Counted from the first letter of the stretch, positions 1 through 64,000 are shown. The stretch: 64,000 bases of DNA from Nitrososphaerota archaeon (GCA_023379805.1 JAMCPI010000014.1:62001-126000); one strand, 5' to 3'. Made by a program: numbers and translations. Notes: generated by a model not told the origin, from the letters alone.

Positions 1-76
1 CATCAGGCGTATTCTTTTCCAGGTAATAGAAGGCGGGATCATTATGGATGAAGGAGATTCGCCCTATTCTAAGCAA
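1..76 (-). CDS. mqnA: MqnA-like chorismate dehydratase, N-terminal fragment cut by window edge
   Basis: Only the first 25 codons are inside the window. The frame starts with a TTG and reads as a protein beginning LRIGRISFIHNDPAFYYL, which resembles the start of MqnA/MqnD-type periplasmic-binding-fold enzymes. MqnA removes water from chorismate to give 3-enolpyruvylbenzoate, the entry step of the futalosine menaquinone pathway. The start lies 24 bases after the stop of the mqnE-like gene on the same strand, so the two are probably co-transcribed. A possible ribosome binding site (AGGCGT) lies about 12 bases upstream. The call rests on a short stretch plus strong context; MqnD is the main alternative. 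Confidence 0.6.
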   Translation of the reverse strand, partial: MLRIGRISFIHNDPAFYYLEKNTPD

Positions 77-100
77 TGTACGTCGGACGCCTCTGAGTGT

Positions 101-1264
101 TTACAAGTATCTAACAATATCGTAAAACGTGTTTCTTTCAGCTGGTGTCCGCCCTATCGCGGTAATTAATTTGGCTAGTTCCTCTCCTGTAGTGGCGCCG
201 TCTAGACCAGTTGCGTTGAACACCTTCTCACTGAAGGCGGTTCCAACAAGATCGTTACCGCCGTACATGAGTGCTGTTTGAGCCACATGTTTTCCAAGAG
301 AAACCCAGTAAACTGAAATGTTGTTAATGCTTGAAGCCAGAAGCAGTCTTGATACCGCGATAACCTTCAAATCATCCATAGGTGAGGTTGATCCTTTAAC
401 GTCTCCCGAATTCAGAAGCGCCGTTTTTTCAGGACTATACTTCAAAGGTATGAATGAGAGAAAACCAGGAACCCTATCCTGAAGATCTCTTAGCTTCAAA
501 ATGTGATCAACACGATGCTCAGGCTGTTCCACATGACCGTAGAGCATTGTAGAATTCCCGGGTATACCGAGCTTATGGGCTTCTTCTGCAACGCGAAGCC
601 AATCTTCGCTGGAACATTTGGGTTTACTGCTTATCTTTGCCCTCACTTTTTCATCGAAGATTTCTGCGCCACCACCAGTGGTAGCGTCGAGCCCGGCGGC
701 CTTCAGTCGGCTCAACACTTCATGCACACTGTTTCCGGTTATTTTCGCTATGAAGTGTATCTCAGCTAATGTGAGAGCTTTTACTGTTACACTTGAGCTT
801 GTCTTCTTAATCGCGCTGATCAATGACTCGTAATATTCAAGAGAAAGATCCGGGTTAAGCCCCCCAACTGTGTGAATCTCAGTTGCTCCGAGGTGAATAG
901 CCTCCTTAAGCTGGTCAAGTGCTTGATCAACTGTTAACGTGTACGCTCGTGGATCCTTGGTTCCACCCCGCCTGTACGGTACGTAGAATGCGCAGATCGG
1001 GCACTTTGCCACGCAGATGTTGGAGTAACTCAGATTGTAGCTTGCGGCAAAGGTTACTGTGTCACCGCTATTCTTCCGCCTGACGGTGTCGGCTACTGCA
1101 CCTATCGCATGAATATCGGCGTCTTCTTCACTCTTCATCAATAAGGTACCGTCAGATAAGGTGAGTCGTTCGCCTTGCAGTGCCTTTTCAAAAACATCCG
1201 CTATTGAGGAGTTATCTGTCAGGGCACTGGCCACCTTTCTCACTTGCTCGCTCACCCTTGCCAT
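101..1264 (-). CDS. mqnE: Aminodeoxyfutalosine synthase (radical SAM)
   Basis: A 387-residue radical SAM enzyme. The cluster-binding cysteines are C84, C88 and C91 (CxxxCxxC), followed by a segment reading EIHTVGGLNPDL and later GGGAEIF and TMLYGH, a pattern typical of MqnE rather than MqnC or CofH. MqnE joins 3-enolpyruvylbenzoate to the adenosyl moiety of S-adenosylmethionine to form aminodeoxyfutalosine. The length fits the family. The gene starts back to back with mqnC on the other strand, and the mqnA-like gene follows it. MqnE and MqnC are paralogues, so the assignment between them rests on motif style; it is supported by the neighbouring gene having the WNF..GNT motif of MqnC. Confidence 0.85.
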   Translation of the reverse strand: MARVSEQVRKVASALTDNSSIADVFEKALQGERLTLSDGTLLMKSEEDADIHAIGAVADTVRRKNSGDTVTFAASYNLSYSNICVAKCPICAFYVPYRRGGTKDPRAYTLTVDQALDQLKEAIHLGATEIHTVGGLNPDLSLEYYESLISAIKKTSSSVTVKALTLAEIHFIAKITGNSVHEVLSRLKAAGLDATTGGGAEIFDEKVRAKISSKPKCSSEDWLRVAEEAHKLGIPGNSTMLYGHVEQPEHRVDHILKLRDLQDRVPGFLSFIPLKYSPEKTALLNSGDVKGSTSPMDDLKVIAVSRLLLASSINNISVYWVSLGKHVAQTALMYGGNDLVGTAFSEKVFNATGLDGATTGEELAKLITAIGRTPAERNTFYDIVRYL

Positions 1265-1330
1265 CGACGACGAATCGAAGGGATAAATACGCTAGGTATA
1301 TACGATTTACTTGTAGCTGGTAGCATCGCG

Positions 1331-2491
1331 ATGCGATTGTCCAGCCGGGAGAAGGAGTCCAGAATCGCCACCCTCACGCGCGATAACGAGAAACCTGATG
1401 TAATAAACGCATTCGAGAAGATTGCAGCCGGCGAGAAGCTGCATCTCAGCGATGTTGAATCGTTGATGGGCACCAACAACCTGCATCTTCTAGGCTTGTT
1501 TGCGGACAAAATGCGGGAGAAAGTAGTCGGAAGAACGGTTACGTATATCCCCAATATTATTCTGAATTACACGAACCGCTGCATTGTCAAGTGTCGTTTC
1601 TGCGCTTTTTACAGGGAGTTGGGAAGCAGCGAAGGATACGCGTTAACGGTTGATCAAGCCGCTGATAGAGTAATCGAAGCTTGGACAAGGCTTAGGATTA
1701 GGCAGGCGCTTATTCAGGGTGGAGTCAACCCCGAGTATGGTGTCGAGTATTTTGAGGAGTTGTTCAGGGCGATAAAGACACGAACCAACGGGGAGGTGGC
1801 TATCAACGGGTTAAGCACCTCTGAAATAGAGTACATCGCTAAGAAGGAGAGGATGAGCGTGAAGGAGCTGCTTTCTAGGCTGCGGGAAGCAGGAATTGAC
1901 TCGCTACCGGGGGCAGGCGCCGAGATACTTGTCGATAGAGTTCGAAGGTCTGTTGGCAGAGGCCTCTCAACAGCAGAGGGCTGGTTAAGGACAATGGAAG
2001 AGGCTCATAAGCTCGGTATCCCCACGTCCGCAACAATGGTGTACGGTTTGGGTGAGACTGCTGAAGAGCGGGCTCAGCATCTTCTGTTGATAAGGGATCT
2101 TCAGGAGCGAACAGGCGGCTTCAAGTCTTTTACTGCATGGAACTTTGAGCAGGGAAACACGAGACTTGGCCGTGAGGGGGTGATTACAGCAGCCGGGCCA
2201 TCGGCTGCAGAGCATCTGAAGATCACGGCGCTAGCAAGAATAGTCTTTGGGGAAAGCCTTAGGAATATTCAGTCATCATGGCTCACTAACGGTGTTTCAC
2301 TAGCGCAGCTCTCGTTGTGCTTCGGAGCTAATGACTGGGGCGGAACACTATATGATGAGGAGGTTATTCCGGCAACAGGGAAGAATGTCGGAAACTTGGC
2401 TCCGCGGATCATTGTCGAATCTGTCAAGCAGATCCGTAGACCAGTTGCAGAACGCGACAACTCATACAATATTGTCAGATATGTTGGGTAA
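1331..2491 (+). CDS. mqnC: Cyclic dehypoxanthinyl futalosine synthase (radical SAM)
   Basis: A 386-residue radical SAM protein from the ATG at 1331. The frame is open from 1244, but an upstream start would overlap mqnE and add a non-conserved leader. Cluster cysteines are C84, C88 and C91 in the context CIVKCRFCAFYR, followed by QGGVNPEYG, GAGAEILVDRVRR and WNFEQGNT. The FYR after the last cysteine and the WNF..GNT segment match MqnC. The enzyme cyclises dehypoxanthine futalosine to the spiro intermediate that becomes 1,4-dihydroxy-6-naphthoate. It is followed 26 bases later by a UbiA-type prenyltransferase, which forms the next logical step. Confidence 0.85.
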   Translation: MRLSSREKESRIATLTRDNEKPDVINAFEKIAAGEKLHLSDVESLMGTNNLHLLGLFADKMREKVVGRTVTYIPNIILNYTNRCIVKCRFCAFYRELGSSEGYALTVDQAADRVIEAWTRLRIRQALIQGGVNPEYGVEYFEELFRAIKTRTNGEVAINGLSTSEIEYIAKKERMSVKELLSRLREAGIDSLPGAGAEILVDRVRRSVGRGLSTAEGWLRTMEEAHKLGIPTSATMVYGLGETAEERAQHLLLIRDLQERTGGFKSFTAWNFEQGNTRLGREGVITAAGPSAAEHLKITALARIVFGESLRNIQSSWLTNGVSLAQLSLCFGANDWGGTLYDEEVIPATGKNVGNLAPRIIVESVKQIRRPVAERDNSYNIVRYVG

Positions 2492-2517
2492 CGAAACTTG
2501 TTGGTGAGCAAGAGTAG

Positions 2518-3423
2518 ATGCTGAGTCTTCGAGTGTGGGCCAGAGCTGTTCGCTTGAAGTTTCTCACAGCCTCCATCGTTGCAGTGACAAACGGCATTGT
2601 AATCGCCTTCTCGCAACAGCATACCGTGGATATTTGGTTCGCTGCCTACACTTTTGTCGGTGTAATATCGCTTCACGCAAGTGTTGATTTGCTAAACGAT
2701 TTCTTTGATTACAAGAGCAAGATAGACTTGATGACGAGTAGAACGCCTTTCAGCGGTGGAACAGGGGTTCTACCTGAGGGTCTGTTACAGCCCAAGAGCG
2801 TCTACCGGGCAGGAGTCACGTTTCTAATAATCGGTGTGCTCATGGGCCTTTATCTTATGCTTGTACGAAGCTGGCTTATAGGCCCCCTTGTTATGTTTGC
2901 AGGTCTCTCCACGTACTTCTATTCAACAAAGATTACTAAGGCTGGTTTAGGTGAAGTGTTCTTGATCGTTAAAGGCACCGCAATAGTTCTTGGAAGCTAC
3001 TACGTCCAGACTACTAGTATGGCGATATCGCCGCTGTACGTCGGTGTCGTGCTTGGTATTCTTTCCGCCTCGGTGCTTTACGTGAATGCGTTTCCAGATC
3101 TTGAAGCGGATAGGAGTGGTGGGCGGAAGAGCTTGACGGTTAGATTAGGGGCTGAAAAGGCGTCCAGATTTTACCCCTGTTTCCCAATCGCTGTGTTCAC
3201 ATTGATTCCTGTAGGGGTCCTGTTGGGGCTACTGCCGATCCTAGCACTTGCCAGCGTAGTCGCTTTGCCGTCATTCGGCCAAGTTTCGCTGTTACTGAAA
3301 AAAACAGATTTCAAAAAAATATCCGAAATCACACCGACCTTAGCTAAGAACGCATTGGCCGCTAGGACAGTTGGGGTTGTGCTTGCCCTATCCTTCATTA
3401 TTCGTGGCCTCGGCCTAGCTTGA
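2518..3423 (+). CDS. mqnP: UbiA-family prenyltransferase, probably for the menaquinone head group
   Basis: A 301-residue integral membrane protein with about eight to nine hydrophobic segments. Two aspartate-rich motifs of UbiA enzymes are visible: NDFFDYKSKID near residue 60 and DLEADRSGGRKSL near residue 195. The sequence between them (FSGGTGVLPEGLL) is MenA-like. It likely transfers a polyprenyl chain to 1,4-dihydroxy-6-naphthoate (MqnP role) or to dihydroxynaphthoate (MenA role). It directly follows mqnC on the same strand and is near UbiD- and UbiE-type genes, so menaquinone is the expected product. The exact substrate is inferred from context. Confidence 0.8.
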   Translation: MLSLRVWARAVRLKFLTASIVAVTNGIVIAFSQQHTVDIWFAAYTFVGVISLHASVDLLNDFFDYKSKIDLMTSRTPFSGGTGVLPEGLLQPKSVYRAGVTFLIIGVLMGLYLMLVRSWLIGPLVMFAGLSTYFYSTKITKAGLGEVFLIVKGTAIVLGSYYVQTTSMAISPLYVGVVLGILSASVLYVNAFPDLEADRSGGRKSLTVRLGAEKASRFYPCFPIAVFTLIPVGVLLGLLPILALASVVALPSFGQVSLLLKKTDFKKISEITPTLAKNALAARTVGVVLALSFIIRGLGLA

Positions 3424-3577
3424 GCTATCCTGATTGGTGAATCTCCGAAATAAACAATATAATCATCATATTTTTGATGTAAAGTTGATGCTCCAGTCTG
3501 GAGCTCCGTCAAAATTTGCGTATCTGACATAAAAATTTGATAAGCCATATTACTATGCGATGTTATAATGCATCTAG

Positions 3578-3766
3578 TTGAGGCTTAAAGATGTAAGCGA
3601 CGTCGAGATATTCCTGATCCTAGCGTTAGCATCAATTGTGGTTTTGATTCTGCACTTGGTTCTAACGAGGTTTACTGACGCCGACATATTGGTTGACGCG
3701 CTTATATCGTTCGTAGTGGCCTTCATAATTGCAGCTCTATTTGTAGCATTTAAACGGGACGTCTGA
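3578..3766 (+). CDS. Small two-helix membrane protein of unknown function
   Basis: A 62-residue protein from a TTG start. It has two clear hydrophobic stretches, about residues 11-30 (FLILALASIVVLILHLVLT) and 38-57, joined by a short acidic loop, and ends in basic residues. No family is recognised. It lies between the menaquinone prenyltransferase and the convergent ubiD-like gene. A TATA-like stretch (TTATAA, 3563-3568) lies only about 10 bases before the start, so it would be too close to serve as its TATA box. An accessory membrane role is possible but unsupported. Confidence 0.55.
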   Translation: MRLKDVSDVEIFLILALASIVVLILHLVLTRFTDADILVDALISFVVAFIIAALFVAFKRDV

Positions 3767-3869
3767 TACTAGGCTAGAATAAGGTGCATCATCATTATCA
3801 GTAGAAGAATAGGGAGTCACTTTGACAGTTACGCCTGAATACCTCAACTTAGCCTAACCATCTGATCAG

Positions 3870-5330
3870 TTAATCAAGCCCGTAACTCTTCCATTTTCTA
3901 GTTACGAGGTCAGAGGTTTCGCGGTCGACCGATACTTCTTCCTCCCAGTCGCGGTCGAAGCCTTCTTCTCTCGACTTTACTGTGGCGTCAACGCCCAGTT
4001 TCGAACCGAAGTTGAGTTTGGGTGAAGCAGGGTCCAATGTGTCTGTGGGCATGTTCTCTAGTATCATTATGTCCCGTGCAGGATCTACTCTTGTTGTGAC
4101 CGCCCATGTGACTTCGTTCATATCATGTACGTTAATGGTTTCGTCGACGACTACAAGCATCTTGGTAAGCATGAATTGCCCTAATCCCCACAGCCCAAGC
4201 ATGACTTTTCTGGCTTGACCTGGGTATCTCTTCTTGATTGATACAATAGCGAGTCCTTGGAACCAGCCTGCAGGCGGGAAGTTGACATCTATGACTTCTG
4301 GTTGGAACACCTTTATGAGCGGTAAGAATGATCTCTCGATTACTTTACCGATGTAAGCATCCTCAAGAACGGGTTTCCCGACCACGGTTGTGAGATAAAT
4401 CGGCTTCTCTCGCCTCATGACTCCTGTGAGATGGAAAGTGGGGTAGGGTTCAGGTGTCGTGTAGTACCCGATGTGGTCGCCGAAAGGCCCTTCAACACGC
4501 ATGTCCTTCGGGTCAACGTATCCCTCAAGCACGATTTCGGCTCTTGCCGGCACTTCAAGATCCACCGTCTGACACTTGACCATTTCAACACCCTTCCTTC
4601 GAAGAATCCCTGAGAAAAGCATCTTATCCAGTCCCTCCGGAACAGGAGCGGCTCCTGAGTATGCGGTAGCTGGGTCTGCGCCGATTATCACAGCAACCTG
4701 AATGCGCTCGCCTTTCTCAGCCATCATTTTGAAGTGTTGTGCTCCTCGCTTATGTGTCTGCCAGTGCATAGCCGCGGTCTTGTCGTCGAATAGCTGCATC
4801 CTGTAGATGCCGAGATTCCTAATTCCTGTCTCGGGATTCTTGGTGAGTATCTCGCCGAACGTGATGAATCGCCCAGCATCTTTGGGCCATGTCTTTAATG
4901 CAGGAAGAAAAGACATTGATGGATTATTGGTCTCTATTACCTCCATCACAGGCCCCTTTTTCACGATCTTGGGCGCAAAACCTGAGAGCTCAGCAATTTT
5001 TGGGAGAAATTTTACCTTGTCAACTAATCCGGTCGGAACTTCTGCCTTCAGGAGATCAAGCAGATCGCTACTGAGATTCTCGAAACCTTTGCCCTTTTTA
5101 TCGACTCCAAGTGCGATTCTCATTCGTTTGTCAGAGCCGAATAGGTTGCCCGCCACCGGAATATCGTAACCTTGCACATTCTTGAAGAGAATAGCGGGGC
5201 CATTACTATACATCGAACGCCTCAAGATCTCAGCAATCTCTAGATCCACGCTGACAGAACTGTTCACGATTTTCAGATCTTCTGCTTTTTCCAAAGCATC
5301 GATAAACTCGCGCAGGTCATCTAAGGGCAA
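3870..5330 (-). CDS. mqnL: UbiD-family prenylated-FMN decarboxylase
   Basis: A 486-residue UbiD-type decarboxylase from a TTG start. Typical segments are the N-terminal DLREFIDALE, the central IGADPATAYSGAAPVPEGLDK, EIVLEGYVDP, EGPFGDHIGYYT and the C-terminal LGLWGLGQFMLTKMLVVVDE. The glutamates in the EGYV and EGPFGDH regions belong to the family's active-site region. UbiD enzymes use prenylated FMN made by a UbiX partner, which is not in this window. In futalosine-type menaquinone synthesis a UbiD homologue (MqnL) removes the carboxylate after prenylation. Neighbours on both sides fit that pathway, so MqnL is favoured over other aromatic-acid decarboxylases. Confidence 0.8.
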   Translation of the reverse strand: MPLDDLREFIDALEKAEDLKIVNSSVSVDLEIAEILRRSMYSNGPAILFKNVQGYDIPVAGNLFGSDKRMRIALGVDKKGKGFENLSSDLLDLLKAEVPTGLVDKVKFLPKIAELSGFAPKIVKKGPVMEVIETNNPSMSFLPALKTWPKDAGRFITFGEILTKNPETGIRNLGIYRMQLFDDKTAAMHWQTHKRGAQHFKMMAEKGERIQVAVIIGADPATAYSGAAPVPEGLDKMLFSGILRRKGVEMVKCQTVDLEVPARAEIVLEGYVDPKDMRVEGPFGDHIGYYTTPEPYPTFHLTGVMRREKPIYLTTVVGKPVLEDAYIGKVIERSFLPLIKVFQPEVIDVNFPPAGWFQGLAIVSIKKRYPGQARKVMLGLWGLGQFMLTKMLVVVDETINVHDMNEVTWAVTTRVDPARDIMILENMPTDTLDPASPKLNFGSKLGVDATVKSREEGFDRDWEEEVSVDRETSDLVTRKWKSYGLD

Positions 5331-5477
5331 AGAACTCGTCTTGCAGCGCAGCCGCTGGTGAAGGTAAAAAACGTTTGCTAGTTAGTTCCCTTGTCTCTGC
5401 GGTGGTTGACTCTTTAATGGAAAGGAGGCTTACATCGGAATAAGATCGGTCGACGGATAGGCCACGTCTAACCTTTC

Positions 5478-6209
5478 CTACTTGCTTTTTGGTTGTCTCG
5501 CTATGGCGATTAATACTCCGCCAATCATTCTTGTCTCGATTGTCACGTTCTCGAATTGCGATTCTAATAGGCTTCGAATTCGGCTGATGGTCGGGTATTT
5601 CCGGTATGTCGGGTAGATGCGAGAGAAGGCGAGTCCTTTCCGGCCCAGAATCAGGAATGTCAGAACACCTGCGACGAACCGGAAGTATAGACCTATGAGC
5701 CCTCTACGCAGCTGCTCATCCGGCTTCCCAAGATCCACTATTAGTAGCCGCCCATCTTCTTGTTTCAATACTCGCGCCATCTCCTCGACAGCCTTCTGGT
5801 AACTCTGCGCATCGCGGAAGGAGAAGCCGCACATCACCACATCAAAGACATCATCTCGGAAGGGTAGATACTCAAAGATGCCCGAGGCCATCTGCGCAAA
5901 ATCGGCTGAAACCTTGACCCTAGCGACGCTCAGCATCGGCCCGAGAGGATCCGCCAGCACCAGCCCACCGATATCCTCACCAGTATCAAGGAGAATCTGA
6001 CTCATAGTTCCCGGCCCGCAGCCTAAATCCAGCACTTGATCTCCTCGTTTCACAGCCTGCGTGATTCCTTCACGCCGGTAACGTCTGTCGCGGCCAAACG
6101 ACATTATCTGGTTGCCTCGATCGTAGACGGGGATAGTTTTTATCAGGGCTTCCTCTGTCTCCTGCCAGACTTCTCCGAGCCCTTCATCCGGCTTCATAAC
6201 ATGCGCCAC
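5478..6209 (-). CDS. menG: UbiE/MenG-type methyltransferase (demethylmenaquinone methylation)
   Basis: A 243-residue class I SAM-dependent methyltransferase. The SAM-binding motif VLDLGCGPGTMSQIL is near residue 60, followed by LADPLGPMLSVAR and a post-II motif DVVMCGFSFRDAQSY, which closely resembles the UbiE/MenG signature around FGLRN. It probably methylates demethylmenaquinone in the last step of the pathway. It lies upstream of the ubiD-like gene on the same strand with a gap of about 150 bases. The start could be the ATG at 6209 or the one at 6197. Confidence 0.8.
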   Translation of the reverse strand: MAHVMKPDEGLGEVWQETEEALIKTIPVYDRGNQIMSFGRDRRYRREGITQAVKRGDQVLDLGCGPGTMSQILLDTGEDIGGLVLADPLGPMLSVARVKVSADFAQMASGIFEYLPFRDDVFDVVMCGFSFRDAQSYQKAVEEMARVLKQEDGRLLIVDLGKPDEQLRRGLIGLYFRFVAGVLTFLILGRKGLAFSRIYPTYRKYPTISRIRSLLESQFENVTIETRMIGGVLIAIARQPKSK

Positions 6210-6452
6210 TGGTCGGTATTCCTAACATGTAGAGATATAAACAGTCTCGATCTAAGAGGTTATTTCAGTCTAGTAGGTTTCGAAACCACTTAACGGGACA
6301 ATTTCTTCAGGGGAGAGCATTGGACGGGTCGGGAAATGCGCGTCGACTGGCATCCCTCGGCTCGTTCAATGCCCTACCCTGCGCTACTAGCCCAGCCGAT
6401 TTGCACCAAACTCAGGTTACACAACCAAAGAGTCTAACAAGATAGTTATAGG

Positions 6453-7295
6453 CTAATTCTGTAAATGGTCTCGGGCACTTTCACATTCGAGACAATTCCC
6501 GTTGCTTAATGTGCCCTTGCAGATCTCTTGTGTCTTCACCACTTCTTCTTTTAGTAGAGTCCAAAGATCCTGTCTTGTCTTAACAAACTCGGGAGCCGCT
6601 TTTATGTCCTCATCGAATCTTGCTGATCTCGACAACGGTATTTCCACCACTTTTTTGATCGTTCCTGGTCTTGAAGTCATAATTGCGACGCGATCGGCGA
6701 GGAGAAGCGCTTCGTCAATGCTGTGAGTGATGAACAGTATTGTCTTGCGGGTCTTCTCCCAGATCCGCAAAAGCTCTATCTGCAGAACCTCTCTGGTCTG
6801 GGCGTCCAGTGCACCGAAAGGCTCATCCATAAGCAGAATATCCGGATTGTAAGCAAGCGCTCTTGCAATCGCTACCCGCTGCTTCATTCCGCCACTTAAC
6901 TGGTACGGATAATGATCTTCAAAACCTGAAAGCCCAACCAATGAGAGATATTTCTTGGCAATTTCTATACGCCCATTTTTCGCAGCATGTTGGCTCTCAA
7001 GCCCAAACTCCACATTTCCAAGAGCGGTTCGCCAAGGGAAGAGCGCATACTGCTGGAAGACAATCCCGCGGTCCAGACCAGGACCTTTAAGGGGCTTGCC
7101 GTCAATGAGTATGCTACCTTCAGTTGGTTTTGACAACCCGCCCACTATATCCAGAAAGGTGGATTTTCCACAGCCGCTTGGGCCTAATATTGCCAAGAAC
7201 TCCCCGTTTTCAACACACAGGTTAACTCCACCTAAGGCAAGCAGTTCATTCACTGTGTCACCGTTGTTTCTTGTGACCTTATTGCCGTTTATCAC
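6453..7295 (-). CDS. ABC transporter ATPase of the SsuB/TauB/NrtD type
   Basis: A 280-residue ABC ATPase. Walker A is GPSGCGKST at 38-46, the signature LSGGMKQR is near 133-140, and Walker B with D-loop reads [11 protein letters not shown]. The sequence [16 protein letters not shown] is typical of nitrate/sulfonate/taurine importers. The C-terminal tail is unusual: cysteines at 259, 268 and 271 form CX8CX2C, which is not a standard part of the family and could bind a metal or sense redox state. It is the last gene of the run starting with the binding protein at 9920, and would power the permease encoded at 10123-10878. The transported compound cannot be read from the sequence. Confidence 0.9.
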
Positions 7296-7365
7296 AAATT
7301 TTTTTTGACGTTTTCCGCCTTTAATTTCATCAAAGTTTCCTCGTTATAATTTGCTAACAGATCCC

Positions 7366-8793
7366 CTACTGCAACATCTCGATGAAGGTTTCAACCCTGT
7401 TTTGAGACTGTTCCTGGGCTTCTACCTTGTCAAGTTCAGCTACTTCGATGTTGATTGCCGGGATGCCTGTCTCTTGTTTAACAATATCAGCAACCATCCT
7501 TGACACTGCAGATTGGAAGTTGCATCCCCAGTTATGGATAGAGATTAGCCCATCAGCCCTTGACTTTCTTACCTGCTCTGCCACCCATTGTGCGCGGGCT
7601 TCGGTTGGCCGCTCATACGGCAGAGAGAGAGTGGCCGTGGATAGATTGACATAGGGATCCCCGTCTTCCTTTACGTTGACGAAGAATCCACTCGACCAAT
7701 CGTCAGAGCCAACTACAACCCCACCAGATCTCTCCACGACAGCGGGATTCGGACCCACACACGATCCGCAAACATACAATCTAACGGGATCGTCAATCAG
7801 CCCCGCACCTTTTATCGAGTTCTTGACCCTTTTCTGAATCTCTCGCCGAGTTTCTTCCAAAAGATCAATCGCTGAACACAAATCGACTCCGCAAGGGTCG
7901 CTTCCAAACGTCCTAATTCCACCGAAATCTACGCTATTGGTAGGCGGCACATCTGCTGACCACCACAATTCATGAATGTCTCGCGCCAATTTGCGCATTT
8001 TGTTGTGAAGCTTAATTTCCCCCATGAGGTCATCTTCCGTTACCTTAACACCGGTTAGTTGGGATATACTTGATGTGAGGCGTCTAAGAGCTGATGCAAG
8101 ATATTCAACTGCCCATTCTTTGTTGGCTTGGTCATTGACCGGAAAGTCTATCAGATGCAGAGGAATATCTTGCCTACTTCCTCGATATGACTCCACCAGA
8201 TAGGCCATATCAGAGCAGCGCAGGCAAAGTAACGGCGCAACCATGTCCACGTCCAGGATCCTTTCTTTAATCGCTGTATGAGCAGCTATTTGGTTGCATG
8301 CCTCTATTGTTATTGGGCCTCGTCCTTTATCCATGATGGCTGTGTGTCTGAAATCCGCTTGGTGAAGATCTAACCCTTCTTCCATATCTCGCGCCCATTG
8401 GGAGAGGACTCCAGGTCGAAGAGGAACGGCACCAGCAGCGTAGTAGATATCCCTTGGCTGACTTCCTCCCTCACTCAAGACTAAAGGTATACCTTTCTTT
8501 CGCGCTGCCAGCAAACGGTCACGCCAAGTGAGACCGATATAGGCATACTTGATACCGCTTAAGAAATCGACATCACAAGATATCCGGCCTGCGTGAAACA
8601 TCCTAGTGTCAAATGCGTAGGGGAATCGTCTAGGACCTTCTTCTGTCATAAACTGCCATATCTGTGACGGAGTGATTCTCCGACCATCGATGAGCACAAT
8701 ATCCCCTGTACCCTCTAGGAGAGACTTTACCCGCTCTGGATAGGTGAATAACTTTGCTTCATTGATTTGATCTGACATTTTGGTGCGCCTCAC
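7366..8793 (-). CDS. 2-hydroxyacyl-CoA dehydratase/benzoyl-CoA reductase-like subunit (HgdB/BcrB family)
   Basis: A 475-residue protein of the COG1775 type. It shows family segments GIPLVLSEGGSQPRDIYYAAG, APLLCLRCSDMAYL, GSCVGPNP, VVGSDDWSSGFFV and HNWGCNF. The conserved cysteines are candidate [4Fe-4S] or double-cubane ligands. Such proteins accept an energised electron from an ATP-hydrolysing activator (12076-12999) and carry out difficult reductions or dehydrations. The GTG start overlaps the stop of the transporter binding-protein gene (GTGA), so enzyme and transport gene are translationally coupled, which ties the enzyme to the imported compound. No CoA ligase or fermentation gene is nearby, so a classic 2-hydroxyglutaryl-CoA role is unlikely. 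Confidence 0.85.
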   Translation of the reverse strand: MRRTKMSDQINEAKLFTYPERVKSLLEGTGDIVLIDGRRITPSQIWQFMTEEGPRRFPYAFDTRMFHAGRISCDVDFLSGIKYAYIGLTWRDRLLAARKKGIPLVLSEGGSQPRDIYYAAGAVPLRPGVLSQWARDMEEGLDLHQADFRHTAIMDKGRGPITIEACNQIAAHTAIKERILDVDMVAPLLCLRCSDMAYLVESYRGSRQDIPLHLIDFPVNDQANKEWAVEYLASALRRLTSSISQLTGVKVTEDDLMGEIKLHNKMRKLARDIHELWWSADVPPTNSVDFGGIRTFGSDPCGVDLCSAIDLLEETRREIQKRVKNSIKGAGLIDDPVRLYVCGSCVGPNPAVVERSGGVVVGSDDWSSGFFVNVKEDGDPYVNLSTATLSLPYERPTEARAQWVAEQVRKSRADGLISIHNWGCNFQSAVSRMVADIVKQETGIPAINIEVAELDKVEAQEQSQNRVETFIEMLQ

Positions 8794-9920
8794 TTCTTGT
8801 AATACGGATTGTATTCGTTAGTATAGATATCAGAAGGCTTCAGCTGCCCTTCTTTTATTATTCCCTCCTTTCCCAGCCAATCCAGCCAGAATTGGCTATC
8901 CTCATCCGTCAAAAGTCCATGCTCCTTTGCCCCAAATCCATTCCAATACTTGGCTAAATCTGGATTTCCTCCTTTTTCTATGGTTATGTTAATTGCCAAT
9001 TCTCTGGCTTCTTTCGGATGTTCTCTGGTCCAGTCGATAACCTTTGCAACCGCTTCGGTTAACCGCCTTGCAGCTTCGGGTTTTTCCTTCAGGAATTGCT
9101 CAGATACGAAGAGCACACCCTGTGCTTTGTTGTCTCCGACGATATCATTGCATGTGAACACGACTTTTACCCCTCCTTTCGCTAGGATCATGTCGAAAAT
9201 CTGAGCACCAACCATTATTCCATCTACCTGGCCCTGTCTCAGCGCTTGCTCAGCCTGAAGCGTAGGCAGCACAACTAGCTGCACTTTATCCTTGGGTATA
9301 TTGTCGCGTTCAAGGTATGAACGTATGAAATACTCTGCACTTCCTCCAAGGATATTTACTCCAATCTTTTTTCCCACAAGGTCCTTAGGGCTCTGTATGC
9401 TGCTATTCTGAAGCACTGTCAGTGAAAAGTCATGACTTATTCCCAACACCCCGCGGGAGTTCCCACCGAGTCCTGCGATAATTTTTATTGCTACCCCCTG
9501 ATCCTTGGCGTTAATTATCGGAATCAGGTGAGAACCACCAATATCGATGCTGCCTGAGGATGCAGCTATTATGGCCGCTGGCCCACCTGTATGTATCCCT
9601 ACACTTGTCAAGGTTATGCCTTTGAGATATCCAAGTTTATTGGCAAAATCCCACAGATCAAATGGGGGAGATGAGAGATAGCGTATAGTGATTGCTTCTT
9701 GTGGAGTAGATTTGGGAGTGGATGCTGGTAGTGCAGGTTCCTTTGTTGTAGTTTTGGTGGTATCTGCGGGGGGTGAAGTATTTTGCCATGTGGTGTAGAT
9801 GCCGAGCCCGGCGATTACAAGTATTACTGCGGCGGCCACCGCCACATACTTAGCCGTACTTCTACCGAATAAATTGACATTAGTTCCATTTTTGGAAGAC
9901 AATTTTGCTCTCCTACACAT
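8790..9920 (-). CDS. Membrane-anchored ABC substrate-binding protein (SsuA/TauA/NrtA-like)
   Basis: A 376-residue protein with an N-terminal hydrophobic anchor at about residues 26-46, then a Thr/Pro-rich linker to about 75, then a periplasmic-binding domain. Segments such as GSIDIGGSHLIPIINAKDQG, GGNSRGVLGISHD, PKDLVGKKIGVN and LRQGQVDGIMVGAQIFD are typical of the NMT1/SsuA-like fold that binds sulfonates, taurine, nitrate or thiamine precursors. The ATG at 9918-9920 lies 3 bases from the palindromic operator at 9924-9938 and about 25 bases from a TATA-like stretch, suggesting a leaderless transcript. The HgdB-like and ATPase genes follow. Confidence 0.88.
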   Translation of the reverse strand: MCRRAKLSSKNGTNVNLFGRSTAKYVAVAAAVILVIAGLGIYTTWQNTSPPADTTKTTTKEPALPASTPKSTPQEAITIRYLSSPPFDLWDFANKLGYLKGITLTSVGIHTGGPAAIIAASSGSIDIGGSHLIPIINAKDQGVAIKIIAGLGGNSRGVLGISHDFSLTVLQNSSIQSPKDLVGKKIGVNILGGSAEYFIRSYLERDNIPKDKVQLVVLPTLQAEQALRQGQVDGIMVGAQIFDMILAKGGVKVVFTCNDIVGDNKAQGVLFVSEQFLKEKPEAARRLTEAVAKVIDWTREHPKEARELAINITIEKGGNPDLAKYWNGFGAKEHGLLTDEDSQFWLDWLGKEGIIKEGQLKPSDIYTNEYNPYYKK

Positions 9921-9922
9921 TG

Positions 9923-9969
9923 CTATAACGGCGTTATATTTTTAATCTGTTGATTGGAGCCAAATTTGC
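9923..9969 (-). promoter_or_regulatory. Promoter with TATAACG palindrome (sulfur regulon site 1)
   Basis: The operator TATAACGGCGTTATA (9924-9938) is a perfect 7-1-7 palindrome directly before the binding-protein ATG. Upstream of it on the minus strand are a TATA-like stretch (TTAAAAATATAA) and a second motif, read on the plus strand as TTGGAGCCAAATTTGC (9954-9969). The whole 47-base block is identical to 13021-13067. A repressor bound here would cover the transcription start. Confidence 0.8.
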
Positions 9970-10122
9970 ATCTAGCCATAAACAGTATTTTTAGCGTTAG
10001 TTATTGGCAAGGACCTTTGTGATCCTTTTGATCGACCGCTAGCTGCAGTAGCCGAGCTAGTTTGTAAGGGTTTGTGTAATCTATTAGTTGTTCTCTCAGA
10101 AATCCGAGCATTATCATTCATA

Positions 10123-10878
10123 CTATTTCTTTGTCAATTCTTCCTTCCATCTCGTTGTGCTTTTTTCAAGCCATACAAGAGAATAGTTGGTAATCAGTCC
10201 GAGCAATACCAGTGCAACTATGGCCGCATACATGATAGATATGAGGAAGTTGAACTGGGAGTTTATCATCAAAAAACCCAATCCCGAATTTGCGCCTATC
10301 ATCTCTGCAGAGATAAGCACGAGTATCGAATTTGTTGCGCTGAGCCTGAAACCCGTGATTATTGAAGGAAGTGATGAAGGCAGGATTACTTTTCGGAATA
10401 GGTCTACCCCAGAAGCGCCCAAAGAGCGGGCTGATTTTATGAGCAGGGGGTCAACACTTTTCACGCCACTTATGGTGTTAAGCAAGATGGGCCACTGGGC
10501 CCCCCAGAAGATCACGCCAATCTTGGATGTCTCACCTAGCCCAAAAAAGAGTATGAGTACCGGAAATAGGGCCAGCGACGGTATTTGCCTGAATGTCTGC
10601 ACTAGTCCATCTGAAAACGCCGCAAACCCCCTATACCAACCCATTAAGAACCCAAGAGGTATCATGGTAATTACTGCCAAGCTAAACCCTGTGAGGGCTC
10701 GCTGAAGACTGATGCTAGTGTGTACCCACAACTCACCAGATATTACTAGCTTCGCTAGAGTCGCAAAAACCTTAGACGGTGGCGGAAGGAAGGCGGGGGT
10801 TATAATGCCGCTTGCAGGCAATAATTCCCAGAAGAACAAAAAGATAATGATTGCCGGAATTCCCTTAAGACGCGTCAA
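10123..10878 (-). CDS. ABC transporter permease (SsuC/TauC type)
   Basis: A 251-residue inner membrane permease with about six hydrophobic segments. The cytoplasmic EAA-type loop reads SLGASGVDLFRKVILPSSLP around residue 150, followed by SAEMIGANSGLGFLMI, both typical of SsuC/TauC permeases. The TTG start has AGGTAGG directly before it. The gene lies 29 bases after the second HgdB-like gene on the same strand, so it is in the operon starting at 12999, while its ATPase and binding protein are in the next transcription unit with the same operator. The transporter is thus split over two units, each with one HgdB-like gene. Confidence 0.88.
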   Translation of the reverse strand: MTRLKGIPAIIIFLFFWELLPASGIITPAFLPPPSKVFATLAKLVISGELWVHTSISLQRALTGFSLAVITMIPLGFLMGWYRGFAAFSDGLVQTFRQIPSLALFPVLILFFGLGETSKIGVIFWGAQWPILLNTISGVKSVDPLLIKSARSLGASGVDLFRKVILPSSLPSIITGFRLSATNSILVLISAEMIGANSGLGFLMINSQFNFLISIMYAAIVALVLLGLITNYSLVWLEKSTTRWKEELTKK

Positions 10879-10907
10879 CCTACCTATGCGATAGGTGTTG
10901 CGGTTAA

Positions 10908-12065
10908 CTATTGTCTCACCATCTCAACGAAAGCCTCAGCCCTCGTTCGAATTGCCTCGATGTCTGAGCCGGCGTACTCTGTGTGAATCTCAAGCATTGG
11001 TATCCCCATTTCTTTGAGCACCTCCTTTGTTTCAGTTGCTTTGAAGGTGAAGGGGTCGCAAAACCGCAGCGTATGGTATACCACTCCTTGCGCCTTGTAG
11101 CGATGAATTAATCGCTTCAGGTTTCTAAGCCTCCTGTCAGTCTCTAAATCTAGATACGGTAGCGCAGCATGACGAGGGCATTCGATGTACGCGGCAGCTA
11201 AACCCTCTATGGAAGGCTCCGTTATGTTGACATTCAAGTAGGGATTTAGCCCTGACCACAGGTCGTCACCCACAATCCTACCCCCCACCTCCTCGACAAT
11301 ATCTATTAGCTTGGAATCTCCTGGTGGAATTATGCTACCGGATAGCAGAATACGAGCTTCGCCTTTCAGGGTTCCAATTACAGGATCGCCTTGCTTCTCT
11401 TTCAGCTCTTCCATAAGCTCTCGCAACAACGAAAGATACAGCTCCTTATCGAGGTAGTATCCAGCGTGTATTATGTCAAAAACCTCTCGCCATTTGATTG
11501 TGGGGTTATCCGCAGCTTGGTAGTCGTATAATTCTTTAACAGCATTTCTTATTCCGTTATAAAGTTTGATAGATTCTGCAAGCTTATTCTTATCAAGTTT
11601 ATTTTCTGCAAATTCTTCCAACTTTTGCGTGAACCATTCTAGCTCTTGCCGGAAATATTTCTTTCCTTCAGGCAGATAGAAGTTCCTGGGCACTCCAAGA
11701 ACGATGGTCTTCGTCTCGAAATAGTATTGTATTAGCTCTGCCGCGCGGTACATCTGCAGGCAGGTTGCATCTACAGCCACCAAATCGGAATTCTTAACGT
11801 AGGGGTCTTGATTCTCTGCGAAGAGACCCATGGTTTCTCTTACGAAGGCGCAGTTTTTTGTTGAAATATATCTGGCACCGATTTCAACCAATCTATCATC
11901 TCCGCCAATTCCCAGCCTAACCGGAATCAAGCCTAACGCGTGGATGATCTCTTCGGGTATATTGTAATTAAGCCATCCAACGACCTTGGCTCCGTTTTCC
12001 CTTGCTTCAGCGAGTTCTCGCGGTCTTTTCTTTACAGCTTCTTCGATCTTTCTCAAAGTTTCCAT
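10908..12065 (-). CDS. Second HgdB/BcrB-like dehydratase or reductase subunit
   Basis: A 385-residue protein of the 2-hydroxyacyl-CoA dehydratase D-component family. Family segments include GAKVVGWLNYNIPEEIIHALGLIPVRLG near the N-terminus, STKNCAFVRETMGL, DATCLQMYRAAEL, LSGSIIPPG, GGRIVGDDLWSG and HTLRFCDPFTF. The likely start is the ATG at 12065, 10 bases after the activator stop; the upstream open frame from 12125 would overlap the activator. It is shorter than the other subunit (475 residues), and the two could form a heterodimer or work on separate substrates. Operon position between activator and permease again couples the enzyme to transport. Confidence 0.85.
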   Translation of the reverse strand: METLRKIEEAVKKRPRELAEARENGAKVVGWLNYNIPEEIIHALGLIPVRLGIGGDDRLVEIGARYISTKNCAFVRETMGLFAENQDPYVKNSDLVAVDATCLQMYRAAELIQYYFETKTIVLGVPRNFYLPEGKKYFRQELEWFTQKLEEFAENKLDKNKLAESIKLYNGIRNAVKELYDYQAADNPTIKWREVFDIIHAGYYLDKELYLSLLRELMEELKEKQGDPVIGTLKGEARILLSGSIIPPGDSKLIDIVEEVGGRIVGDDLWSGLNPYLNVNITEPSIEGLAAAYIECPRHAALPYLDLETDRRLRNLKRLIHRYKAQGVVYHTLRFCDPFTFKATETKEVLKEMGIPMLEIHTEYAGSDIEAIRTRAEAFVEMVRQ

Positions 12066-12075
12066 AGGGGAATAC

Positions 12076-12999
12076 TCACACTTTTGTGTAGTAATTCCTA
12101 GCAAGTATTGCTGCGCCCAGTGCACCAGTCAATTGTGGGTCAAATTCTGACACCACGATCTTTGCCTTGAGCACTTCCTCAAGTGTAGCTCTCATTCCCA
12201 CATTCTTAGCGACGCCGCCTGAGAACAAAACATCGCTCGCGACACCGACACGCGAAAGCATCCCTGCTATCCTGTTGGAAATTGCATAGTGTATTCCTTT
12301 AATGATGTTCTCTGGTTTTTCGCCCCTCGCGAGAAGGGATATGGTCTCTGATTCGGCGAAAACTGTGCATGTGCTACTCATTGGTGCAGCATATTTTGCC
12401 TTTAAAGCCACGGGTCCTAGTTCAGCCAGTTCGACCCCGAGAACTTTTGCCATTACTTCAAGGAAACGGCCGGTACCAGCGGCGCATTTGTCGTTCATGA
12501 CGAAATCTATAACATTACCATCTTTATCCAGACGGATTGCCTTGCAGTCCTGCCCACCCATATCGATTATTGTTCTGGTGCTTGGATGAAGATAATAGGC
12601 GCCTTTGGCATGGCAGGTTATCTCCGTTACTGTTTTATCTGCGTAACGTGCTGAGATCCTTCCATAGCCGGTAGCAACGACATATCGCAGATCTTGGCGC
12701 GTAAGTTTTGCTGTCTCCAATGCCTTTTGAAGAGCGAGGATTCCATTTTCTTCAGAGTTGATTCCTGTCGGGATAAGGCTGCATCCGGCTATTGAGCCGT
12801 TTGATATGATAACTGATTTTGTGGCTAGCGAACCTACGTCTACGCCAGCGAATGCAGGCTCATTAATACCTTTTTCAGATAATCTTTCTTTGTCATGGTC
12901 CCCCCGCACGATCTGGTTCCCGGATATTTGCGTGGATTGTGTAACCACATTATATTTTGGGCATCCTGTTTTCCCACAATACCCTGTTTGGAAAGACAA
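12076..12999 (-). CDS. ATP-dependent activator of dehydratase/reductase (BadF/BadG/BcrA/HgdC family)
   Basis: A 307-residue ASKHA-fold ATPase. The phosphate-binding motif GVDVGSLATKSVI begins near residue 52 and the second, IDMGGQDCKAIRL, near 145. The cysteines C172 (NDKCAAGTG) and C211 (SSTCTVF) match the pair that holds one [4Fe-4S] cluster across the homodimer in HgdC. The protein energises an electron by ATP hydrolysis and passes it to an HgdB-type partner. The first 48 residues are an unusual extension with C8 and C13 (CGKTGCP). The start is TTG, preceded by GGAG. The gene heads an operon under operator site 2. Confidence 0.88.
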   Translation of the reverse strand: MSFQTGYCGKTGCPKYNVVTQSTQISGNQIVRGDHDKERLSEKGINEPAFAGVDVGSLATKSVIISNGSIAGCSLIPTGINSEENGILALQKALETAKLTRQDLRYVVATGYGRISARYADKTVTEITCHAKGAYYLHPSTRTIIDMGGQDCKAIRLDKDGNVIDFVMNDKCAAGTGRFLEVMAKVLGVELAELGPVALKAKYAAPMSSTCTVFAESETISLLARGEKPENIIKGIHYAISNRIAGMLSRVGVASDVLFSGGVAKNVGMRATLEEVLKAKIVVSEFDPQLTGALGAAILARNYYTKV

Positions 13000-13020
13000 T
13001 TCTTACTCCTCTTTTCACGC

Positions 13021-13067
13021 CTATAACGGCGTTATATTTTTAATCTGTTGATTGGAGCCAAATTTGC
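13021..13067 (-). promoter_or_regulatory. Promoter with TATAACG palindrome (sulfur regulon site 2)
   Basis: Operator TATAACGGCGTTATA at 13022-13036, TATA-like stretch next to it, and the upstream motif TTGGAGCCAAATTTGC at 13052-13067. It controls the activator/HgdB-like/permease operon. The 47 bases are identical to those at 9923-9969, pointing to duplication or strong selection. Confidence 0.8.
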
Positions 13068-13188
13068 GCATTCTTTTTTCGGGTGGCTCCTATTGTGCAA
13101 GGTTGTAGGAGAGGTGCCCTTTGGGTTTTAGTGCAACACAGTTAAGTTTGCAAAGAGGTTACGCCTTGCGCATTATTCTGAGTATTTT

Positions 13189-13806
13189 TTATTTTGATAT
13201 CTTCGCCTCCTTTGAAAGCAGAAACACTCCGATTTCCGCGAGTAAATTAGGCAATATTTTTACTCGTCTATTACTCCCGATAAAAGCTGAACTATCAATG
13301 TTAATGTTTCTCTGTTTACAATATTCAATGAAATCTGAAATACTTAGAAAGTGTAGGTTCGGCGTGTCGTACCACCCATAGGGAAGTGCAGGTGTTACTG
13401 GGACCTTCCCTCCAAAGAAAATCTGCAGTCTTGAGGCATAATGCGCAAAATTTGGGAAAGCAACAATGGTTTTTTTACCCACTCTCAAAGCTTCGTTTAA
13501 GACAAAACCCGGTTTTCTTACCTCTTGGAGACTCTGGTTTAATATCACGTAGTCAAAAGATCTATCAGGGTATTCGGATAGGCCCGCCTCTAAATTTTCC
13601 TGTATTACACTTAGACCTTTGGCTACACACTTGTGTATTGCTTCTTCGTTAATGTCGATGCCTTGAGCGCGCACCTGTTTCTCTTGTACAAGGAGAGATA
13701 ACAACGCCCCGTTGCCGCAGCCCAGATCCAATACAGGTGAGTATTGCTCAATCCAGTCAAGTATAACCCTGCATTCTAATCTGATGGGATGATGATAATA
13801 CCCCAT
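13189..13806 (-). CDS. metW: MetW-like methyltransferase-fold protein
   Basis: A 205-residue class I SAM-fold protein. The SAM motif VLDLGCGNGALLSLL is near residue 29 and the segment SFDYVILNQSLQEVRKP near 83 is diagnostic of MetW; PALPYGWYDTPNLHFLSISDF is also typical. MetW usually sits next to MetX and is thought to assist or modify homoserine acylation. Here it follows metX by 8 bases on the same strand, completing a metY-metX-metW order. The reaction of MetW is not firmly established, so the role is by association. Confidence 0.88.
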   Translation of the reverse strand: MGYYHHPIRLECRVILDWIEQYSPVLDLGCGNGALLSLLVQEKQVRAQGIDINEEAIHKCVAKGLSVIQENLEAGLSEYPDRSFDYVILNQSLQEVRKPGFVLNEALRVGKKTIVAFPNFAHYASRLQIFFGGKVPVTPALPYGWYDTPNLHFLSISDFIEYCKQRNINIDSSAFIGSNRRVKILPNLLAEIGVFLLSKEAKISK

Positions 13807-13814
13807 TTTTCAGG

Positions 13815-14954
13815 TTATACCTCGTTTCCGGTGAATACTGTTTCTAGGAAATGCTTGATTAGATGTGTTTCTTCCTCGACTTCTAGGAGGAATGCATCAT
13901 GACCGTAGGTGGAATTGATCTCACAGTAGGTGGCGTCAACCCCTGCCAATTTGCATGCTCTCACGATTTCTTGGGATTGATACGCCGGGTACAGCCAATC
14001 TGATTTAAATGCTATAACGAGAACCCGTGCTTTTAATCCTCTAAATACTTCGTAGATGTCTTTCCCGTCTAGAGTGTCAAAGTAATCAATAGCTTTGGTG
14101 ATGTATAGGTAAGAGTTAGCGTCAAACCTCTTAACGAAGTTGCTGCCTCTATACCTTAGGTATCCTTCCACCTGAAAGTCAGCATCAAATTTATGCGGCG
14201 TCTTAGTGGCATTAAAGCGCCTTCCAAACTTCTCAGTCATTGAGGTATCACACATGTAGGTTATGTGACCTATCATTCTGGCTACGGCTAATCCCTTAGC
14301 TGGAGGCAGTTGCCCGTAGTAATCACCCTTTTTCCAATCATGATCAGCCATGATTGCCTGCCGTCCCACCTCATTAAACGCGATTTGTTGAGGCGCGTGT
14401 TTTAGTGTTGTTGCAATAGGAATCGCAGAGCGTATCCTGTCCGGATAAGACACCATCCACTGCAAAACCTGCATCCCACCCATGGATCCGCCGACTACAG
14501 ACAGCAGTCGCTTGATTCTGAGACTATCTATCAAATGCCGCTGTGCATTCACCATATCTTCAATGGTTATGATTGGGAATTCGAGGCCGTAGGGTGTACC
14601 TGTTTTAGGATTTATTGAGGATGGACCTGTTGAACCCTTGCAGCCCCCAAGCACATTTGAGCATATAACAAAATACTTCTCAGTATCCAAGGCTTTACCT
14701 GGCCCGATCATTGCATCCCACCAACCGGGATTCTCATCACCTTCATGAAAACCGGCTGCATGGGCGTCTCCAGATAGAGCGTGAAGAACAAGAATCGTGT
14801 TCGAGGCTTGAGCATTAAGTTTGCCATACGTCTCGTAAGCTACGGTAATAGGCCCCAGCCTTTCGCCAGATGCAAGAGCTAATTCACCAGGAGGCTTTGC
14901 AAATGTGATGTGCTTTGTTTCCACGAGCCCTATACTTTCACTGCGTTCTGCCAT
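13815..14954 (-). CDS. metX: Homoserine O-acyltransferase
   Basis: A 379-residue alpha/beta-hydrolase-fold enzyme. The oxyanion segment [12 protein letters not shown] is near residue 58, the nucleophile is S157 in GGSMGGMQ, the acid is in AFKSDWLYP and the histidine is in YGHDAFLLE near the C-terminus. It activates homoserine by acylation (acetyl or succinyl; the donor cannot be told by eye). The product is used by the MetY enzyme encoded 74 bases upstream on the same strand. The run metY-metX-metW is under operator site 3. Confidence 0.92.
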
Positions 14955-15028
14955 AGTTGAACGCTTCCCTGCCGATGCAGCGATGACAAACAGATTTGTC
15001 AGATCTCGTTACGAGCTGCTCTCCTGCA

Positions 15029-16425
<1,397 letters not shown>

Positions 16426-16457
16426 CCAGCATAGGATAGGGGCGGCAGAAGTGAGCA

Positions 16458-16733
16458 GTGATCTACTTTGTCAACCATCTTTCTCCTTCAACAAAATTTG
16501 TACTTAAAGTACTGCAGGAAAAAGGACAAATCACCCAAAAGGACCTCATAAAAGAAACACTGCTACCTAAAAGAACAGTCAACCACGCCGTTAGAAAGCT
16601 GAAGAGCTGCAATCTGCTGATAGTAAAATATAATCTCAACGACATGAGACAAAAATACTATGTATGCCTCTACTGCAAGGACGAATGCCCGGCAAAATCA
16701 AATAGTTCTGACTTTATGAAAGAGATCCAATAG
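16458..16733 (+). CDS. Small MarR-like winged-helix regulator with Cys-rich tail
   Basis: A 91-residue protein from a GTG start. Residues 9-60 read as a winged helix-turn-helix (LKVLQEKGQITQKDLIKET followed by the recognition helix PKRTVNHAVRKLK) of MarR/TrmB style. The C-terminus carries CLYCKDEC, three cysteines in a CX2CX3C pattern, which could bind a metal or sense thiols or sulfide. It is divergent from metY and has the regulon palindrome at its own promoter, so it is the obvious candidate for the protein that binds TATAACG-N-CGTTATA. The DNA-binding claim is inference from position and fold. Confidence 0.75.
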   Translation: MIYFVNHLSPSTKFVLKVLQEKGQITQKDLIKETLLPKRTVNHAVRKLKSCNLLIVKYNLNDMRQKYYVCLYCKDECPAKSNSSDFMKEIQ

Positions 16734-16764
16734 GGTTCTAAACTACATGCAATTACGTTACTGA

Positions 16765-17025
16765 AGTACCTCACAGCCTCTTGGTCAGCGAATTGATAAG
16801 TTCGACTTCATAATTTATCCTTCAACTTATCTCCACGCAACAGATGGAATATTGGCCATAGCACTACTCTCAGGAATTCCGGCTATCAGAAGTGTCTACA
16901 AGCTAAACTTAGCCGAGATAACGAAGGAGCAGGTAATCTATCTTTTCCGATTAATTAATTCACCAAACTGGGTAAGCAAAAAAGAAGTAGATGAGGCGAT
17001 GAACAGATATACTTGGATCGTATAA
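16765..17025 (+). pseudogene. Open frame without start codon, probable gene remnant
   Basis: The frame is open for 86 codons, from a stop at 16762-16764 to a TAA at 17023-17025, and reads as a plausible globular protein (PSTYLHATDGILAIALL, NLAEITKEQVIYLF) ending NRYTWIV. There is no ATG, GTG or TTG until the internal TTG in ILAIAL. It follows the regulator gene by about 30 bases. It may be a 5'-truncated gene or use a rare start. The family is not recognised. From 17026 to 17232 nothing else is seen. Confidence 0.4.
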
Positions 17026-17232
17026 TAGGAGAAGCCTCATAACGACAAACCAACTCCTGATTCCCAACACAAAATTGAACAGCAAGCATACCACAACCCA
17101 GCCTCCGCAGCACGCTTGCTGAAGCATTACCAAATACTTATGCTGGAAAAGAGGGCGGAGCCCACGGTTCAGCCCCGCTCCCATTAGCAGTTACAGGCAA
17201 CGTGATGATGCGATTCCAGCGGCGATGTTTCT

Positions 17233-18294
17233 CTACCCTACTTTTTTCAATTCCCCATCAAGAACATCCTTGGGCAGCTGGATGTAACCATTTTCTTCTA
17301 CGAATTTTTGGCCATCTGTCAATACCCATTTAATGAATTCTTTGGTTACTCCTGTTGGGCTGCCTTTGGTTACGAAGTACTCTAATCTAGCCGGTGGATG
17401 CGGGAAGACTCCGCTCTTTATTGCTTGGACAGTCTTTGCCTGTGTGCTGATATCTTCGTTAGGATCGGTTTTACCGTTCCCGTCTACGTCGAAGGGTATG
17501 ATCTTTACGCCTTGCACAGGTAGTCCTGTCTTCAGATCGAAAGCGTAGTTGTAGTTGTTGTAGCCGATGCCTAGAGGATCTTTCTGCACGGCCGCTAGGA
17601 GCCCTGGGTCGCCGTAGACGCCTATCCCTTTCAAGTTCTCCTGCTTACTGTTTCCGAGGTATTTCGCCCAGATCTCGGGCGCGCCAGCCGCATCGCTTCT
17701 TGTATACACATGTATCTCGTCCTTTATCTCAGGTCTTCCAACCAATTCACCCCAAGTCTTTACAGTCCCATTGATGAAGATACGGATGAATGTCTCTTTG
17801 CTAACGCCTTTGTTCAGAATATCATTCAGCACTGGATTGTTAGCGTTGATTGTGGCGACTACTGCGTCCTTGGTCACCGATATTGGATATGCACCTTTAG
17901 CTGTCTCTGAAGGATCGATGCCTCTTGAAACCATGCCTATGTCTACGAGACCACCTAAGGCATCAGCCATACCTTTCCCTGCACCTCCAGCTGAAACCTC
18001 CACCTTAACATTGGGATGCAGCTTCTGGAACTCCTCACCCCAAACTACAGCCAATGGATACAACGCCCATGCACCTGATAATGTGACCCTACCTTCAAGT
18101 TCTTGGGTAGGTTGCCTAAGACCAGTGCTAGTGGATGTTCTGGTAGTGTCATTGAGACTATCTTGGGACGGCTGAGAAGATACGGTGAGATACAACAGCC
18201 CAGCTGATCCTACAGCAATAACTAAAACCGTTAACAGAATGATTTTGTTTCGATTTTTTGCAAATCCAGTTTTGGATGACATTTTGTTCATCAT
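17233..18294 (-). CDS. PstS-like phosphate/oxyanion-binding protein, membrane anchored
   Basis: A 353-residue substrate-binding protein. A hydrophobic anchor spans about residues 16-36, followed by a Ser/Thr-rich linker and a PBP-type domain with LSGAWALYPLAVVWGEEF, SAGGAGKGMADALGGLVDIGMVSR and TRSDAAGAPEIWAKYLG, typical of PstS-like proteins. No PstA/B/C genes are nearby. Its promoter carries the TATAACG palindrome, so it belongs to the sulfur-type regulon rather than an obvious phosphate operon; it may bind sulfate or another oxyanion, or work with a permease elsewhere. The ATG at 18294 lies 7 bases from the operator, consistent with a leaderless message. Confidence 0.8.
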   Translation of the reverse strand: MMNKMSSKTGFAKNRNKIILLTVLVIAVGSAGLLYLTVSSQPSQDSLNDTTRTSTSTGLRQPTQELEGRVTLSGAWALYPLAVVWGEEFQKLHPNVKVEVSAGGAGKGMADALGGLVDIGMVSRGIDPSETAKGAYPISVTKDAVVATINANNPVLNDILNKGVSKETFIRIFINGTVKTWGELVGRPEIKDEIHVYTRSDAAGAPEIWAKYLGNSKQENLKGIGVYGDPGLLAAVQKDPLGIGYNNYNYAFDLKTGLPVQGVKIIPFDVDGNGKTDPNEDISTQAKTVQAIKSGVFPHPPARLEYFVTKGSPTGVTKEFIKWVLTDGQKFVEENGYIQLPKDVLDGELKKVG

Positions 18295-18301
18295 CCAAGA
18301 G

Positions 18302-18316
18302 CATAACGCCGTTATA
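18302..18316 (-). promoter_or_regulatory. Operator before the PstS-like gene (sulfur regulon site 5)
   Basis: CATAACGCCGTTATA: perfect 6-1-6 core with an outer mismatch. On the minus strand the TATA box (GATATATAAC) overlaps the operator, and the ATG at 18294 is about 22-25 bases downstream. A partial second motif, GGTGCCAA, lies at 18330-18337. Confidence 0.72.
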
Positions 18317-18435
18317 TATCGCTTTGGAAAGGTGCCAATACGGCATCAATATAATCTTTCAAATTTTCGGACATGTTTACGTAAACAGCCTGCGTCATGT
18401 CCCGACAATTGGACAGAGCCAATGAAACATAGCAT

Positions 18436-18597
18436 CTAACCTTTACTATGCGAAATTATTCGAGTGACCTTAACAAAGGCTAGCGTGAGAACACCTATTA
18501 TGATCAAGATTATCAGTAAAGCAATATCCCCCACGGTTATCTTTCTTTGAGCTTTGATTGACACTTTTACTCTCTCTTTTTCAGAGAGATATGTCAT
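18436..18597 (-). CDS. Small single-helix membrane protein
   Basis: A 53-residue protein from the ATG at 18597. A longer open frame extends to 18750 but its leader looks random and crosses the promoter. The N-terminus is basic (SEKERVKVSIKAQRK), then one hydrophobic helix at about residues 23-43 (IALLIILIIIGVLTLAFV), then a short basic tail. No family is recognised. It lies between the PstS-like gene and operator site 6, which is 43 bases from its start, so it may be a minor membrane member of the same regulon. Confidence 0.5.
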   Translation of the reverse strand: MTYLSEKERVKVSIKAQRKITVGDIALLIILIIIGVLTLAFVKVTRIISHSKG

Positions 18598-18639
18598 TAA
18601 TTTTGCGGTTGACGCCAATTTTGCCCCACAATTATTATA

Positions 18640-18654
18640 TATAACGTCGTTATT
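18640..18654. promoter_or_regulatory. Operator copy (sulfur regulon site 6)
   Basis: TATAACGTCGTTATT: perfect 6-1-6 core. It overlaps a TATA-like run (TATTATATATAAC). A degenerate second motif, TTGACGCCAATTTTGC, is at 18609-18624. Minus-strand use would drive the 53-residue membrane protein. Plus-strand use would lead to an ATG at 18677 with a good ribosome binding site, but that frame stops after 7 codons. Confidence 0.65.
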
Positions 18655-18785
18655 GAGAGGGAAGGTGGAGAGAAAGATGGCGGCGACTTTATTTTGTTGA
18701 TCGCTTAACGATACATGTGAGAACTTGAAGATATAGATAATGTGGAACACTACTCATGCGTGACTGTTTTACGATTTCCGTATTT

Positions 18786-18808
18786 GGTTCTGGTAAGTTA
18801 ATGTCCAT
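18786..18808 (+). repeat. Left terminal inverted repeat of the transposon
   Basis: 23 bases beginning GGTTCTGG and ending TGTCCAT, the exact reverse complement of 22390-22412. It is preceded by the target duplication CCGTATTT at 18778-18785. Confidence 0.92.
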
Positions 18809-18889
18809 GAATTGTGCCTAATGAGATATCGCCGATATAATGACGATATACTTATATACATACGATATAACTAAGATATACGTGGAAAG

Positions 18890-19780
18890 ATGCAGACGTG
18901 CAAATATTGCCAAAGCACAAACGTCGTAAAGCATGCCAAAAGAGGTAATGTCCAAAGATACCTCTGCAAAGCATGCAATCATCACTTCCTAGATAACAAC
19001 GTCAACTTCCCCAGAATGCGAGTTAACGACCACGTAATCGTTACCGCTTTGAACCTATACTATGGTGGTCTTTCAACCTACAAAGTTGCTGAGCAACTAT
19101 CAGACATATTCGGAGAAAACGTTTCTCACGTTACCGTTTTGAATTGGGTACAGAAATACAGCGTAATGGTAGCGGAGTACGTTAAGACGCTAAAGCCTGA
19201 AACCTCTGGGAAGATCCACCACGACGAAACCGTTGTAAAGATTGACAAAGATAACAAATGGTTCTGGGAAGCAATCGATGAAGAGACCAGATTTCTAGTA
19301 GCTTCGCACCTATCAAATAGTAGAACCCTAGTCGAAACAACCCAGCAATTCAAGAAAATCAAAGAAGGATGCAATCCACAGCCCAGCGTAATATTCGTAG
19401 ACGGTTCAAACACATACGATCAGGCTTTTGAGTTTGCTTTTGGTAATCCTAACAAAGTTGGTCGACCCGAGCTAGTAAAACGTGTAGGTATCCGAGCAAG
19501 AGAGACCAACAACATGGTCGAGCGTGTCCACGGGACACTCAAAGATAGGTTACGACCAGCTAGAGGCCTAAAGCACAACGATACAGCAAAGACATGGCTA
19601 GACGGCTATGTAATCAACTACAACTACTGCCGAACCCACAAAGCAATCGGTCAAACACCAGCTCAAGCGGCAGGAATTAAGGTGAAAGGCTGGAAACAAC
19701 TAATCCAGAACGCTCAAGCTAGTCAATGTGAAGAGGAAAGTAAAAGTCAACAGATAATCGAGGTAAAGGTGAGCAACTAA
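18890..19780 (+). CDS. DDE transposase, IS6/IS240-like with N-terminal zinc ribbon
   Basis: A 296-residue transposase. The N-terminal zinc ribbon has C4, C7, C26 and C29, followed by a helix-turn-helix region (YYGGLSTYKVAEQLSDIFG). The catalytic core shows D112 (IHHDETVVKI), D171 (IFVDGSNTYDQAF) and E211 (NNMVERVHGTLKDR), and ends with YNYCRTHKAIGQTPAQAAG, typical of rve/IS6-like enzymes. Three copies of CGATATA (18833, 18844 and 18863) lie between the left end and the gene and may be its operator. The downstream gene starts 3 bases after the stop. The family assignment (IS6 versus a related archaeal group) is by motif only. Confidence 0.88.
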   Translation: MQTCKYCQSTNVVKHAKRGNVQRYLCKACNHHFLDNNVNFPRMRVNDHVIVTALNLYYGGLSTYKVAEQLSDIFGENVSHVTVLNWVQKYSVMVAEYVKTLKPETSGKIHHDETVVKIDKDNKWFWEAIDEETRFLVASHLSNSRTLVETTQQFKKIKEGCNPQPSVIFVDGSNTYDQAFEFAFGNPNKVGRPELVKRVGIRARETNNMVERVHGTLKDRLRPARGLKHNDTAKTWLDGYVINYNYCRTHKAIGQTPAQAAGIKVKGWKQLIQNAQASQCEEESKSQQIIEVKVSN

Positions 19781-19783
19781 AAA

Positions 19784-20098
19784 ATGAGAAGAGCCTTAGT
19801 TTCACTACCCGATGGAGTATGGGAAGTAGTCGATAAAGAGCTGAAAGGCAAAATCGGCGAAGGAGATTCAGAGGTTATACGAAATGTAATGATCGCCTAC
19901 CTTACCGAGAAAGGCTACTTGTTACCGTCTAAGAACAAACCTAGCCAGATCAACCAGATTGCAGATGAGATTGAAATGGTTGATACAATGATTAACTCAT
20001 TAGCTGAAGTCTTAGAAGAACGGGGACAGCTCAACTTCTCGGATTGGGAAAACAGGATAAGAAAGAAGATAGCGGAGAGAACTTCAAAAACTCAATAA
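19784..20098 (+). CDS. Ribbon-helix-helix (CopG-like) protein in the transposon
   Basis: A 104-residue protein. Residues 1-45 (RRALVSLPDGVWEVVDKEL then SEVIRNVMIAYLTEKGYL) fit a ribbon-helix-helix DNA-binding domain; the rest is charged and helical. It starts 3 bases after the transposase stop, so it is co-expressed with it and could regulate transposition or assist the transposase. It ends overlapping the convergent zinc-ribbon gene by 7 bases. Confidence 0.65.
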   Translation: MRRALVSLPDGVWEVVDKELKGKIGEGDSEVIRNVMIAYLTEKGYLLPSKNKPSQINQIADEIEMVDTMINSLAEVLEERGQLNFSDWENRIRKKIAERTSKTQ

Positions 20099-20418
20099 CC
20101 ATACTTCTCTAAAATAGCTCTTAACGTATTCGTTATTCGTTCTACACTACCAGAGCGAGCCATAGCGTATTGGTTGATTAGTTCCCTGATATCGTGAGTC
20201 ATATCTTCCATTGCCATTTTGTACTCCTCTTCTGTTTCAGGCTTATTCAGCTCGCCCATTACTTCATCGGTGTTTTTTATTCTGCCAATATAGCATCGGT
20301 CATGCTTGCCATGAGTAAAAGCAAGATATTGGAATCTTGGGTTCTTTATAGACGGTTTGTAAGAGATTGTTTGAGTTCCTTCTCTGCCACATTTAGGACA
20401 AACGGATACTATTGGCAT
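20092..20418 (-). CDS. Zinc-ribbon protein in the transposon
   Basis: A 108-residue protein. The N-terminus has a CPKCGREG zinc-ribbon half, with a second possible metal site around HGKHDRCYIGR (residues 36-46). The C-terminal half is acidic and helical. The gene is convergent to the ribbon-helix-helix gene. Its ATG is inside a 28-base perfect palindrome (20417-20444), which is probably an operator. The function is unknown; homologues appear to be common in archaeal mobile DNA, but this is an impression, not a search result. Confidence 0.62.
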   Translation of the reverse strand: MPIVSVCPKCGREGTQTISYKPSIKNPRFQYLAFTHGKHDRCYIGRIKNTDEVMGELNKPETEEEYKMAMEDMTHDIRELINQYAMARSGSVERITNTLRAILEKYGY

Positions 20419-20444
20419 GGTTTCGATCTATAGATCGAAACCAT
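20417..20444. promoter_or_regulatory. 28-base perfect palindrome over a start codon
   Basis: Each arm reads ATGGTTTCGATCTA followed by its exact complement. It covers the ATG of the minus-strand zinc-ribbon gene. A second inverted repeat, CTATCAT-AGT-ATGATAG (20464-20480), lies 20 bases away, towards the plus-strand gene at 20518. Both are likely protein-binding sites in this divergent promoter region. Confidence 0.7.
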
Positions 20445-20517
20445 ATTAAAGATTTCGTCGATACTATCATAGTATGATAGATAGTGATATATAGCTAAGC
20501 TAGTGTAAAGGTAGCGC

Positions 20518-20685
20518 ATGGTCAGGAGAATTTTTCTAGTTTTAGACGATATGAAGTATACTAAGTTACTAAGATTGAAGGGCGAGAAGACTTGGGAGAA
20601 GCTTCTAGTCGACGACTTGCTAGAGCGTGAAGAAGTCAAGATGACGCCCATAATTAGAGAGAGGGGAAGGGCGAACGAGGCTTGA
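20518..20685 (+). CDS. Short basic protein before the GHKL ATPase
   Basis: A 55-residue protein from the ATG at 20518. The N-terminus (VRRIFLVLDDMKYTKLLRL, then TWEKLLVDDLLE) could be a ribbon-helix-helix-like beta strand plus helices. It ends at a TGA at 20683. The GHKL frame is open across this stop in the +1 frame, so the two may be separate coupled genes or one protein joined by frameshifting. The function is unknown. Confidence 0.5.
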   Translation: MVRRIFLVLDDMKYTKLLRLKGEKTWEKLLVDDLLEREEVKMTPIIRERGRANEA

Positions 20686-22033
20686 GCATAAGGCTGGAGT
20701 AGACATCATCTACGAACTTGCTGTACGTCTATACCCTACAAGTCTAGAATCTTTCCGTGAAGCTATCTCCAACTCGCTGGATGAAGGTAGCAAGCGGGTG
20801 GATATTCAAGCTTCGCTAAAAGAGGTTTCGTTCGAAGATTGGGGAGAAGGGATTAAGGATGTAGAGTCGTTTAGAACATACGGCCAATACTCCAAGGCCA
20901 AGCTTGGAGGTGAGATTATCGGCATGAAGGGCTTAGGCAAACTTTCACTTCTACGCTTAGGAAAGAATGTCAATTACAGAACAAACAACGGTGAATATGG
21001 TATTGACATTATCATGACGCCTACTGAACTAGACGCTGAAATGGGCGGGAAGGACAAGTTTTTGCAGCATCGAGGTACCAAAGTCATTATTCCCAATCCC
21101 GAAGAGGTACCACCAATCGACGAGCTATCTGACTATCTGAAAAAAGCGTTTGGTCTACGGATAGCAAGCGGTATCGAGATTATTCTAAATGATGTTAAGC
21201 TTACCTCAAGAGTCGACAAGACCGAGAGATTCCTATTCAGACTCAAAGGGGACATCGATGTAACGGGAAACCTCAAGGGAGAGAGGAAAGGTAGAGGTTC
21301 AGTAGATATCTATGTTCGACATGTGCTTGTACAATCGCTGATTGTAGATCCTGAAAGATGTTTTGGAGGCTGGGTTAACTGCAACGGGTTAATTCCCAGT
21401 ACCGATCGAAACGAGTTGGTTAAAGAAAGAATATACAATGATTTTCTCGCTCATCTTAAGCAGTACGTTATCAGGTTCCCTAAGAGAGAAGAGGATGTTA
21501 GCCTAGAAGAAATGCTGATTGGAAGCGAATTATCACGACTCCTGAAGAGTTACCTCAAATTCATGAACTTATTCCCTGAAGGTAGAATCTCGCTAGGTCG
21601 AGGCAAAGAACAATCTAATAGTGCATTGTCAACTAGAAGCCCAAGGCAGAAAGGAGTCAAGCGGAAAGAACCAGAAGAGGAGCTACCTGATTACGTCAAG
21701 GTTCATACGTCGATCAAGACGGATAAACCTATCAGGCGAACAAGCAAGACCGACTATGGAATTATGTGGCTTGATCAGGATTACGGGAACGAGAAAGAAC
21801 CGCTATTCTTCATTGAACCTAACATGGTTGTACGGAACAGAACGAACGACCTTTACAAATTCGCTTTGAAGAGCAAACAGTCTTTGGGGCCAAAGTGGTT
21901 AAGACTTCTGCCTTACCTCTCAAGGGTAGCTGCAAGCGTGAATCCAGACTCTAAGAAGTGGACACATGAACAGATGAACCTAGAAATTGATCGGGCAACT
22001 CGCTACTTCCTAAAGTACAGGAAGGAGCTTTAG
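20654..22033 (+). CDS. GHKL (HSP90/MORC-like) ATPase carried by the transposon
   Basis: The Bergerat ATP-binding motifs are all present: N box SFREAISNSLDEG (about 20750-20788), G1 DWGEGI (about 20836-20853) and G2 GMKGLGKLSLL (about 20921-20953). The first conventional start, GTG at 20798, lies after the N box, so a protein starting there would lack the Mg/ATP-binding Glu and Asn. The frame is open back to 20654 but holds no ATG, GTG or TTG. The real start may be a rare codon, a frameshift from the 55-residue gene, or there may be a sequence error. The C-terminal half is unrecognised and basic. GHKL proteins of this kind act in DNA handling and in some defence systems; here the role is unknown. 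Confidence 0.7.
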   Translation, partial: LERGEGRTRLEHKAGVDIIYELAVRLYPTSLESFREAISNSLDEGSKRVDIQASLKEVSFEDWGEGIKDVESFRTYGQYSKAKLGGEIIGMKGLGKLSLLRLGKNVNYRTNNGEYGIDIIMTPTELDAEMGGKDKFLQHRGTKVIIPNPEEVPPIDELSDYLKKAFGLRIASGIEIILNDVKLTSRVDKTERFLFRLKGDIDVTGNLKGERKGRGSVDIYVRHVLVQSLIVDPERCFGGWVNCNGLIPSTDRNELVKERIYNDFLAHLKQYVIRFPKREEDVSLEEMLIGSELSRLLKSYLKFMNLFPEGRISLGRGKEQSNSALSTRSPRQKGVKRKEPEEELPDYVKVHTSIKTDKPIRRTSKTDYGIMWLDQDYGNEKEPLFFIEPNMVVRNRTNDLYKFALKSKQSLGPKWLRLLPYLSRVAASVNPDSKKWTHEQMNLEIDRATRYFLKYRKEL

Positions 22034-22052
22034 CAAAACAGAGCTGATTATC

Positions 22053-22346
22053 TTGGTGAAGTGGTTACGAGTCGAGGACTTAAAGAGGGTTCTAGAAGAG
22101 AGAGAAAACAACGGCGAAAAACCGATACTTGTATTTCGATGTACTAGTTGCGAGAAAAAAGGAAAACAGTTCATCTTCCTTTCTCAAAACGATGTTTGGT
22201 ACCACTTGGAGTCAGAGCATGACATGGAAGAATCAGCTATTGATAGAATTGTAAAATCCGCATTTAACGTACCATTCGCTCAAGCTGGATTATCAGAGTC
22301 GACGGATTACTTCATCTACGGAAAAAGACAATCTACCAATCCTTAA
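22053..22346 (+). CDS. Small zinc-finger protein in the transposon
   Basis: A 97-residue protein from a TTG (22053) or the adjacent GTG (22056). It shows FRCTSCEKKGKQFIFLSQ followed by WYHLESEHDME, a C2H2-type arrangement (CX2C...HX5H) suggesting one zinc finger. It starts 19 bases after the GHKL ATPase stop and is the last gene before the right end of the transposon, so it is probably a partner of the ATPase. No more specific family is recognised. Confidence 0.6.
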   Translation: MVKWLRVEDLKRVLEERENNGEKPILVFRCTSCEKKGKQFIFLSQNDVWYHLESEHDMEESAIDRIVKSAFNVPFAQAGLSESTDYFIYGKRQSTNP

Positions 22347-22389
22347 GAAAGCAATATCATAACTATGTCGGGTTTATTTCACTTAGTCT

Positions 22390-22412
22390 ATGGACATTAA
22401 CTTACCAGAACC
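22390..22412 (-). repeat. Right terminal inverted repeat of the transposon
   Basis: Exact reverse complement of 18786-18808; followed by the target duplication CCGTATTT at 22413-22420. Confidence 0.92.
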
Positions 22413-22473
22413 CCGTATTTCCATAGAACGTTTATTAGACATTGCGCGGTTAAGGTGAGTGGAGGTTCATCGC

Positions 22474-22872
22474 ATGGGTTCGCAGGGAAGCCCCGGAACC
22501 GCGTTCATCTTATCCTTGATAGGGGGAATATTGATGCTTGTTAGCGGAGGTTTATCATCCACCTGGTTCATGTCTGGGGCACCCGGTTTCGGTGGAATGA
22601 TGGGTGGTGGATTTGGTGGCATGATGGGAGGCTTCGGGGTTCCCCTCGGTTTTATGGGCGGTCTTTCGCTGCTAGGATTAGTGTCCGGAATAATCGTGAT
22701 TATCGGCGCACTGATGCTCAATACACGCCCCGCAGAACACACCACGTGGGGCACGATTATCTTGATCTTCTCAATAATTAGCCTCCTAGGAATGGGTGGA
22801 TTCTTTGTCGGCGCGATACTTGGAATCGTAGGTGGCGCCTTGGCACTGAGCTGGAGACCATCAGCACCCTAA
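22474..22872 (+). CDS. Gly/Met-rich multi-helix membrane protein
   Basis: About 132 residues from the ATG at 22474, chosen because GGAGG lies 8 bases before it; an in-frame GTG at 22459 is the alternative. There are about four hydrophobic helices (AFILSLIGGILMLVSGG, LGFMGGLSLLGLVSGIIVI, TIILIFSIISLLGM, AILGIVGGALAL) and a glycine/methionine-rich loop with repeated GGMMGG between helices one and two. The arrangement resembles DUF4064-like small membrane proteins. The MMGG motif recurs in the protein at 23826-24221, so the two may act together. Confidence 0.65.
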   Translation: MGSQGSPGTAFILSLIGGILMLVSGGLSSTWFMSGAPGFGGMMGGGFGGMMGGFGVPLGFMGGLSLLGLVSGIIVIIGALMLNTRPAEHTTWGTIILIFSIISLLGMGGFFVGAILGIVGGALALSWRPSAP

Positions 22873-23235
22873 GCGCAAGACGCCATGAGCAGAGATAGCG
22901 GCGCCCCAGATTTTTTCATCGTGCCCCCAAATGCATGCCCAGTTGATCTAATACTGATTGGATTAGAGTAGAAGATGATGTTTCTATTTCATTTAGGATT
23001 GATGTACGCCTGTAGTTTCTTCACTATCAACCACAATTGAAACATCGCCAACCAAATGTTGCATTAATGTATAGTGGACTAGCAGAGATATGAAGTGTTT
23101 ACGGTTCTGAATTTGGTTTCAAAAACTAGGCGTCTAGCTCTTCCTTCTCAGAGGTAATACAGTTAAGCTGGCGACTGATTGATTGATTGAGAAAACATAC
23201 AACAATATGGGAAAAAGTGGAGTGAGGCGAGTTAC
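22873..23235. other. Intergenic, no gene seen
   Basis: About 360 bases with stops in all frames and no RNA gene recognised. It lies between the Gly/Met-rich membrane protein and the convergent small gene ending at 23236. Confidence 0.5.
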
Positions 23236-23400
23236 CTATATTTTTCTTAACTCGCCCGTTTTGATCTTCTCGACGAGAACGTTCCATTCAGCCTTAGACA
23301 GAACTGCGGTGTTCTTGTCTTCACCGATCAGGACCTTATCGCCCTGCATCTCTACCGCGGGACAGTGGCCTTTTCCACACAGATAGATCTTGGTATCCAT
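23236..23400 (-). CDS. 54-residue protein with Cys/His pair
   Basis: Reads MDTKIYLCGKGHCPAVEM at the N-terminus, then DKVLIGEDKNTAVLSKAEW, and ends TGELRKI. The start ATG at 23398-23400 is preceded by AGGT. The segment CGKGHCP could bind a metal, and the second half looks like a short beta-helix module. The codon pattern and clean start suggest a real gene. The family is not recognised. Confidence 0.55.
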   Translation of the reverse strand: MDTKIYLCGKGHCPAVEMQGDKVLIGEDKNTAVLSKAEWNVLVEKIKTGELRKI

Positions 23401-23588
23401 ACCTCTGTATCTAGGGCTGACCTTTGATAAGACTTATCCTTTACAGATGTAAATAGCAACAATGGAGGCGCAGGCTTGTGGAGAGAGGAAGGACTGCTAC
23501 TGACCCTGCTATCTACAAGATAGTCGAGTAATCGATGAAAGAATCGAGATAAACTTACAATAATACTGCTGGATTTAAAAAATATTCG

Positions 23589-23655
23589 ATGTGGTCGATG
23601 GTTCTTGAACTTAATTAAGTTCAAACACCCAATCGTTGTCCTCCAGAGGAGGTTT
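23589..23655. repeat. Palindrome-plus-hairpin repeat, copy 1
   Basis: A conserved block starting GGTCGATGGTTCTTGAAC contains the 20-base palindrome TTGAACTTAATTAAGTTCAA (23605-23624) and is followed by the hairpin CCTCC-AGA-GGAGG (23640-23652). A sister copy lies at 24530-24580, on the other side of the gene at 23826. The rest of 23401-23825 shows no gene. Confidence 0.6.
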
Positions 23656-23825
23656 ACGCTCGGCTCGCTCGTATCGTTCACTGCAGGCAAATTCGGACTA
23701 ACATGGCATCCATTGAGAAGGATACAGAGTTGATATTCTTGAAGAAACTTGTTTCAAAAATTGTTTCAGGCAACTATCATACACTGTTTCAAACTATACT
23801 GGAGCCAGAGGTCAGATAGATAATA

Positions 23826-24221
23826 ATGACAACCGTAAGTAAAACCGAGTTAATAGTAATCGCAGTAGCGGTTACAGTACTGGTCGCGTTCGGATCCCTA
23901 GCCGTGTACGCAAACGCCAACATGCAGTACTCTGCATTAGGATACCGACAAAACCAAGGATACGGCTCCGGAATGATGGGCGGAGGGAGTGGCGGAATGA
24001 TGGGAGGAGGTGGTATGATGGGAGGCTACCTAAATCAAACTAGTCAAGAAACAACAAACCAGACTCTGTCGCACTGTAGCGATGCAGCAGGAGGAGCCGG
24101 TATGATGGGCGGGAATAGCGGTGGCGGAATGATGGGAGGAGAATCAGCTGGAGGCATGATGGGTGGAGGTGCTGGTGGTATGATGGGGTCAGAAGATACT
24201 ACCAGAGCAACGAAGGCATAG
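23826..24221 (+). CDS. Membrane-anchored protein with MMGG repeats
   Basis: A 131-residue protein. An N-terminal hydrophobic segment (about residues 9-28, LIVIAVAVTVLVAFGSLAVYA) is a signal or anchor. The rest is low complexity, with at least eight MMGG units in glycine runs, one short Gln/Thr/Asn-rich spacer and a single cysteine. Methionine-rich repeats of this type can bind soft metals such as copper or silver, but that is a guess. It faces the outside of the cell. The related motif in the membrane protein at 22474 suggests a shared role. Confidence 0.65.
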   Translation: MTTVSKTELIVIAVAVTVLVAFGSLAVYANANMQYSALGYRQNQGYGSGMMGGGSGGMMGGGGMMGGYLNQTSQETTNQTLSHCSDAAGGAGMMGGNSGGGMMGGESAGGMMGGGAGGMMGSEDTTRATKA

Positions 24222-24243
24222 TCACAGTCACATCAGATCAAGA

Positions 24244-24314
24244 GCATTGTTTCGTTGCCGGGTGATCTTGCTGGTGTGTGAGCATCCGGCACGCACACTA
24301 AGATGAAACAATGC
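24244..24314. ncRNA. Structured element 1 (possible RNA)
   Basis: A perfect 10-base outer stem (GCATTGTTTC at 24244-24253 with GAAACAATGC at 24305-24314) encloses an 8-pair inner stem (GCCGGGTG with CATCCGGC). It lies between the convergent ends of the MMGG gene and the ArsB/NhaD-type gene. It may be a small RNA, a shared terminator or a mobile-element remnant; the strand is unknown. Confidence 0.4.
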
Positions 24315-24410
24315 CCACATCTTATACCTCGGCTGAAGATCTTTCGGGATATAGGTAGGACAAGGTGTTAATGCTGGATTAGGCTGTAACAGTTTTGCTC
24401 CCAGTCGATG

Positions 24411-24476
24411 ATTCTGTTCCGTTATCGGGTGGTGCCTGCTCAGGCGCTCATCATTGCCACGCAAAGACGAAACAGA
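24411..24476. ncRNA. Structured element 2, related to element 1
   Basis: Outer stem TTCTGTT...AACAGAA, an inner GTGG...CCAC pair and a tight GCCTG-CT-CAGGC hairpin. Its layout and several positions (GTT-CGTT--CGGGTG at the left, CACGCA and GAAACA at the right) follow element 1. AGAACAA near 24473 can instead pair with TTGTTCT (24486-24492), giving a competing hairpin. The rest of 24222-24678 has no gene. Confidence 0.38.
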
Positions 24477-24529
24477 ACAAAAAAATTGTTCTGCCTCTAA
24501 AAGTTCAGAGTAGTGATAATGAGAGCGAA

Positions 24530-24580
24530 ATGCGGTCGACGGTTCTTGAACTCAATTGAGTTCAAATACTCCTCTGCGGA
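24530..24580. repeat. Palindrome-plus-hairpin repeat, copy 2
   Basis: It matches copy 1 at about 34 of 38 positions, with the palindrome TTGAACTCAATTGAGTTCAA (24546-24565) and hairpin ACTCC-TCTGC-GGAGT. Its first 13 bases, ATGCGGTCGACGG, equal the plus-strand sequence over the 3' end of the tRNA-Gly gene at 31233. Confidence 0.55.
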
Positions 24581-24678
24581 GTCCGGTCGGATTGATACCT
24601 GAAGCGGTTCAACTCCAATCAAGGTCGCTGTCGTCGTTTTTTATACCCCTTTGACCTATTTAGTTAGGCCTAAACTAC

Positions 24679-26025
24679 TTACAATAAGTATCTTAGTATC
24701 AAGAGCAGGTGTGAGAAGCCTACGGCCAAGATTGTTGCCGGTATTGCTAGTTTGCAGTATTGAGACCAGCTTATTCGGTGTTGATGCTTCTCTGCGACTG
24801 AGAGTCCAACCACGTTTGCAGAGGCTCCGATGGGTGTGGCGATTCCGCCCATATCTGTTCCTAAGGCTAATGACCACGTTAACGGGTTCTGAGTCACTTG
24901 CGCTGTTTGTGATACAACCTTGATTAGCGGAGTCATTGTAGCTGCGAATGGGACGTTATCTATAATAGCTGAAGCACCTGCTGAAAGCCAGAGAATCAAG
25001 GAAACCAAGGTCAAGTGGCTTCCACCGCCAATGCTTGTGATACTATGCGCTAGCATCTCTATTACTCCAGTGTACTCCATACCGCCTACAACCACGAAGA
25101 GGGTGCCGAAGAACACGATTGTGCTCCAATCCATCTTCTCGAGAAATCTAGGTGTTTTACTCGCCGGATTTCCACCTAGAACCAGAAGCACAAGTGCAAC
25201 CAGTATGCCTACCACGGCGATAGATATCTGAAGATAGGAGTGAAGGGTTAAGAGCACCACCGCTAACCCAAGGTCAAACAGGCTTACCTTGAACAGCCAC
25301 TGGTCTTTAATGACATCTTTCCTATCCACCTTGAAAACCCACGGATCTCTCTCGACTAATCTTCTGTCAAACATCATGTTTTGCGAGAGCTGCTCCTCTT
25401 TTGTTTTAACAGGTAGTTTCCTCCCTGAAGTCAGATAGAAGAACCCTAGAACCACAGGCAACACCAAAAGCGCAATTACCCCGGTGTTCTCCATGAAGGT
25501 CACGAAGCTGTATCCAAAGTAGGTTCCAATGATAATGTTCGGTGGGTCGCCGGCCATAGTGGCGCTTCCACCAATGTTAGCAGCAGCTATCTCAGCTATC
25601 AGCATAGCAGTAGGGTTAAACTTGAGCGTCGCAGCCACCTCCATAGTTAAACTAGCCATGAAGAGCATCACCGTTATGCTGTCCAAGTACATCGAGAGAA
25701 TCGCCGCAAGCAAGGGAAAGGCTAGGAAGATGTATCGGCTATTGTAGTGAGTCTTCTCCAGTGTCCAAAGGCCGAGCCATCTGAAGAAACCGCTCTCCGT
25801 AAGCGCCAAAACTAAGGTAAACATTCCGAATAGTAATCCGAGGGTCTCCCAGCTGATATATCCAAAGGTAAGACTCAAACTCTTATCTGCGGGAAAAACG
25901 AAGAGGGCTGTAAGTGCTGCCCCAATAATCCCCGCTATTGTTCTGTGAATCTTGTTAGACATTATCAAAATGTAAGTTCCTAGAAAAATAAGTAAAGAAA
26001 GAAGTTGTAGAGACTGTGCCACCAA
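24679..26025 (-). CDS. ArsB/NhaD-type membrane carrier
   Basis: A 448-residue integral membrane protein with about 10-12 helices. Two inverted-repeat hallmarks are visible: GGSATMAGDPPNIIIGTYFG in the first half and GTDMGGIATPIGASANVVG in the second. These are typical of the ion transporter superfamily that holds arsenite pump ArsB, Na+/H+ antiporter NhaD and P-protein. The ion cannot be told from sequence; no arsenic genes are near. The start is a TTG or the adjacent GTG. It follows the ammonium transporter by about 50 bases on the same strand and may be read through from it. Confidence 0.8.
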   Translation of the reverse strand: MVAQSLQLLSLLIFLGTYILIMSNKIHRTIAGIIGAALTALFVFPADKSLSLTFGYISWETLGLLFGMFTLVLALTESGFFRWLGLWTLEKTHYNSRYIFLAFPLLAAILSMYLDSITVMLFMASLTMEVAATLKFNPTAMLIAEIAAANIGGSATMAGDPPNIIIGTYFGYSFVTFMENTGVIALLVLPVVLGFFYLTSGRKLPVKTKEEQLSQNMMFDRRLVERDPWVFKVDRKDVIKDQWLFKVSLFDLGLAVVLLTLHSYLQISIAVVGILVALVLLVLGGNPASKTPRFLEKMDWSTIVFFGTLFVVVGGMEYTGVIEMLAHSITSIGGGSHLTLVSLILWLSAGASAIIDNVPFAATMTPLIKVVSQTAQVTQNPLTWSLALGTDMGGIATPIGASANVVGLSVAEKHQHRISWSQYCKLAIPATILAVGFSHLLLILRYLL

Positions 26026-26077
26026 CTGTCTCCACTACTCCATCATCTTCGCTTGCTTCAACCGACCCATTCCTTCT

Positions 26078-27670
26078 CTATCTTTCAATAGGCTCCTTAG
26101 GGCCAGAGGGGCGCACCACCCTCACAGCCGTCTTCTCTGAAGCGAGCGCTTCCTTCTCCAGCTCAAGAACCTCTTTGACCTCAGCTCGTATCAGAGACGT
26201 CTCAGGGTACGCTACGTAGCCGTGCTCATGCTTATCCACACCATCGAGCTCTACCTCAGGCGATACTCTAAGTCCAGTTATCCTCTTGATGACGCTGAAG
26301 ATTATGAAGCCCATTCCAAATGAGAAACCTGCGACTACGCCCATATCTATGAGTTGGGCGATTAACTGTCCGACTCCTGCTTCACCGAATAGGAATACTC
26401 CTTTTACTCCTCCGTAGGTTCCGTCCGCGAACAGTCCTACTGCTAGGAGCCCGAATAGCCCGGCTGCACCATGGACTCCAAATGCTCCCACCGGGTCATC
26501 AATCTTTAGCTTCCGTTCAACGAAGAAGTTTCCGTAGACCGCAATGAGCCCACCTGCGATGCCTATGATTATAGCCGCCCATGGGGCTATGTAGGCCGCG
26601 GGTGCTGTAACTGCAACTAATCCTCCTAATGCGCCTGTGGAGATTGCAATAGGGTCGCTGACTTTACCCTTCCAGTTCTTCTGCTCAAAGTATGTCCAGT
26701 ATGCCAGTATAGCTGCCCCTGCTCCGCCAGCTAAGAAGGTGTTGACCGCTACTGTTGCAGTTCGGTAGTCAATGGTTCCCAAGGTGCTTCCGGGGTTGAA
26801 GCCGAACCAGCCGAAGAAGAGTATGAAGGTACCAGCTATGCAGTAGGGTATGTTGTGTGCCGGCATCGGGTTTGGTGTCCCATCTTTGTTGAACTTTCCT
26901 ATCCTGGCCCCCAGCAGCAGGGCACCTGCTAGTCCTGTGAAGCCACCCACCGCATGAACAGCGCCTGAACCCGCAAAGTCCCTAGCTCCAACTCCGAAGG
27001 GAAGTGTTGCAAGCCATCCCCCACCCCAAATCCAGTGTCCGTAAACCGGGTAGATCAGGATGTTTATCAGAACCGTGTAAAGCAGGTAGGCCTGGAACTT
27101 CATCCGCTCAGCAACCATCCCTGCTACTATTGTTACCGATGTAGCTGCGAACACGGCCTGGAAGAAGAAGTACACTAATGTAAGAGGATCATAAGCGTCG
27201 CCGGCAAGTCCGAAGCCGCTGAACCCTATGAGGGAGTTGCCTGACCCTATTCCAGGAATAGGCACATACACTATGTTGCCGCTGGAATCAATCCCTGCTG
27301 GAAAAGTAGCGCCCGAGCCTCCGAACATAAGGCCGAAGCCCACTAAGGCGAAGATGACAACACCTATGGAGAAATCGATGTAGCTTTTGGACCAGTAGTT
27401 CACCTGACTTTTGGTCCTAAGTAAACCTGCACCCAGAAAAGCGAAGCCTAGCTGCATGAACCATATCAGAGCGCTGGAGGCCAGCACCCAAGCCATGTTG
27501 GTCGCTAAACTGACTTTCGAGAGAGGATCGTTGGCGAGTATTGATGCGCCGGAGGGATCGGCGAAGGCTCTTCCAACGGTCATAGCTAGGTTTGTAGCTA
27601 TTATGCCTAACAGTATCCGGTAACGCTTCTCTATGAGAAGCTTCGACAACTTGACTATTCGTTTGTCCAT
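26078..27670 (-). CDS. amt: Ammonium transporter
   Basis: A 530-residue Amt/MEP/Rh protein with a possible cleaved N-terminal helix and 11 further helices. Family segments: MVAERMKFQAYLLYT, PVYGHWIWGGGWLA, DFAGSGAVHAVGGFTGLAGA (first pore His), FNPGSTL and GAFGVHGAAGLFGLLAVG (second pore His). The C-terminus has an unusually long charged tail of about 60 residues. The ATG is about 26 bases from a TATA box (27693-27700), so the message is probably leaderless. It shares its promoter motif with the Lrp-type gene next to it. No GlnK gene is adjacent. Confidence 0.93.
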   Translation of the reverse strand: MDKRIVKLSKLLIEKRYRILLGIIATNLAMTVGRAFADPSGASILANDPLSKVSLATNMAWVLASSALIWFMQLGFAFLGAGLLRTKSQVNYWSKSYIDFSIGVVIFALVGFGLMFGGSGATFPAGIDSSGNIVYVPIPGIGSGNSLIGFSGFGLAGDAYDPLTLVYFFFQAVFAATSVTIVAGMVAERMKFQAYLLYTVLINILIYPVYGHWIWGGGWLATLPFGVGARDFAGSGAVHAVGGFTGLAGALLLGARIGKFNKDGTPNPMPAHNIPYCIAGTFILFFGWFGFNPGSTLGTIDYRTATVAVNTFLAGGAGAAILAYWTYFEQKNWKGKVSDPIAISTGALGGLVAVTAPAAYIAPWAAIIIGIAGGLIAVYGNFFVERKLKIDDPVGAFGVHGAAGLFGLLAVGLFADGTYGGVKGVFLFGEAGVGQLIAQLIDMGVVAGFSFGMGFIIFSVIKRITGLRVSPEVELDGVDKHEHGYVAYPETSLIRAEVKEVLELEKEALASEKTAVRVVRPSGPKEPIER

Positions 27671-27687
27671 AAATCAAGGATAAGTGT

Positions 27688-27733
27688 GAACGTTTAAAAA
27701 GGTAGTTGAGAATATTTCATAACAATTATTCAC
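27688..27733 (-). promoter_or_regulatory. amt promoter with shared nitrogen-type motif
   Basis: On the minus strand it reads TGAATAATTGTTATGAAA, then TATTCTCAACTACC and the TATA box TTTTTAAACG. On the plus strand 34 of 41 bases match 28488-28528. The start codon of amt lies about 26 bases after the TATA box. Confidence 0.7.
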
Positions 27734-27886
27734 TATTAAGAACAACCTGTTATTCGCCCGAATAAAGAGGGCTCACACCTATGGATCTATTTGCCGAAAA
27801 ACTGTCTCAACCTTCTAACCAGTCAACTGCTCCAAAAGTAAGAAAGATCAAATGCGCATAACAAAGCGAATCCATAACGTATCTTT

Positions 27887-28357
27887 CTACCTAATCGGTA
27901 GTTTGACGCAGTCCTCTTTGATTACATTAAAGGCAACGATCGTGGTTGCTTGTTTGACATGAGGCATTGCTCGCAAATGGTCTATGAAAGCGGTTAGGTC
28001 AACACCGTCCTTGAATTTAGAGACCAAAGCGGCATCAAAACTTCCCGCGGTGTCATAAACAGCAATGACATTGGCCGATTTGCTGATCTCTCTTTCAACC
28101 TCTGTAAGGTGCCCCCCTTCAGCCTGGATCTGTATTATGACCGTTAAGTTATATCCTAGCTTGACCGAATCTAAAATTACGGTGTAGCCTTTTAGTACAC
28201 CTTTTTTCTCCAAGTTCTTTACTCGGTTAAAAGCCATACCTACCGATATTCCAAGTCTATTAGATATCTTCTTGAAACTTAGCCGAGAATCTTCCTGTAA
28301 CAGGCTGATAATCCGAAGATCTACGCCGTCCGTAGTTTCAACTAAGTTGGTCTTCAA
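27887..28357 (-). CDS. Lrp/AsnC-family regulator
   Basis: A 156-residue protein with an N-terminal helix-turn-helix (LLQEDSRLSFKKISNRLG then VGMAFNRVKNLEKKGVL) and a C-terminal RAM ligand-binding domain (LTVIIQIQAEGG, VIAVYDTAGSFDAALVSKF). The TTG start has GGGGAG upstream. Its start overlaps the stop of a 36-residue leaderless frame as TTGA. Sharing a promoter motif with amt suggests that it regulates ammonium uptake and itself, probably in response to an amino acid; the ligand is unknown. Confidence 0.85.
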   Translation of the reverse strand: MKTNLVETTDGVDLRIISLLQEDSRLSFKKISNRLGISVGMAFNRVKNLEKKGVLKGYTVILDSVKLGYNLTVIIQIQAEGGHLTEVEREISKSANVIAVYDTAGSFDAALVSKFKDGVDLTAFIDHLRAMPHVKQATTIVAFNVIKEDCVKLPIR

Positions 28358-28464
28358 GCTGAATCTCCCCTCGATAATATCTCATCATCATAGTCTAATG
28401 TTCGCATCGCCAGTTCAGCGGAATACCGTATAGAATCCTCGACGAACTGTATCAGCATGTTCAT
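28354..28464 (-). CDS. 36-residue leaderless small protein coupled to the Lrp-type gene
   Basis: The ATG at 28462-28464 is about 26 bases from the TATA box at 28488-28495, the same spacing as for amt. The frame encodes NMLIQFVEDSIRYSAELA followed by an acidic half and ends in TGA overlapping the TTG of the Lrp-type gene (TTGA). It could be a true small protein or an upstream frame that couples translation. No family is recognised. Confidence 0.45.
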   Translation of the reverse strand: MNMLIQFVEDSIRYSAELAMRTLDYDDEILSRGDSA

Positions 28465-28481
28465 CAATAGAAGACCTGTTT

Positions 28482-28528
28482 GAACATTTAAAAAGCTGTT
28501 TGAGAACTTTTCATAACAGTTATTCATT
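28482..28528 (-). promoter_or_regulatory. Lrp-type gene promoter with shared nitrogen-type motif
   Basis: On the minus strand it reads TGAATAACTGTTATGAAA, then AGTTCTCAAACAGC and the TATA box TTTTTAAATG. It is a near copy of the amt promoter in the same orientation. Confidence 0.7.
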
Positions 28529-28712
28529 CTCAAAAGCCGATTTGGTCAGAACGATACTCAACTGGAAATCCGTAAGTTTTTACCTTATTTTTATGAGCAT
28601 ATGCGAAGCAAAGATTATAAACATTGACCGACTGACCAATGATTTGGTAGTGAAGTGGATAAATGTATCGGGTTTACTATGTGAGAAAACAATTCATCGA
28701 AACCATCTCTAG

Positions 28713-29336
28713 GTGTACAGGTTGACGGGCCCAATAAGAATCACTGCGGCGCTGGATAAAGATACAGCTGAACTGCTAGAAAAAGAGTCGAAAGAAGCCT
28801 CACTTTCTCAAAGTGAGGTTATTCGGCGAGCCCTCCGCTTCTACCACGAGAACAAGAGCATAACTGATGTTTACCTCCAAAAAAAGATCTACACCTACAT
28901 GGACATGCTTCTCTCAGGCGAGCATGTTATTCTAGACGTGAGCCACCTACTTCTCTTCTTAAGTCTGATTGAAAGCTCACCTATGAAGGAGAGATTCTGG
29001 AAAGACTGCCGAGAGGTTGCAAGGTCTCACGCTGAACAGTTCAAAAGCAAAGTTCTGACTCCGAAAGAGTTTTTGGAGCGACTTGAGGTATGCAACTTCT
29101 TCAGGATGAACATAGAATCAGAGAACGAGTTCACCCTCATCCTCTTCTCAGAAACCTCCAAAGAATTCGTAAAAACACTTTTGGAAGAAGTCTTCAAAAC
29201 AATGGGATCTCAGACCGAGATTAAACTAGACCTAGCGAAGATCCGGATAAAGGTAAGCGAGCCTATCCGCCCGAACCCAGCGAAACCCTTCGTCTCATCC
29301 ACCTCAAGATTCTACACGGACAAGCCGAGCTTATAG
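28713..29336 (+). CDS. Ribbon-helix-helix regulator with unknown C-terminal sensor domain
   Basis: A 207-residue protein. Residues 8-45 (RITAALDKDTAELLEKES then SQSEVIRRALRFYHEN) form a ribbon-helix-helix domain. Residues 55-190 are a mixed alpha/beta region (HVILDVSHLLLFL, FTLILFSETSKEFVKTLLEEVF) that may bind a ligand; no family is recognised. The start is the GTG at 28713 or the TTG at 28722. It lies divergent from the Lrp-type gene next to amt. A TATA-like GATTATAAAC is near 28612. It ends about 90 bases before the third copy of the nitrogen-type promoter. Confidence 0.65.
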   Translation: MYRLTGPIRITAALDKDTAELLEKESKEASLSQSEVIRRALRFYHENKSITDVYLQKKIYTYMDMLLSGEHVILDVSHLLLFLSLIESSPMKERFWKDCREVARSHAEQFKSKVLTPKEFLERLEVCNFFRMNIESENEFTLILFSETSKEFVKTLLEEVFKTMGSQTEIKLDLAKIRIKVSEPIRPNPAKPFVSSTSRFYTDKPSL

Positions 29337-29423
29337 CGACCCGATGGTTTCTTTCATAACCTCTAGAAGCACAGACCGTTCTTGATCAGCACAAGTATGC
29401 CAAGTTATTAAGTCGTATTAACA

Positions 29424-29449
29424 ATTCTCAACCACATTTTTAAATGTCC
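29424..29449 (+). promoter_or_regulatory. Third copy of the nitrogen-type promoter motif
   Basis: It starts ATTCTCAACCACATTTTTAA and continues to 29449. It matches the amt promoter at 22 of 26 positions, in plus orientation. The next ATG (29467) is about 26 bases after the TATA box. Confidence 0.6.
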
Positions 29450-29466
29450 ATTGTAAAGTCAATACT

Positions 29467-29529
29467 ATGCACAAACGTATAACCACACTTGAAGAACCTT
29501 CGACAAAAGTAGAATACAGGAACCCATAA
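29467..29529 (+). CDS. 20-residue leaderless frame
   Basis: Encodes MHKRITTLEEPSTKVEYRNP from an ATG at the expected transcription start of the motif at 29424-29449. The zinc-ribbon gene follows 18 bases later. It may be a leader peptide or a true microprotein; the evidence is the promoter spacing only. Confidence 0.35.
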   Translation: MHKRITTLEEPSTKVEYRNP

Positions 29530-29547
29530 AAGAGGAACTGATGAACC

Positions 29548-29802
29548 ATGTCAAAGATAGTTTGCCCGAAATGCGGAAACGACCACTACTTTGAAGCAGT
29601 CATCTCCTCGGTCTTCAGCATCTACTTTGACGGAACCGGAAAAACCGTCGCCAAAGAACCACTAACAGAAGCGTGCACTGGTGTCAACCGAGTAGAATGT
29701 ACCGTCTGCCGCACCCAGCTCGATGTAGACTACGACCTACGAACAGAACGAGGCATCCCCTATCGAGACCAATACGCACAACTCAAACCAGTCACAATGT
29801 AA
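29548..29802 (+). CDS. Small zinc-ribbon protein
   Basis: An 84-residue protein with two CxxC pairs (VCPKCGND near residue 5 and ECTVCRTQ near 50), the layout of a zinc ribbon. The middle reads as beta strands with an odd acidic/aromatic stretch (SSVFSIYFDGTGKTV). It is expressed from the nitrogen-type promoter at 29424, which suggests a link with the amt/Lrp set. The function is unknown. Confidence 0.6.
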   Translation: MSKIVCPKCGNDHYFEAVISSVFSIYFDGTGKTVAKEPLTEACTGVNRVECTVCRTQLDVDYDLRTERGIPYRDQYAQLKPVTM

Positions 29803-30135
29803 CAAAAACTACTCGATTAGAATAAACTGACTAGATGTGTTTCATTGGTATTATATTTAGGGTATATTGTCATTTTTCCTTGTCAACCGAATTTAATGCT
29901 AAATATTGTGGTAAATAGTTAAAATTATTGTAAATACTAAGGCGCCGCCGGTCGGATTAATACCACAACTAGTTCAAGTCTTGAGGTCGATATAACTTGG
30001 ATCGAAAAACAATATGGGCCCCAGGTGGTATAACCCAATTCTCTGTTTCTCAGAAAGATTACGACCAAAATGACTGGGCAACTATGGTAAGACCGGGCAA
30101 AACTTTTAAATATTGACTAGCCTTACTCTGGTAGG
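29803..30135. other. Intergenic, AT-rich
   Basis: About 330 bases without a convincing gene. The sequence near 29945 (CCGGTCGGATTAATACC) resembles the flank of repeat copy 2 near 24582 (CCGGTCGGATTGATACC). A TATA-like ACTTTTAAATAT at 30101-30112 probably serves the gene at 30136. Confidence 0.45.
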
Positions 30136-30939
30136 ATGTCTTGGGAGGAAAAAGCACTAGTCAAGCTTCGAAATTACTTCGTGCATAGAAGCTTCACGGC
30201 TAGCGAGGTCACTAAACTGCTGACAAACTACAGCCAAGGTACGGTTTACCGGCTTCTCAACGATCTGAGTAGGGAGGGCAAGATAACCAAAGTAGAATAC
30301 GGTGTGTTCAGAGCAGAACCTAGAAGGCGCGAAACCATATCGAGTAAAGGGAAAAGAAGTCTTTCTCCAGATCTAGAGAAGGCAAGGAACTCGCTGTTTG
30401 ACGCGGGCGTCGATTTCATGTTGACTGGCTACTCGGTACTGGGTTTTTTCGTTCACCTTCTCCCCAGAAGAGCTGTGCACTTGGTCTATGTTGGGCTGGG
30501 TTCAGGAGAGAGTGCAGTAGAAGCATTGGAAGATAGCGGTTTCAAGGCATTGTTAAACCCGAAGGGTGAGAGGGAAGTGAACCTTGCACTCAGTTTGACT
30601 AAAGGGGATTTGTTCATCATCAGGGAAAGGAGGGAGCTGTCCGGCAGGACTGAAGACGGATTGGCTTCTGTTGAGCGCGGGTTAGTTGACCTTTACTTCG
30701 AGAGCACACGCAGGCGAATTCCGTTCCCAGAGGCAGAGGTTGGAAGAATTATACTGGACGCTATTAGGACTGGAGATTTGGATGTTTCGCGACTGACCAA
30801 ACTCGCCTCCAGACGAGGAGTTGCGGGGGAGATTCGTGCAATACTAAAGAGCGAATCCGAACTTCCTACTAAGAAGGGGAAAGGCAAAACAATATTCAAT
30901 AAATACGTTGAAGCGGTCTTGGCAGGTACTATGAGGTGA
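30136..30939 (+). CDS. AbiEi-like winged-helix protein (antitoxin type)
   Basis: A 267-residue protein. The N-terminal winged helix spans residues 1-60 (HRSFTASEVTKLLTN then SQGTVYRLLNDLSREGKI). The middle contains FDAGVDFMLTGYSVLGFFV and a segment LVYVGLGSGESAVEALE, followed by a domain of helices. This arrangement resembles AbiEi-family antitoxins of type IV toxin-antitoxin systems, which bind DNA and repress their own operon. The expected nucleotidyltransferase toxin AbiEii is not complete; only a 42-residue frame follows. The family call is tentative; a general transcription regulator is the alternative. Confidence 0.5.
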   Translation: MSWEEKALVKLRNYFVHRSFTASEVTKLLTNYSQGTVYRLLNDLSREGKITKVEYGVFRAEPRRRETISSKGKRSLSPDLEKARNSLFDAGVDFMLTGYSVLGFFVHLLPRRAVHLVYVGLGSGESAVEALEDSGFKALLNPKGEREVNLALSLTKGDLFIIRERRELSGRTEDGLASVERGLVDLYFESTRRRIPFPEAEVGRIILDAIRTGDLDVSRLTKLASRRGVAGEIRAILKSESELPTKKGKGKTIFNKYVEAVLAGTMR

Positions 30940-30947
30940 TTTAGAGT

Positions 30948-31076
30948 GTGACGGAACTAGAGAATCTTCTCATTTACGAGAAGATGTCCAAAGAGAAGCT
31001 ACTTGAGCTATCTAAGTTAAACGGCTTCACCCAGCCGCAGGTCGTCGAACTCTTCAGGTGGGATCTGGATATTTAA
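30948..31076 (+). CDS. 42-residue frame after the AbiEi-like gene, possible toxin remnant
   Basis: Starts with GTG, 8 bases after the previous stop, and reads TELENLLIYEKMSKEKLLE, then NGFTQPQVVELFRWDLDI. It resembles the N-terminal helical part that precedes the nucleotidyltransferase core in AbiEii-type toxins. If so, the toxin has lost its catalytic part. It could instead be a small independent partner. Confidence 0.4.
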   Translation: MTELENLLIYEKMSKEKLLELSKLNGFTQPQVVELFRWDLDI

Positions 31077-31232
31077 ACAGATAACGTTCGCACACAGAAC
31101 CTCGTCCTAACCACAACAAGTAATTCCGTTTCATTATCGGTTCTTCGCATAAAATTGATGAGTATATGCAAACAAAAGATGGCAATTCACAATAATTTAA
31201 AAAATTAAGGCCAATTCTATACAAAATATTCA

Positions 31233-31307
31233 TGCGGTCGACGGGATTTGAACCCGTGTTCTCAGCTTGGAGGGCTGACGTCCTGGACCAGGCTGGACGA
31301 CGACCGC
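31233..31307 (-). tRNA. tRNA-Gly (anticodon UCC)
   Basis: The minus strand gives a full cloverleaf. The acceptor stem pairs GCGGTCG with CGACCGC, the anticodon stem pairs TCAGC with GCTGA around the loop CCTCCAA (anticodon TCC), and the T arm is ACGGG-TTCAAAT-CCCGT. The discriminator is A and CCA is not encoded. No intron is seen. The gene ends 34 bases from the Nep1 gene on the same strand. Confidence 0.93.
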
Positions 31308-31340
31308 CGGTGAGCCCCTGAATCTCCGCGGGTCATAAAG

Positions 31341-32018
31341 TTATTTTTTCAGTACGCGTTTTTCGTATTCGTAGAGGGCTCGTGCGATTACTACGTGAGC
31401 CTCAAGTGCGAGAGAACTTATTGAGTAGGTGCGATCGATATGGGCGGCTGTTGCTTCGGTGAAGTGTCCTCTCGGGAAGCCTCCGATGACTAAGACCGGG
31501 TTATTTATTGATGCTAGGTAGTCGGCGACTGCTTCGAAGCTGCTCGGTTTGCCCGTTCGGGACAGCCCTATTGTGACTGAAGCGTCAACCCTGCTCAGTA
31601 ATCCTTTGAAAGTTAGGTCGGTTACCTCTAGGAGTCTTTGTCCTTCTGAGACTACTTCGCCTTCTTTGAGGAGCTGCTCCATCAGCCCGATGAACCTGAG
31701 GTAGGATCTTGGGAGTCGTACGCCTTCTCCGAGGAATATTGCTTTGCCGCCGATTGTGTGGACGCATACTCTTAGCTGCTTCTCAAGGAAGAGTGGGGTT
31801 GAGGCTGCTTCAAGAAGCGCGATGTGAACCAAGTCGGGTCTGCCTCGCCGGTAGTGTTCTTCGAGCCTAAGCATAGCTGCGTGGTGGTAGCTTCTGTCGA
31901 GAAGTATCTCTTCAGGCCTCTTCTCCCGTGCAGCTGCTGACCGTTTAACCGAGGGATGTTTACGCAGCTCCTTCGGCACAGTCTCCAGCGCCGCATCAGC
32001 AATAATCAGTGTAAGCAA
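31341..32018 (-). CDS. nep1: rRNA pseudouridine N1-methyltransferase Nep1/Emg1
   Basis: A 225-residue SPOUT-family enzyme. Family segments are LIIADAALETVPKEL at the N-terminus, LLDRSYHHAAM near residue 39, RPDLVHIALLEAAST, and VIGGFPRGHF near 180 close to the knot that binds SAM. Nep1 methylates a hypermodified pseudouridine in small-subunit rRNA and helps ribosome assembly. The start is TTG. The length is normal. It is divergent from the RNase P protein gene. Confidence 0.93.
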   Translation of the reverse strand: MLTLIIADAALETVPKELRKHPSVKRSAAAREKRPEEILLDRSYHHAAMLRLEEHYRRGRPDLVHIALLEAASTPLFLEKQLRVCVHTIGGKAIFLGEGVRLPRSYLRFIGLMEQLLKEGEVVSEGQRLLEVTDLTFKGLLSRVDASVTIGLSRTGKPSSFEAVADYLASINNPVLVIGGFPRGHFTEATAAHIDRTYSISSLALEAHVVIARALYEYEKRVLKK

Positions 32019-32121
32019 GGCAAGCCGAACCTAGGTAGAGGCTCAAACAATCAACCTTTTTATCTATCACGGAGAGCCGCGGAACACCAAGAGAACAAGC
32101 GAGTCAGGTGAGTCGGGTAGG

Positions 32122-32463
32122 TTGAGGGCTCCGCGTGCGCAGCAGAAAGCTCTTGCGAGGAGCAGGGTCAAGATTCTCTTAGCGAAGGCTGTTGAGACCG
32201 CTAAGGAGGATCCGGAGCTAGCTCAAAGACAAGCAGCTATCGCTAGACGAATAATTCTGCGCTACAACATCAGGCTTCCTTACTCTGAGAAGCGGCTCTT
32301 CTGCCACGGATGCAAGCAGCTCCTAATCCCCGGGGTCAATGCGCGGGTGCGGCTTGGATACAGGCCGAAGGCGGTTAAGATCACCTGTCTCGAATGCGGA
32401 CATGTTTATCGGAAGATTCTGGCGCCTCGGAAAGGTAATGTCGTTGCGGCTGAGCGGCGATAG
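32122..32463 (+). CDS. rnp4: RNase P protein component 4 (Rpp21/Rpr2)
   Basis: A 113-residue basic protein. The N-terminal half is helical (QKALARSRVKILLAKAVE), followed by a zinc ribbon with FCHGCKQLLIPG and ITCLECGHVYRK, two CxxC pairs. This matches Rpp21/RnpC proteins, which bind the specificity region of RNase P RNA and assist tRNA 5' maturation. The start is TTG at 32122. It is divergent from nep1. Confidence 0.9.
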   Translation: MRAPRAQQKALARSRVKILLAKAVETAKEDPELAQRQAAIARRIILRYNIRLPYSEKRLFCHGCKQLLIPGVNARVRLGYRPKAVKITCLECGHVYRKILAPRKGNVVAAERR

Positions 32464-32475
32464 ATAAGTGACAAT

Positions 32476-32531
32476 TTAGGTTAACCTAATATTTATTAGA
32501 CTGCCCTAATATATGGATTAGGTGAGCCTAA
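32476..32531 (+). promoter_or_regulatory. Three DtxR/IdeR-type iron boxes
   Basis: Site a: TTAGGTTAACCTAA (32476-32489), a perfect palindrome. Site b: TTAGACTGCCCTAA (32496-32509), imperfect. Site c: TTAGGTGAGCCTAA (32518-32531), one base before the ATG at 32533. The centres are about 20-22 bases apart, two helical turns, so bound dimers would lie on one face of the DNA. Confidence 0.82.
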
Positions 32532-32532
32532 T

Positions 32533-33273
32533 ATGGTGAAGAGTGCTCAGAAAAGCATTGAAGACTACCTTAAAGTCGTCTACTCGATTCAGCAGCAGAA
32601 CGGCAACAAAGTCAGCACCTCCGAGATATCGCAGACATTGAACGTAGCTCCTGCCAGCGTCACGGAAATGCTGAAGAAACTATCCGAGAAAGGCTACATC
32701 GAATATTCACCTTATCACGGAACCACGCTTACAAGCAGCGGCCTAACCATCGCGGAGAAAACCACTCGCAAGCACCGTCTGCTGGAACGGTTTCTCCACG
32801 ATATGTTGAAGATCGACGAGGTGGAGGTTCACAGCCAAGCCTGCGAAATGGAGCACGCACTATCCGACGAAGCTGAGGAGTCGCTGTGCCGTCTCCTGAA
32901 GCACCCGGACAAATGCCCAGATGACGGAAAAATCATTCCAGCCTGCAACCTACCGTTCTCCACCTGCGAAGAATGTGTTGAGATGCACAGCAAAGGGTTG
33001 GAGCAGGTTGGGCGACGCCAGCAGAACCTAGTCTCGATATGCAACCTCAAAGCAGGCACCTGTGCAAAGGTCTCCTTCATCAGAGGCGAACACAGAGTCC
33101 TCCAAAGACTCCTAGACATGGGGCTAACACCCGGCACTCCCATCAAAGTGGAACGAGCTGCACCGCTAAAAGGCCCGGTGGAAGTATCTGTAAGAGGCTC
33201 CAAAGTCGCACTCGGACAGGACATAGCTGCTAACGTCTTCGTCGAAAACAAACACGCAGAAAATCGAGTTTAG
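32533..33273 (+). CDS. DtxR/MntR-family metal regulator with FeoA domain
   Basis: A 246-residue protein. Residues 1-65 form a winged helix (SIEDYLKVVYSIQQ, NVAPASVTEMLKKLSEKGYI). Residues 66-150 form the dimerisation and metal-binding domain (HRLLERFLHDML, EACEMEHALSDEAEE-like), with additional cysteines (CPDDGK, PACNLPFSTCEEC). Residues 165-240 are an SH3-like FeoA domain (GEHRVLQRLLDMGLTPGTP). It probably represses the feo operon and itself when ferrous iron is high. It starts inside its own operators and is followed 10 bases later by feoB. Confidence 0.9.
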   Translation: MVKSAQKSIEDYLKVVYSIQQQNGNKVSTSEISQTLNVAPASVTEMLKKLSEKGYIEYSPYHGTTLTSSGLTIAEKTTRKHRLLERFLHDMLKIDEVEVHSQACEMEHALSDEAEESLCRLLKHPDKCPDDGKIIPACNLPFSTCEECVEMHSKGLEQVGRRQQNLVSICNLKAGTCAKVSFIRGEHRVLQRLLDMGLTPGTPIKVERAAPLKGPVEVSVRGSKVALGQDIAANVFVENKHAENRV

Positions 33274-33283
33274 GTGAATTGCC

Positions 33284-35281
33284 ATGTCATGTCATCCTAG
33301 CTCGTCATCAAACTCAAAGAAACCTGGAGGCACCGGGGGCATCACGATTGCCCTTGCGGGCAACGCTAATGTTGGGAAAAGCGTGCTGTTCAACCAGCTC
33401 ACAGGTTCAAGCCAGATAATCGGGAACTGGCCTGGAAAAACTGTTGAGAGGGCTGAAGGCACACTCAAGTTTGAAGGCGAAGAGATAACCGCTATTGATC
33501 TGCCCGGTATCTACTCGTTCTCCACCTTCGGTATGGAGGAGCTTGTCTCAAGAGAATACATTGCGCTAGAGCATCTTGACGTGGTCATTAACGTGGTTGA
33601 CGCATCTATTCTTGAACGTAACCTGTTCTTCACTTTGCAGCTCATCGAGATGAACGCTCCATTAGTGGTTTGTCTCAACCAAGTAGATGAAGCGAAGAAA
33701 AAAGGGATTACAATAGACAAGGAGAAGCTGGAGCAGATTCTCGGTGTGCCTGTAGTCCCAACTGTAGGTATCAGAGGAGAAGGAGTCTATGACTTGACGA
33801 AGACAGCGGTTACAGTCGCGAAAAACGGCGGTTGCACCAACAGCACCAGCAACAGCAGGAGAGCAGATGTCAGGTATGGTGCAGAGATTGAGGAGCGAAT
33901 AGGCTCGCTGGATAAAGAGGTAGCGGCGGGTGAACTTGGGCTTGAATATCCGTCCAGATGGGTCGCGATAAAACTGTTGGAGAACGATCCTGAAATCAAG
34001 AAGATCGTGGGCGCCAAATCTGAGAGCATAGTAAAGGCGGCTGATAATCTTGCCTCGGAAATCTCCGCGATACACAACGAACCCTGCTTCTCAGTTATTG
34101 CCTCAGAAAGATATGCGCTTGCAAGCAGAATCGCAAATGAGGTTCAACAAGTGGAGAGCAGGGTTGAGACAACCTTCTCCGAGAAGCTGGAATGGGTAAC
34201 TACGCACAGAATGTTCGGCTACCTTACATCCGCAGGTGTAATAGCAGGACTGCTTCTCTGGACATTCAGCGTCGGCGGACTACTATCCAACGTTTTTTCA
34301 AACGCCTTAGCGCTGTTTTCACCTGTAGATCCAAAATTAAGCGGCTCAGTTGAAGGTATTATCTGGAACGGCGTTTACGGAGGCTTCGTATCAGGTGTCA
34401 CACTCGTTATCCCCTATGTGGTGCCGTTCTACATCATGCTAGCTATTATCGAGGACTCAGGTGTTCTTACCAGAGTAGCATTCATGATGGATAGCGCGAT
34501 GCATAAAATCGGGCTCCACGGAAAAGCGCTGATCCCGATGATCCTAGGCTACGGATGCAATGTTCCTGCTATAGCGGCCTGCAGGATAATGGAGACGAAA
34601 CGTGAACGGCTGCTCGCAACTTACGTCATCACCTTTGCTCCGTGCGCCGCTAGAACAATCGTGATCCTAGGACTAGTGGCTGCGTTTGTGAATCCGTGGT
34701 GGGCACTAGCACTCTACGCAATCGACATCGCGCTAATCTTCGTTATGGGAAGAGTCGCTCTTAGAGTTGTTCCGGGGCAGTCAACTGGACTCATAATGGA
34801 AATGCACTCCTTCAAAATCCCCTCACTAACAGTAGTGACTAAACAGACCTGGATACGCACAAAATCCCTCATCTACCTAGTGTTCCCACTTTACATCATC
34901 GGAAGCGCAGGCATACAGGTCCTTTACGCGCTGGGCGTACTGCAGTATCTAAGCAACGCATTCACACCGGTCACAGTGGTCTGGCTGGGGCTCCCCGCCA
35001 TAGCTGGAGTGCTAATGATACTCGGGTTAATCCGGAAGGAACTCACATTACTCGGTGCAGTAGCGATATTCGGCACAACAAACCTAGCACCTTATTTCAC
35101 ACCGGTCCAACTTATAGTGCTAGCCTTAACCTCAATCATCTTCATTCCCTGCATCTCTACAGTTACGATACTGGCGAAAGACTTTGGGTGGAAAACCGCC
35201 GCCACAATAGCGACCGCAAACTTCGCCACAGCCATCCTAGTTGGAGGAGTAGCCTTCAGACTCCTCACGCTGATAATTTGA
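33284..35281 (+). CDS. feoB: Ferrous iron transporter FeoB
   Basis: A 665-residue protein. The N-terminal G domain has G1 GNANVGKS (26-33), G3 DLPG (72-75) and G4 NQVD (about 131-134). The membrane part has two gate repeats, including [15 protein letters not shown] and [12 protein letters not shown], typical of FeoB. It imports Fe(II). FeoA is not a separate gene; a FeoA-like domain is fused to the regulator just upstream. The N-terminus has an additional SCHPSSSS stretch that could touch metal. The regulator-feoB pair is a self-contained iron uptake operon. Confidence 0.95.
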
Positions 35282-35366
35282 TGAAGTTAAATGAGAAAGC
35301 AGGTGCTGCCGGATCATGAGCAGCCCTGTTTACAAGTTCATAATGCCATTTTACCGTGTTTTTTTC

Positions 35367-35645
35367 TTGGTGGCATCTGTGGCAGAGGTTGTTGAGGTGG
35401 ATAGCTCGGGCAGGATTGTTATTCCGAAGAGTCTGCGTAAAGAGCTTAAGGTTGGAGCTAAAACTAAGTTTATTCTTGTCAAGAGAGGGAAGGGGCAGCT
35501 GCTTCTGCAGAAGCTGGATGTTGATGAGATAGCTGAGAGGCTTGAGAAGGAGCTGTCTGGAAAAGACATTGACGCAATAGTTGAGCAGGTTAGGAAGAAG
35601 GTTGATGAGAAGATCAAGTCCAACTACCAAGACCTTCTTACTTGA
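35367..35645 (+). CDS. vapB: AbrB/SpoVT-type antitoxin (VapB-like)
   Basis: The beta-hairpin DNA-binding domain reads VVEVDSSGRIVIPKSLRKEL, followed by VGAKTKFILV and a charged helical tail. This is a SpoVT/AbrB swapped-hairpin domain. The frame is open from 35316, but the domain begins near 35380, so TTG 35367, GTG 35370 or GTG 35379 are the plausible starts. It overlaps the PIN-domain gene by about 40 bases, the usual VapBC arrangement, so it is probably the cognate antitoxin and autorepressor. Confidence 0.75.
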   Translation: MVASVAEVVEVDSSGRIVIPKSLRKELKVGAKTKFILVKRGKGQLLLQKLDVDEIAERLEKELSGKDIDAIVEQVRKKVDEKIKSNYQDLLT

Positions 35646-36042
35646 CAATAACGTATTCATATCTGCAGTAAAGAGCCCGAGGAAATCTACTGAAACGCTA
35701 CGTTTAATCCTCCGGCTCATAGAAGATTCACAAGTAAAGCTTGTTGGAAACGATCTTCTAGTAGAGGAGATGCTGCGTTACATGGAGCTGTTAAAATCGG
35801 AAACGGCAACCACAATCCTGGCAGCTCCGCTAAACAAAATTGAGATAATAATTGTTCAGGAAAAATACAGAAAGATATGCAAAGCCTACGTAAAGACCCT
35901 TGACAAAGCGGACATACTTCACGCAGCCACATGTCTACAGGCGGATGCAGCAATAATAACCAATGATCATCACTTTGACAATATTCGAGACGAAGGAATA
36001 ATTACCGTGTGGAGCATCGCAGAAGCAATAAACAATATCTGA
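35605..36042 (+). CDS. vapC: PIN-domain ribonuclease (VapC-like toxin)
   Basis: About 145 residues from the ATG at 35605. The PIN-domain acid residues are visible in FLLDNNVFISAVKS (first Asp), VEEMLRYMEL (Glu), LDKADILHAATC (Asp) and IITNDHHFDNI (Asp). VapC toxins cleave tRNA or rRNA when freed from VapB. The gene overlaps the end of the AbrB-type gene. From 36043 to 36283 no gene is seen, apart from a TATA-like CTTTTTATAG (36248-36257) before the next gene. Confidence 0.82.
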   Translation: MRRSSPTTKTFLLDNNVFISAVKSPRKSTETLRLILRLIEDSQVKLVGNDLLVEEMLRYMELLKSETATTILAAPLNKIEIIIVQEKYRKICKAYVKTLDKADILHAATCLQADAAIITNDHHFDNIRDEGIITVWSIAEAINNI

Positions 36043-36283
36043 AACGACCGATGATATTGTCCAGCCAAGGTCGGGAACGGTTATGAAGCTACCTCGTAAT
36101 TATGGAAAATCTGCTCAACGACCTCTTCGCAGCAGTTCATCTGCCAAGTTAAGAGGATAGAGTAATGTGCTCAACAATTCTTATCGGATTATTTCCTTTT
36201 ACATGAACGTCTTTTAGCTTACTTTAGGAGATATTCGCCATTTCCGGTAACTTTTTATAGATAAGCCCTAAGATTATGCGCTT

Positions 36284-37237
36284 ATGTGCCCGGCTCAGGA
36301 TGATTTGAAGCGTCGTCTAAAGGCGACGTATAAGTTGCTGGCTAATGACGATGCGCTTCTACTGCTTAAAGTTGCGCAGGATGGCCTTTACGCTAAAGAC
36401 ACTACGATTAGGAGCCTTGGGCTTAGCAAGAAACGCTACTATCAGAGGCTGCGTGAGCTTATTGCCGCCAAACTTGTAGTTAAAGAGAATAATGTCTACA
36501 AGGCTACGTCTCTAGGGAAGATTGTTTTTCAAACTCAAGTGAAGATTCTGGAGGAGGCTATTGTTAATCACCACAGGCTTCTGGCGATAGAGAAGCTGAA
36601 ACAGGTGCCGGGTCTCACAAACGACGAAATAGAGGGAGTGTCGAAGACGCTCTTAGCGGAGGGAAGCTACTTAGCCGAGTACTTCTTGAAGAGCGCACCA
36701 CCTGAGGTTTACACCAGCTTCGAGGAGCTTATCGAGAAAACTGTTGATATTTCTCTGCGAGCTAAAACTGAACTGAGATTAGCGACCCGTTACGTGGATA
36801 AACGGGTCATCGAGGCTTTGGCGACCGTCGCTAAACGAGGCGTCAAAGTATCAGTTATAACCGATCTCGCGATTATTCTGAAGAGAATACAGATACTAAA
36901 GCCATCCAGTAACCCCAAAGAGTTCGAATCCCTCCTCTACCCGCTGAAAGGCTCAGGAGTCTCCTTCAGGTACGCTCAGATTCCATTCAGCTTCCTTCTA
37001 CGAGACAACTACGAAGCAGGCGTGGAGCTTGCAGATCCTGTGTTCACAGACAACTTCGTAATCGGCTTCCTCTTCCAAGACTCTGAAGTGGGAAAGATCC
37101 TATCTAAAAGGTTCGACACGATCTGGCAGGACGCCACTGAAGACCCGGTAGAAGTGCTCGCACAAGTACCAACAAGTAGAGATGATAGCAGAGGCGGAGC
37201 ACAGCCACAGAAGCACTCGTTCGATAAGCCTGTTTAG
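36284..37237 (+). CDS. Winged-helix regulator with TrmB-like C-terminal domain
   Basis: A 317-residue protein. Residues 18-75 form a winged helix (NDDALLLLKVAQDGLYAKD, LGLSKKRYYQRLRELIAAKLV). Residues 130-295 contain SLRAKTELRLATRYVDKRVIE, RGVKVSVITD, then LADPVFTDNFVIGFLFQDSEVGKIL, which resemble the phospholipase-D-like sensor half seen in many archaeal TrmB-type regulators. The ATG is about 30 bases after a TATA box. Its end overlaps the UbiA-type gene by up to 56 bases, so it may regulate that gene. The ligand is unknown. Confidence 0.65.
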   Translation: MCPAQDDLKRRLKATYKLLANDDALLLLKVAQDGLYAKDTTIRSLGLSKKRYYQRLRELIAAKLVVKENNVYKATSLGKIVFQTQVKILEEAIVNHHRLLAIEKLKQVPGLTNDEIEGVSKTLLAEGSYLAEYFLKSAPPEVYTSFEELIEKTVDISLRAKTELRLATRYVDKRVIEALATVAKRGVKVSVITDLAIILKRIQILKPSSNPKEFESLLYPLKGSGVSFRYAQIPFSFLLRDNYEAGVELADPVFTDNFVIGFLFQDSEVGKILSKRFDTIWQDATEDPVEVLAQVPTSRDDSRGGAQPQKHSFDKPV

Positions 37238-38087
37238 ATCTTGGACCGCTCTCCTAAGATCTAAACCGCAGCCCTTCTCCTTCACAGTCGCAGCGCTCAT
37301 CGGATCATTCCTCGGCGCCGGTGAGATACCGGGCGTTCAGACCGCTTTAGAAGCCGGGGTGATGGTCTACCTCATCTCTGCGGCCATCTACCTCTACAAC
37401 GACGCTGTTGAAGTTGACCTTGACAGGATGAATACTCAGGGCACGGTTAAGAGACCGCTCACAACAGGTGGCGCATCCGTAGGCGAAGCGTTCGCTTTAA
37501 CCGCGTTCGCCGCCGCAGTAGGTCTGCTACTCGCCGCTGTTCTAGGCTCCTTGACGCTGCTGCTTGCCGCCTCCGCCCTGTCTTTAGGAGTAGCATATTC
37601 AGCCCCCGGAATATATTTGAAGAAACGTTTCCCACACAAAACAGTCGTCATGGCCGTATCGGCTTCTCTAGCCTCGATGATGGGCGCATCGCCCTACACA
37701 ATCTTCAACATGCGTGTAGCAATAGCTGTTGGAGTAACCTCTTCATACATCGTGACGATGGCGATAATTAACGACTTCCGCGACATCGAAGGAGACCGAG
37801 CCTTCGGCATAAGGACCTTCCCATTAGTGTTGGGAGTCCCAGTCAGCCTCATGCTGATGAGAACTGGATTCGCCCTAACAGGCGCCCTAATCGTACTATC
37901 CAGCATCCTCTACCACACCGCAGCACTATTCATGGTGATAGCCCTGTTAGGATTAACCGCATCCATCATCACCACCCTCCCAATAGCCTCAAAATCCCCG
38001 GAACCCAAAGCCTGCAGAAAAGTACTAAAGAAAATCAGGTTGCTACACTTCCTCATGCAAACAGCCCTGCTCAGCCTAATCCTATAA
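37182..38087 (+). CDS. UbiA-family prenyltransferase, second copy in the window
   Basis: A 301-residue membrane protein with about nine hydrophobic segments. The two Asp-rich motifs are NDAVEVDLDRMNTQGTVKRP (near residue 69) and NDFRDIEGDRAFGIRT (near 195). The RMNTQGTVKRPLTTG segment resembles archaeal geranylgeranylglycerol-phosphate geranylgeranyltransferases and related enzymes rather than MenA. It may attach the second geranylgeranyl chain of archaeal lipids or prenylate a quinone or haem. The start at 37182 lies inside the upstream gene; a later start is possible. Confidence 0.72.
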   Translation: MIAEAEHSHRSTRSISLFRSWTALLRSKPQPFSFTVAALIGSFLGAGEIPGVQTALEAGVMVYLISAAIYLYNDAVEVDLDRMNTQGTVKRPLTTGGASVGEAFALTAFAAAVGLLLAAVLGSLTLLLAASALSLGVAYSAPGIYLKKRFPHKTVVMAVSASLASMMGASPYTIFNMRVAIAVGVTSSYIVTMAIINDFRDIEGDRAFGIRTFPLVLGVPVSLMLMRTGFALTGALIVLSSILYHTAALFMVIALLGLTASIITTLPIASKSPEPKACRKVLKKIRLLHFLMQTALLSLIL

Positions 38088-38183
38088 ATAAAAGATGAAT
38101 GGTTAAGCCTAAGTAAAAAAAAATAAACTAAGGATTTCGCCCGGCTCGGCTAGATCTTGAATACAAGCCTTGTCTGACGTGGG

Positions 38184-39230
38184 CTAATATCGGCGTAAAG
38201 TTGGCTCTATTTCTTTCCTAGTCATCGCGCCTAGTTTGACTGGTGCTTTATCTAGCCAAGGAACGTATTCCCATTTCCACATGCGGCCGTTGTTGTCCAT
38301 TTCTGCCATCGCATGGTTGGAAGTGTTTACGAATATTACTGGGTGCGTCTGGTTCCCGAAATAGTTCCTTATCTTATGTTTAGGTATCGGTGGAAACTTA
38401 TCTCCGTGAACATCATCGTCATTTATTTTGTATGGGCCGCTGTAGATGTTCTCGAAGGTAGAGGTGTTTCCGTCATTGTCTTTATCAACATGGATCTTGA
38501 ATGATTCTAGATCCATTGTTCGTCGGTGGAGAATGAAACGTACAGCTTCATACATTGTGTTAAGGAGTCCGTGTTTTCTGAGTCGCTCATTCTCGAAAAT
38601 TAAGGAGACTTCAACTTCGCTACGACCATTCGAATCCACAGAGCCGTTAGCGCAGTGTACTTCGCGCACAAAATTCTTGAGGCAGTCAACTGCAGGCTGA
38701 TAAATAACCGGGATTACTCTATCAGTTGGGCTGTCGCACTCCACATCAAAAATGTTGTCTCCTATTGCTGTCGGGTTCGCCAACTCATCTTTAATCATCT
38801 TATACAGCGAGTACACCGTAGAGTCTTGAATCTGCTTTCCTTCCTCTACCCATTGCCAAACCCAGTGATGCTCATCAAGCTGCAAAACCCATCTAGCTTT
38901 AGGATCACCTCGTTTATTCTTTGAAGGATCTTCTTTCGCAGCATATGCGGGGTCAAGCACAGGTTCCGATGGTGGCGTCTTAAGTTTGAAAGCAAGCACA
39001 AGCCTTATCGCTACATCTCTCCCGATGTAGCTGCTGCTTCTGACTTCTATTCTTCGAACCACTATAACCGGTTTATTGTCTTTAGGAGATCTTACTAAAC
39101 TCAGTGCGCAACCTAGCCAGTCCGATATCTCTTCATCAGAGGTCCAATAGAACTCCCCGGTCCAGCCAACCTTCCACTTCTCCTCTTTTAGAGAAAACCA
39201 AAGATTGTCTATCAACAAAGCTCTAGGCAA
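38184..39230 (-). CDS. Protein of unknown function, 348 residues
   Basis: No family recognised. The protein is soluble, with no signal peptide or membrane helix. It is rich in Trp near the N-terminus (WFSLKEEKWKVGWTGEFYW) and Asp/Asn near residue 250 (HVDKDNDGNTSTFENIY), the latter resembling a calcium-binding loop. Weakly regular beta strands are likely. The gene stands alone between two convergent or divergent units, and the following 245 bases (39231-39475) hold nothing obvious. It may be accessory. Confidence 0.6.
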   Translation of the reverse strand: MPRALLIDNLWFSLKEEKWKVGWTGEFYWTSDEEISDWLGCALSLVRSPKDNKPVIVVRRIEVRSSSYIGRDVAIRLVLAFKLKTPPSEPVLDPAYAAKEDPSKNKRGDPKARWVLQLDEHHWVWQWVEEGKQIQDSTVYSLYKMIKDELANPTAIGDNIFDVECDSPTDRVIPVIYQPAVDCLKNFVREVHCANGSVDSNGRSEVEVSLIFENERLRKHGLLNTMYEAVRFILHRRTMDLESFKIHVDKDNDGNTSTFENIYSGPYKINDDDVHGDKFPPIPKHKIRNYFGNQTHPVIFVNTSNHAMAEMDNNGRMWKWEYVPWLDKAPVKLGAMTRKEIEPTLRRY

Positions 39231-39475
39231 CGCATAATTCTGGCTTCAACTTATACTTTAACTCTGCAATCTTGTATTATTTCGAGCAGAAAACTAACAT
39301 TAGTGCACATTAGTTTGTAACAACAATTTTTGGATTGTTTCGCTACCTGATGGTGCAGGCGCAAACCTGATAGTGTTTGGACGATAGTTTGTCCTTTAAT
39401 TAATTATTAGGTTAAAGAGAAAAAGGGGAGGAAACGACCGAGTCTGTTTGTGAAGATGTCAGGCAGCTTTTTTGT

Positions 39476-40756
39476 TTAGCTGTCGTCGTCTTCGTCTTCG
39501 GTCGTTCTTGATTCGTCTTTATGGTCATGTCCGTGTTTAAGGTCGTGACGAAGTTGGCCGTAGTGGTTGCCGTGGTTATGCTCGTGTCCGTATGCGTGTC
39601 CTTCATTCATTGTTAATTGTACTTGGATTACGGTGTTTCCGGTCACGTTGATGGTTCCGTTGACCTGATGATGTCCACAGTCATCGTCTTCATCGTCGTC
39701 CTCTGGTACTACTTTGTACGTGTGGTTTCCGAGTGATACGTTGTTGAATGTGACCTGTCCTGTGCGGTTAGTTTCTTTTGTGACTCCGTCTAAGGTGACT
39801 TTGGCTTCGTGAACGGGTTTGCCGGTTTGGTTGTTGATGACTATGAATGTTACTTGGGCGGTTCCTGCTGGAGAAGGTATCGGGGCGGGTGTACCTACCG
39901 TGACTGAGGCTGAGCCGCTGATTGAACCGTGAGTAGCTTTGATTGTTGTGGTTCCATTAGCTAGTGCTTTGAATTTGCCGGTGCTGTTGACGGTGCCGAC
40001 GGTGGTGTTGGTACTTGACCATGTTACTGAGGCGTTTATCGGGTTGCCGTATTGATCTTTAGTGGTAGCTGTGAATGCTTGGGTTCCACCGATTGTGAGC
40101 GTGGCGGTTGAAGGTGTAACTGTTATCGTAGTCAATACTGGTGAGGATAAATCGAGTACTGTTACTGTAGCTGTTCCGTTGACGGTTCCACTTTTAGCTG
40201 TTATCTTTGCTATTCCGTTAGCGTGAGCGGTGAACTTGCCAGTTGTGCTGTTAATGGTTCCCACGGTGGTGCTGTTGCTGCTCCATGTGATTGTGGTGTT
40301 GAAGGCGTGGCTGTACTGGTCTTTTGCTGCTGCAGTGAATGTTTGGGTTCCGTTGACTGCGAGTGTAACTGTTGATGGTGTCACCGTTATTGTAGTTAAT
40401 ACTGGTGCTGCTAATGGATGGTCACTTGCATTGCCTGGGAATGTTCTCGCTAATATTTCGGCGAGGTTGGTGTAGCCGTCACCGTCTGAGTCCAGATGCT
40501 CTATGTTGATAAATGCTTGAGTTGCATTCGATGCATGCATAGACTGGTTTCCAAATGCTTGACCGTAGGGGTTTCGAGGTCCACCGCCAGCTGGGTTGAC
40601 ATGGCAGAGACCGCACGAGTCAAGTCTCGTTCCAGATGTACTGTACTTTGTGTTGAACGCTGTTTGGTAGCTGGAGTACGCTGTTGCTACTTGAATGGTA
40701 GTTAAAAGTACTGTTATGAACAGTACCCCAACTATTGTGTATTTTATTTTCGACAT
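39476..40756 (-). CDS. Secreted CxxCH protein with Ig-like domains and His-rich tail
   Basis: A 426-residue protein. A signal peptide covers about residues 1-26. C48 and C51-H52 form the haem-binding motif CGLCH, followed by NPAGGGPRNPYGQAFG, a layout seen in short cytochrome-like domains. Residues 88-105 contain HLDSDGDGYTNLAE, a thrombospondin type-3/EF-like calcium loop. Two BIG2-type Ig-like repeats follow (about 118-200 and 207-285; each begins LTTITVTPST), then a carboxypeptidase-regulatory-like beta domain (about 295-375), and a His/Asp-rich tail (GHEHNHGNHYG and more). It probably works outside the cell and binds metal; a haem role needs a cytochrome c maturation system, which is not in the window. 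Confidence 0.8.
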   Translation of the reverse strand: MSKIKYTIVGVLFITVLLTTIQVATAYSSYQTAFNTKYSTSGTRLDSCGLCHVNPAGGGPRNPYGQAFGNQSMHASNATQAFINIEHLDSDGDGYTNLAEILARTFPGNASDHPLAAPVLTTITVTPSTVTLAVNGTQTFTAAAKDQYSHAFNTTITWSSNSTTVGTINSTTGKFTAHANGIAKITAKSGTVNGTATVTVLDLSSPVLTTITVTPSTATLTIGGTQAFTATTKDQYGNPINASVTWSSTNTTVGTVNSTGKFKALANGTTTIKATHGSISGSASVTVGTPAPIPSPAGTAQVTFIVINNQTGKPVHEAKVTLDGVTKETNRTGQVTFNNVSLGNHTYKVVPEDDDEDDDCGHHQVNGTINVTGNTVIQVQLTMNEGHAYGHEHNHGNHYGQLRHDLKHGHDHKDESRTTEDEDDDS

Positions 40757-41031
40757 TTTTTACGTCGAACTCCGCTATCCTAAAATGTTATTTTAGGAAC
40801 CTCCCGGAACGCCTGAGGAACGCAAGTTCCACTTTGCTGTTGCACTTTCAGCTCCGATCCATAGCATCATCAATCAACGCAGCGATTTCAATTTGTCGAG
40901 AAGACTGCACATCTCTCAATTCACGCCCAAGTGAAACGCAACTGTGGCCGCAACAGTTCTGGCTTTCGCTTCAGACCAACAGAGAATTGCATTATCCCAT
41001 AAATCGACTCAGCTACAGGATGTTTATAGAG
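40757..41031 (-). other. Decayed sequence next to a transposase fragment
   Basis: Stops in all frames. Short protein-like pieces on the minus strand (for example SEAKARTVAATVAFHLGVN) could be the worn continuation of the transposase fragment at 41032-41229. No intact gene is seen. Confidence 0.3.
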
Positions 41032-41229
41032 CTAAAATTGCTCTTCTATCTTCTTCAACTTCCAGAGGAGTAACTCCCGCATCCACATCCAAACAGACTT
41101 GTGACTCCTACTAGCAAAGGGCAGAATAGCTCGGGAACAGGCCCTGAGACTCAATCCCTCAAAGACCAAATATACAGCATACACAATAATTAACAGGGAC
41201 GTTCTCTCCCGGACCAACATATGAACCAC
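41032..41229 (-). pseudogene. Transposase N-terminal fragment
   Basis: 65 residues containing FEGLSLRACSRAILPFASR and SHKSVWMWMRELLLWKL, a pattern of the N-terminal helix-turn-helix of archaeal transposases in which a pair like LSLR...SH.SVW.W is frequent. The catalytic part is absent or decayed, so this is a remnant. It differs from the transposase at 18890. Confidence 0.5.
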
Positions 41230-41339
41230 ATATACGTCTGAGAGCGAACGTCTCCCTTAAGGTAACAGAGCCTTAAAAATCAAAGGTAAGTCTAAATATA
41301 TGCCTCTTTAGGGTTAGAGCACGCTGGAGTGCATAGGAA

Positions 41340-41795
41340 ATGCCTACTGTATATGAAGTACCACAGGATTTGTTGATAAAGCGGCTGAGTGAGCATCTTA
41401 GGAAGGTGCCGCAGATCGCACCCCCAGCTTGGGCGCCGTACGTGAAGACAGGTTCTCACGCTGAACGTCCTCCTCAGGATCGCGATTGGTGGTACACTCG
41501 ATGCGCCTCTCTGCTTAGAAAGGTGTATGTTCACGGCCCGATCGGGTTGACTGAGCTTGAAGTGATGTATGGAGGCGGGAAGCGAGTAGGTTACGGTGGA
41601 ATGCGTCACCGTGACGCAGGAGGATCCGCTGTTAGGGTACCGCTTCTTCAGCTTGAGGCTGCTGGGCTGGTTGATAAGAAGCAGGGTAAAGGTAGAATGG
41701 TCAGTAATAAGGGTCGCAGCCTTCTTGATAGGCTGAGTAATGAAATCTTTAAAGAGTTGATTAAATCTGATCCATCACTCGCCAGATACTCGTAG
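41340..41795 (+). CDS. rps19e: Small-subunit ribosomal protein eS19
   Basis: A 151-residue protein with the eS19 hallmarks APPAWAPYVKTGSHAERPPQ, DWWYTRCASLLRKVYVHGPIG and LEVMYGGGKRVGYG, and a basic C-terminus (KGKGRMVSNKGRSLLDRL). It binds 16S rRNA in the head of the small subunit. It starts a conserved archaeal gene run of eS19, PDCD5, eL39 and eL31. A TATA-like TTAAAAATC is about 65 bases upstream. Confidence 0.96.
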   Translation: MPTVYEVPQDLLIKRLSEHLRKVPQIAPPAWAPYVKTGSHAERPPQDRDWWYTRCASLLRKVYVHGPIGLTELEVMYGGGKRVGYGGMRHRDAGGSAVRVPLLQLEAAGLVDKKQGKGRMVSNKGRSLLDRLSNEIFKELIKSDPSLARYS

Positions 41796-41810
41796 ATCGG
41801 TGTTTGCCTC

Positions 41811-42131
41811 ATGTCTGAGGACGAGCGTGAAGAGAGAGAAGCTGCATCAACATCTGCAGCAGCATCATCAGCCGTTGGCCGTGGAGAGGAAGCGGCTCGG
41901 CAACGTGAGATCAGGGAAGGAGTTCTAAGGATACTTTTAACCTCGGAGGCGCGTGAGAGATTGAACAATATTAGGATGGTGAAGCCTGAGGTGGCTAAGG
42001 TTATTGAAGATAACATTATTAGGCTCGCATCAGCCGGCCGTATACAGCCGCCGGTCTCGGATGACGATATCAAGCGTTTCCTGATGGCGGTTCAGAAACC
42101 AAAGAGAGAGTTCAAGATTAGGAGGATTTAG
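41811..42131 (+). CDS. DNA-binding protein of the PDCD5 family
   Basis: A 106-residue protein. An Ala/Ser/Glu-rich N-terminus is followed by the PDCD5 core (VLRILLTSEARERLNNIRM, EDNIIRLASAGRIQPPVSDD, IKRFLMAVQKPKREFKIRR). Archaeal members bind DNA and sit in this ribosomal cluster. It starts 15 bases after eS19 and ends 7 bases before eL39. Confidence 0.93.
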   Translation: MSEDEREEREAASTSAAASSAVGRGEEAARQREIREGVLRILLTSEARERLNNIRMVKPEVAKVIEDNIIRLASAGRIQPPVSDDDIKRFLMAVQKPKREFKIRRI

Positions 42132-42138
42132 ATAGAAA

Positions 42139-42297
42139 ATGGCCCGAAACAGAACGGTTGCGTTAAAGAAAAGAATATTCAAGAACGTTAGGCGAACAAT
42201 GTCGGTTCCCACCTGGGTGATGATGAGAACCAACAGAAAGGTACGAAGATCAGCCAAGAAACGCTCCTGGAAACACGGAACAACAAACGTGAGGTAA
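42139..42297 (+). CDS. rpl39e: Large-subunit ribosomal protein eL39
   Basis: A 52-residue basic protein beginning MARNRTVALKKRIFKNVRR and containing VPTWVMMRTNRKVR and SWKHGTTNV, typical of eL39, which lines the ribosomal exit tunnel. The start follows the PDCD5 gene stop by 7 bases, and eL31 follows 9 bases later. Confidence 0.95.
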   Translation: MARNRTVALKKRIFKNVRRTMSVPTWVMMRTNRKVRRSAKKRSWKHGTTNVR

Positions 42298-42306
42298 GAG
42301 CAACAG

Positions 42307-42801
42307 ATGTCTGAAGAGAAAAGCGAGCCAATAACCAGAATATACACAATCCCACTAGACACCGCGATGATCGTCCCGAGTCACCGCAGAGCAAAGCGAG
42401 CGGTCGCCGACATCAGGAAGTTCGCAGCCAAACACATGAAGAGCGAAGAAATCAAGATAGAGCCGGATCTAAACGAAGTGATATGGAACCGCGGAATCAA
42501 ACACCCACCACGACGCATAACAGTCAAAATGGACAAGGATGAAGACGGAGTAATAACCATCTCACTACCATCAGAAACCGAGGCAGAAACAGAGACCAAG
42601 ACCAAGGCAGAACCTGAAAAGAAGAAAGAAGCCAAGACAAAAGCAGAGAAGAAACCAAAGCCCAAAGCCAAAGCTAAGACTGAAGAAGCAGAGAAAGTTG
42701 AAGAAGCCGAGCCAGAGGCTAAAGCAGAAGAAGCTATGGCTGAAGAAGAAACAGCACCCGTAGAAGAAGCAACGGAAGAAGAAAAGAAGAAGACGGAGTA
42801 G
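42307..42801 (+). CDS. rpl31e: Large-subunit ribosomal protein eL31 with long charged tail
   Basis: A 164-residue protein. Residues 1-88 are a normal eL31 (ITRIYTIPLDTAMIVPSHRRA, HMKSEEIKIEPDLNEVIWNR). Residues 89-164 are a tail of Glu, Lys, Ala and Thr (repeats such as KAEPEKKKEAK and KPKPKAKAK, then acidic), nearly doubling the usual length of about 90. Such tails are disordered and may bind RNA or chaperones. The neighbours expected in other archaea (eIF6, eL20/LX) do not follow. Confidence 0.93.
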   Translation: MSEEKSEPITRIYTIPLDTAMIVPSHRRAKRAVADIRKFAAKHMKSEEIKIEPDLNEVIWNRGIKHPPRRITVKMDKDEDGVITISLPSETEAETETKTKAEPEKKKEAKTKAEKKPKPKAKAKTEEAEKVEEAEPEAKAEEAMAEEETAPVEEATEEEKKKTE

Positions 42802-42876
42802 GAGAGTAAGCAGCGACCGGAGAACCGGTCGATCTAGCTAATCTCAGCCTATTTTATCTGGGCATAATTATTATTG

Positions 42877-43221
42877 TTATTGAACGACTAGTCTAAACCA
42901 GTTTCTGTACAGAGGCGGTATAGGTTTGCCGTACCATGTCTCGAAAAGCCGCCTGATATCCTCGGCGGATTCTACGCCGGCCAACTTCGCATCAGCGTCC
43001 GTCAGGCAGTATGGGTCAATCTCCTCACTTCTGTATACGTAGATCACTGGGGCGTTCTCATCCTTGCTTTTGAAGCGGGTTGAAGATATGTGGTACAGGC
43101 CGTTTAACCTAAACTTCCGGTAGGTGACCTCTGCTCTGCCTTGAAGAATCTGCTGGATTAGCGTTTCAGTGAATACGATGCGCTTGGTGCGTTCACCCGG
43201 AGTCTTAGACGACAGCTTCAT
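42877..43221 (-). CDS. ASCH-domain protein
   Basis: A 114-residue protein. Segments IVFTETLIQQILQGRAEVTYR, GLYHISSTRFKS, VIYVYRSEEI and AKLAGVESAEDIRRLFE fit the ASCH fold, a PUA-related RNA-binding beta-barrel. Members are thought to act on RNA or nucleosides. It is convergent with eL31. The exact role is unknown. Confidence 0.75.
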   Translation of the reverse strand: MKLSSKTPGERTKRIVFTETLIQQILQGRAEVTYRKFRLNGLYHISSTRFKSKDENAPVIYVYRSEEIDPYCLTDADAKLAGVESAEDIRRLFETWYGKPIPPLYRNWFRLVVQ

Positions 43222-43329
43222 CCCTCAATAGATCCGCCTGTAATCGAAGGAGAATAAAGAGAGGGTGAGTGAACGAACAAGCGAGCCACGTGGCAACCCA
43301 GCTTCGAGTGGATGTCGTTTTTCTTGCGC

Positions 43330-44394
43330 TTATTCGAGTTGAGCTAGTATTGAGGATAGTTCTTCGATGAGGCTACATTCCATGTCTTCTTCGTCTAGCT
43401 GCCTGTCTTTGAGTATCTGTGCCAGTGGGTCGTAGTTATCGAACTTCGTTGTCTTGAGTCCTGAGGCGAGGAGTACGGCTGTTAAGGTGCCTCCGCCGCC
43501 TGCGCTGAAGCCTTGGTGGATTTCAAGCGCGTTTCTTCCGAGCATAGTGTTAAGCCTGCTGGTCGAGGTTGCGACTTCGCTGGCTGCGAGATTGTCGTCA
43601 CCTACAAGGTAGAGTATTGCGCGTGAGGTTTCTTCAGGCTCACCTACACGATATATTGATTCAACCGCCTTTGTAGTGGCCTCTTCAGCCTTGTTGACCG
43701 AGGAGGATTCGCCGATGCTCATGATGGTGTAGCCGTCGCCTGCCACGGTGTCTACTAGGCAGTTCAGCCCTATGCTTAGCTCACCTGATGAGGAGATTAG
43801 CCCTGAGAGAGCTGAAGAGATCTTGTCATTAGCTAAAGCATAGAACTTGGAGATAGGCATCTGCTCGCGGTTCGGTATCGCGTCATTGTCAATCACGATT
43901 ACGGCGTCGCAGTTCTGTCTGACCCGTTTCAAAGAGGTGCCCGCGAAAAAGTGCTTACTCTTCTCAAAGCCGAAGGGCATCGCAACGATGCAGACCGCTC
44001 GGGTACCTTCCTCCTTCGCGATTTGAGCTAGGAGCGGAGTTAACCCTGATCCGGTGGATCCCCCGAGGCCTGCGATGAGAAATACTAGGCGTGCACCGGT
44101 CAACATCGACCGAATCTCCTTCATCTGTCTCTGCGCGACACCTCTCACGTAGCTTGGGGTGCTCTTACCGTCAAAACCGATATCTACGAACAGCTGGCTA
44201 CGTGAGCCAACAATCGGGATCTTCAAATCCCGTTGATCGCAGCTAACATACGCATATTCATCCACCCCTATGTCAGCGTTCTCTAGATGGGAGAGAATAC
44301 GGCAGCCCGCGGTGCCGATGCCGACAGCCAGAATCTTGTCTAGATTCGGGGGTGGAAGGTAATCCATCAAATCCTCTAGTACGTCGGAAGCCAT
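43330..44394 (-). CDS. Divergent FtsZ/tubulin-like GTPase
   Basis: A 354-residue protein of the FtsZ/tubulin superfamily. The N-terminus has ILAVGIGTAGCRIL (loop 1) and the nucleotide signature GLGGSTGSGLTPLLAQ (110-125; consensus GGGTGTG with two Ser changes). Later pieces are MPFGFEKSKHF and CDAVIVIDNDAI, both FtsZ-like. The synergy loop region normally holding NxDxxD is not obvious (GLNCLVDTVAGDGYT), so polymer-coupled GTP hydrolysis may be altered. Similar divergent FtsZ proteins occur in Thaumarchaeota. It could be a division protein or another filament or a non-polymerising regulator. Confidence 0.78.
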   Translation of the reverse strand: MASDVLEDLMDYLPPPNLDKILAVGIGTAGCRILSHLENADIGVDEYAYVSCDQRDLKIPIVGSRSQLFVDIGFDGKSTPSYVRGVAQRQMKEIRSMLTGARLVFLIAGLGGSTGSGLTPLLAQIAKEEGTRAVCIVAMPFGFEKSKHFFAGTSLKRVRQNCDAVIVIDNDAIPNREQMPISKFYALANDKISSALSGLISSSGELSIGLNCLVDTVAGDGYTIMSIGESSSVNKAEEATTKAVESIYRVGEPEETSRAILYLVGDDNLAASEVATSTSRLNTMLGRNALEIHQGFSAGGGGTLTAVLLASGLKTTKFDNYDPLAQILKDRQLDEEDMECSLIEELSSILAQLE

Positions 44395-44494
44395 GGCAGT
44401 AAGGTATCACGACAGGGTTTTGTTATAATCTGCATAGGATAGAAAAAATATACAATCAGTTAATAGAATGTTGACCCGACCGCGTCAACCACGC

Positions 44495-45787
44495 CTAACA
44501 CGAGGTTTCACCGACTAAACAAACCGCGGTAGCGTCCACCACTTGGACCTCCAACACCCGTCCAACCGGAATCTCCTCCCGAATAACTACCGGTCGATAC
44601 GCAGGATTCCTGCCTACAACCGCCCCCCGCACCACCTCATCCACCAACACTTTACCGCGCCACCCGACCCAACGTCTGTTATTCTGCAGCGCGACATCCC
44701 TCGCTACGCGATGAAGCAGGCGGCTCCGCGCTTTAATGAGGTGAGCGTCTAGCGGCTCTAAACGTTCAGACTCTGTTCCAGGCCTAGCGCCGAAACGCGA
44801 AATATTCACGGTATCAGGCTTCACTTCACGCACCAGCTTCAGGGTCTGCTGGAAATCCTCCTCAGTCTCAGTCGGGTAACCCACAATAATATCGGTGGAA
44901 AGACTAGATTGAGGAAAAGCTGCCCGGAACCGCTCAACAATACCTGTGAAATCCGCTACAGAATAGTCCCGTTTCATATCTCTGAGGACGCGGTCGCTAC
45001 CGCTCTGCACAGGAATGTGAATGAATTTGAAGAGACGATCGTCATCGCGGTAGAGTTTGATGAGATCGTCGAGGAGCGGCGCTGTGTGCTGAGGATTCAT
45101 CATGCCCAGCCGCACCATAAAATCACCTTCAACCGCAAGAACCTCTCTGAGAAGGCTTGGAAGGTTTTGCCCAATATCTAGCCCGTAGCAGCCGTTGTCC
45201 TGCGAGGTGAGCCATATCTCTCGGCAGCCGTCTTGAAGCGCTTGCTTCACCTCAAGACCTATGGTTTCAGGACGGTAACTGGTTAACCCGCCTTTAACCA
45301 GCTTGACTTCACAGTAGGCGCAGTTCCCAAGGCACCCTGACGAGACTTCCACGATGCCGATAACTGGGTTCGTTCTGACACGTGGCAGAAGAAGCTTCGG
45401 TTCGCCTGAGCCGTCCAAGTGAGTTCGGCGGATACCGTGTAGGGCGTCGGTGACGGCTTCTACTGTTCGGCTTAGATCGTCTGGTCCGAGGAGGCTGGCT
45501 GCTGGATTAACGGCTTCTATTAGTTGCCGCTCGGCTTTGGGCATGCATCCTGCGACGATTAGTGGGCGGCCTAGGACTGTAAGCTCTTTGATTCTACGTA
45601 TCATTTTGTGGGAGGTGGCTGTTTTCACGATGCATGTTACTAGGATGTTGACATCAGCGGATTCAGGTTTCTCGACAGGGGTGAACGAGTTGGCTTTGAG
45701 GAGTCCTGATATCATCTCTGCGTCGGCTGTGCTGGCGCTGCATCCGTGGCTCTCGATATAGAAACTGCCGTTGTTGCTTCTGCTCAT
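44495..45787 (-). CDS. tRNA threonylcarbamoyladenosine methylthiotransferase (e-MtaB/CDKAL1 type)
   Basis: A 430-residue radical SAM enzyme. The N-terminal UPF0004 domain has cysteines in ESHGCSASTADAEM, LVTCIV and VAGCMPKAER. The radical SAM cluster motif is SSGCLGNCAYCEVK near residue 152. A C-terminal TRAM domain begins near 375 (WRGKVLVDEVV). It adds a methylthio group to t6A37 in tRNA. Substitution of SASTADAEM for the bacterial NxxE segment fits the archaeal/eukaryal clade. A MoaD/ThiS-like gene ends 12 bases away on the same strand, upstream, and could supply sulfur. Confidence 0.9.
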   Translation of the reverse strand: MSRSNNGSFYIESHGCSASTADAEMISGLLKANSFTPVEKPESADVNILVTCIVKTATSHKMIRRIKELTVLGRPLIVAGCMPKAERQLIEAVNPAASLLGPDDLSRTVEAVTDALHGIRRTHLDGSGEPKLLLPRVRTNPVIGIVEVSSGCLGNCAYCEVKLVKGGLTSYRPETIGLEVKQALQDGCREIWLTSQDNGCYGLDIGQNLPSLLREVLAVEGDFMVRLGMMNPQHTAPLLDDLIKLYRDDDRLFKFIHIPVQSGSDRVLRDMKRDYSVADFTGIVERFRAAFPQSSLSTDIIVGYPTETEEDFQQTLKLVREVKPDTVNISRFGARPGTESERLEPLDAHLIKARSRLLHRVARDVALQNNRRWVGWRGKVLVDEVVRGAVVGRNPAYRPVVIREEIPVGRVLEVQVVDATAVCLVGETSC

Positions 45788-45799
45788 CTTTCTTGTTTG

Positions 45800-46087
45800 T
45801 CAACCCCCTCCGACAGGGGGCATTATAGCGATAATATCGTCGTCCTTAACTGTTAGAGATTTGAAGTAGTCTCGGGTAACGGCCTCACCGTTCAAAAGTA
45901 GAATCAACCCTTCCTGCAGATAACCGTCTGTGGTGCAGAAGCTTTTCTCAAACGGTTCACCATGGATACCGCAGAGCCTCGCAATCACGCCGTGAATAGT
46001 GGTATTGACCTCGACATCTAAAATGTCCTCTTTACGCTTAGTCACGTCTCGCACCAACGCAAAGTACTTCACGGTAACCTTCACCAA
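45800..46087 (-). CDS. MoaD/ThiS-like ubiquitin-fold protein
   Basis: A 95-residue beta-grasp protein: VKVTVKYFALVRDVTKRKED at the N-terminus and IMPPVGGG at the C-terminus. The free Gly-Gly end is what an E1-like enzyme adenylates. It may act as a sulfur carrier for molybdopterin or tRNA thiolation, or as a SAMP-type protein modifier. It is directly upstream of the MtaB gene (12 bases), which favours a tRNA sulfur role, though this is inference. Confidence 0.87.
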   Translation of the reverse strand: MVKVTVKYFALVRDVTKRKEDILDVEVNTTIHGVIARLCGIHGEPFEKSFCTTDGYLQEGLILLLNGEAVTRDYFKSLTVKDDDIIAIMPPVGGG

Positions 46088-46190
46088 ACAGCCAATTCAC
46101 CTAATCCTCATCTATTCCAGTTCAGTTTTGTAGAGCAACCTTAAATTTACGCTGCACCGTAATAAACTGTTCCAAACCCAGTTTTGATGA

Positions 46191-46971
46191 TTATCGTCTG
46201 ACGGATTGATATTTAGTTCTTCTCTGCAGAATCAGAGCGGCAGCCAATGCCACTGCTGCTACTGTAGCACTTGCTGCCCAAGCGTAGGTGGAGGAATCTG
46301 TAGTTGTTTTGATAGATGTTACTGTAGATACAGCAGCGAATACTTCTGTGGATGTTTCGGTCATGGTTGAGGTTAAGGTGGTTGAGACTACCTGCGTGGT
46401 TGTAACGGTGGTTGAATTCTCCGGCGAGACTCTGAGAATGAAGTCAAGCGGCGCATAAGGGCAGTTCTGAAGGTCGAATTGGTCCCCCAAACTCGCCTGC
46501 GAGCATCAACTCATGGTCGCCAAGCGGAGCATCTTTGCTGATCCGGAGGGTTACAGTCACATTAACCGGCTCCTTAGGCTGGAAAACGACAGAGTTTGGT
46601 TTGAATGAGGTGTTAAGCCATGCTGGTGAATACTTGACCACTGGCTTCACTGCGAAATCCCATTGTCCCGGTAAAGCTTGTGAATAGGCGTACTTGAAGC
46701 TAGCCACAGATCCAGGCCTAACCATCAATACGTTCATTGTCTGCTTGTCCACGACTTTGCTGCTTATACCTGTAAATCCTTGGAGCGATGATGGGTAAGG
46801 CCCCTCTGATGCGAACTCACCTATATTGGGTGAGCAGCCCAGAGCGTAAGCAGTGGGCAGAACTGAAGAAGAAGCCCTTAATGGCGATGCTGTAACAAGT
46901 AGGATGAACACCACCGCTATTATGATGTGGCAGAAACGTTTCTCAAATCTGATGATGAGTGGTTGTAGCAT
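46191..46971 (-). pseudogene. Surface protein gene broken by a frameshift at a G5 run
   Basis: The N-terminal part (ATG at 46971) has a hydrophobic signal segment (CHIIIAVVFILLVTASP) and a beta domain with VNVTVTLRISKDAPLGDHEL. The frame shifts at a run of five G on the minus strand (plus-strand CCCCC 46484-46488), after which it ends early at about 46444. If one G is dropped, the reading passes into the frame that continues FDLQNCPYAPLDFILRV, a Thr-rich spacer and a C-terminal membrane helix ending at 46191, giving a product of about 260 residues that parallels the gene at 46974. It may be a real pseudogene, a phase-variable gene or a sequence error. Confidence 0.65.
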
Positions 46972-46973
46972 AT

Positions 46974-47780
46974 CTATTTCACGCCCGGCTTGAGTTTTCC
47001 AGATCCATATTTTACTAAAATTATGAATATAGAGATAATGACTGCCAGTGTTGTGGCACCTAACGCCCAAGCGAGAAATAGCGGGTCTTCTACTTGTTCT
47101 GTTGAAGTGACTGAAGTTATGCGTGTAATCGTGGTTGGGAAAACAGTTGTGTATGTGCTGGTTAGGACTGCTACAGCAGTTGTGGTCTCGGTGGTGGTCG
47201 CCGTAGCCTTCTTGTCCATTGCCACCTTGAGAAAGAACTCTGAGTAACCGGAGGAACAACTAGCGTTCTGCGAACTGTCTGCACCAGTTTTCTCGACCAC
47301 CAGATAAAACAGATGCTCACTAAGCGGAGCATCCTTGCTTGCCGCAAAGGTTACAGTTACATCAACATGCTCGACGCCTGAGTGGACAAAAACGGTGGAA
47401 TTGGACGGGATGCTAAGCCATGAGGGAGCAGATAAAGCCTGTCGAAGTCCCCCATCTATCGGGCTCTCCATCTTGAATAGCGGCCTTACCGCCAAGTTAA
47501 GTGATGAGTCAGCGATGAGCCGCCTGTAAGACACCACAATACTTGCATTAGTCCCAGGCTCAGCTTTAAAGACACTGACAGGCTGACCTCCCCACATCCT
47601 ATTCCCGTCGGTTACAAGCTCATTCCCCGGCAGCGCATGTTGACCTTCAGGCACCCAATAACTCGGATCCGAAGGACAACTCAAAGCCGAAACCAAGGGC
47701 AAGCCTAATGATATCATGAAAGCTGCCATAAGTGTCAGTAACAATAATGAATGGATAGCAGCAGGTCTCGTAACCCTCAA
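46974..47780 (-). CDS. Membrane-anchored surface protein, intact paralogue
   Basis: A 268-residue protein. A signal peptide covers about residues 1-35, followed by a beta-sandwich-like domain (SYWVPEGQHALPGNELV, VDVTVTFAASKDAPLSEHLF), a Thr-rich stalk (about 195-232) and a C-terminal membrane helix (LAWALGATTLAVIISIFIIL) with a short basic tail. The stop is 3 bases before the start of the frameshifted copy, so the two arose by tandem duplication. The core shares V-x-VTVT--SKDAPL--H with that copy. The function is unknown. Confidence 0.7.
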   Translation of the reverse strand: MRVTRPAAIHSLLLLTLMAAFMISLGLPLVSALSCPSDPSYWVPEGQHALPGNELVTDGNRMWGGQPVSVFKAEPGTNASIVVSYRRLIADSSLNLAVRPLFKMESPIDGGLRQALSAPSWLSIPSNSTVFVHSGVEHVDVTVTFAASKDAPLSEHLFYLVVEKTGADSSQNASCSSGYSEFFLKVAMDKKATATTTETTTAVAVLTSTYTTVFPTTITRITSVTSTEQVEDPLFLAWALGATTLAVIISIFIILVKYGSGKLKPGVK

Positions 47781-47962
47781 ACAGGCTAGGCATAACAGGA
47801 TTCAAGATAAGCATATCTCAACCAATACAAGACACCCTGTTTAGTTAAGAAACATGAAACTAGCAAGATGGTGAACAAAGCCTTGTTTCCACCTTCTCTC
47901 TAGTCCTCTCGGTAGCCTTGCACAATCGATTTCTTGCTCAGGATTGTTGACTGTTTCTTCAG

Positions 47963-48220
47963 TTAGTCCTCGATTGATTTGACGCGCCTCATGCCCCAGA
48001 GTACCCATACGACTCCGACGAACAGCCCTGTGAGCAGGAAAGAGGCGATGGTTACGATGATGTTTTGAAACAAGGTGAACTCGGTAGACCAGAAAAGAGC
48101 GTAGAAGATGATGAATGCCAGCCACGCTGCAACTATGAAGATAGAGAGAACAGTGAGTCTGCGGCTTCTCCAATCCCAAGGAATCTGATCCTCTCCCGGT
48201 TGCCCTCGGTACTTCTTCAT
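47963..48220 (-). CDS. Small two-helix membrane protein
   Basis: An 85-residue protein with two hydrophobic helices (LSIFIVAAWLAFIIFYALFW, about residues 25-45, and IIVTIASFLLTGLFVGVVWVLW, about 54-75), a charged N-terminus with Pro/Trp (DQIPWDWRSRR) and a basic C-terminus. No family is recognised. It lies on the minus strand upstream of the surface-protein pair. Confidence 0.65.
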   Translation of the reverse strand: MKKYRGQPGEDQIPWDWRSRRLTVLSIFIVAAWLAFIIFYALFWSTEFTLFQNIIVTIASFLLTGLFVGVVWVLWGMRRVKSIED

Positions 48221-48357
48221 GCCAGATCAAGATCATTCTGCACGTATCCCAATTATAGGAATTACGCAGTCCCGCACCGCTAACATAACATTCGACAAGT
48301 ACACAAGGGATAAAAGTCAGCACCAATACTTGCTCTCTGAAGCGAATAGGTAAGCAA

Positions 48358-48702
48358 ATGGCAAATCAGAAGAAAGTTCTGATAATGCTTGCGGTAATCC
48401 TCATTGTAGGAATTAGCCTAGGTTTCTTAGTCTACACATTAACTAAGCCTAAGCCCATTTCACCCTATCCACTTCTCCCAAATGCTCCCAAATACGTCTG
48501 TGCAGAAAGTTTGCCTCAAGCTGAATGCGCTCAGCTTAAGCTTACCTGCGGTAACGGTATAATCGACCCGTACGAAACCTGTAACAACTGTGCCTTTGAC
48601 GCGGGATGCGCCGCCGGGCTAATCTGCGGCAGAGCCAATGGAACTCAAGACTATACCTGCAAATACCCAGTGGGGCTTTGCATAACTAGCCCAGCAGGCT
48701 AG
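48358..48702 (+). CDS. Cysteine-rich secreted or anchored small protein
   Basis: A 114-residue protein. One N-terminal hydrophobic segment (about residues 7-27, VLIMLAVILIVGISLGFLVY) acts as a signal or anchor. The outside part has ten cysteines, including CGNGIIDPYETCNNC and CAAGLICG, a pattern common in DUF4215-like extracellular cysteine-rich repeats. Disulfide bonds are expected. It is transcribed opposite to the surrounding surface genes. The function is unknown. Confidence 0.65.
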   Translation: MANQKKVLIMLAVILIVGISLGFLVYTLTKPKPISPYPLLPNAPKYVCAESLPQAECAQLKLTCGNGIIDPYETCNNCAFDAGCAAGLICGRANGTQDYTCKYPVGLCITSPAG

Positions 48703-48754
48703 CCCAACACCCGAAATTTGACCCTCCCTTACAGCGGGCAAAGAAAAATCAGAA

Positions 48755-51700
48755 CTATGGTGAGGAGCTACGTTTGTTGCTGTCTCTTTTTCTTAAAGCA
48801 ACTACAGCTAGCCCTGCTACTAAGAGAATAACCGCAGCTACGCCTATGATTAGCGGGTAATTCGCTGCTTCTCCACTGGATGCTCCAGTAGTGCTGACGG
48901 TTGTAGTTGTCCCTTCGGGTGTTGTTTGTCGAGTAGAGGATGTGACTGCTGCCGTTGTGCTTGTCGATGAAGTGCTGCTCTTGTCGTTTGCCGCCGCGGT
49001 TTTGGAGATAGTTGTGCTGGTACTGGTGGTGGTTGTCTGCAGTGTTGGAGGCCGAGACGCCTGTCCTGCTGTTGAAGGCATTAGTTTGATCGATACCACG
49101 TTCTGACCAGAGGGCACTGTAAAGATGATCTGGTTCGAGGTTGCGGTTTGGCTTGATGTCACCTGAGCCGAAGAATAGTTGATATTATTGACTGTGACTA
49201 TGAAGGCGCCGTTGTTAAGCAACAAAGGTATTGTTACGTTGATGTAGCCTGTTTGCGCTACCGGTGCGTATGCTTGGAACTTGAATGCTGATGATTGAGA
49301 GTCGAAACTCTGGTTGTCTATAGTGCCGTTCGTAACTATGTGAACCTCGTATTGTGTGTTGTCAGCTACAGCGGTTAAGACATAGTCTTTCAGGGCAGTG
49401 TAATCTCTTGTTAACGACGCATTTACCTGAGCAATGTAGGGCTTGCTCAGGTTTTGATACAGGTTTGCAAAGATGTTGTTATGAAGGTCATTGCTTGTGA
49501 CTGTGAAGGTGCGTGTTGTCTTGTAGCCTTGTGCGCCTACTGTGACTGTTGCTGTGTCATTACTGCCTCCCGGAAGATAGAGATTGAATGTCTTGGCTCC
49601 TGGCTGCAGAGTAAAGCTGTAGCTGAACGGATTCTCTGGATCTGAGACCACAACCTTCGCGGTGATGCCTTGGATATGGGATCCTGTTTCTACGTCGATG
49701 AGGTTGAGTAAAACCGCTGTGCCAGGTACTACGGGTGTGCCTTCTCTGTTTGCTCTACCTGTATTACTGATCCACAAGCGGGAATGGAGGCGGGCATCCG
49801 CTATTGCGACTGGATCAGTCGTTCGATCAAGAATACCCGTGGCGCTTTTTATAACAGTCCAGCTTGTTTTTCCAATCGGTTCGCCAATATCCCATCTTGC
49901 GTTGCTGTTTGTGTCGTTAAAGATGTCTCGATCAATGAAGGTTTGGTTTACGCCTGGAATGGCTTTGAATGTTTGCCAGAGCTGGTAAGTGTTCTGAATG
50001 TTTCTAGAGGTTACCGTTACCCATAGCTGAGTGATCGGGATGTTTGCTCCGTCTGCGTGAAGAGTTTGAACAGCTCCTGGACTCCAGCTATAGTTTCCGC
50101 TCCATGAGGTGGAGATATCTCGCAACGCACTTGCGACAGAGAACTCTTCGGGCCAAGGCCAGACCTTGTGGTTGGAGTTCAGGTTAGTGACCCCTCCTGC
50201 CCATACATACAGTTGTGAGTCAGGTCTCTTGTCTATGTAATGGGCAACTAAGGTGGAGTAATACTCAGCCCATCCTTCAACCCAAGCATCTATTGAGCTA
50301 GGATTCCTGTAACCCGCGTGATTATATCCGGTTATCCTCGGGAGGTTATTGGATCCACCTATAGGGGAATACCACATTACTGCATGTCCAAACTCGTGCC
50401 AAACCGTATTCATCGGTTCGTTGGGTCCACCGATAACTGAGTCTTCTGGCGGGATGTTTACGGCGGGCTGATTACCCCGTGCAGAGAACTTGGTCATATT
50501 GTCTACGCTAAAGACTCTTACCTGCAGCATTCTGTTGAATATTCCATCTGCTCCTAAAACATCTCTAGCTAACTCATAGGCTTGATGAGTTCTGTAGTAG
50601 ATGTAAGCGTCATCATCAACATACACGGTGTTAGACGCGGTTGTACGTAATACTGCGCTCAAAGCTGGGATGGTAGAGGTTGTACTTAGTATGGTGCGCA
50701 AGAGTAGTTTAGATGCGTCAATCTTGACGAAGTTGTCATTCACCTTTATACTGCTTAGGTGATCGGTTTGGAAGATTACTGTAGCATTGCTTCCGAATGG
50801 AGGAATTTGACCGGGGTTTCCTGAGTAATCCATGATCGTGAATCTGCCGTCTTTCTGAGTTAGGTTGACTCTGAAGGTGTAGGGGGGATTAGCTAAGGAT
50901 AGTGGCTGCGGTAGAAGCGCACTGAATACGCCTGCTGAGTCGGTGTAAGTGGTAGTTATGTTCTTGGCAACTTCTCCATTGTATTGAAGTATGTCTACTC
51001 TGACCTCTTTAAGTGGCAGAAACTCACCATTCACTGTTACACCTACGCTTCCTGATAATGGTTGGAACGCGAAGACCTGAGAGTAGTTTGAGTTCTTGGG
51101 GGTTGCAGTAGCAAGTATCCATCCTTGCGACATTTCTAGCTCATAGGCATAAGTCCAGTCAAGTTGTATTCTGTGGGTTACTGAGGATATGTTTCCAGGC
51201 GTCTCATCAAGCTGTTTCAGGTTAACGGTGTAAAGGAAGATGCCGGTTGAATTTTTCTGGTTAGGAACTAGATCTTTTACAAGCCATGCGGCGATTTCAT
51301 CACCCATCTCGAGCGATGGGCTACCGCTCACCCCCGGCTTGTTCGTCATGTCAAGCGTACCATTGAGATGACTCTTCTTCATAGTGTAAAGCCTATCCTG
51401 TGAGATACTGTAGAAGTAGACATAAGATGTCAGGTTCCCACGGGACCGGGTATCCCAAGAAACCCAGCCGTTAGAGAGTTTAAGACTACCCCGCGTACCC
51501 TCTGTTTGAGGGAGACTCTTTACTCCAAAGCTAGGATCGTAGAGAAAAACATTATGCTGCTCATCTCGCCAGATGAGTCTTTTCCCATCCGAATGCACGT
51601 CTAGCACATTTGCCAAGTCTAAAGAGGAGCTTGTCATAAATGTCTTGGAGCCAGTCGAATCATCGTAGAGCCAGATGCGGTAATTTTCCTTACCGGTGGT

Positions 51701-52714
51701 TCGGTTGACGTAAAATACGCTATAGACAACAAGTTTCCCCCAAGCTGCGACCAGTCTTATGCGGCAGCTGCTCTCTCCAGATAGTGAACAGGGAGCGCCC
51801 ATATATGCCTCGCTGCCAGCAGCGAAGGATTCAATTACTTTGCCACTATCAAAGACTATATCGGTTGATACTCCTTTGACAACAGGTCTGGAGCACCCAG
51901 CATCACTGGTTGTGTCGATCTTATTGTTTTGCTTGATCCAGACGTATTGTCCCTGTCCTCTTGCTAGAACCTGTTTAGGCACAGTTGCGTCAAAGAGCAT
52001 CTGATACCTAGCGTTTGCACAGCTGTATGTAATGATGCTCCAGTCGTCTGGAGTGACCTGCTGCCACGAATTGCCTGCGAAAAGGCTAATCTCGGGTATA
52101 AGTGTTGCTGGGTAACCCTGCACGTGACGTGTAAGAGCAACTAGATAGTTTCCCCAGTTCGATATGGCTTCAATTGATGCCTTTTTCTGGGCAGGAGCAT
52201 ATGGTACATTGGTTATGCTCTTCTGGTTCGCGTCTACCATCAGGTAGTAGCTTGAGCCCGGCATCATCAACTCTTTTCTTACGCCTATGAGCGCAGTGCC
52301 TCGGCTATTCTTGCCGCTGCGTATTACGTTGTCATACCCGAACATTTCGCCGGCCGGTAGGGTTACGTTAAACACTTCGATCTTTCCCGAGGTAGCGTCC
52401 AAAGATGAGTATGACATGCGCGATGAATTCTGGTTTGCCCACTTCGACCAGTCACTAGCCCAAACCATTGCAGGCCCTGACGCACTCTCCGAATATGTTG
52501 AGGTCGGATCAATTTCAAATAGAAGAAAACGGTTATTTGTTGTAGTATTCGTCAATTGAATAGCAGATGACAACGCGGGCTGAGCCGATGCAGGGGCAGC
52601 GGTAGTACGTTGAGCAGCTGCATTAGGGATAACATCGACTTCAAAATAGGTGAGTGGATTATTTAGAAGCAGTATCAGAAGAATCGCTGTGGCCTGACTA
52701 GCGTTAATAGTCAT
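48755..52714 (-). CDS. Giant membrane-anchored surface protein with HEFGH zinc-protease motif
   Basis: A 1319-residue protein. A signal peptide is at the N-terminus (TAILLILLLNNPLTYF). Residues about 100-560 look like repeated beta-propeller blades (NVFLYDPSFGVKSLP, RIWLYDDSTGSKTFM). About 570-680 is a carboxypeptidase-regulatory or Ig-like domain. The zinc motif HEFGH is at 773-777, followed by WVEGWAEYYSTLVA, whose Glu may be the third ligand as in gluzincins. About 1000-1130 are further beta domains, then a Ser/Thr-rich stalk and a C-terminal membrane helix (LIIGVAAVILLVAGLAVVAL). It probably cleaves proteins or peptides at the cell surface; the substrate is unknown. Confidence 0.8.
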   Translation of the reverse strand: MTINASQATAILLILLLNNPLTYFEVDVIPNAAAQRTTAAPASAQPALSSAIQLTNTTTNNRFLLFEIDPTSTYSESASGPAMVWASDWSKWANQNSSRMSYSSLDATSGKIEVFNVTLPAGEMFGYDNVIRSGKNSRGTALIGVRKELMMPGSSYYLMVDANQKSITNVPYAPAQKKASIEAISNWGNYLVALTRHVQGYPATLIPEISLFAGNSWQQVTPDDWSIITYSCANARYQMLFDATVPKQVLARGQGQYVWIKQNNKIDTTSDAGCSRPVVKGVSTDIVFDSGKVIESFAAGSEAYMGAPCSLSGESSCRIRLVAAWGKLVVYSVFYVNRTTGKENYRIWLYDDSTGSKTFMTSSSLDLANVLDVHSDGKRLIWRDEQHNVFLYDPSFGVKSLPQTEGTRGSLKLSNGWVSWDTRSRGNLTSYVYFYSISQDRLYTMKKSHLNGTLDMTNKPGVSGSPSLEMGDEIAAWLVKDLVPNQKNSTGIFLYTVNLKQLDETPGNISSVTHRIQLDWTYAYELEMSQGWILATATPKNSNYSQVFAFQPLSGSVGVTVNGEFLPLKEVRVDILQYNGEVAKNITTTYTDSAGVFSALLPQPLSLANPPYTFRVNLTQKDGRFTIMDYSGNPGQIPPFGSNATVIFQTDHLSSIKVNDNFVKIDASKLLLRTILSTTSTIPALSAVLRTTASNTVYVDDDAYIYYRTHQAYELARDVLGADGIFNRMLQVRVFSVDNMTKFSARGNQPAVNIPPEDSVIGGPNEPMNTVWHEFGHAVMWYSPIGGSNNLPRITGYNHAGYRNPSSIDAWVEGWAEYYSTLVAHYIDKRPDSQLYVWAGGVTNLNSNHKVWPWPEEFSVASALRDISTSWSGNYSWSPGAVQTLHADGANIPITQLWVTVTSRNIQNTYQLWQTFKAIPGVNQTFIDRDIFNDTNSNARWDIGEPIGKTSWTVIKSATGILDRTTDPVAIADARLHSRLWISNTGRANREGTPVVPGTAVLLNLIDVETGSHIQGITAKVVVSDPENPFSYSFTLQPGAKTFNLYLPGGSNDTATVTVGAQGYKTTRTFTVTSNDLHNNIFANLYQNLSKPYIAQVNASLTRDYTALKDYVLTAVADNTQYEVHIVTNGTIDNQSFDSQSSAFKFQAYAPVAQTGYINVTIPLLLNNGAFIVTVNNINYSSAQVTSSQTATSNQIIFTVPSGQNVVSIKLMPSTAGQASRPPTLQTTTTSTSTTISKTAAANDKSSTSSTSTTAAVTSSTRQTTPEGTTTTVSTTGASSGEAANYPLIIGVAAVILLVAGLAVVALRKRDSNKRSSSP

Positions 52715-53121
52715 TAGCGTCCCGTTTCAGATGTCTATACTTAAGTGTAGTGACTAACCTAAAGATTTTGTGATAATTTTATCATTTATCATATTATTGC
52801 TATACATTGATACCTAAACCCCTTTTTGTGCTTGACAACATCTTACGAAGGCCATCTAAAGGCTTCTGAAAAGAGAACTAAATCCACTCCCCAATTCCTC
52901 ACAAGTATTGAAAAGGACAAGAAGGAAAAAAAGACACGGTTGAAGATTAACAATGCTTCCATAGTGCGAGCTTAACCCGCTACAGATAGTGAATACAGCA
53001 AGAACTAAACGAGAATAGTCTCGCAAAAACTGGGAGTATTCCGGGCCTGTAGCTTAACAAAGATCACATTTTAGTGGAAACATTATAAGAGATCCCTTTT
53101 GATGTCTGTGCGGAGATTTCC
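52715..53121. other. Divergent promoter region between two surface-protein genes
   Basis: About 400 bases with no gene. A TATA-like CTTAAGTATAG (52735-52745 on the minus strand) fits the 1319-residue protein, and CATTATAAGAG (53080-53090) fits the gene at 53122. AT-rich hairpin-like sequence lies near 52770-52800. Confidence 0.45.
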
Positions 53122-54798
53122 GTGAGATCAAAGGCCTGTACTGCTCTTGTGATTATGCTTCTCTCAGCCCCTCTTCTGCTAGGAGTTTCTCTCCCAGCTT
53201 TTGGTCAGGAGAATTTGAAGTACGTATTAAACCACGATGTCAGAGTAACTGATCACGGCTTCCTCGCGGTTAACGAGATTGTTAACATCAAGAATGATGG
53301 AGGATCCGCTGCAGCATTGCCGACGTTTGAGCTGGTTTACCCTTCAATCTCAGAGGTTAATATGTCAACAGTCACGGCGCATGGGCCAGGCGGCTTCACT
53401 GCTGAGAAGACGTTTGCAAACGGCGCCACAACGGTGAAGGTGACGCCTCAAGGAGGCTCACAGATACCTGCAGGCTCAACCGTAACGGTTCAAGTCAGCT
53501 TCTACTTGATGCGCCAAGTAGGTGTTAGTGCTGGAACCGCCTTCCTTGCTGTGATACCTTTGATCCCCTCGATGAACCAAGCCGCCCAAGTCAACTCCAC
53601 CATACGGCTTCAACCTGACGCTGATGTGGGTGCTCCTCCAACTGGTTTCGAGGTCAAATCCGGATCGGATGCCAAGACACTTAGTAGGGTAGTTCAGAAC
53701 GTGCAGCCCGGTAAAGGTGTAACAGACACTATTGGGTACAGCCGGAACCAAAACAGTGCTTTAGCGGTCCTAGATTTTCCGAGCGTAACCAGAATCTTCG
53801 AGATATCTGATGATGGCAAAGTGGTGGTGCACGACGAGATCCGCGTAGTTAACCACGGCGCGGTGAAGGCATCCAGCATCAAGCTGACCCTCCTCAACAA
53901 GGACGTAACCTCAGTTGACGTTGTGCCGATCAGCCAGCCTCCGCTCGTCAACCGGTTCAGCACCAGCATCACGAACGGGGTGCTCGACATCGCTTCCGCA
54001 TACGGTGTTACTCTGAACAGAGGAGAAGAATTTGTCTTCGGCATTGAGTATCCGCTTCAAGCTAACTACGCTCGCTCAGCTGACGGCGGGCTCTCCTTCC
54101 AAGTTCCGGTGAAGCCGCCTGTCGACGGTGTCGTTAACAGCTTTTCATACGAGATTAGTTCATCCAGCGGCGTAACCGTAACCGGCAGCAAAGACGCCGC
54201 CTACACGAATGCTGCACCCAGCGACAACAAGCTCTTCAACTTCCACATCGGCTTAACATTCGCATGGGCATCAGGACAAATAATTCCGGTAGCCACATTA
54301 ATATTCATCGCAGTACTCGTTTCGCTTCTCTCAACCAAAATCGGCTTAGGACGAGCAGCTGAAGAGATCGGTGAAGCAGTCCCAGGCCTAGAAGACTTCG
54401 CCGCAATCTTCGAGGAGAAAACGGTGGCCACAGAAGAAATTCTGAGATCACTAGAAAAGACCCGTAAAGGAGCGTCAAAAACCGGCTTCGCTGAAGCAAG
54501 GCAAAGATTCGAGACCGTAAGAACACGAGCAGCAAACAAACTAGGCGAAATGCGGCCAAAAATCCTCGCAGCCAAACCTTACCTCAAAAACAGATTAGCC
54601 GACCTCACCAACAACGACAGAGAACTAAACAGAGCCGTATTCGACCTCATCAACCTATACGAACAGTTCAGCAACGGCAAAATCCGCGAAGAAACCTTCA
54701 ACAATCTATACGGCAGACACCGCAGCAGACTCGACAAAGCAAAAGATCAACTAAACGACGACGTAGAAACCATCCACGACGAAATCGAAAAAGCATAA
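53122..54798 (+). CDS. Membrane-anchored surface protein with cytoplasmic coiled coil
   Basis: A 558-residue protein from a GTG start. A signal peptide ends near residue 28 (AFGQEN). Two similar beta domains follow (about 30-210 and 215-370), each beginning with a run like DVRVTDHGFLAVNEIVNI or IFEISDDGKVVVHDEIRVV. A single membrane helix at about 389-408 is followed by about 145 cytoplasmic residues rich in charged helices (RKGASKTGFAEARQRFETV, RLDKAKDQLNDDVETIHDE). The two-domain outside, one helix, helical inside layout recalls ribophorin I, but no diagnostic motif was confirmed. The function is unknown. Confidence 0.65.
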   Translation: MRSKACTALVIMLLSAPLLLGVSLPAFGQENLKYVLNHDVRVTDHGFLAVNEIVNIKNDGGSAAALPTFELVYPSISEVNMSTVTAHGPGGFTAEKTFANGATTVKVTPQGGSQIPAGSTVTVQVSFYLMRQVGVSAGTAFLAVIPLIPSMNQAAQVNSTIRLQPDADVGAPPTGFEVKSGSDAKTLSRVVQNVQPGKGVTDTIGYSRNQNSALAVLDFPSVTRIFEISDDGKVVVHDEIRVVNHGAVKASSIKLTLLNKDVTSVDVVPISQPPLVNRFSTSITNGVLDIASAYGVTLNRGEEFVFGIEYPLQANYARSADGGLSFQVPVKPPVDGVVNSFSYEISSSSGVTVTGSKDAAYTNAAPSDNKLFNFHIGLTFAWASGQIIPVATLIFIAVLVSLLSTKIGLGRAAEEIGEAVPGLEDFAAIFEEKTVATEEILRSLEKTRKGASKTGFAEARQRFETVRTRAANKLGEMRPKILAAKPYLKNRLADLTNNDRELNRAVFDLINLYEQFSNGKIREETFNNLYGRHRSRLDKAKDQLNDDVETIHDEIEKA

Positions 54799-55286
54799 AC
54801 AACCAAACAAAGAATCGCCAATAGCACCAGCAAACAGCAGCGCTACAGCCGATCTACAAGCAACAAGCTCATCGATAACACAGAACTTGCAGAACTAAGC
54901 AATACTACAAGCAACTCCAACATACATCTCAACTAAAAACATAGACAGATAATCCCGCAAACAGAAACGACGCTTTTGACAAGTACCGAACATCATAAGA
55001 TATTTCCAAACAAACTGCATAGAACATCAGCTAAATTCTCTCAGGCATCCCAATACTATTTGAACCGCCCCTAGGCCATTGGCAGTACCGGTGCGCGTGC
55101 CCTTAAAGGCAAGAAACAGCTCAAACCAGAAGATTAGAACACTACAAACAACAACCCAAAGAAAGAAGACATCTAACCAGTTCTAACGGTAAATCTATTC
55201 GTTAAAGGTGGCAAGACATTAACTAGTAGTGGATGGTGACGATCGGTTAATATAATAAAGGCTCGGTTGCAGAACGGCTGGGTAGA
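54799..55286. other. Intergenic, no gene seen
   Basis: About 490 bases with stops in all frames and no tRNA fold found. A TATA-like TTAATATAATAAAG (55247-55260) precedes purH, about 27 bases from its start. Confidence 0.45.
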
Positions 55287-56894
55287 TTGCCTGAAGAGTT
55301 TAGGAAGGTTTCGTCGGCACTCATCAGCGTATATCGAAAGCAGGGTTTAGCGGAGTTCGCAAGTAACCTTAACCGTCTCGGCATCAAAATTATTTCTACA
55401 GGAGGCACCCGCGCCACCATTGAAGGCGCAGGCATACCTGTTAAACGTCTGGAAGAGGTCGCACGGTTCCCAGAGATGCTTGACGGCCGAGTAAAGACCC
55501 TTCAACCCGAGATACTCGCGGCAATCCTTGCTAGACGAACAACTGACCATCTGAAGCAGCTTGAAAACTTCAAAATCGAGCCTATCGACATGGTGGTCTG
55601 CAACTTCTACCCATTTGAAGAAACAATCGCAAAGCCGAACGTGACCTATGAAGACGCTATTGAGAACATCGACATCGGTGGTCCATCTATGGTTAGAGCC
55701 GCAGCTAAGAACCACGAGTCCGTCGCGGTAGTAACGTCGCCTAAACTGTATGAGCCTATTGTCGAAGAGCTCAACAGGAACCGCGGATCACTCTCCGGTG
55801 AAACTAGGCGGCGGCTTGCTGAAGAGGCCTTTGGGATGGTCGCAGCCTACGACATCGCGATTTACAACGGGCTAAACAAGTTCAAAGGCGGACAAGCCTT
55901 CCCCGACAAGTTCTACGTATCAGCTACCAAGTTCCAAGATGCCAAATACGGTGAGAACCCCAGTCAAAAAGCAGCAGTCTACAAGCTAGACGGATACACA
56001 AGCATGCTTGACTGGAAACAACTCTTCGGCGACAGCCGATCCTTCAACAACCACCTAGACATCGGGCACGCCTACGAGATTCTAGAGGGCTTCGACGACG
56101 TAGCAGCAGCCGCAACCGTCAAACATGGCAACATCAGCGGCTTCGCCTTCGCACCCACCGCCGCAGAAGCTTACCAATTAGCCCACGAATGCGACCCTCA
56201 AGCCGATTACGGAGGCGCCGCAGTCCTAAACCGCAAAGTAGACGCAGAAACCGCGAAGCTAATCGGCAAAAACACCGGTGTCGAAGACAAATCAGTCTAC
56301 ACCGAGATCGTAATCGCACCTGAATACGACGAGGAAGCCCTGAAAATACTAGAGGCTAAGCAGACCAAGAAGATGCGAATAATCCAAGCCACACAACCAT
56401 CCAACTACCCGCTTGACCTCAGGTTCATCCAAGGAGCACTACTCGTACAAACCCCGATGGACTACCACAAAAAGATAAACGCCCAAAGCCTAGAATACCC
56501 AACTAAGCTAAGACCCAGCGAATCCGACACTGCGAAACTCCTCGCAGCATGGGAAGTCGTGCGAAAAGTCGAGTCAAACGGCATCGTCATAGGAAACGGA
56601 CGATACGAAAACGGCAATCTAACACACTTCTGGACACTCGGCGTCGGAAGCTTCAGAAAACGAAACGGAGCAACCAAAATCGCCCTCGACAACGCAGGAA
56701 ACAGAGCAAAAGGAGCAATCGCAGCCTCAGACGGCTTCTTCCCATTCCCAGACAGCGTAGAACTCCTAGGACAAGCAGGCATAAAATCAGTAATCCAACC
56801 CGGCGGATCAATCAGAGACGAAGCAGTAATCGAAACCGCAAACCGACTCGGAATAGCAATCGCCATCACCCACGAACGAGCATTCAAACACTAA
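55287..56894 (+). CDS. purH: Bifunctional AICAR transformylase/IMP cyclohydrolase
   Basis: A 535-residue protein from a TTG start. The N-terminal IMP cyclohydrolase (MGS-like fold) has KIISTGGTRATIEGAGIPV, MLDGRVKTLQPEI, VVCNFYPFEETI and ENIDIGGPSMVRAAAKN. The C-terminal transformylase has KYGENPSQKAAVY, AAAATVKHGNISGFAFAP, DYGGAAVLNR, DGFFPFPDS and the ending GGSIRDEAVIETAN. It performs the last two steps of IMP synthesis. The length is full. It stands as a single-gene unit. Confidence 0.96.
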   Translation: MPEEFRKVSSALISVYRKQGLAEFASNLNRLGIKIISTGGTRATIEGAGIPVKRLEEVARFPEMLDGRVKTLQPEILAAILARRTTDHLKQLENFKIEPIDMVVCNFYPFEETIAKPNVTYEDAIENIDIGGPSMVRAAAKNHESVAVVTSPKLYEPIVEELNRNRGSLSGETRRRLAEEAFGMVAAYDIAIYNGLNKFKGGQAFPDKFYVSATKFQDAKYGENPSQKAAVYKLDGYTSMLDWKQLFGDSRSFNNHLDIGHAYEILEGFDDVAAAATVKHGNISGFAFAPTAAEAYQLAHECDPQADYGGAAVLNRKVDAETAKLIGKNTGVEDKSVYTEIVIAPEYDEEALKILEAKQTKKMRIIQATQPSNYPLDLRFIQGALLVQTPMDYHKKINAQSLEYPTKLRPSESDTAKLLAAWEVVRKVESNGIVIGNGRYENGNLTHFWTLGVGSFRKRNGATKIALDNAGNRAKGAIAASDGFFPFPDSVELLGQAGIKSVIQPGGSIRDEAVIETANRLGIAIAITHERAFKH

Positions 56895-57081
56895 CCATTC
56901 AACAACTACTATTGTCACGTCCCTAGTCGAGAATATCACTAATAATCTTCCCACCTATGCTTGGGCAGTAAGTGCTACAGCCACTGGAATTCTCCTGACA
57001 ATAATTCTTCCAAGAAAGAGCCAGTCTAACACCTAGTTTAAACTCGCCAGCCAGCCCAGTAGTCTAAACTGCGGGAGTCTA

Positions 57082-57324
57082 CTAGAAAGGCTTTGTGGAG
57101 TTTGAAGGATCAGGTAATTTGCCGTCGAGCACTTTTACTTGAGAAATTAGGTGAAGGTACTGCGGGATGCAGCGGCTGCACGGCTTTAGAACTTCTTTTC
57201 CGCTGATAATCTTCGCTAGAACCTCTTCCAGTGTGTGAGATTCAGCCCATTCCCAAGGCATTGCATTCTTAGCGAGACTACAACTCCATACGTGGAACGC
57301 CTTCGCTGTTCGCTTCAGCTTCAA
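57082..57324 (-). CDS. Small protein with CxxC pair
   Basis: An 80-residue protein. The middle reads WEWAESHTLEEVLAKIISG followed by PCSRCIPQYLHLIS, with one CxxC, plus a Cys near residue 15. It could bind a metal if it dimerises. No family is recognised; it is kept because the composition and ATG start look protein-like and no other gene occupies the region. Confidence 0.45.
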   Translation of the reverse strand: MKLKRTAKAFHVWSCSLAKNAMPWEWAESHTLEEVLAKIISGKEVLKPCSRCIPQYLHLISQVKVLDGKLPDPSNSTKPF

Positions 57325-57515
57325 GAGCGGAGTAGAGCACGGCCGACCCGCATTTAAAGATCACGTCACTGAATTGAAAAAATAAGACTAACTTTCTGAA
57401 AGAAGCATGTTATGCTAGCTTGATTTTGCCAATATATTTAGACCCTGTTTAGTTGAGAAACTGCTTTAAACCCCGTGGCCTAGATACTCCGCTGTTAGTC
57501 TCGGGAGGACTGGTT

Positions 57516-57653
57516 TTGAGTAAAGTTGAGGACATGCTTCGACAGAAACTCTCACCCGAGGAGTTCGAACTAGCTAAACAAATCCTTGACCAACCAGTCT
57601 CCAAAATCCGAAGTTTCATCCAAGAAAAAGCAGACGAGGTCGAATCAAAGTGA
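57516..57653 (+). CDS. 45-residue partner gene of the Rad50-like ATPase
   Basis: Starts at TTG 57516, 8 bases after GGGAGG, and reads SKVEDMLRQKLSPEEFELAK, then ILDQPVSKIRSFIQEKADE. It is short, helical and charged. Its stop overlaps the GTG of the Rad50-like gene (GTGA), so the two are translationally coupled. It occupies the place that mre11 takes in many archaeal repair operons. The function is unknown. Confidence 0.6.
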   Translation: MSKVEDMLRQKLSPEEFELAKQILDQPVSKIRSFIQEKADEVESK

Positions 57654-59404
57654 AGCTAAACCGAGTCGAAGTTGAAGGCTTCCGCGGACTGGTAAAAGAA
57701 AAGTTCCAGCTAGACGACTTGACTGTCTTCCACGGCGAAATGGGAACCGGAAAGACCAGCCGCCTCCTCGCAGTGTTATACGGTTTAACAGGCTCAGCAC
57801 CCGCCGGCGTCAACCTCGACGAAATGATCAACGTCGACTCAGACCACATGTGGGTAAAGCTTGAAGGCAACTCAAGAAACAACGGCAAACCATTCACCTT
57901 AGAGCGCAGCAAGAGGCTCGACCGACCATCCTCATCCAAAACCGATTTACAGGAGACCCTTAAGGTTGGTGAAGAAATTTTCATTGAGGGCCGCGAGATT
58001 TCACGCCTCTTCCTCGGTGCACCCACCGAGAAAACCTTCCGTATCGATGCGCTGCTAGGCCTCTCAAAATACAACCAAGTAGCCTCCGAGATCAGCACCG
58101 CACAGATAGAGAAACGCATCGAAGAGCTCAAGCGGATCCAGAAGGACGTGGTGCAGGCCTCAACAGTCAAGGAGAAGCTAAGCAAAGCTGAGTCAGACCT
58201 AAGCCGACTCACAGAGGAGCGCAGCAAAGTCAGGGAAGAACTAGACCGAGACGCCGATCGATATCAGCGGGCTGAAGATAATAAGCGGAGAATTGAGGAG
58301 CAGGAGAAGAGAAGCTACGAGGTTCGAAGCAAGCAGACCCTGATTAAAAGCTACGAGGAGCAGCTCGCCGCACTCCCATCGCCTTCACCGGAACTTGAAG
58401 AAAACTTCGGAGAACTAGAGAAACGCTACGAAGCCCTCCAGAGAAGAGCAACCTACATCGAAGCCGTAATGCAAACCCTAGACATAGACGGAAAAAGAAT
58501 CGATGAAATAGCGACCTGCCCAGTCTGCGGCGCCCTAATCTCATCCAACGCCCTACAAAAATTCCAACACCACGACGAAGAATATCGCCGCATCATCGGC
58601 GAAGTCACCCAGCTCGAAGTAGACATAGGCTCAAAACGACAAGGACTAGAAGAAGCTAAGAGAAGCCGCGGAAAACGCGAAATGCTTCAAGCCGAACTGC
58701 AGCGACTAAAAACAGACCTCTCCCGAATCTCAATCGGAACACCTGCACAACCCGGTGAGCTGAAGGAGGCTGAAGAAATTTTGAAGCGACGCGAAGAGCT
58801 AAGCCGCAAAGCCCGCGAGCTAGACATCCGAGTGAGAAGCTTAGAGGAGCAGGTGGAGGCATACAGAGCACTGTTCAACCAAGTCGGACGCATGACTGTG
58901 GCCGAGGTTGACGCGAAAATCCAGAAGCTAACCAAGCTGAAGGATAACCTCCAGAAAATCAAGGCTACACTGATCGAGACGCTGAGCGAAGCCCGCTCCA
59001 GCCAGCTCGACAACTTGAAGACCTCCTTCAAAACAACCTTCAGAAGGATCTACCCGTACCAGAGATTGAAGGACATCGACATTGAAACAGTCTCAGTTAG
59101 AGGAAGAGACACCATCCAAGTAAAGGGACTAGCTGGTGGCCGCTGGATCCGCTCCAACCAGATGAGCACCGGTGAAAACGTCGCTGTTAGCTTCGCACTT
59201 CTATTCGCAACAAACCAGCTTGAAGCAGCACCCATACTTCTACTCGACGAGCCTGAAGAAGGATTAGATGAGAACGGTGTCCAAGGCCTCGCCGATATCC
59301 TCAACGCTTTGAAGACAACCACCCAAATCGTAGTCGCTACAAGAAACACCCAACTAACTCGACTACTAAGACCTGAGCCGACAGAGGAGACAACAGCCGC
59401 ATGA
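57650..59404 (+). CDS. Rad50-like SMC-type ATPase with zinc hook
   Basis: A 584-residue protein. Walker A is GEMGTGKTS near residue 38. Two coiled-coil arms (about 155-260 and 300-445) flank CPVC at 290-293, the Rad50 zinc-hook motif. The C-terminal lobe has the signature STGENVAVSFALLFA, Walker B ILLLDEPEEGLDENG and VVATRN. The signature differs from the usual LSGGE and the arms are short; typical archaeal Rad50 is about 850-900 residues. It probably tethers or processes DNA ends together with HerA and NurA, which follow. No mre11 is beside it. Confidence 0.8.
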   Translation: MKLNRVEVEGFRGLVKEKFQLDDLTVFHGEMGTGKTSRLLAVLYGLTGSAPAGVNLDEMINVDSDHMWVKLEGNSRNNGKPFTLERSKRLDRPSSSKTDLQETLKVGEEIFIEGREISRLFLGAPTEKTFRIDALLGLSKYNQVASEISTAQIEKRIEELKRIQKDVVQASTVKEKLSKAESDLSRLTEERSKVREELDRDADRYQRAEDNKRRIEEQEKRSYEVRSKQTLIKSYEEQLAALPSPSPELEENFGELEKRYEALQRRATYIEAVMQTLDIDGKRIDEIATCPVCGALISSNALQKFQHHDEEYRRIIGEVTQLEVDIGSKRQGLEEAKRSRGKREMLQAELQRLKTDLSRISIGTPAQPGELKEAEEILKRREELSRKARELDIRVRSLEEQVEAYRALFNQVGRMTVAEVDAKIQKLTKLKDNLQKIKATLIETLSEARSSQLDNLKTSFKTTFRRIYPYQRLKDIDIETVSVRGRDTIQVKGLAGGRWIRSNQMSTGENVAVSFALLFATNQLEAAPILLLDEPEEGLDENGVQGLADILNALKTTTQIVVATRNTQLTRLLRPEPTEETTAA

Positions 59405-60840
59405 GAGTAATAGGCATCATAGCAAGCGACTCAACCGAGAACGACGCCCGCGTAATCCTAAACGAGGGCGAGGAGAGACGAGTCCGAGCTGAAGACCTAG
59501 TCTTGGTGGAGAACCGTAACGAAGGAAAAATCCTCGCAGTACTCAGAAGAGGGCTCGGCTCCAACGAGAACCTGAAGCCCGGAGGATACCACCCCGGCGT
59601 CGCATACGCCCGCATCGGGGGAAGACCTTCTATGGCGAAGGAAACCTACGATTTCGCGCTCTCAGTAATCGGGGAGACCGGTGAAACTATGCAGCAGAAC
59701 AAGAAGATTCTAGCACCCGGCTCACTTGTCCAAATCTTTGAGGACGACGACGATCCGATGCAGTACCTGGCTAGGGGAAAGAACGGCTCGACACTAGGCC
59801 ACTACGAAGGCCAGTGCGGCTGGGATGTCCCGGTTGACTGCTCCTTCATCTCCTACCACCTAGGCATATTCGCCTCAACAGGAGGCGGCAAATCCTTCCT
59901 AGCCCGTCACCAAATGATTCCTTTGCTGCAGAAAGCCGGTTACAGCATCTTGGTGCTGGACTGGAAGGGACGGGACTACGCGCCTCACTACCCGAAGGAA
60001 AACATGATCAGCATATCCGAGGTCGCGCTGGACTCCGAGACGGTCGCAGGCTACCTTGTTGAGAAGATGAAGAACTTCGGCTACTCCGCCTACAGCGGCG
60101 GCAACGTAACTCAAGCGGTCGAAGAGTTCATCGACGGCCAGAAATGGCGCGGCTTAAGCCTCACCGAGTTCCGATATGTGCTAGAACACGGCATCGTGAA
60201 TGATCTGAACCCGACGCAGGTAAAGTCGGGACGAGCCTTCGAAGAAGAGCAGCGGTTCAAACGAGGATTGAGACGGCTCAAAGACTCTGATATCCAGAAC
60301 ATTCTCGGAACAATCACAGTCCAAGACATTTTGAACATGGTGCAGGAGAAGGGCATCCTCATCGTCGATATGAAGCGGACAGGCAGCGACGAGAAGCTCT
60401 CAATGTTCCTCACCTTCGCCAACTACATCAAGGAGCTAATGCAGAATGACGAGGACATCAACCTCGCACTGCTCATAGACGAGGCTCCGCAGTACTGCCC
60501 CTTCAGACCCGGCGGCATCCAAGAGCAGACAACAGACATCATCATAGATCTCTGTGCTCTAGGCCGCACCCACAAGCTATCCATCTGCCTACTCTCACAG
60601 GGTATCGCAGGCGAAATCGGCATCAACGCAGCAGTACGAAGAAATCTCAACACACAGTTCGTCGGAAAGATTCATCCCCTCGACATGAACGAAGCATCAA
60701 GCTGGCTTTCACCCTTCAACATCGACGCAAAGTTCCTGCTCTCACTCCCACCTGGACACTTCTTCTTCATGGGCAGCATGAACCCCTCACCCATCCCTCT
60801 GCTCCTCACCTTCGAAATCCCACCTGACGGCAAACATTAA
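59401..60840 (+). CDS. herA: HerA-type DNA translocase/helicase
   Basis: A 479-residue hexameric ATPase. The N-terminal HAS-barrel includes VIGIIASDSTENDARVIL and AEDLVLVENRNEGKIL. Walker A is STGGGKSF near residue 160, and Walker B is LALLIDEAPQYCP near 358. GRTHKLSICLLSQGIAGE and RNLNTQFVGKIH are further HerA pieces. It pumps DNA for the NurA nuclease during end resection. The ATG overlaps the stop of the Rad50-like gene (ATGA). Confidence 0.92.
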   Translation: MRVIGIIASDSTENDARVILNEGEERRVRAEDLVLVENRNEGKILAVLRRGLGSNENLKPGGYHPGVAYARIGGRPSMAKETYDFALSVIGETGETMQQNKKILAPGSLVQIFEDDDDPMQYLARGKNGSTLGHYEGQCGWDVPVDCSFISYHLGIFASTGGGKSFLARHQMIPLLQKAGYSILVLDWKGRDYAPHYPKENMISISEVALDSETVAGYLVEKMKNFGYSAYSGGNVTQAVEEFIDGQKWRGLSLTEFRYVLEHGIVNDLNPTQVKSGRAFEEEQRFKRGLRRLKDSDIQNILGTITVQDILNMVQEKGILIVDMKRTGSDEKLSMFLTFANYIKELMQNDEDINLALLIDEAPQYCPFRPGGIQEQTTDIIIDLCALGRTHKLSICLLSQGIAGEIGINAAVRRNLNTQFVGKIHPLDMNEASSWLSPFNIDAKFLLSLPPGHFFFMGSMNPSPIPLLLTFEIPPDGKH

Positions 60841-60868
60841 GGAAGGAAGGGATGGTAGAGAGAACCGG

Positions 60869-62119
60869 ATGGTTGTTGAGGAGCGCCCCACACCGGACTG
60901 GATGAAGATACCCACAATTCTGCAGCACAAATTCTTCAAACAAGCTCAGGAGGAGGCGGAGCGCTGCAAACACCGGTTAAAGGAACGATTTGAACGACTC
61001 AACAGTCTCAATCAATACATCAAAAACGAACCACTGCCTGACGGAGACCAATGGAGAAAGTGGCGAGTAGCGGTTGTTGACGGATCAAACTCCCCAAACA
61101 CAAGCGAGCGGCTTGGAAGCCGGTTCGGAGTCTACTGCGCCGGCTACCTGATCTTTGAAGATAATCAACCGGTTGAACACGGCTTTGAAGCCGACGAGTT
61201 CGTCCAAGACCAGATGGGAAGCCAAGATGCAGCGGAGAAGGCGCTTTCAATGCTGCGAATACTTCTAGAGCGGAAAGTAGCCCTCGAATGCTTAGAGGAG
61301 AAAAAAGCTGATCTGGTGCTGATTGATGGCAGTTTCTTCGGCTTCCGTGGAGACGCGTATGGGATTAACGATGAGCTGCTCGATGTGAAAGGCTACCATC
61401 GAGGAAAAGATCTCACAATCGATGTGCGTGACAAGACTCTCAAGCTCCTGAAGTCAGGCCAAGCCGTAGGCGTTATCAAGAGGAGCAGGATGAGTGCAAT
61501 AGACGGGTGGCTCATCAGCCGCCACGGCGACGAAAGCCACTGTATCCATAGCAACGACAAATTCATCCTAAGCCTCATGATGCCGCCCAGCAGCTGGTTC
61601 TCGTACGAGTGGCTCTTCAAACCCGCCATTGACCACCTAGACAGCGATAAGGTGCGGGAGCAGTGGAGCATCGCCCACCACTACTACAACGTCTTCAGAT
61701 CCATTTACCGCTACAAGCTATCGAAGGGTGAACCAGCCTCACCTGAAAGAATCTTCGACGATGCAGCACAAAGCCTCAAACGCGTAATCAAAAAGTCGCT
61801 CGACATAGATCATCTACAGGTCATCAGAACCTCACGCTACTTCGTAAAATGCTCAGAGATGCCGCCCTTCGAACTCGAAACACCGCTAGACGTCGACGTG
61901 AGACCACTCCTCAGCTACTTCAAAGCCTTCCACAACCCAGCAACCGGCCTCCCCTGGCCAATCGACCTAGTAGACGAAAACGTCACGTTACCAGCAGGAT
62001 TCACAAAAGAGTTCGTTGAAGAAATCGAAGCCGAATTAATCCGAGACCCAGAGGTCCAAGACAAAATCGGCCTCCAAGCCCACTTCGCACCCCTCAATCC
62101 GCAGAAACCAGATGAATAG
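60869..62119 (+). CDS. nurA: NurA-family 5'-3' nuclease
   Basis: A 416-residue RNase H-fold nuclease. The catalytic Asp lies in VAVVDGSNSPN (D71), with a second acid in LVLIDGSFFGFRGD near 148 and later HGDESHCIHSNDKF. NurA works with the HerA pump to resect DNA ends. It starts 28 bases after herA. The C-terminal region contains a full-length RNase H-like repeat, so the gene appears intact. Confidence 0.88.
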   Translation: MVVEERPTPDWMKIPTILQHKFFKQAQEEAERCKHRLKERFERLNSLNQYIKNEPLPDGDQWRKWRVAVVDGSNSPNTSERLGSRFGVYCAGYLIFEDNQPVEHGFEADEFVQDQMGSQDAAEKALSMLRILLERKVALECLEEKKADLVLIDGSFFGFRGDAYGINDELLDVKGYHRGKDLTIDVRDKTLKLLKSGQAVGVIKRSRMSAIDGWLISRHGDESHCIHSNDKFILSLMMPPSSWFSYEWLFKPAIDHLDSDKVREQWSIAHHYYNVFRSIYRYKLSKGEPASPERIFDDAAQSLKRVIKKSLDIDHLQVIRTSRYFVKCSEMPPFELETPLDVDVRPLLSYFKAFHNPATGLPWPIDLVDENVTLPAGFTKEFVEEIEAELIRDPEVQDKIGLQAHFAPLNPQKPDE

Positions 62120-62172
62120 TTCCGCAGAACGCTTCATGGTACGATTAATATCCGGCCACGCGGATACATGCA

Positions 62173-62808
62173 ATGGTTTCGGAAATGAAAATCGGTTTTA
62201 TCGGCTGCGGCAAAATGGGCGGCAACCTAGCTAAGCGGTTTGCAAATGCAGGACACTCAGTGAAAGTTTCAGCCCGCAAAATCGAGAATGCTCAAGCTTG
62301 CGCGGATCAGTGTGAGAAGAATGTGACTGCCGGATCTGTTAGAGAAGCCGCGTCTTTCGGCGACATAGTAGTTCTAGCTGTTCCCTACAAAGAAATCCCA
62401 TCTGCGCTAAAGAACGCAGGTGACCTAAGCGGAAAAATTCTTCTTGACGTAACCAACGCATTGAAACCAAACACCAAGGAGTTAGCAGTAGGGTACTCAA
62501 CAAGCGCAGCGGAAGAGATCTCTAAAATTGCACCCCAAGCCAAGGTTGTAAAAGCATTCAACACAGTATTAGCAGAGGTAGTCGAGAACCCTAGTTTCGG
62601 AGCACACAAACCATCCATTTTCGTCGCCTCAGATGACAAAGACGCGAAAAAGAAAATCATGGATCTCGCCAACCAAATCGGGTTCAAAGCTTACGACGCG
62701 GGACCCTTGAAAAACGCGCGACTACTAGAGCCCCTAGGAAAACTAGACATGGATCTGAGCTCAAGCGGAATGGGAACAGGCATAGCTCTCGAACTAATCC
62801 AGCGGTAA
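62173..62808 (+). CDS. NADPH:F420 oxidoreductase-like protein
   Basis: A 211-residue Rossmann-fold protein. The nucleotide motif IGFIGCGKMGGNLAKRF starts near residue 7 and the segment VVLAVPYKEIPSALK, VTNALKP and VKAFNTVLAEVV follow; GPLKNARLLEPLGKL is near the C-terminus. These fit the F420-dependent NADP reductase family (Fno-like) and ferric reductase STEAP-like N-domains. It may transfer hydride between NADPH and F420; related proteins have other partners. The start may be the ATG at 62173 or the second one at 62185. It is a single gene after the repair operon. Confidence 0.82.
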   Translation: MVSEMKIGFIGCGKMGGNLAKRFANAGHSVKVSARKIENAQACADQCEKNVTAGSVREAASFGDIVVLAVPYKEIPSALKNAGDLSGKILLDVTNALKPNTKELAVGYSTSAAEEISKIAPQAKVVKAFNTVLAEVVENPSFGAHKPSIFVASDDKDAKKKIMDLANQIGFKAYDAGPLKNARLLEPLGKLDMDLSSSGMGTGIALELIQR

Positions 62809-62839
62809 ACAATCAAACAGCACAGCAAGTTAGGTTAAG

Positions 62840-63766
62840 TTAAGTTTCACCGGAAGCGGTTGTAGAGATCCCTGAACGTCCCGTAACGAGGAAACGGAGC
62901 ATTCGCTCTGCACCTCTAACGAAATAGTTTTGCCCGCGAACATGCACAGCCACATCATCCACTGGGACACCCACAAGACTTGGGTGAAGACTTCCGAGCC
63001 CGGCGCCGCTCGCTAAAGCAAGATGAACAATCTTCTCAGGATCCATGCCCATAACTCTGGCGAGAGCGGCATCGGCAGAAGCCGCGTCACCCCCTAGAAT
63101 CAGGACACCGATATTCTTCAAACGGCCGCGGATAACACCCTCCATAACGGTCACAGCATCGATAACGCAGAGACCTGGAGTAACATGATGGTTAACCTCG
63201 ACTATAACTTTGTCAAGCGAGCGATGATACACTAGCTTATCTTTACGCGGAATGCAGCCGAACTGATTCTTCAAAATCCCCGTGATATCGGTTAACGGAT
63301 GCGTCTTAGCCTTCGCAACAGAGATGAAGAAGTAACGGTTAGGCTCTAGAAGCATCTTGGGAAGACGCAGCGGCTTCGAAAGAAAAGAAGTGGAAATCTC
63401 AACAGCAGGCTCGCGGCTTAAATTAACAAGCTTAACATCACGACCTGCTGCACGGTAATCATCCACCATATCCACATAGCCGAAGTTCCTGTACGCCTCA
63501 TCAACCCACTTATTATCACTATCAGACTCAACAATACTAATCGACGAGCCTGCATCAACTTCAAGAACATAGTCTACAACCGCCTTCACCAGCTTCGGAC
63601 TCGTCACAGCGTCGCTCGAAGATGGTTTCGAAACACAGAGATTAGGCTTAACCAGAACCGGCAGCCCACCTGAATGGATGCCACCAATCAGTTCAAGCCC
63701 TTGCTTAAGCGACTCAGAATAGTCGTTGTCACCTTTGCACCGCATAATTGCGACCGGGTCAGGCAT
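62840..63766 (-). CDS. DUF362-family protein
   Basis: A 308-residue protein with DUF362 features: LPVLVKPNLCVSKPSSSDAV, SISIVESDSDNKWVDEAYRNFGY, YFFISVAKAKTHPLTDITGILKN, FGCIPRKDKLVYH and VIDAVTVMEG. Family members are often linked to iron-sulfur or redox proteins; there is no ferredoxin domain attached here. The function is not established. It is convergent with the F420-type gene. Confidence 0.85.
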   Translation of the reverse strand: MPDPVAIMRCKGDNDYSESLKQGLELIGGIHSGGLPVLVKPNLCVSKPSSSDAVTSPKLVKAVVDYVLEVDAGSSISIVESDSDNKWVDEAYRNFGYVDMVDDYRAAGRDVKLVNLSREPAVEISTSFLSKPLRLPKMLLEPNRYFFISVAKAKTHPLTDITGILKNQFGCIPRKDKLVYHRSLDKVIVEVNHHVTPGLCVIDAVTVMEGVIRGRLKNIGVLILGGDAASADAALARVMGMDPEKIVHLALASGAGLGSLHPSLVGVPVDDVAVHVRGQNYFVRGAERMLRFLVTGRSGISTTASGET

Positions 63767-63883
63767 CCGTAATTCGAGGCAAATAGATACTCTACGGCTC
63801 TTTAACTCTTATCAACTAATCGGCAGAAATCCACCGAATAAGTTTAATAGTATCGGCACTTTCACAAGAAGAAGTGAGTTAAG

Positions 63884-64000
63884 TTGCCGCTTGCATTCGT
63901 TCTTATAAACGCCGATCTCGGTGGCGAGGAGGAGCTCATGAAGGAGCTAAGAAGCATCTCATTCGTTAAAGAGGTCTACATCGTCTACGGTGTTTACGAC
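63884..64000 (+). CDS. AsnC/Lrp ligand-domain (RAM) protein, cut by window edge
   Basis: The first 39 codons from TTG 63884 are inside the window: PLAFVLINADLGGEEELMK, then SISFVKEVYIVYGVYD. This is a RAM domain, the ligand-binding half of Lrp/AsnC regulators, without a helix-turn-helix. Stand-alone RAM proteins are common in archaea and may bind amino acids. GAAGTGAG precedes the start. Confidence 0.75.
   Translation, partial: MPLAFVLINADLGGEEELMKELRSISFVKEVYIVYGVYD

Follow-up and report, generated by a model that had tools for sequence, protein, structure and literature searches.

According to a review of the IS6 family (PMC7986276), IS6 elements generate 8-bp target repeats, have GG tips with a cTGTt motif, and are near 800 bp in size. 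The longest member listed is ~1.76 kb and most are ~0.8 kb with one tnp gene. The same review describes zinc-finger clades, of which clade h comes from Clostridia, and one passenger-bearing member only, ISDsp3 (PMC7986276). A well-known property of IS6 elements is the mobilisation of genes by paired copies (pseudo-compound transposons). In the available sections of Krupovic et al. 2019 (PMC6563490), thaumarchaeal IS-like transposons are described as common and typically composed of one or two genes. Prokaryotic MORC-like GHKL genes, which are relevant to the cargo discussed below, are found mainly in restriction operons (PMC2292703).

Here we describe an element in a 64,000-nucleotide stretch of DNA, the window, from a Nitrososphaerota archaeon (GCA_023379805.1, JAMCPI010000014.1:62001-126000). 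The window element (W) is 3,627 bp long (18786-22412) and contains six ORFs. It is bounded by a left terminal inverted repeat (18786..18808, plus strand) with the GGTTCTG tip seen at IS6 ends (PMC7986276) and by a right terminal inverted repeat (22390..22412, minus strand). The two 23-bp repeats are complementary at 23 of 23 positions, and the target-site duplication CCGTATTT lies exactly outside both of them, at 18778..18785 on the left and 22413..22420 on the right. A chance origin of this pairing of repeats and duplications is negligible, and the architecture was seen again in 22 relatives. The first-pass annotation had described an intact transposon with 23-bp ends and an 8-bp duplication whose cargo is unlike a simple insertion sequence, and this description holds: W is a cargo-bearing transposon with extra genes between its ends. 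All of the genes it named are present as ORFs, but the zinc-finger and second ribbon-helix-helix (RHH) calls lack significant profile support. Its five-gene cargo is reduced to four genes (ZnR, RHH2, GHKL, and the zinc-finger ORF) because the remaining gene, RHH1, is part of the transposon core.

The element is present in one copy in the 2.34-Mb host genome, and a solo-end search returned full matches to its ends only at W and at C16, another element of this genome, with three partial matches besides. A recent move, as had been proposed, is plausible given the perfect ends and the single copy, although the single congener examined, which does not have the locus, provided no empty site. A phosphate-binding gene of the congener, 75% identical, is most likely a paralogue and not the window locus. 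A same-genome paralogue of the downstream gene was also considered; the match begins at window position 22420 and the upstream flank is unrelated, so this is not an empty site. Plasmid records contained one 27%-identical IS6 match to the transposase only, and a degenerate-pattern scan of viral contigs found none.

Profiles and alignment identify the first gene (18890..19780, plus strand) as an IS6-family DDE transposase of 296 aa with an N-terminal zinc ribbon. The protein scores 140.4 bits against the IS6 equivalog NF033587 (cut-off 125) and 67 bits against Pfam DDE_Tnp_IS240 (cut-off 27), and the residues D112, D171, and E211 as well as the following K218 do not vary among nine aligned members of the clade. 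The zinc ribbon had prompted a comparison with IS1/IS1595, but the match to the IS6 model is far stronger and that to IS1 remains under the cut-off. The ends of the window element (GGTTCTGG) have the IS6 G(G) tip and cTGTt motif, as do the end tips of relatives (GATACTGTT, GGTTCTGTT, GATTCTGTT). The target duplication is 8 bp in the window, as in IS6, and 8 or 9 bp in relatives; the terminal inverted repeats are 23 bp in the window element compared with 15-20 bp for IS6. IS6 elements have a simple one-gene layout of 0.7-1.76 kb, which W with its 3,627 bp and six ORFs does not share, and it is therefore classed as an IS6 variant with cargo and not as a standard IS6 element.

Relatives were sought in the same genome (C12, C16), in other Nitrososphaeria, by a scan of genome contigs, and by a phylum search, and were found in Nitrososphaeria, Bathyarchaeota, and Methanolobus. 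Together with W, 23 elements were delimited (W, L059-L065, L067, L070, L072, L074-L076, L078, L081, L083-L086, L092, L128, L129). All of them carry extra DNA, with sizes of 1.87-6.05 kb. Exact target duplications of 8 or 9 bp flank 17 of the 23, fifteen identified with a uniform script and two by hand (L059 and L062, the latter counted allowing a one-base difference between its two tips). W and its nearest relatives have 8-bp duplications, and those of 9 bp occur in the L059/L078 subclade and in the one that includes the elements from Bathyarchaeota and Methanolobus vulcani; the tips of L061 and L067 are degenerate. A constant core with variable cargo is a well-supported architecture across the clade. 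Two elements of one genome, L063 and L064, have matching ends and share 97.2% identity across 1,300 bp of tnp-RHH core, but the cargo on either side of the core is unrelated. The window transposase is itself a mosaic of C16-like and L074-like stretches by sequence comparison: over residues ~101-200 it shares 80-85% identity with C16 and 32-60% with L074, whereas at residues 41-60 and 221-240 the order is reversed, with 85-95% identity to L074. From the L063/L064 pair and the mosaic transposase it follows that core and cargo recombine. Elements of a neighbouring IS6 clade (L044, L045, L049, L058, and L130) likewise hold additional genes inside inverted repeats, and their duplications are exact in four of five, with 7 of 8 bases agreeing in L130.

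RHH1 (19784..20098, plus strand) encodes a 104-aa protein with a ribbon-helix-helix-like N-terminus and a helical C-terminus. A gene of this type lies directly 3' of tnp in 23 of 23 delimited members, which is why RHH1 is regarded as core rather than cargo. Some subclades have the gene divided between two ORFs, one for the RHH part and one for the helical C-terminus. The assignment as ribbon-helix-helix-like is based on an aligned sequence pattern that fits a beta-alpha-alpha RHH N-terminus and on a low-confidence monomer model (pLDDT 66) in which two helices are visible. No Pfam or PDB profile and no known RHH family matched the protein. In the neighbouring IS6 clade, with transposases of ~375-460 aa, no RHH gene was seen in the four members inspected. 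A link between IS6 and RHH proteins was not found in the open-access literature searched, and may have been described elsewhere. Upstream of tnp, GATAT(A) iterons, partly in 11-bp steps, surround a TATA-like box (18825..18880) and are a candidate RHH1 operator. Two GATAT-N6-GATAT arrangements occur in this segment, a number reached in 0 of 500 shuffles, and none occur elsewhere in the window element. Such iterons precede tnp in W, L060, L067, L072, L074, L075, and L081, with counts matched by 0-8 of 500 shuffles. Single GATAT pairs are present in L065 and L070, two members with split RHH genes, and the iterons were never found downstream of the tnp start. Their absence from L061 and L076 counts against an iteron operator. 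We predict that RHH1 represses its own tnp-rhh operon.

The window cargo begins with ZnR (20092..20418, minus strand), a 108-aa Zn-ribbon protein and the divergent partner of GHKL. A 28-bp perfect palindrome (ATGGTTTCGATCTATAGATCGAAACCAT, 20417..20444) overlaps the ZnR start and is a candidate operator. It is followed by RHH2 (20518..20685, plus strand), a short RHH-like ORF of 55 aa whose match to a VapB-like model is not significant (E 0.04), by the GHKL gene (20675..22033, plus strand, start approximate), and by a C2H2-like zinc-finger ORF of 97 aa with a TTG start (22053..22346, plus strand; E 0.05, under the cut-off). ZnR was found in 4 of 400 genomes of the order, and in all four GHKL lies beside it in the same divergent arrangement. 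Two of these pairs are within transposons, W and L074, and the L074 pair occupies the same place beside the core as in the window; the other two, L136 and L137, are free-standing. RHH2 is absent from L074, where an unrelated ORF takes the place of the 3' zinc-finger ORF. The pairing of GHKL with a zinc finger emphasised in the first-pass annotation is thus replaced by a pairing with the minus-strand ZnR as conserved partner, and the expectation to be checked, that the cargo is always linked to this transposase, fails for the two free-standing pairs. Inspection by eye suggests a TIR-like ORF close to L136 and HEPN/PIN-like ORFs close to L137.

The window GHKL protein has the N, G1, and G2 boxes of a Hsp90/MORC-like ATPase. 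Its profile and fold (AlphaFold model, pLDDT 78) match Hsp90/TRAP1 and eukaryotic MORC, and a GHKL plus S5 ATPase module, as in the MORC family, is present. Neither the window protein nor that of L074 contains the MORC S5 motif GhXhhpXXRhl, and the window GHKL is therefore called MORC-like and not MORC. No ATG, GTG, or TTG precedes the N-box in the GHKL frame; the earliest conventional start codon, a GTG at 20798, comes after the box. The TTG start codons of L074 and L136 correspond to an ACG in the window gene, which may therefore be poorly translated, joined to RHH2 through a frameshift, or decaying; an RHH2-GHKL fusion may arise through a +1 frameshift at GCT TGA. A whole-genome search found GHKL relatives in 9 of 300 genomes, and in several related genomes they are in ordinary chromosomal settings. 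Degenerate-pattern scans of genome contigs and viral contigs found no GHKL protein, and no relatives were found in phage records. A more distant relative has terminase-like and Zn-ribbon genes as neighbours (read by eye).

Recognisable defence genes are present in 4 of the 23 delimited elements. These include an IetS-like subtilase (9e-39) with a PD-(D/E)XK-like partner (L072), GmrSD (HEC-06, 2.6e-179) with a DUF3368/UPF0175 toxin-antitoxin-like pair (L084), type I M and S with DUF3800 (L086), and type I M and S with an AAA/DUF4143 ATPase (L129). L075 carries a C39-like peptidase and L128 an NYN protein. Most family cargo has no recognised function or encodes membrane proteins, and recognisable defence is a minority. 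None of the six window proteins matched a PADLOC family at E values up to 1. In a rough PADLOC control at 1e-8, 58 cargo ORFs matched 169 families and 83 flanking ORFs matched 33, which is not an enrichment test because families and not distinct members were counted. Among those listed, the cargo matches include methylases, HEC-06, and Orf5, and the flank matches mostly bear SF2-helicase-type names, each represented by a single member.

We consider it probable that W is a cargo-bearing (tIS-like) transposon of an archaeal IS6-type clade with a putative RHH1 regulator and reshuffled cargo. The anatomy shows that the DDE transposase recognises the ~23-bp ends, inserts the whole unit, and copies 8 bp (9 bp in some subclades) of target. 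RHH1 would most likely be a DNA-binding autorepressor acting on the tnp-rhh operon through the GATAT iterons, and may be an accessory transposition factor as well. DNA of any kind between the ends moves along with the core, and recombination between resident elements would account for the reshuffling of core and cargo that is seen. In the window this cargo consists of the conserved ZnR-GHKL pair and two optional small genes, with GHKL as a putative Hsp90/MORC-type clamp, dimerising and driven by ATP, working together with the zinc-ribbon protein. The possibility that W is instead an ordinary IS6 element which captured neighbouring DNA once by chance, leaving the cargo meaningless, is very improbable. 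IS6 elements are simple, at ~800 bp with one passenger-bearing member described (PMC7986276), and the family cargo is diverse and mostly without an assigned function, as chance capture would have it. Yet 23 of 23 delimited elements (1.9-6.0 kb) have extra DNA, L074 has the ZnR-GHKL pair too, in the matching position beside the core, and neighbouring-clade elements in related genomes hold extra genes too. Same-ended elements without cargo, which the first-pass annotation had named as the sign of chance capture, were not found; the relatives carry different cargo, and L074 the same pair.

Whether the ZnR-GHKL pair acts in anti-virus or anti-plasmid defence is close to evenly balanced, with the balance slightly toward doubt. 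This reading is supported because sister elements carry defence cargo and MORC-like genes occur in restriction operons. It is weakened by the lack of a PADLOC match for the window cargo, by the minority share of recognisable defence among the elements, and by the missing canonical start of the window GHKL gene. The earlier suggestion of defence is to that extent reasonable, but the role of the window cargo itself is one that we infer. It is rather unlikely that the pair forms an Hsp90/MORC-like module, akin to chromatin or chaperone machinery, that became mobile by accident and has no defence role. The Hsp90/TRAP1 and eukaryotic MORC folds are the nearest ones, and the ordinary chromosomal settings of GHKL relatives in several related genomes would suit such a module; its sporadic distribution (GHKL in 9/300 genomes, ZnR in 4/400) and the by-eye neighbours of the distant relative (terminase-like, Zn-ribbon) and of the free-standing pairs (TIR-like or HEPN/PIN-like) speak against it. 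Target choice had also been proposed for the GHKL and zinc-finger genes, and ZnR-GHKL with the zinc finger could form an accessory module for movement or target choice rather than for host benefit or defence. ZnR-GHKL does lie between the ends in two elements, and DNA handling is possible for GHKL ATPases, but the pair is missing from the other 21 delimited members, most of which still have duplications, and it occurs free-standing where no transposase is present, which makes an accessory role improbable. The broader proposal that the defence reading leads to, namely a widespread and previously undescribed archaeal class of small defence-carrying transposons with ZnR-GHKL as a new two-gene defence system, is tentative and, taken whole, doubtful. 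In such a class the IS6-type transposase and its dedicated RHH partner would be the constant engine, and restriction systems, GmrSD, subtilase-nuclease pairs, and ZnR-GHKL would be exchanged as cargo. The sequence between such ends would be a route to new defence genes in ammonia-oxidising and other archaea, and the clade poses a testable question in the role of RHH1.

The element can be compared with several known systems. Thaumarchaeal IS-like transposons (PMC6563490) belong to the same host group, and no cargo-bearing IS-like class is reported in the available sections of that work. Tn7-like transposons, in the sections available of PMC8649781, resemble the window clade in having a transposition core with variable cargo that includes defence systems, whereas the window clade is small and has a single IS6-type transposase with RHH, and no TnsA/B/C relatives were seen. 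The GHKL ATPases of MORC/paraMORC and Hsp90 share the GHKL plus S5-like fold and the catalytic boxes; unlike MORC/paraMORC, the window GHKL has no adjoining helicase or nuclease, and its partner is a separate Zn-ribbon protein. With IS6 (IS26/IS257 and the N-terminal zinc-finger clades h/i) the clade shares the DDE transposase, the end-tip motif, the 8-bp duplication, and the zinc-finger extension. Clade h transposases are from Clostridia and 340-350 aa in length, compared with 296 aa in W, and IS6 elements have one tnp gene and are mostly ~0.8 kb, whereas the window clade has an RHH partner, cargo, sizes of 1.9-6 kb, and some 9-bp duplications. As in tIS, one transposase is accompanied by passenger DNA between the same ends, and W does contain passenger genes. 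The one IS6 example of a tIS on record in the review, ISDsp3, stands alone and carries one hypothetical gene, whereas multi-gene cargo and a constant second gene occur throughout the window clade. W is an IS6-type transposon that carries cargo and has an RHH partner, and single elements with up to ~5 kb of swappable cargo would revise the picture of IS6.

The length of the target duplication seems to follow subclade. The elements at L059, L078, L083, L084, L086, L092, L128, and L129 are flanked by a 9-bp target duplication, and in the subclade of the window transposon the duplication is 8 bp. Two more large elements of this family are found in the window's own genome (G000). The first (L070; contig C12, 383000-397000) is 4,356 bp long, has the target duplication ACATTCAG, and carries two ~370-aa genes of unassigned function, one of which contains a nuclease-like motif recognized by eye. 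The second (L072; contig C16, 46000-60000) is 5,338 bp long, carries an IetS-like subtilase and a nuclease-like gene, and has no target duplication at its ends.

Window positions 22420-22979 are 82% identical to a paralogous segment (L113/L115) at ~265 kb of contig C12. The similarity starts at the exact end of the transposon's right target duplication and the upstream flanks of the two copies are unrelated. Within the transposon, a perfect 28-bp palindrome (20417-20444) spans the start codon of the cargo gene ZnR and is a likely operator. No matching palindrome was found in L074, a relative that shares the ZnR-GHKL pair.

The cargo of other members differs in content. In L081, a cargo ORF (7758-8147) contains a truncated proteasome-like domain (Pfam E 2e-11). 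L065 and L075 both carry a cysteine-peptidase-like gene, for which a C39-like Pfam match was obtained in L075 only, beside a ~320-340-aa partner without a profile match; the two genes possibly form a recurring module. In the neighbouring IS6 clade, a 7.1-kb element with 24-bp ends (L130; G351:C39, 1417-8535) encloses ORFs assigned by eye as Eco57I-like methylase, ParB-like, and toxin-antitoxin-like.

Relatives of the GHKL protein also occur elsewhere. The one in L021 (7420-9312) is 59% identical but has no N-box; a membrane segment is joined to its N-terminus, and it looks like a domain capture or a decayed gene. In L024 (5217-9977), a distant GHKL relative and an adjacent Zn-ribbon ORF adjoin a terminase-like gene, which suggests a provirus carrying a pair similar to ZnR-GHKL.
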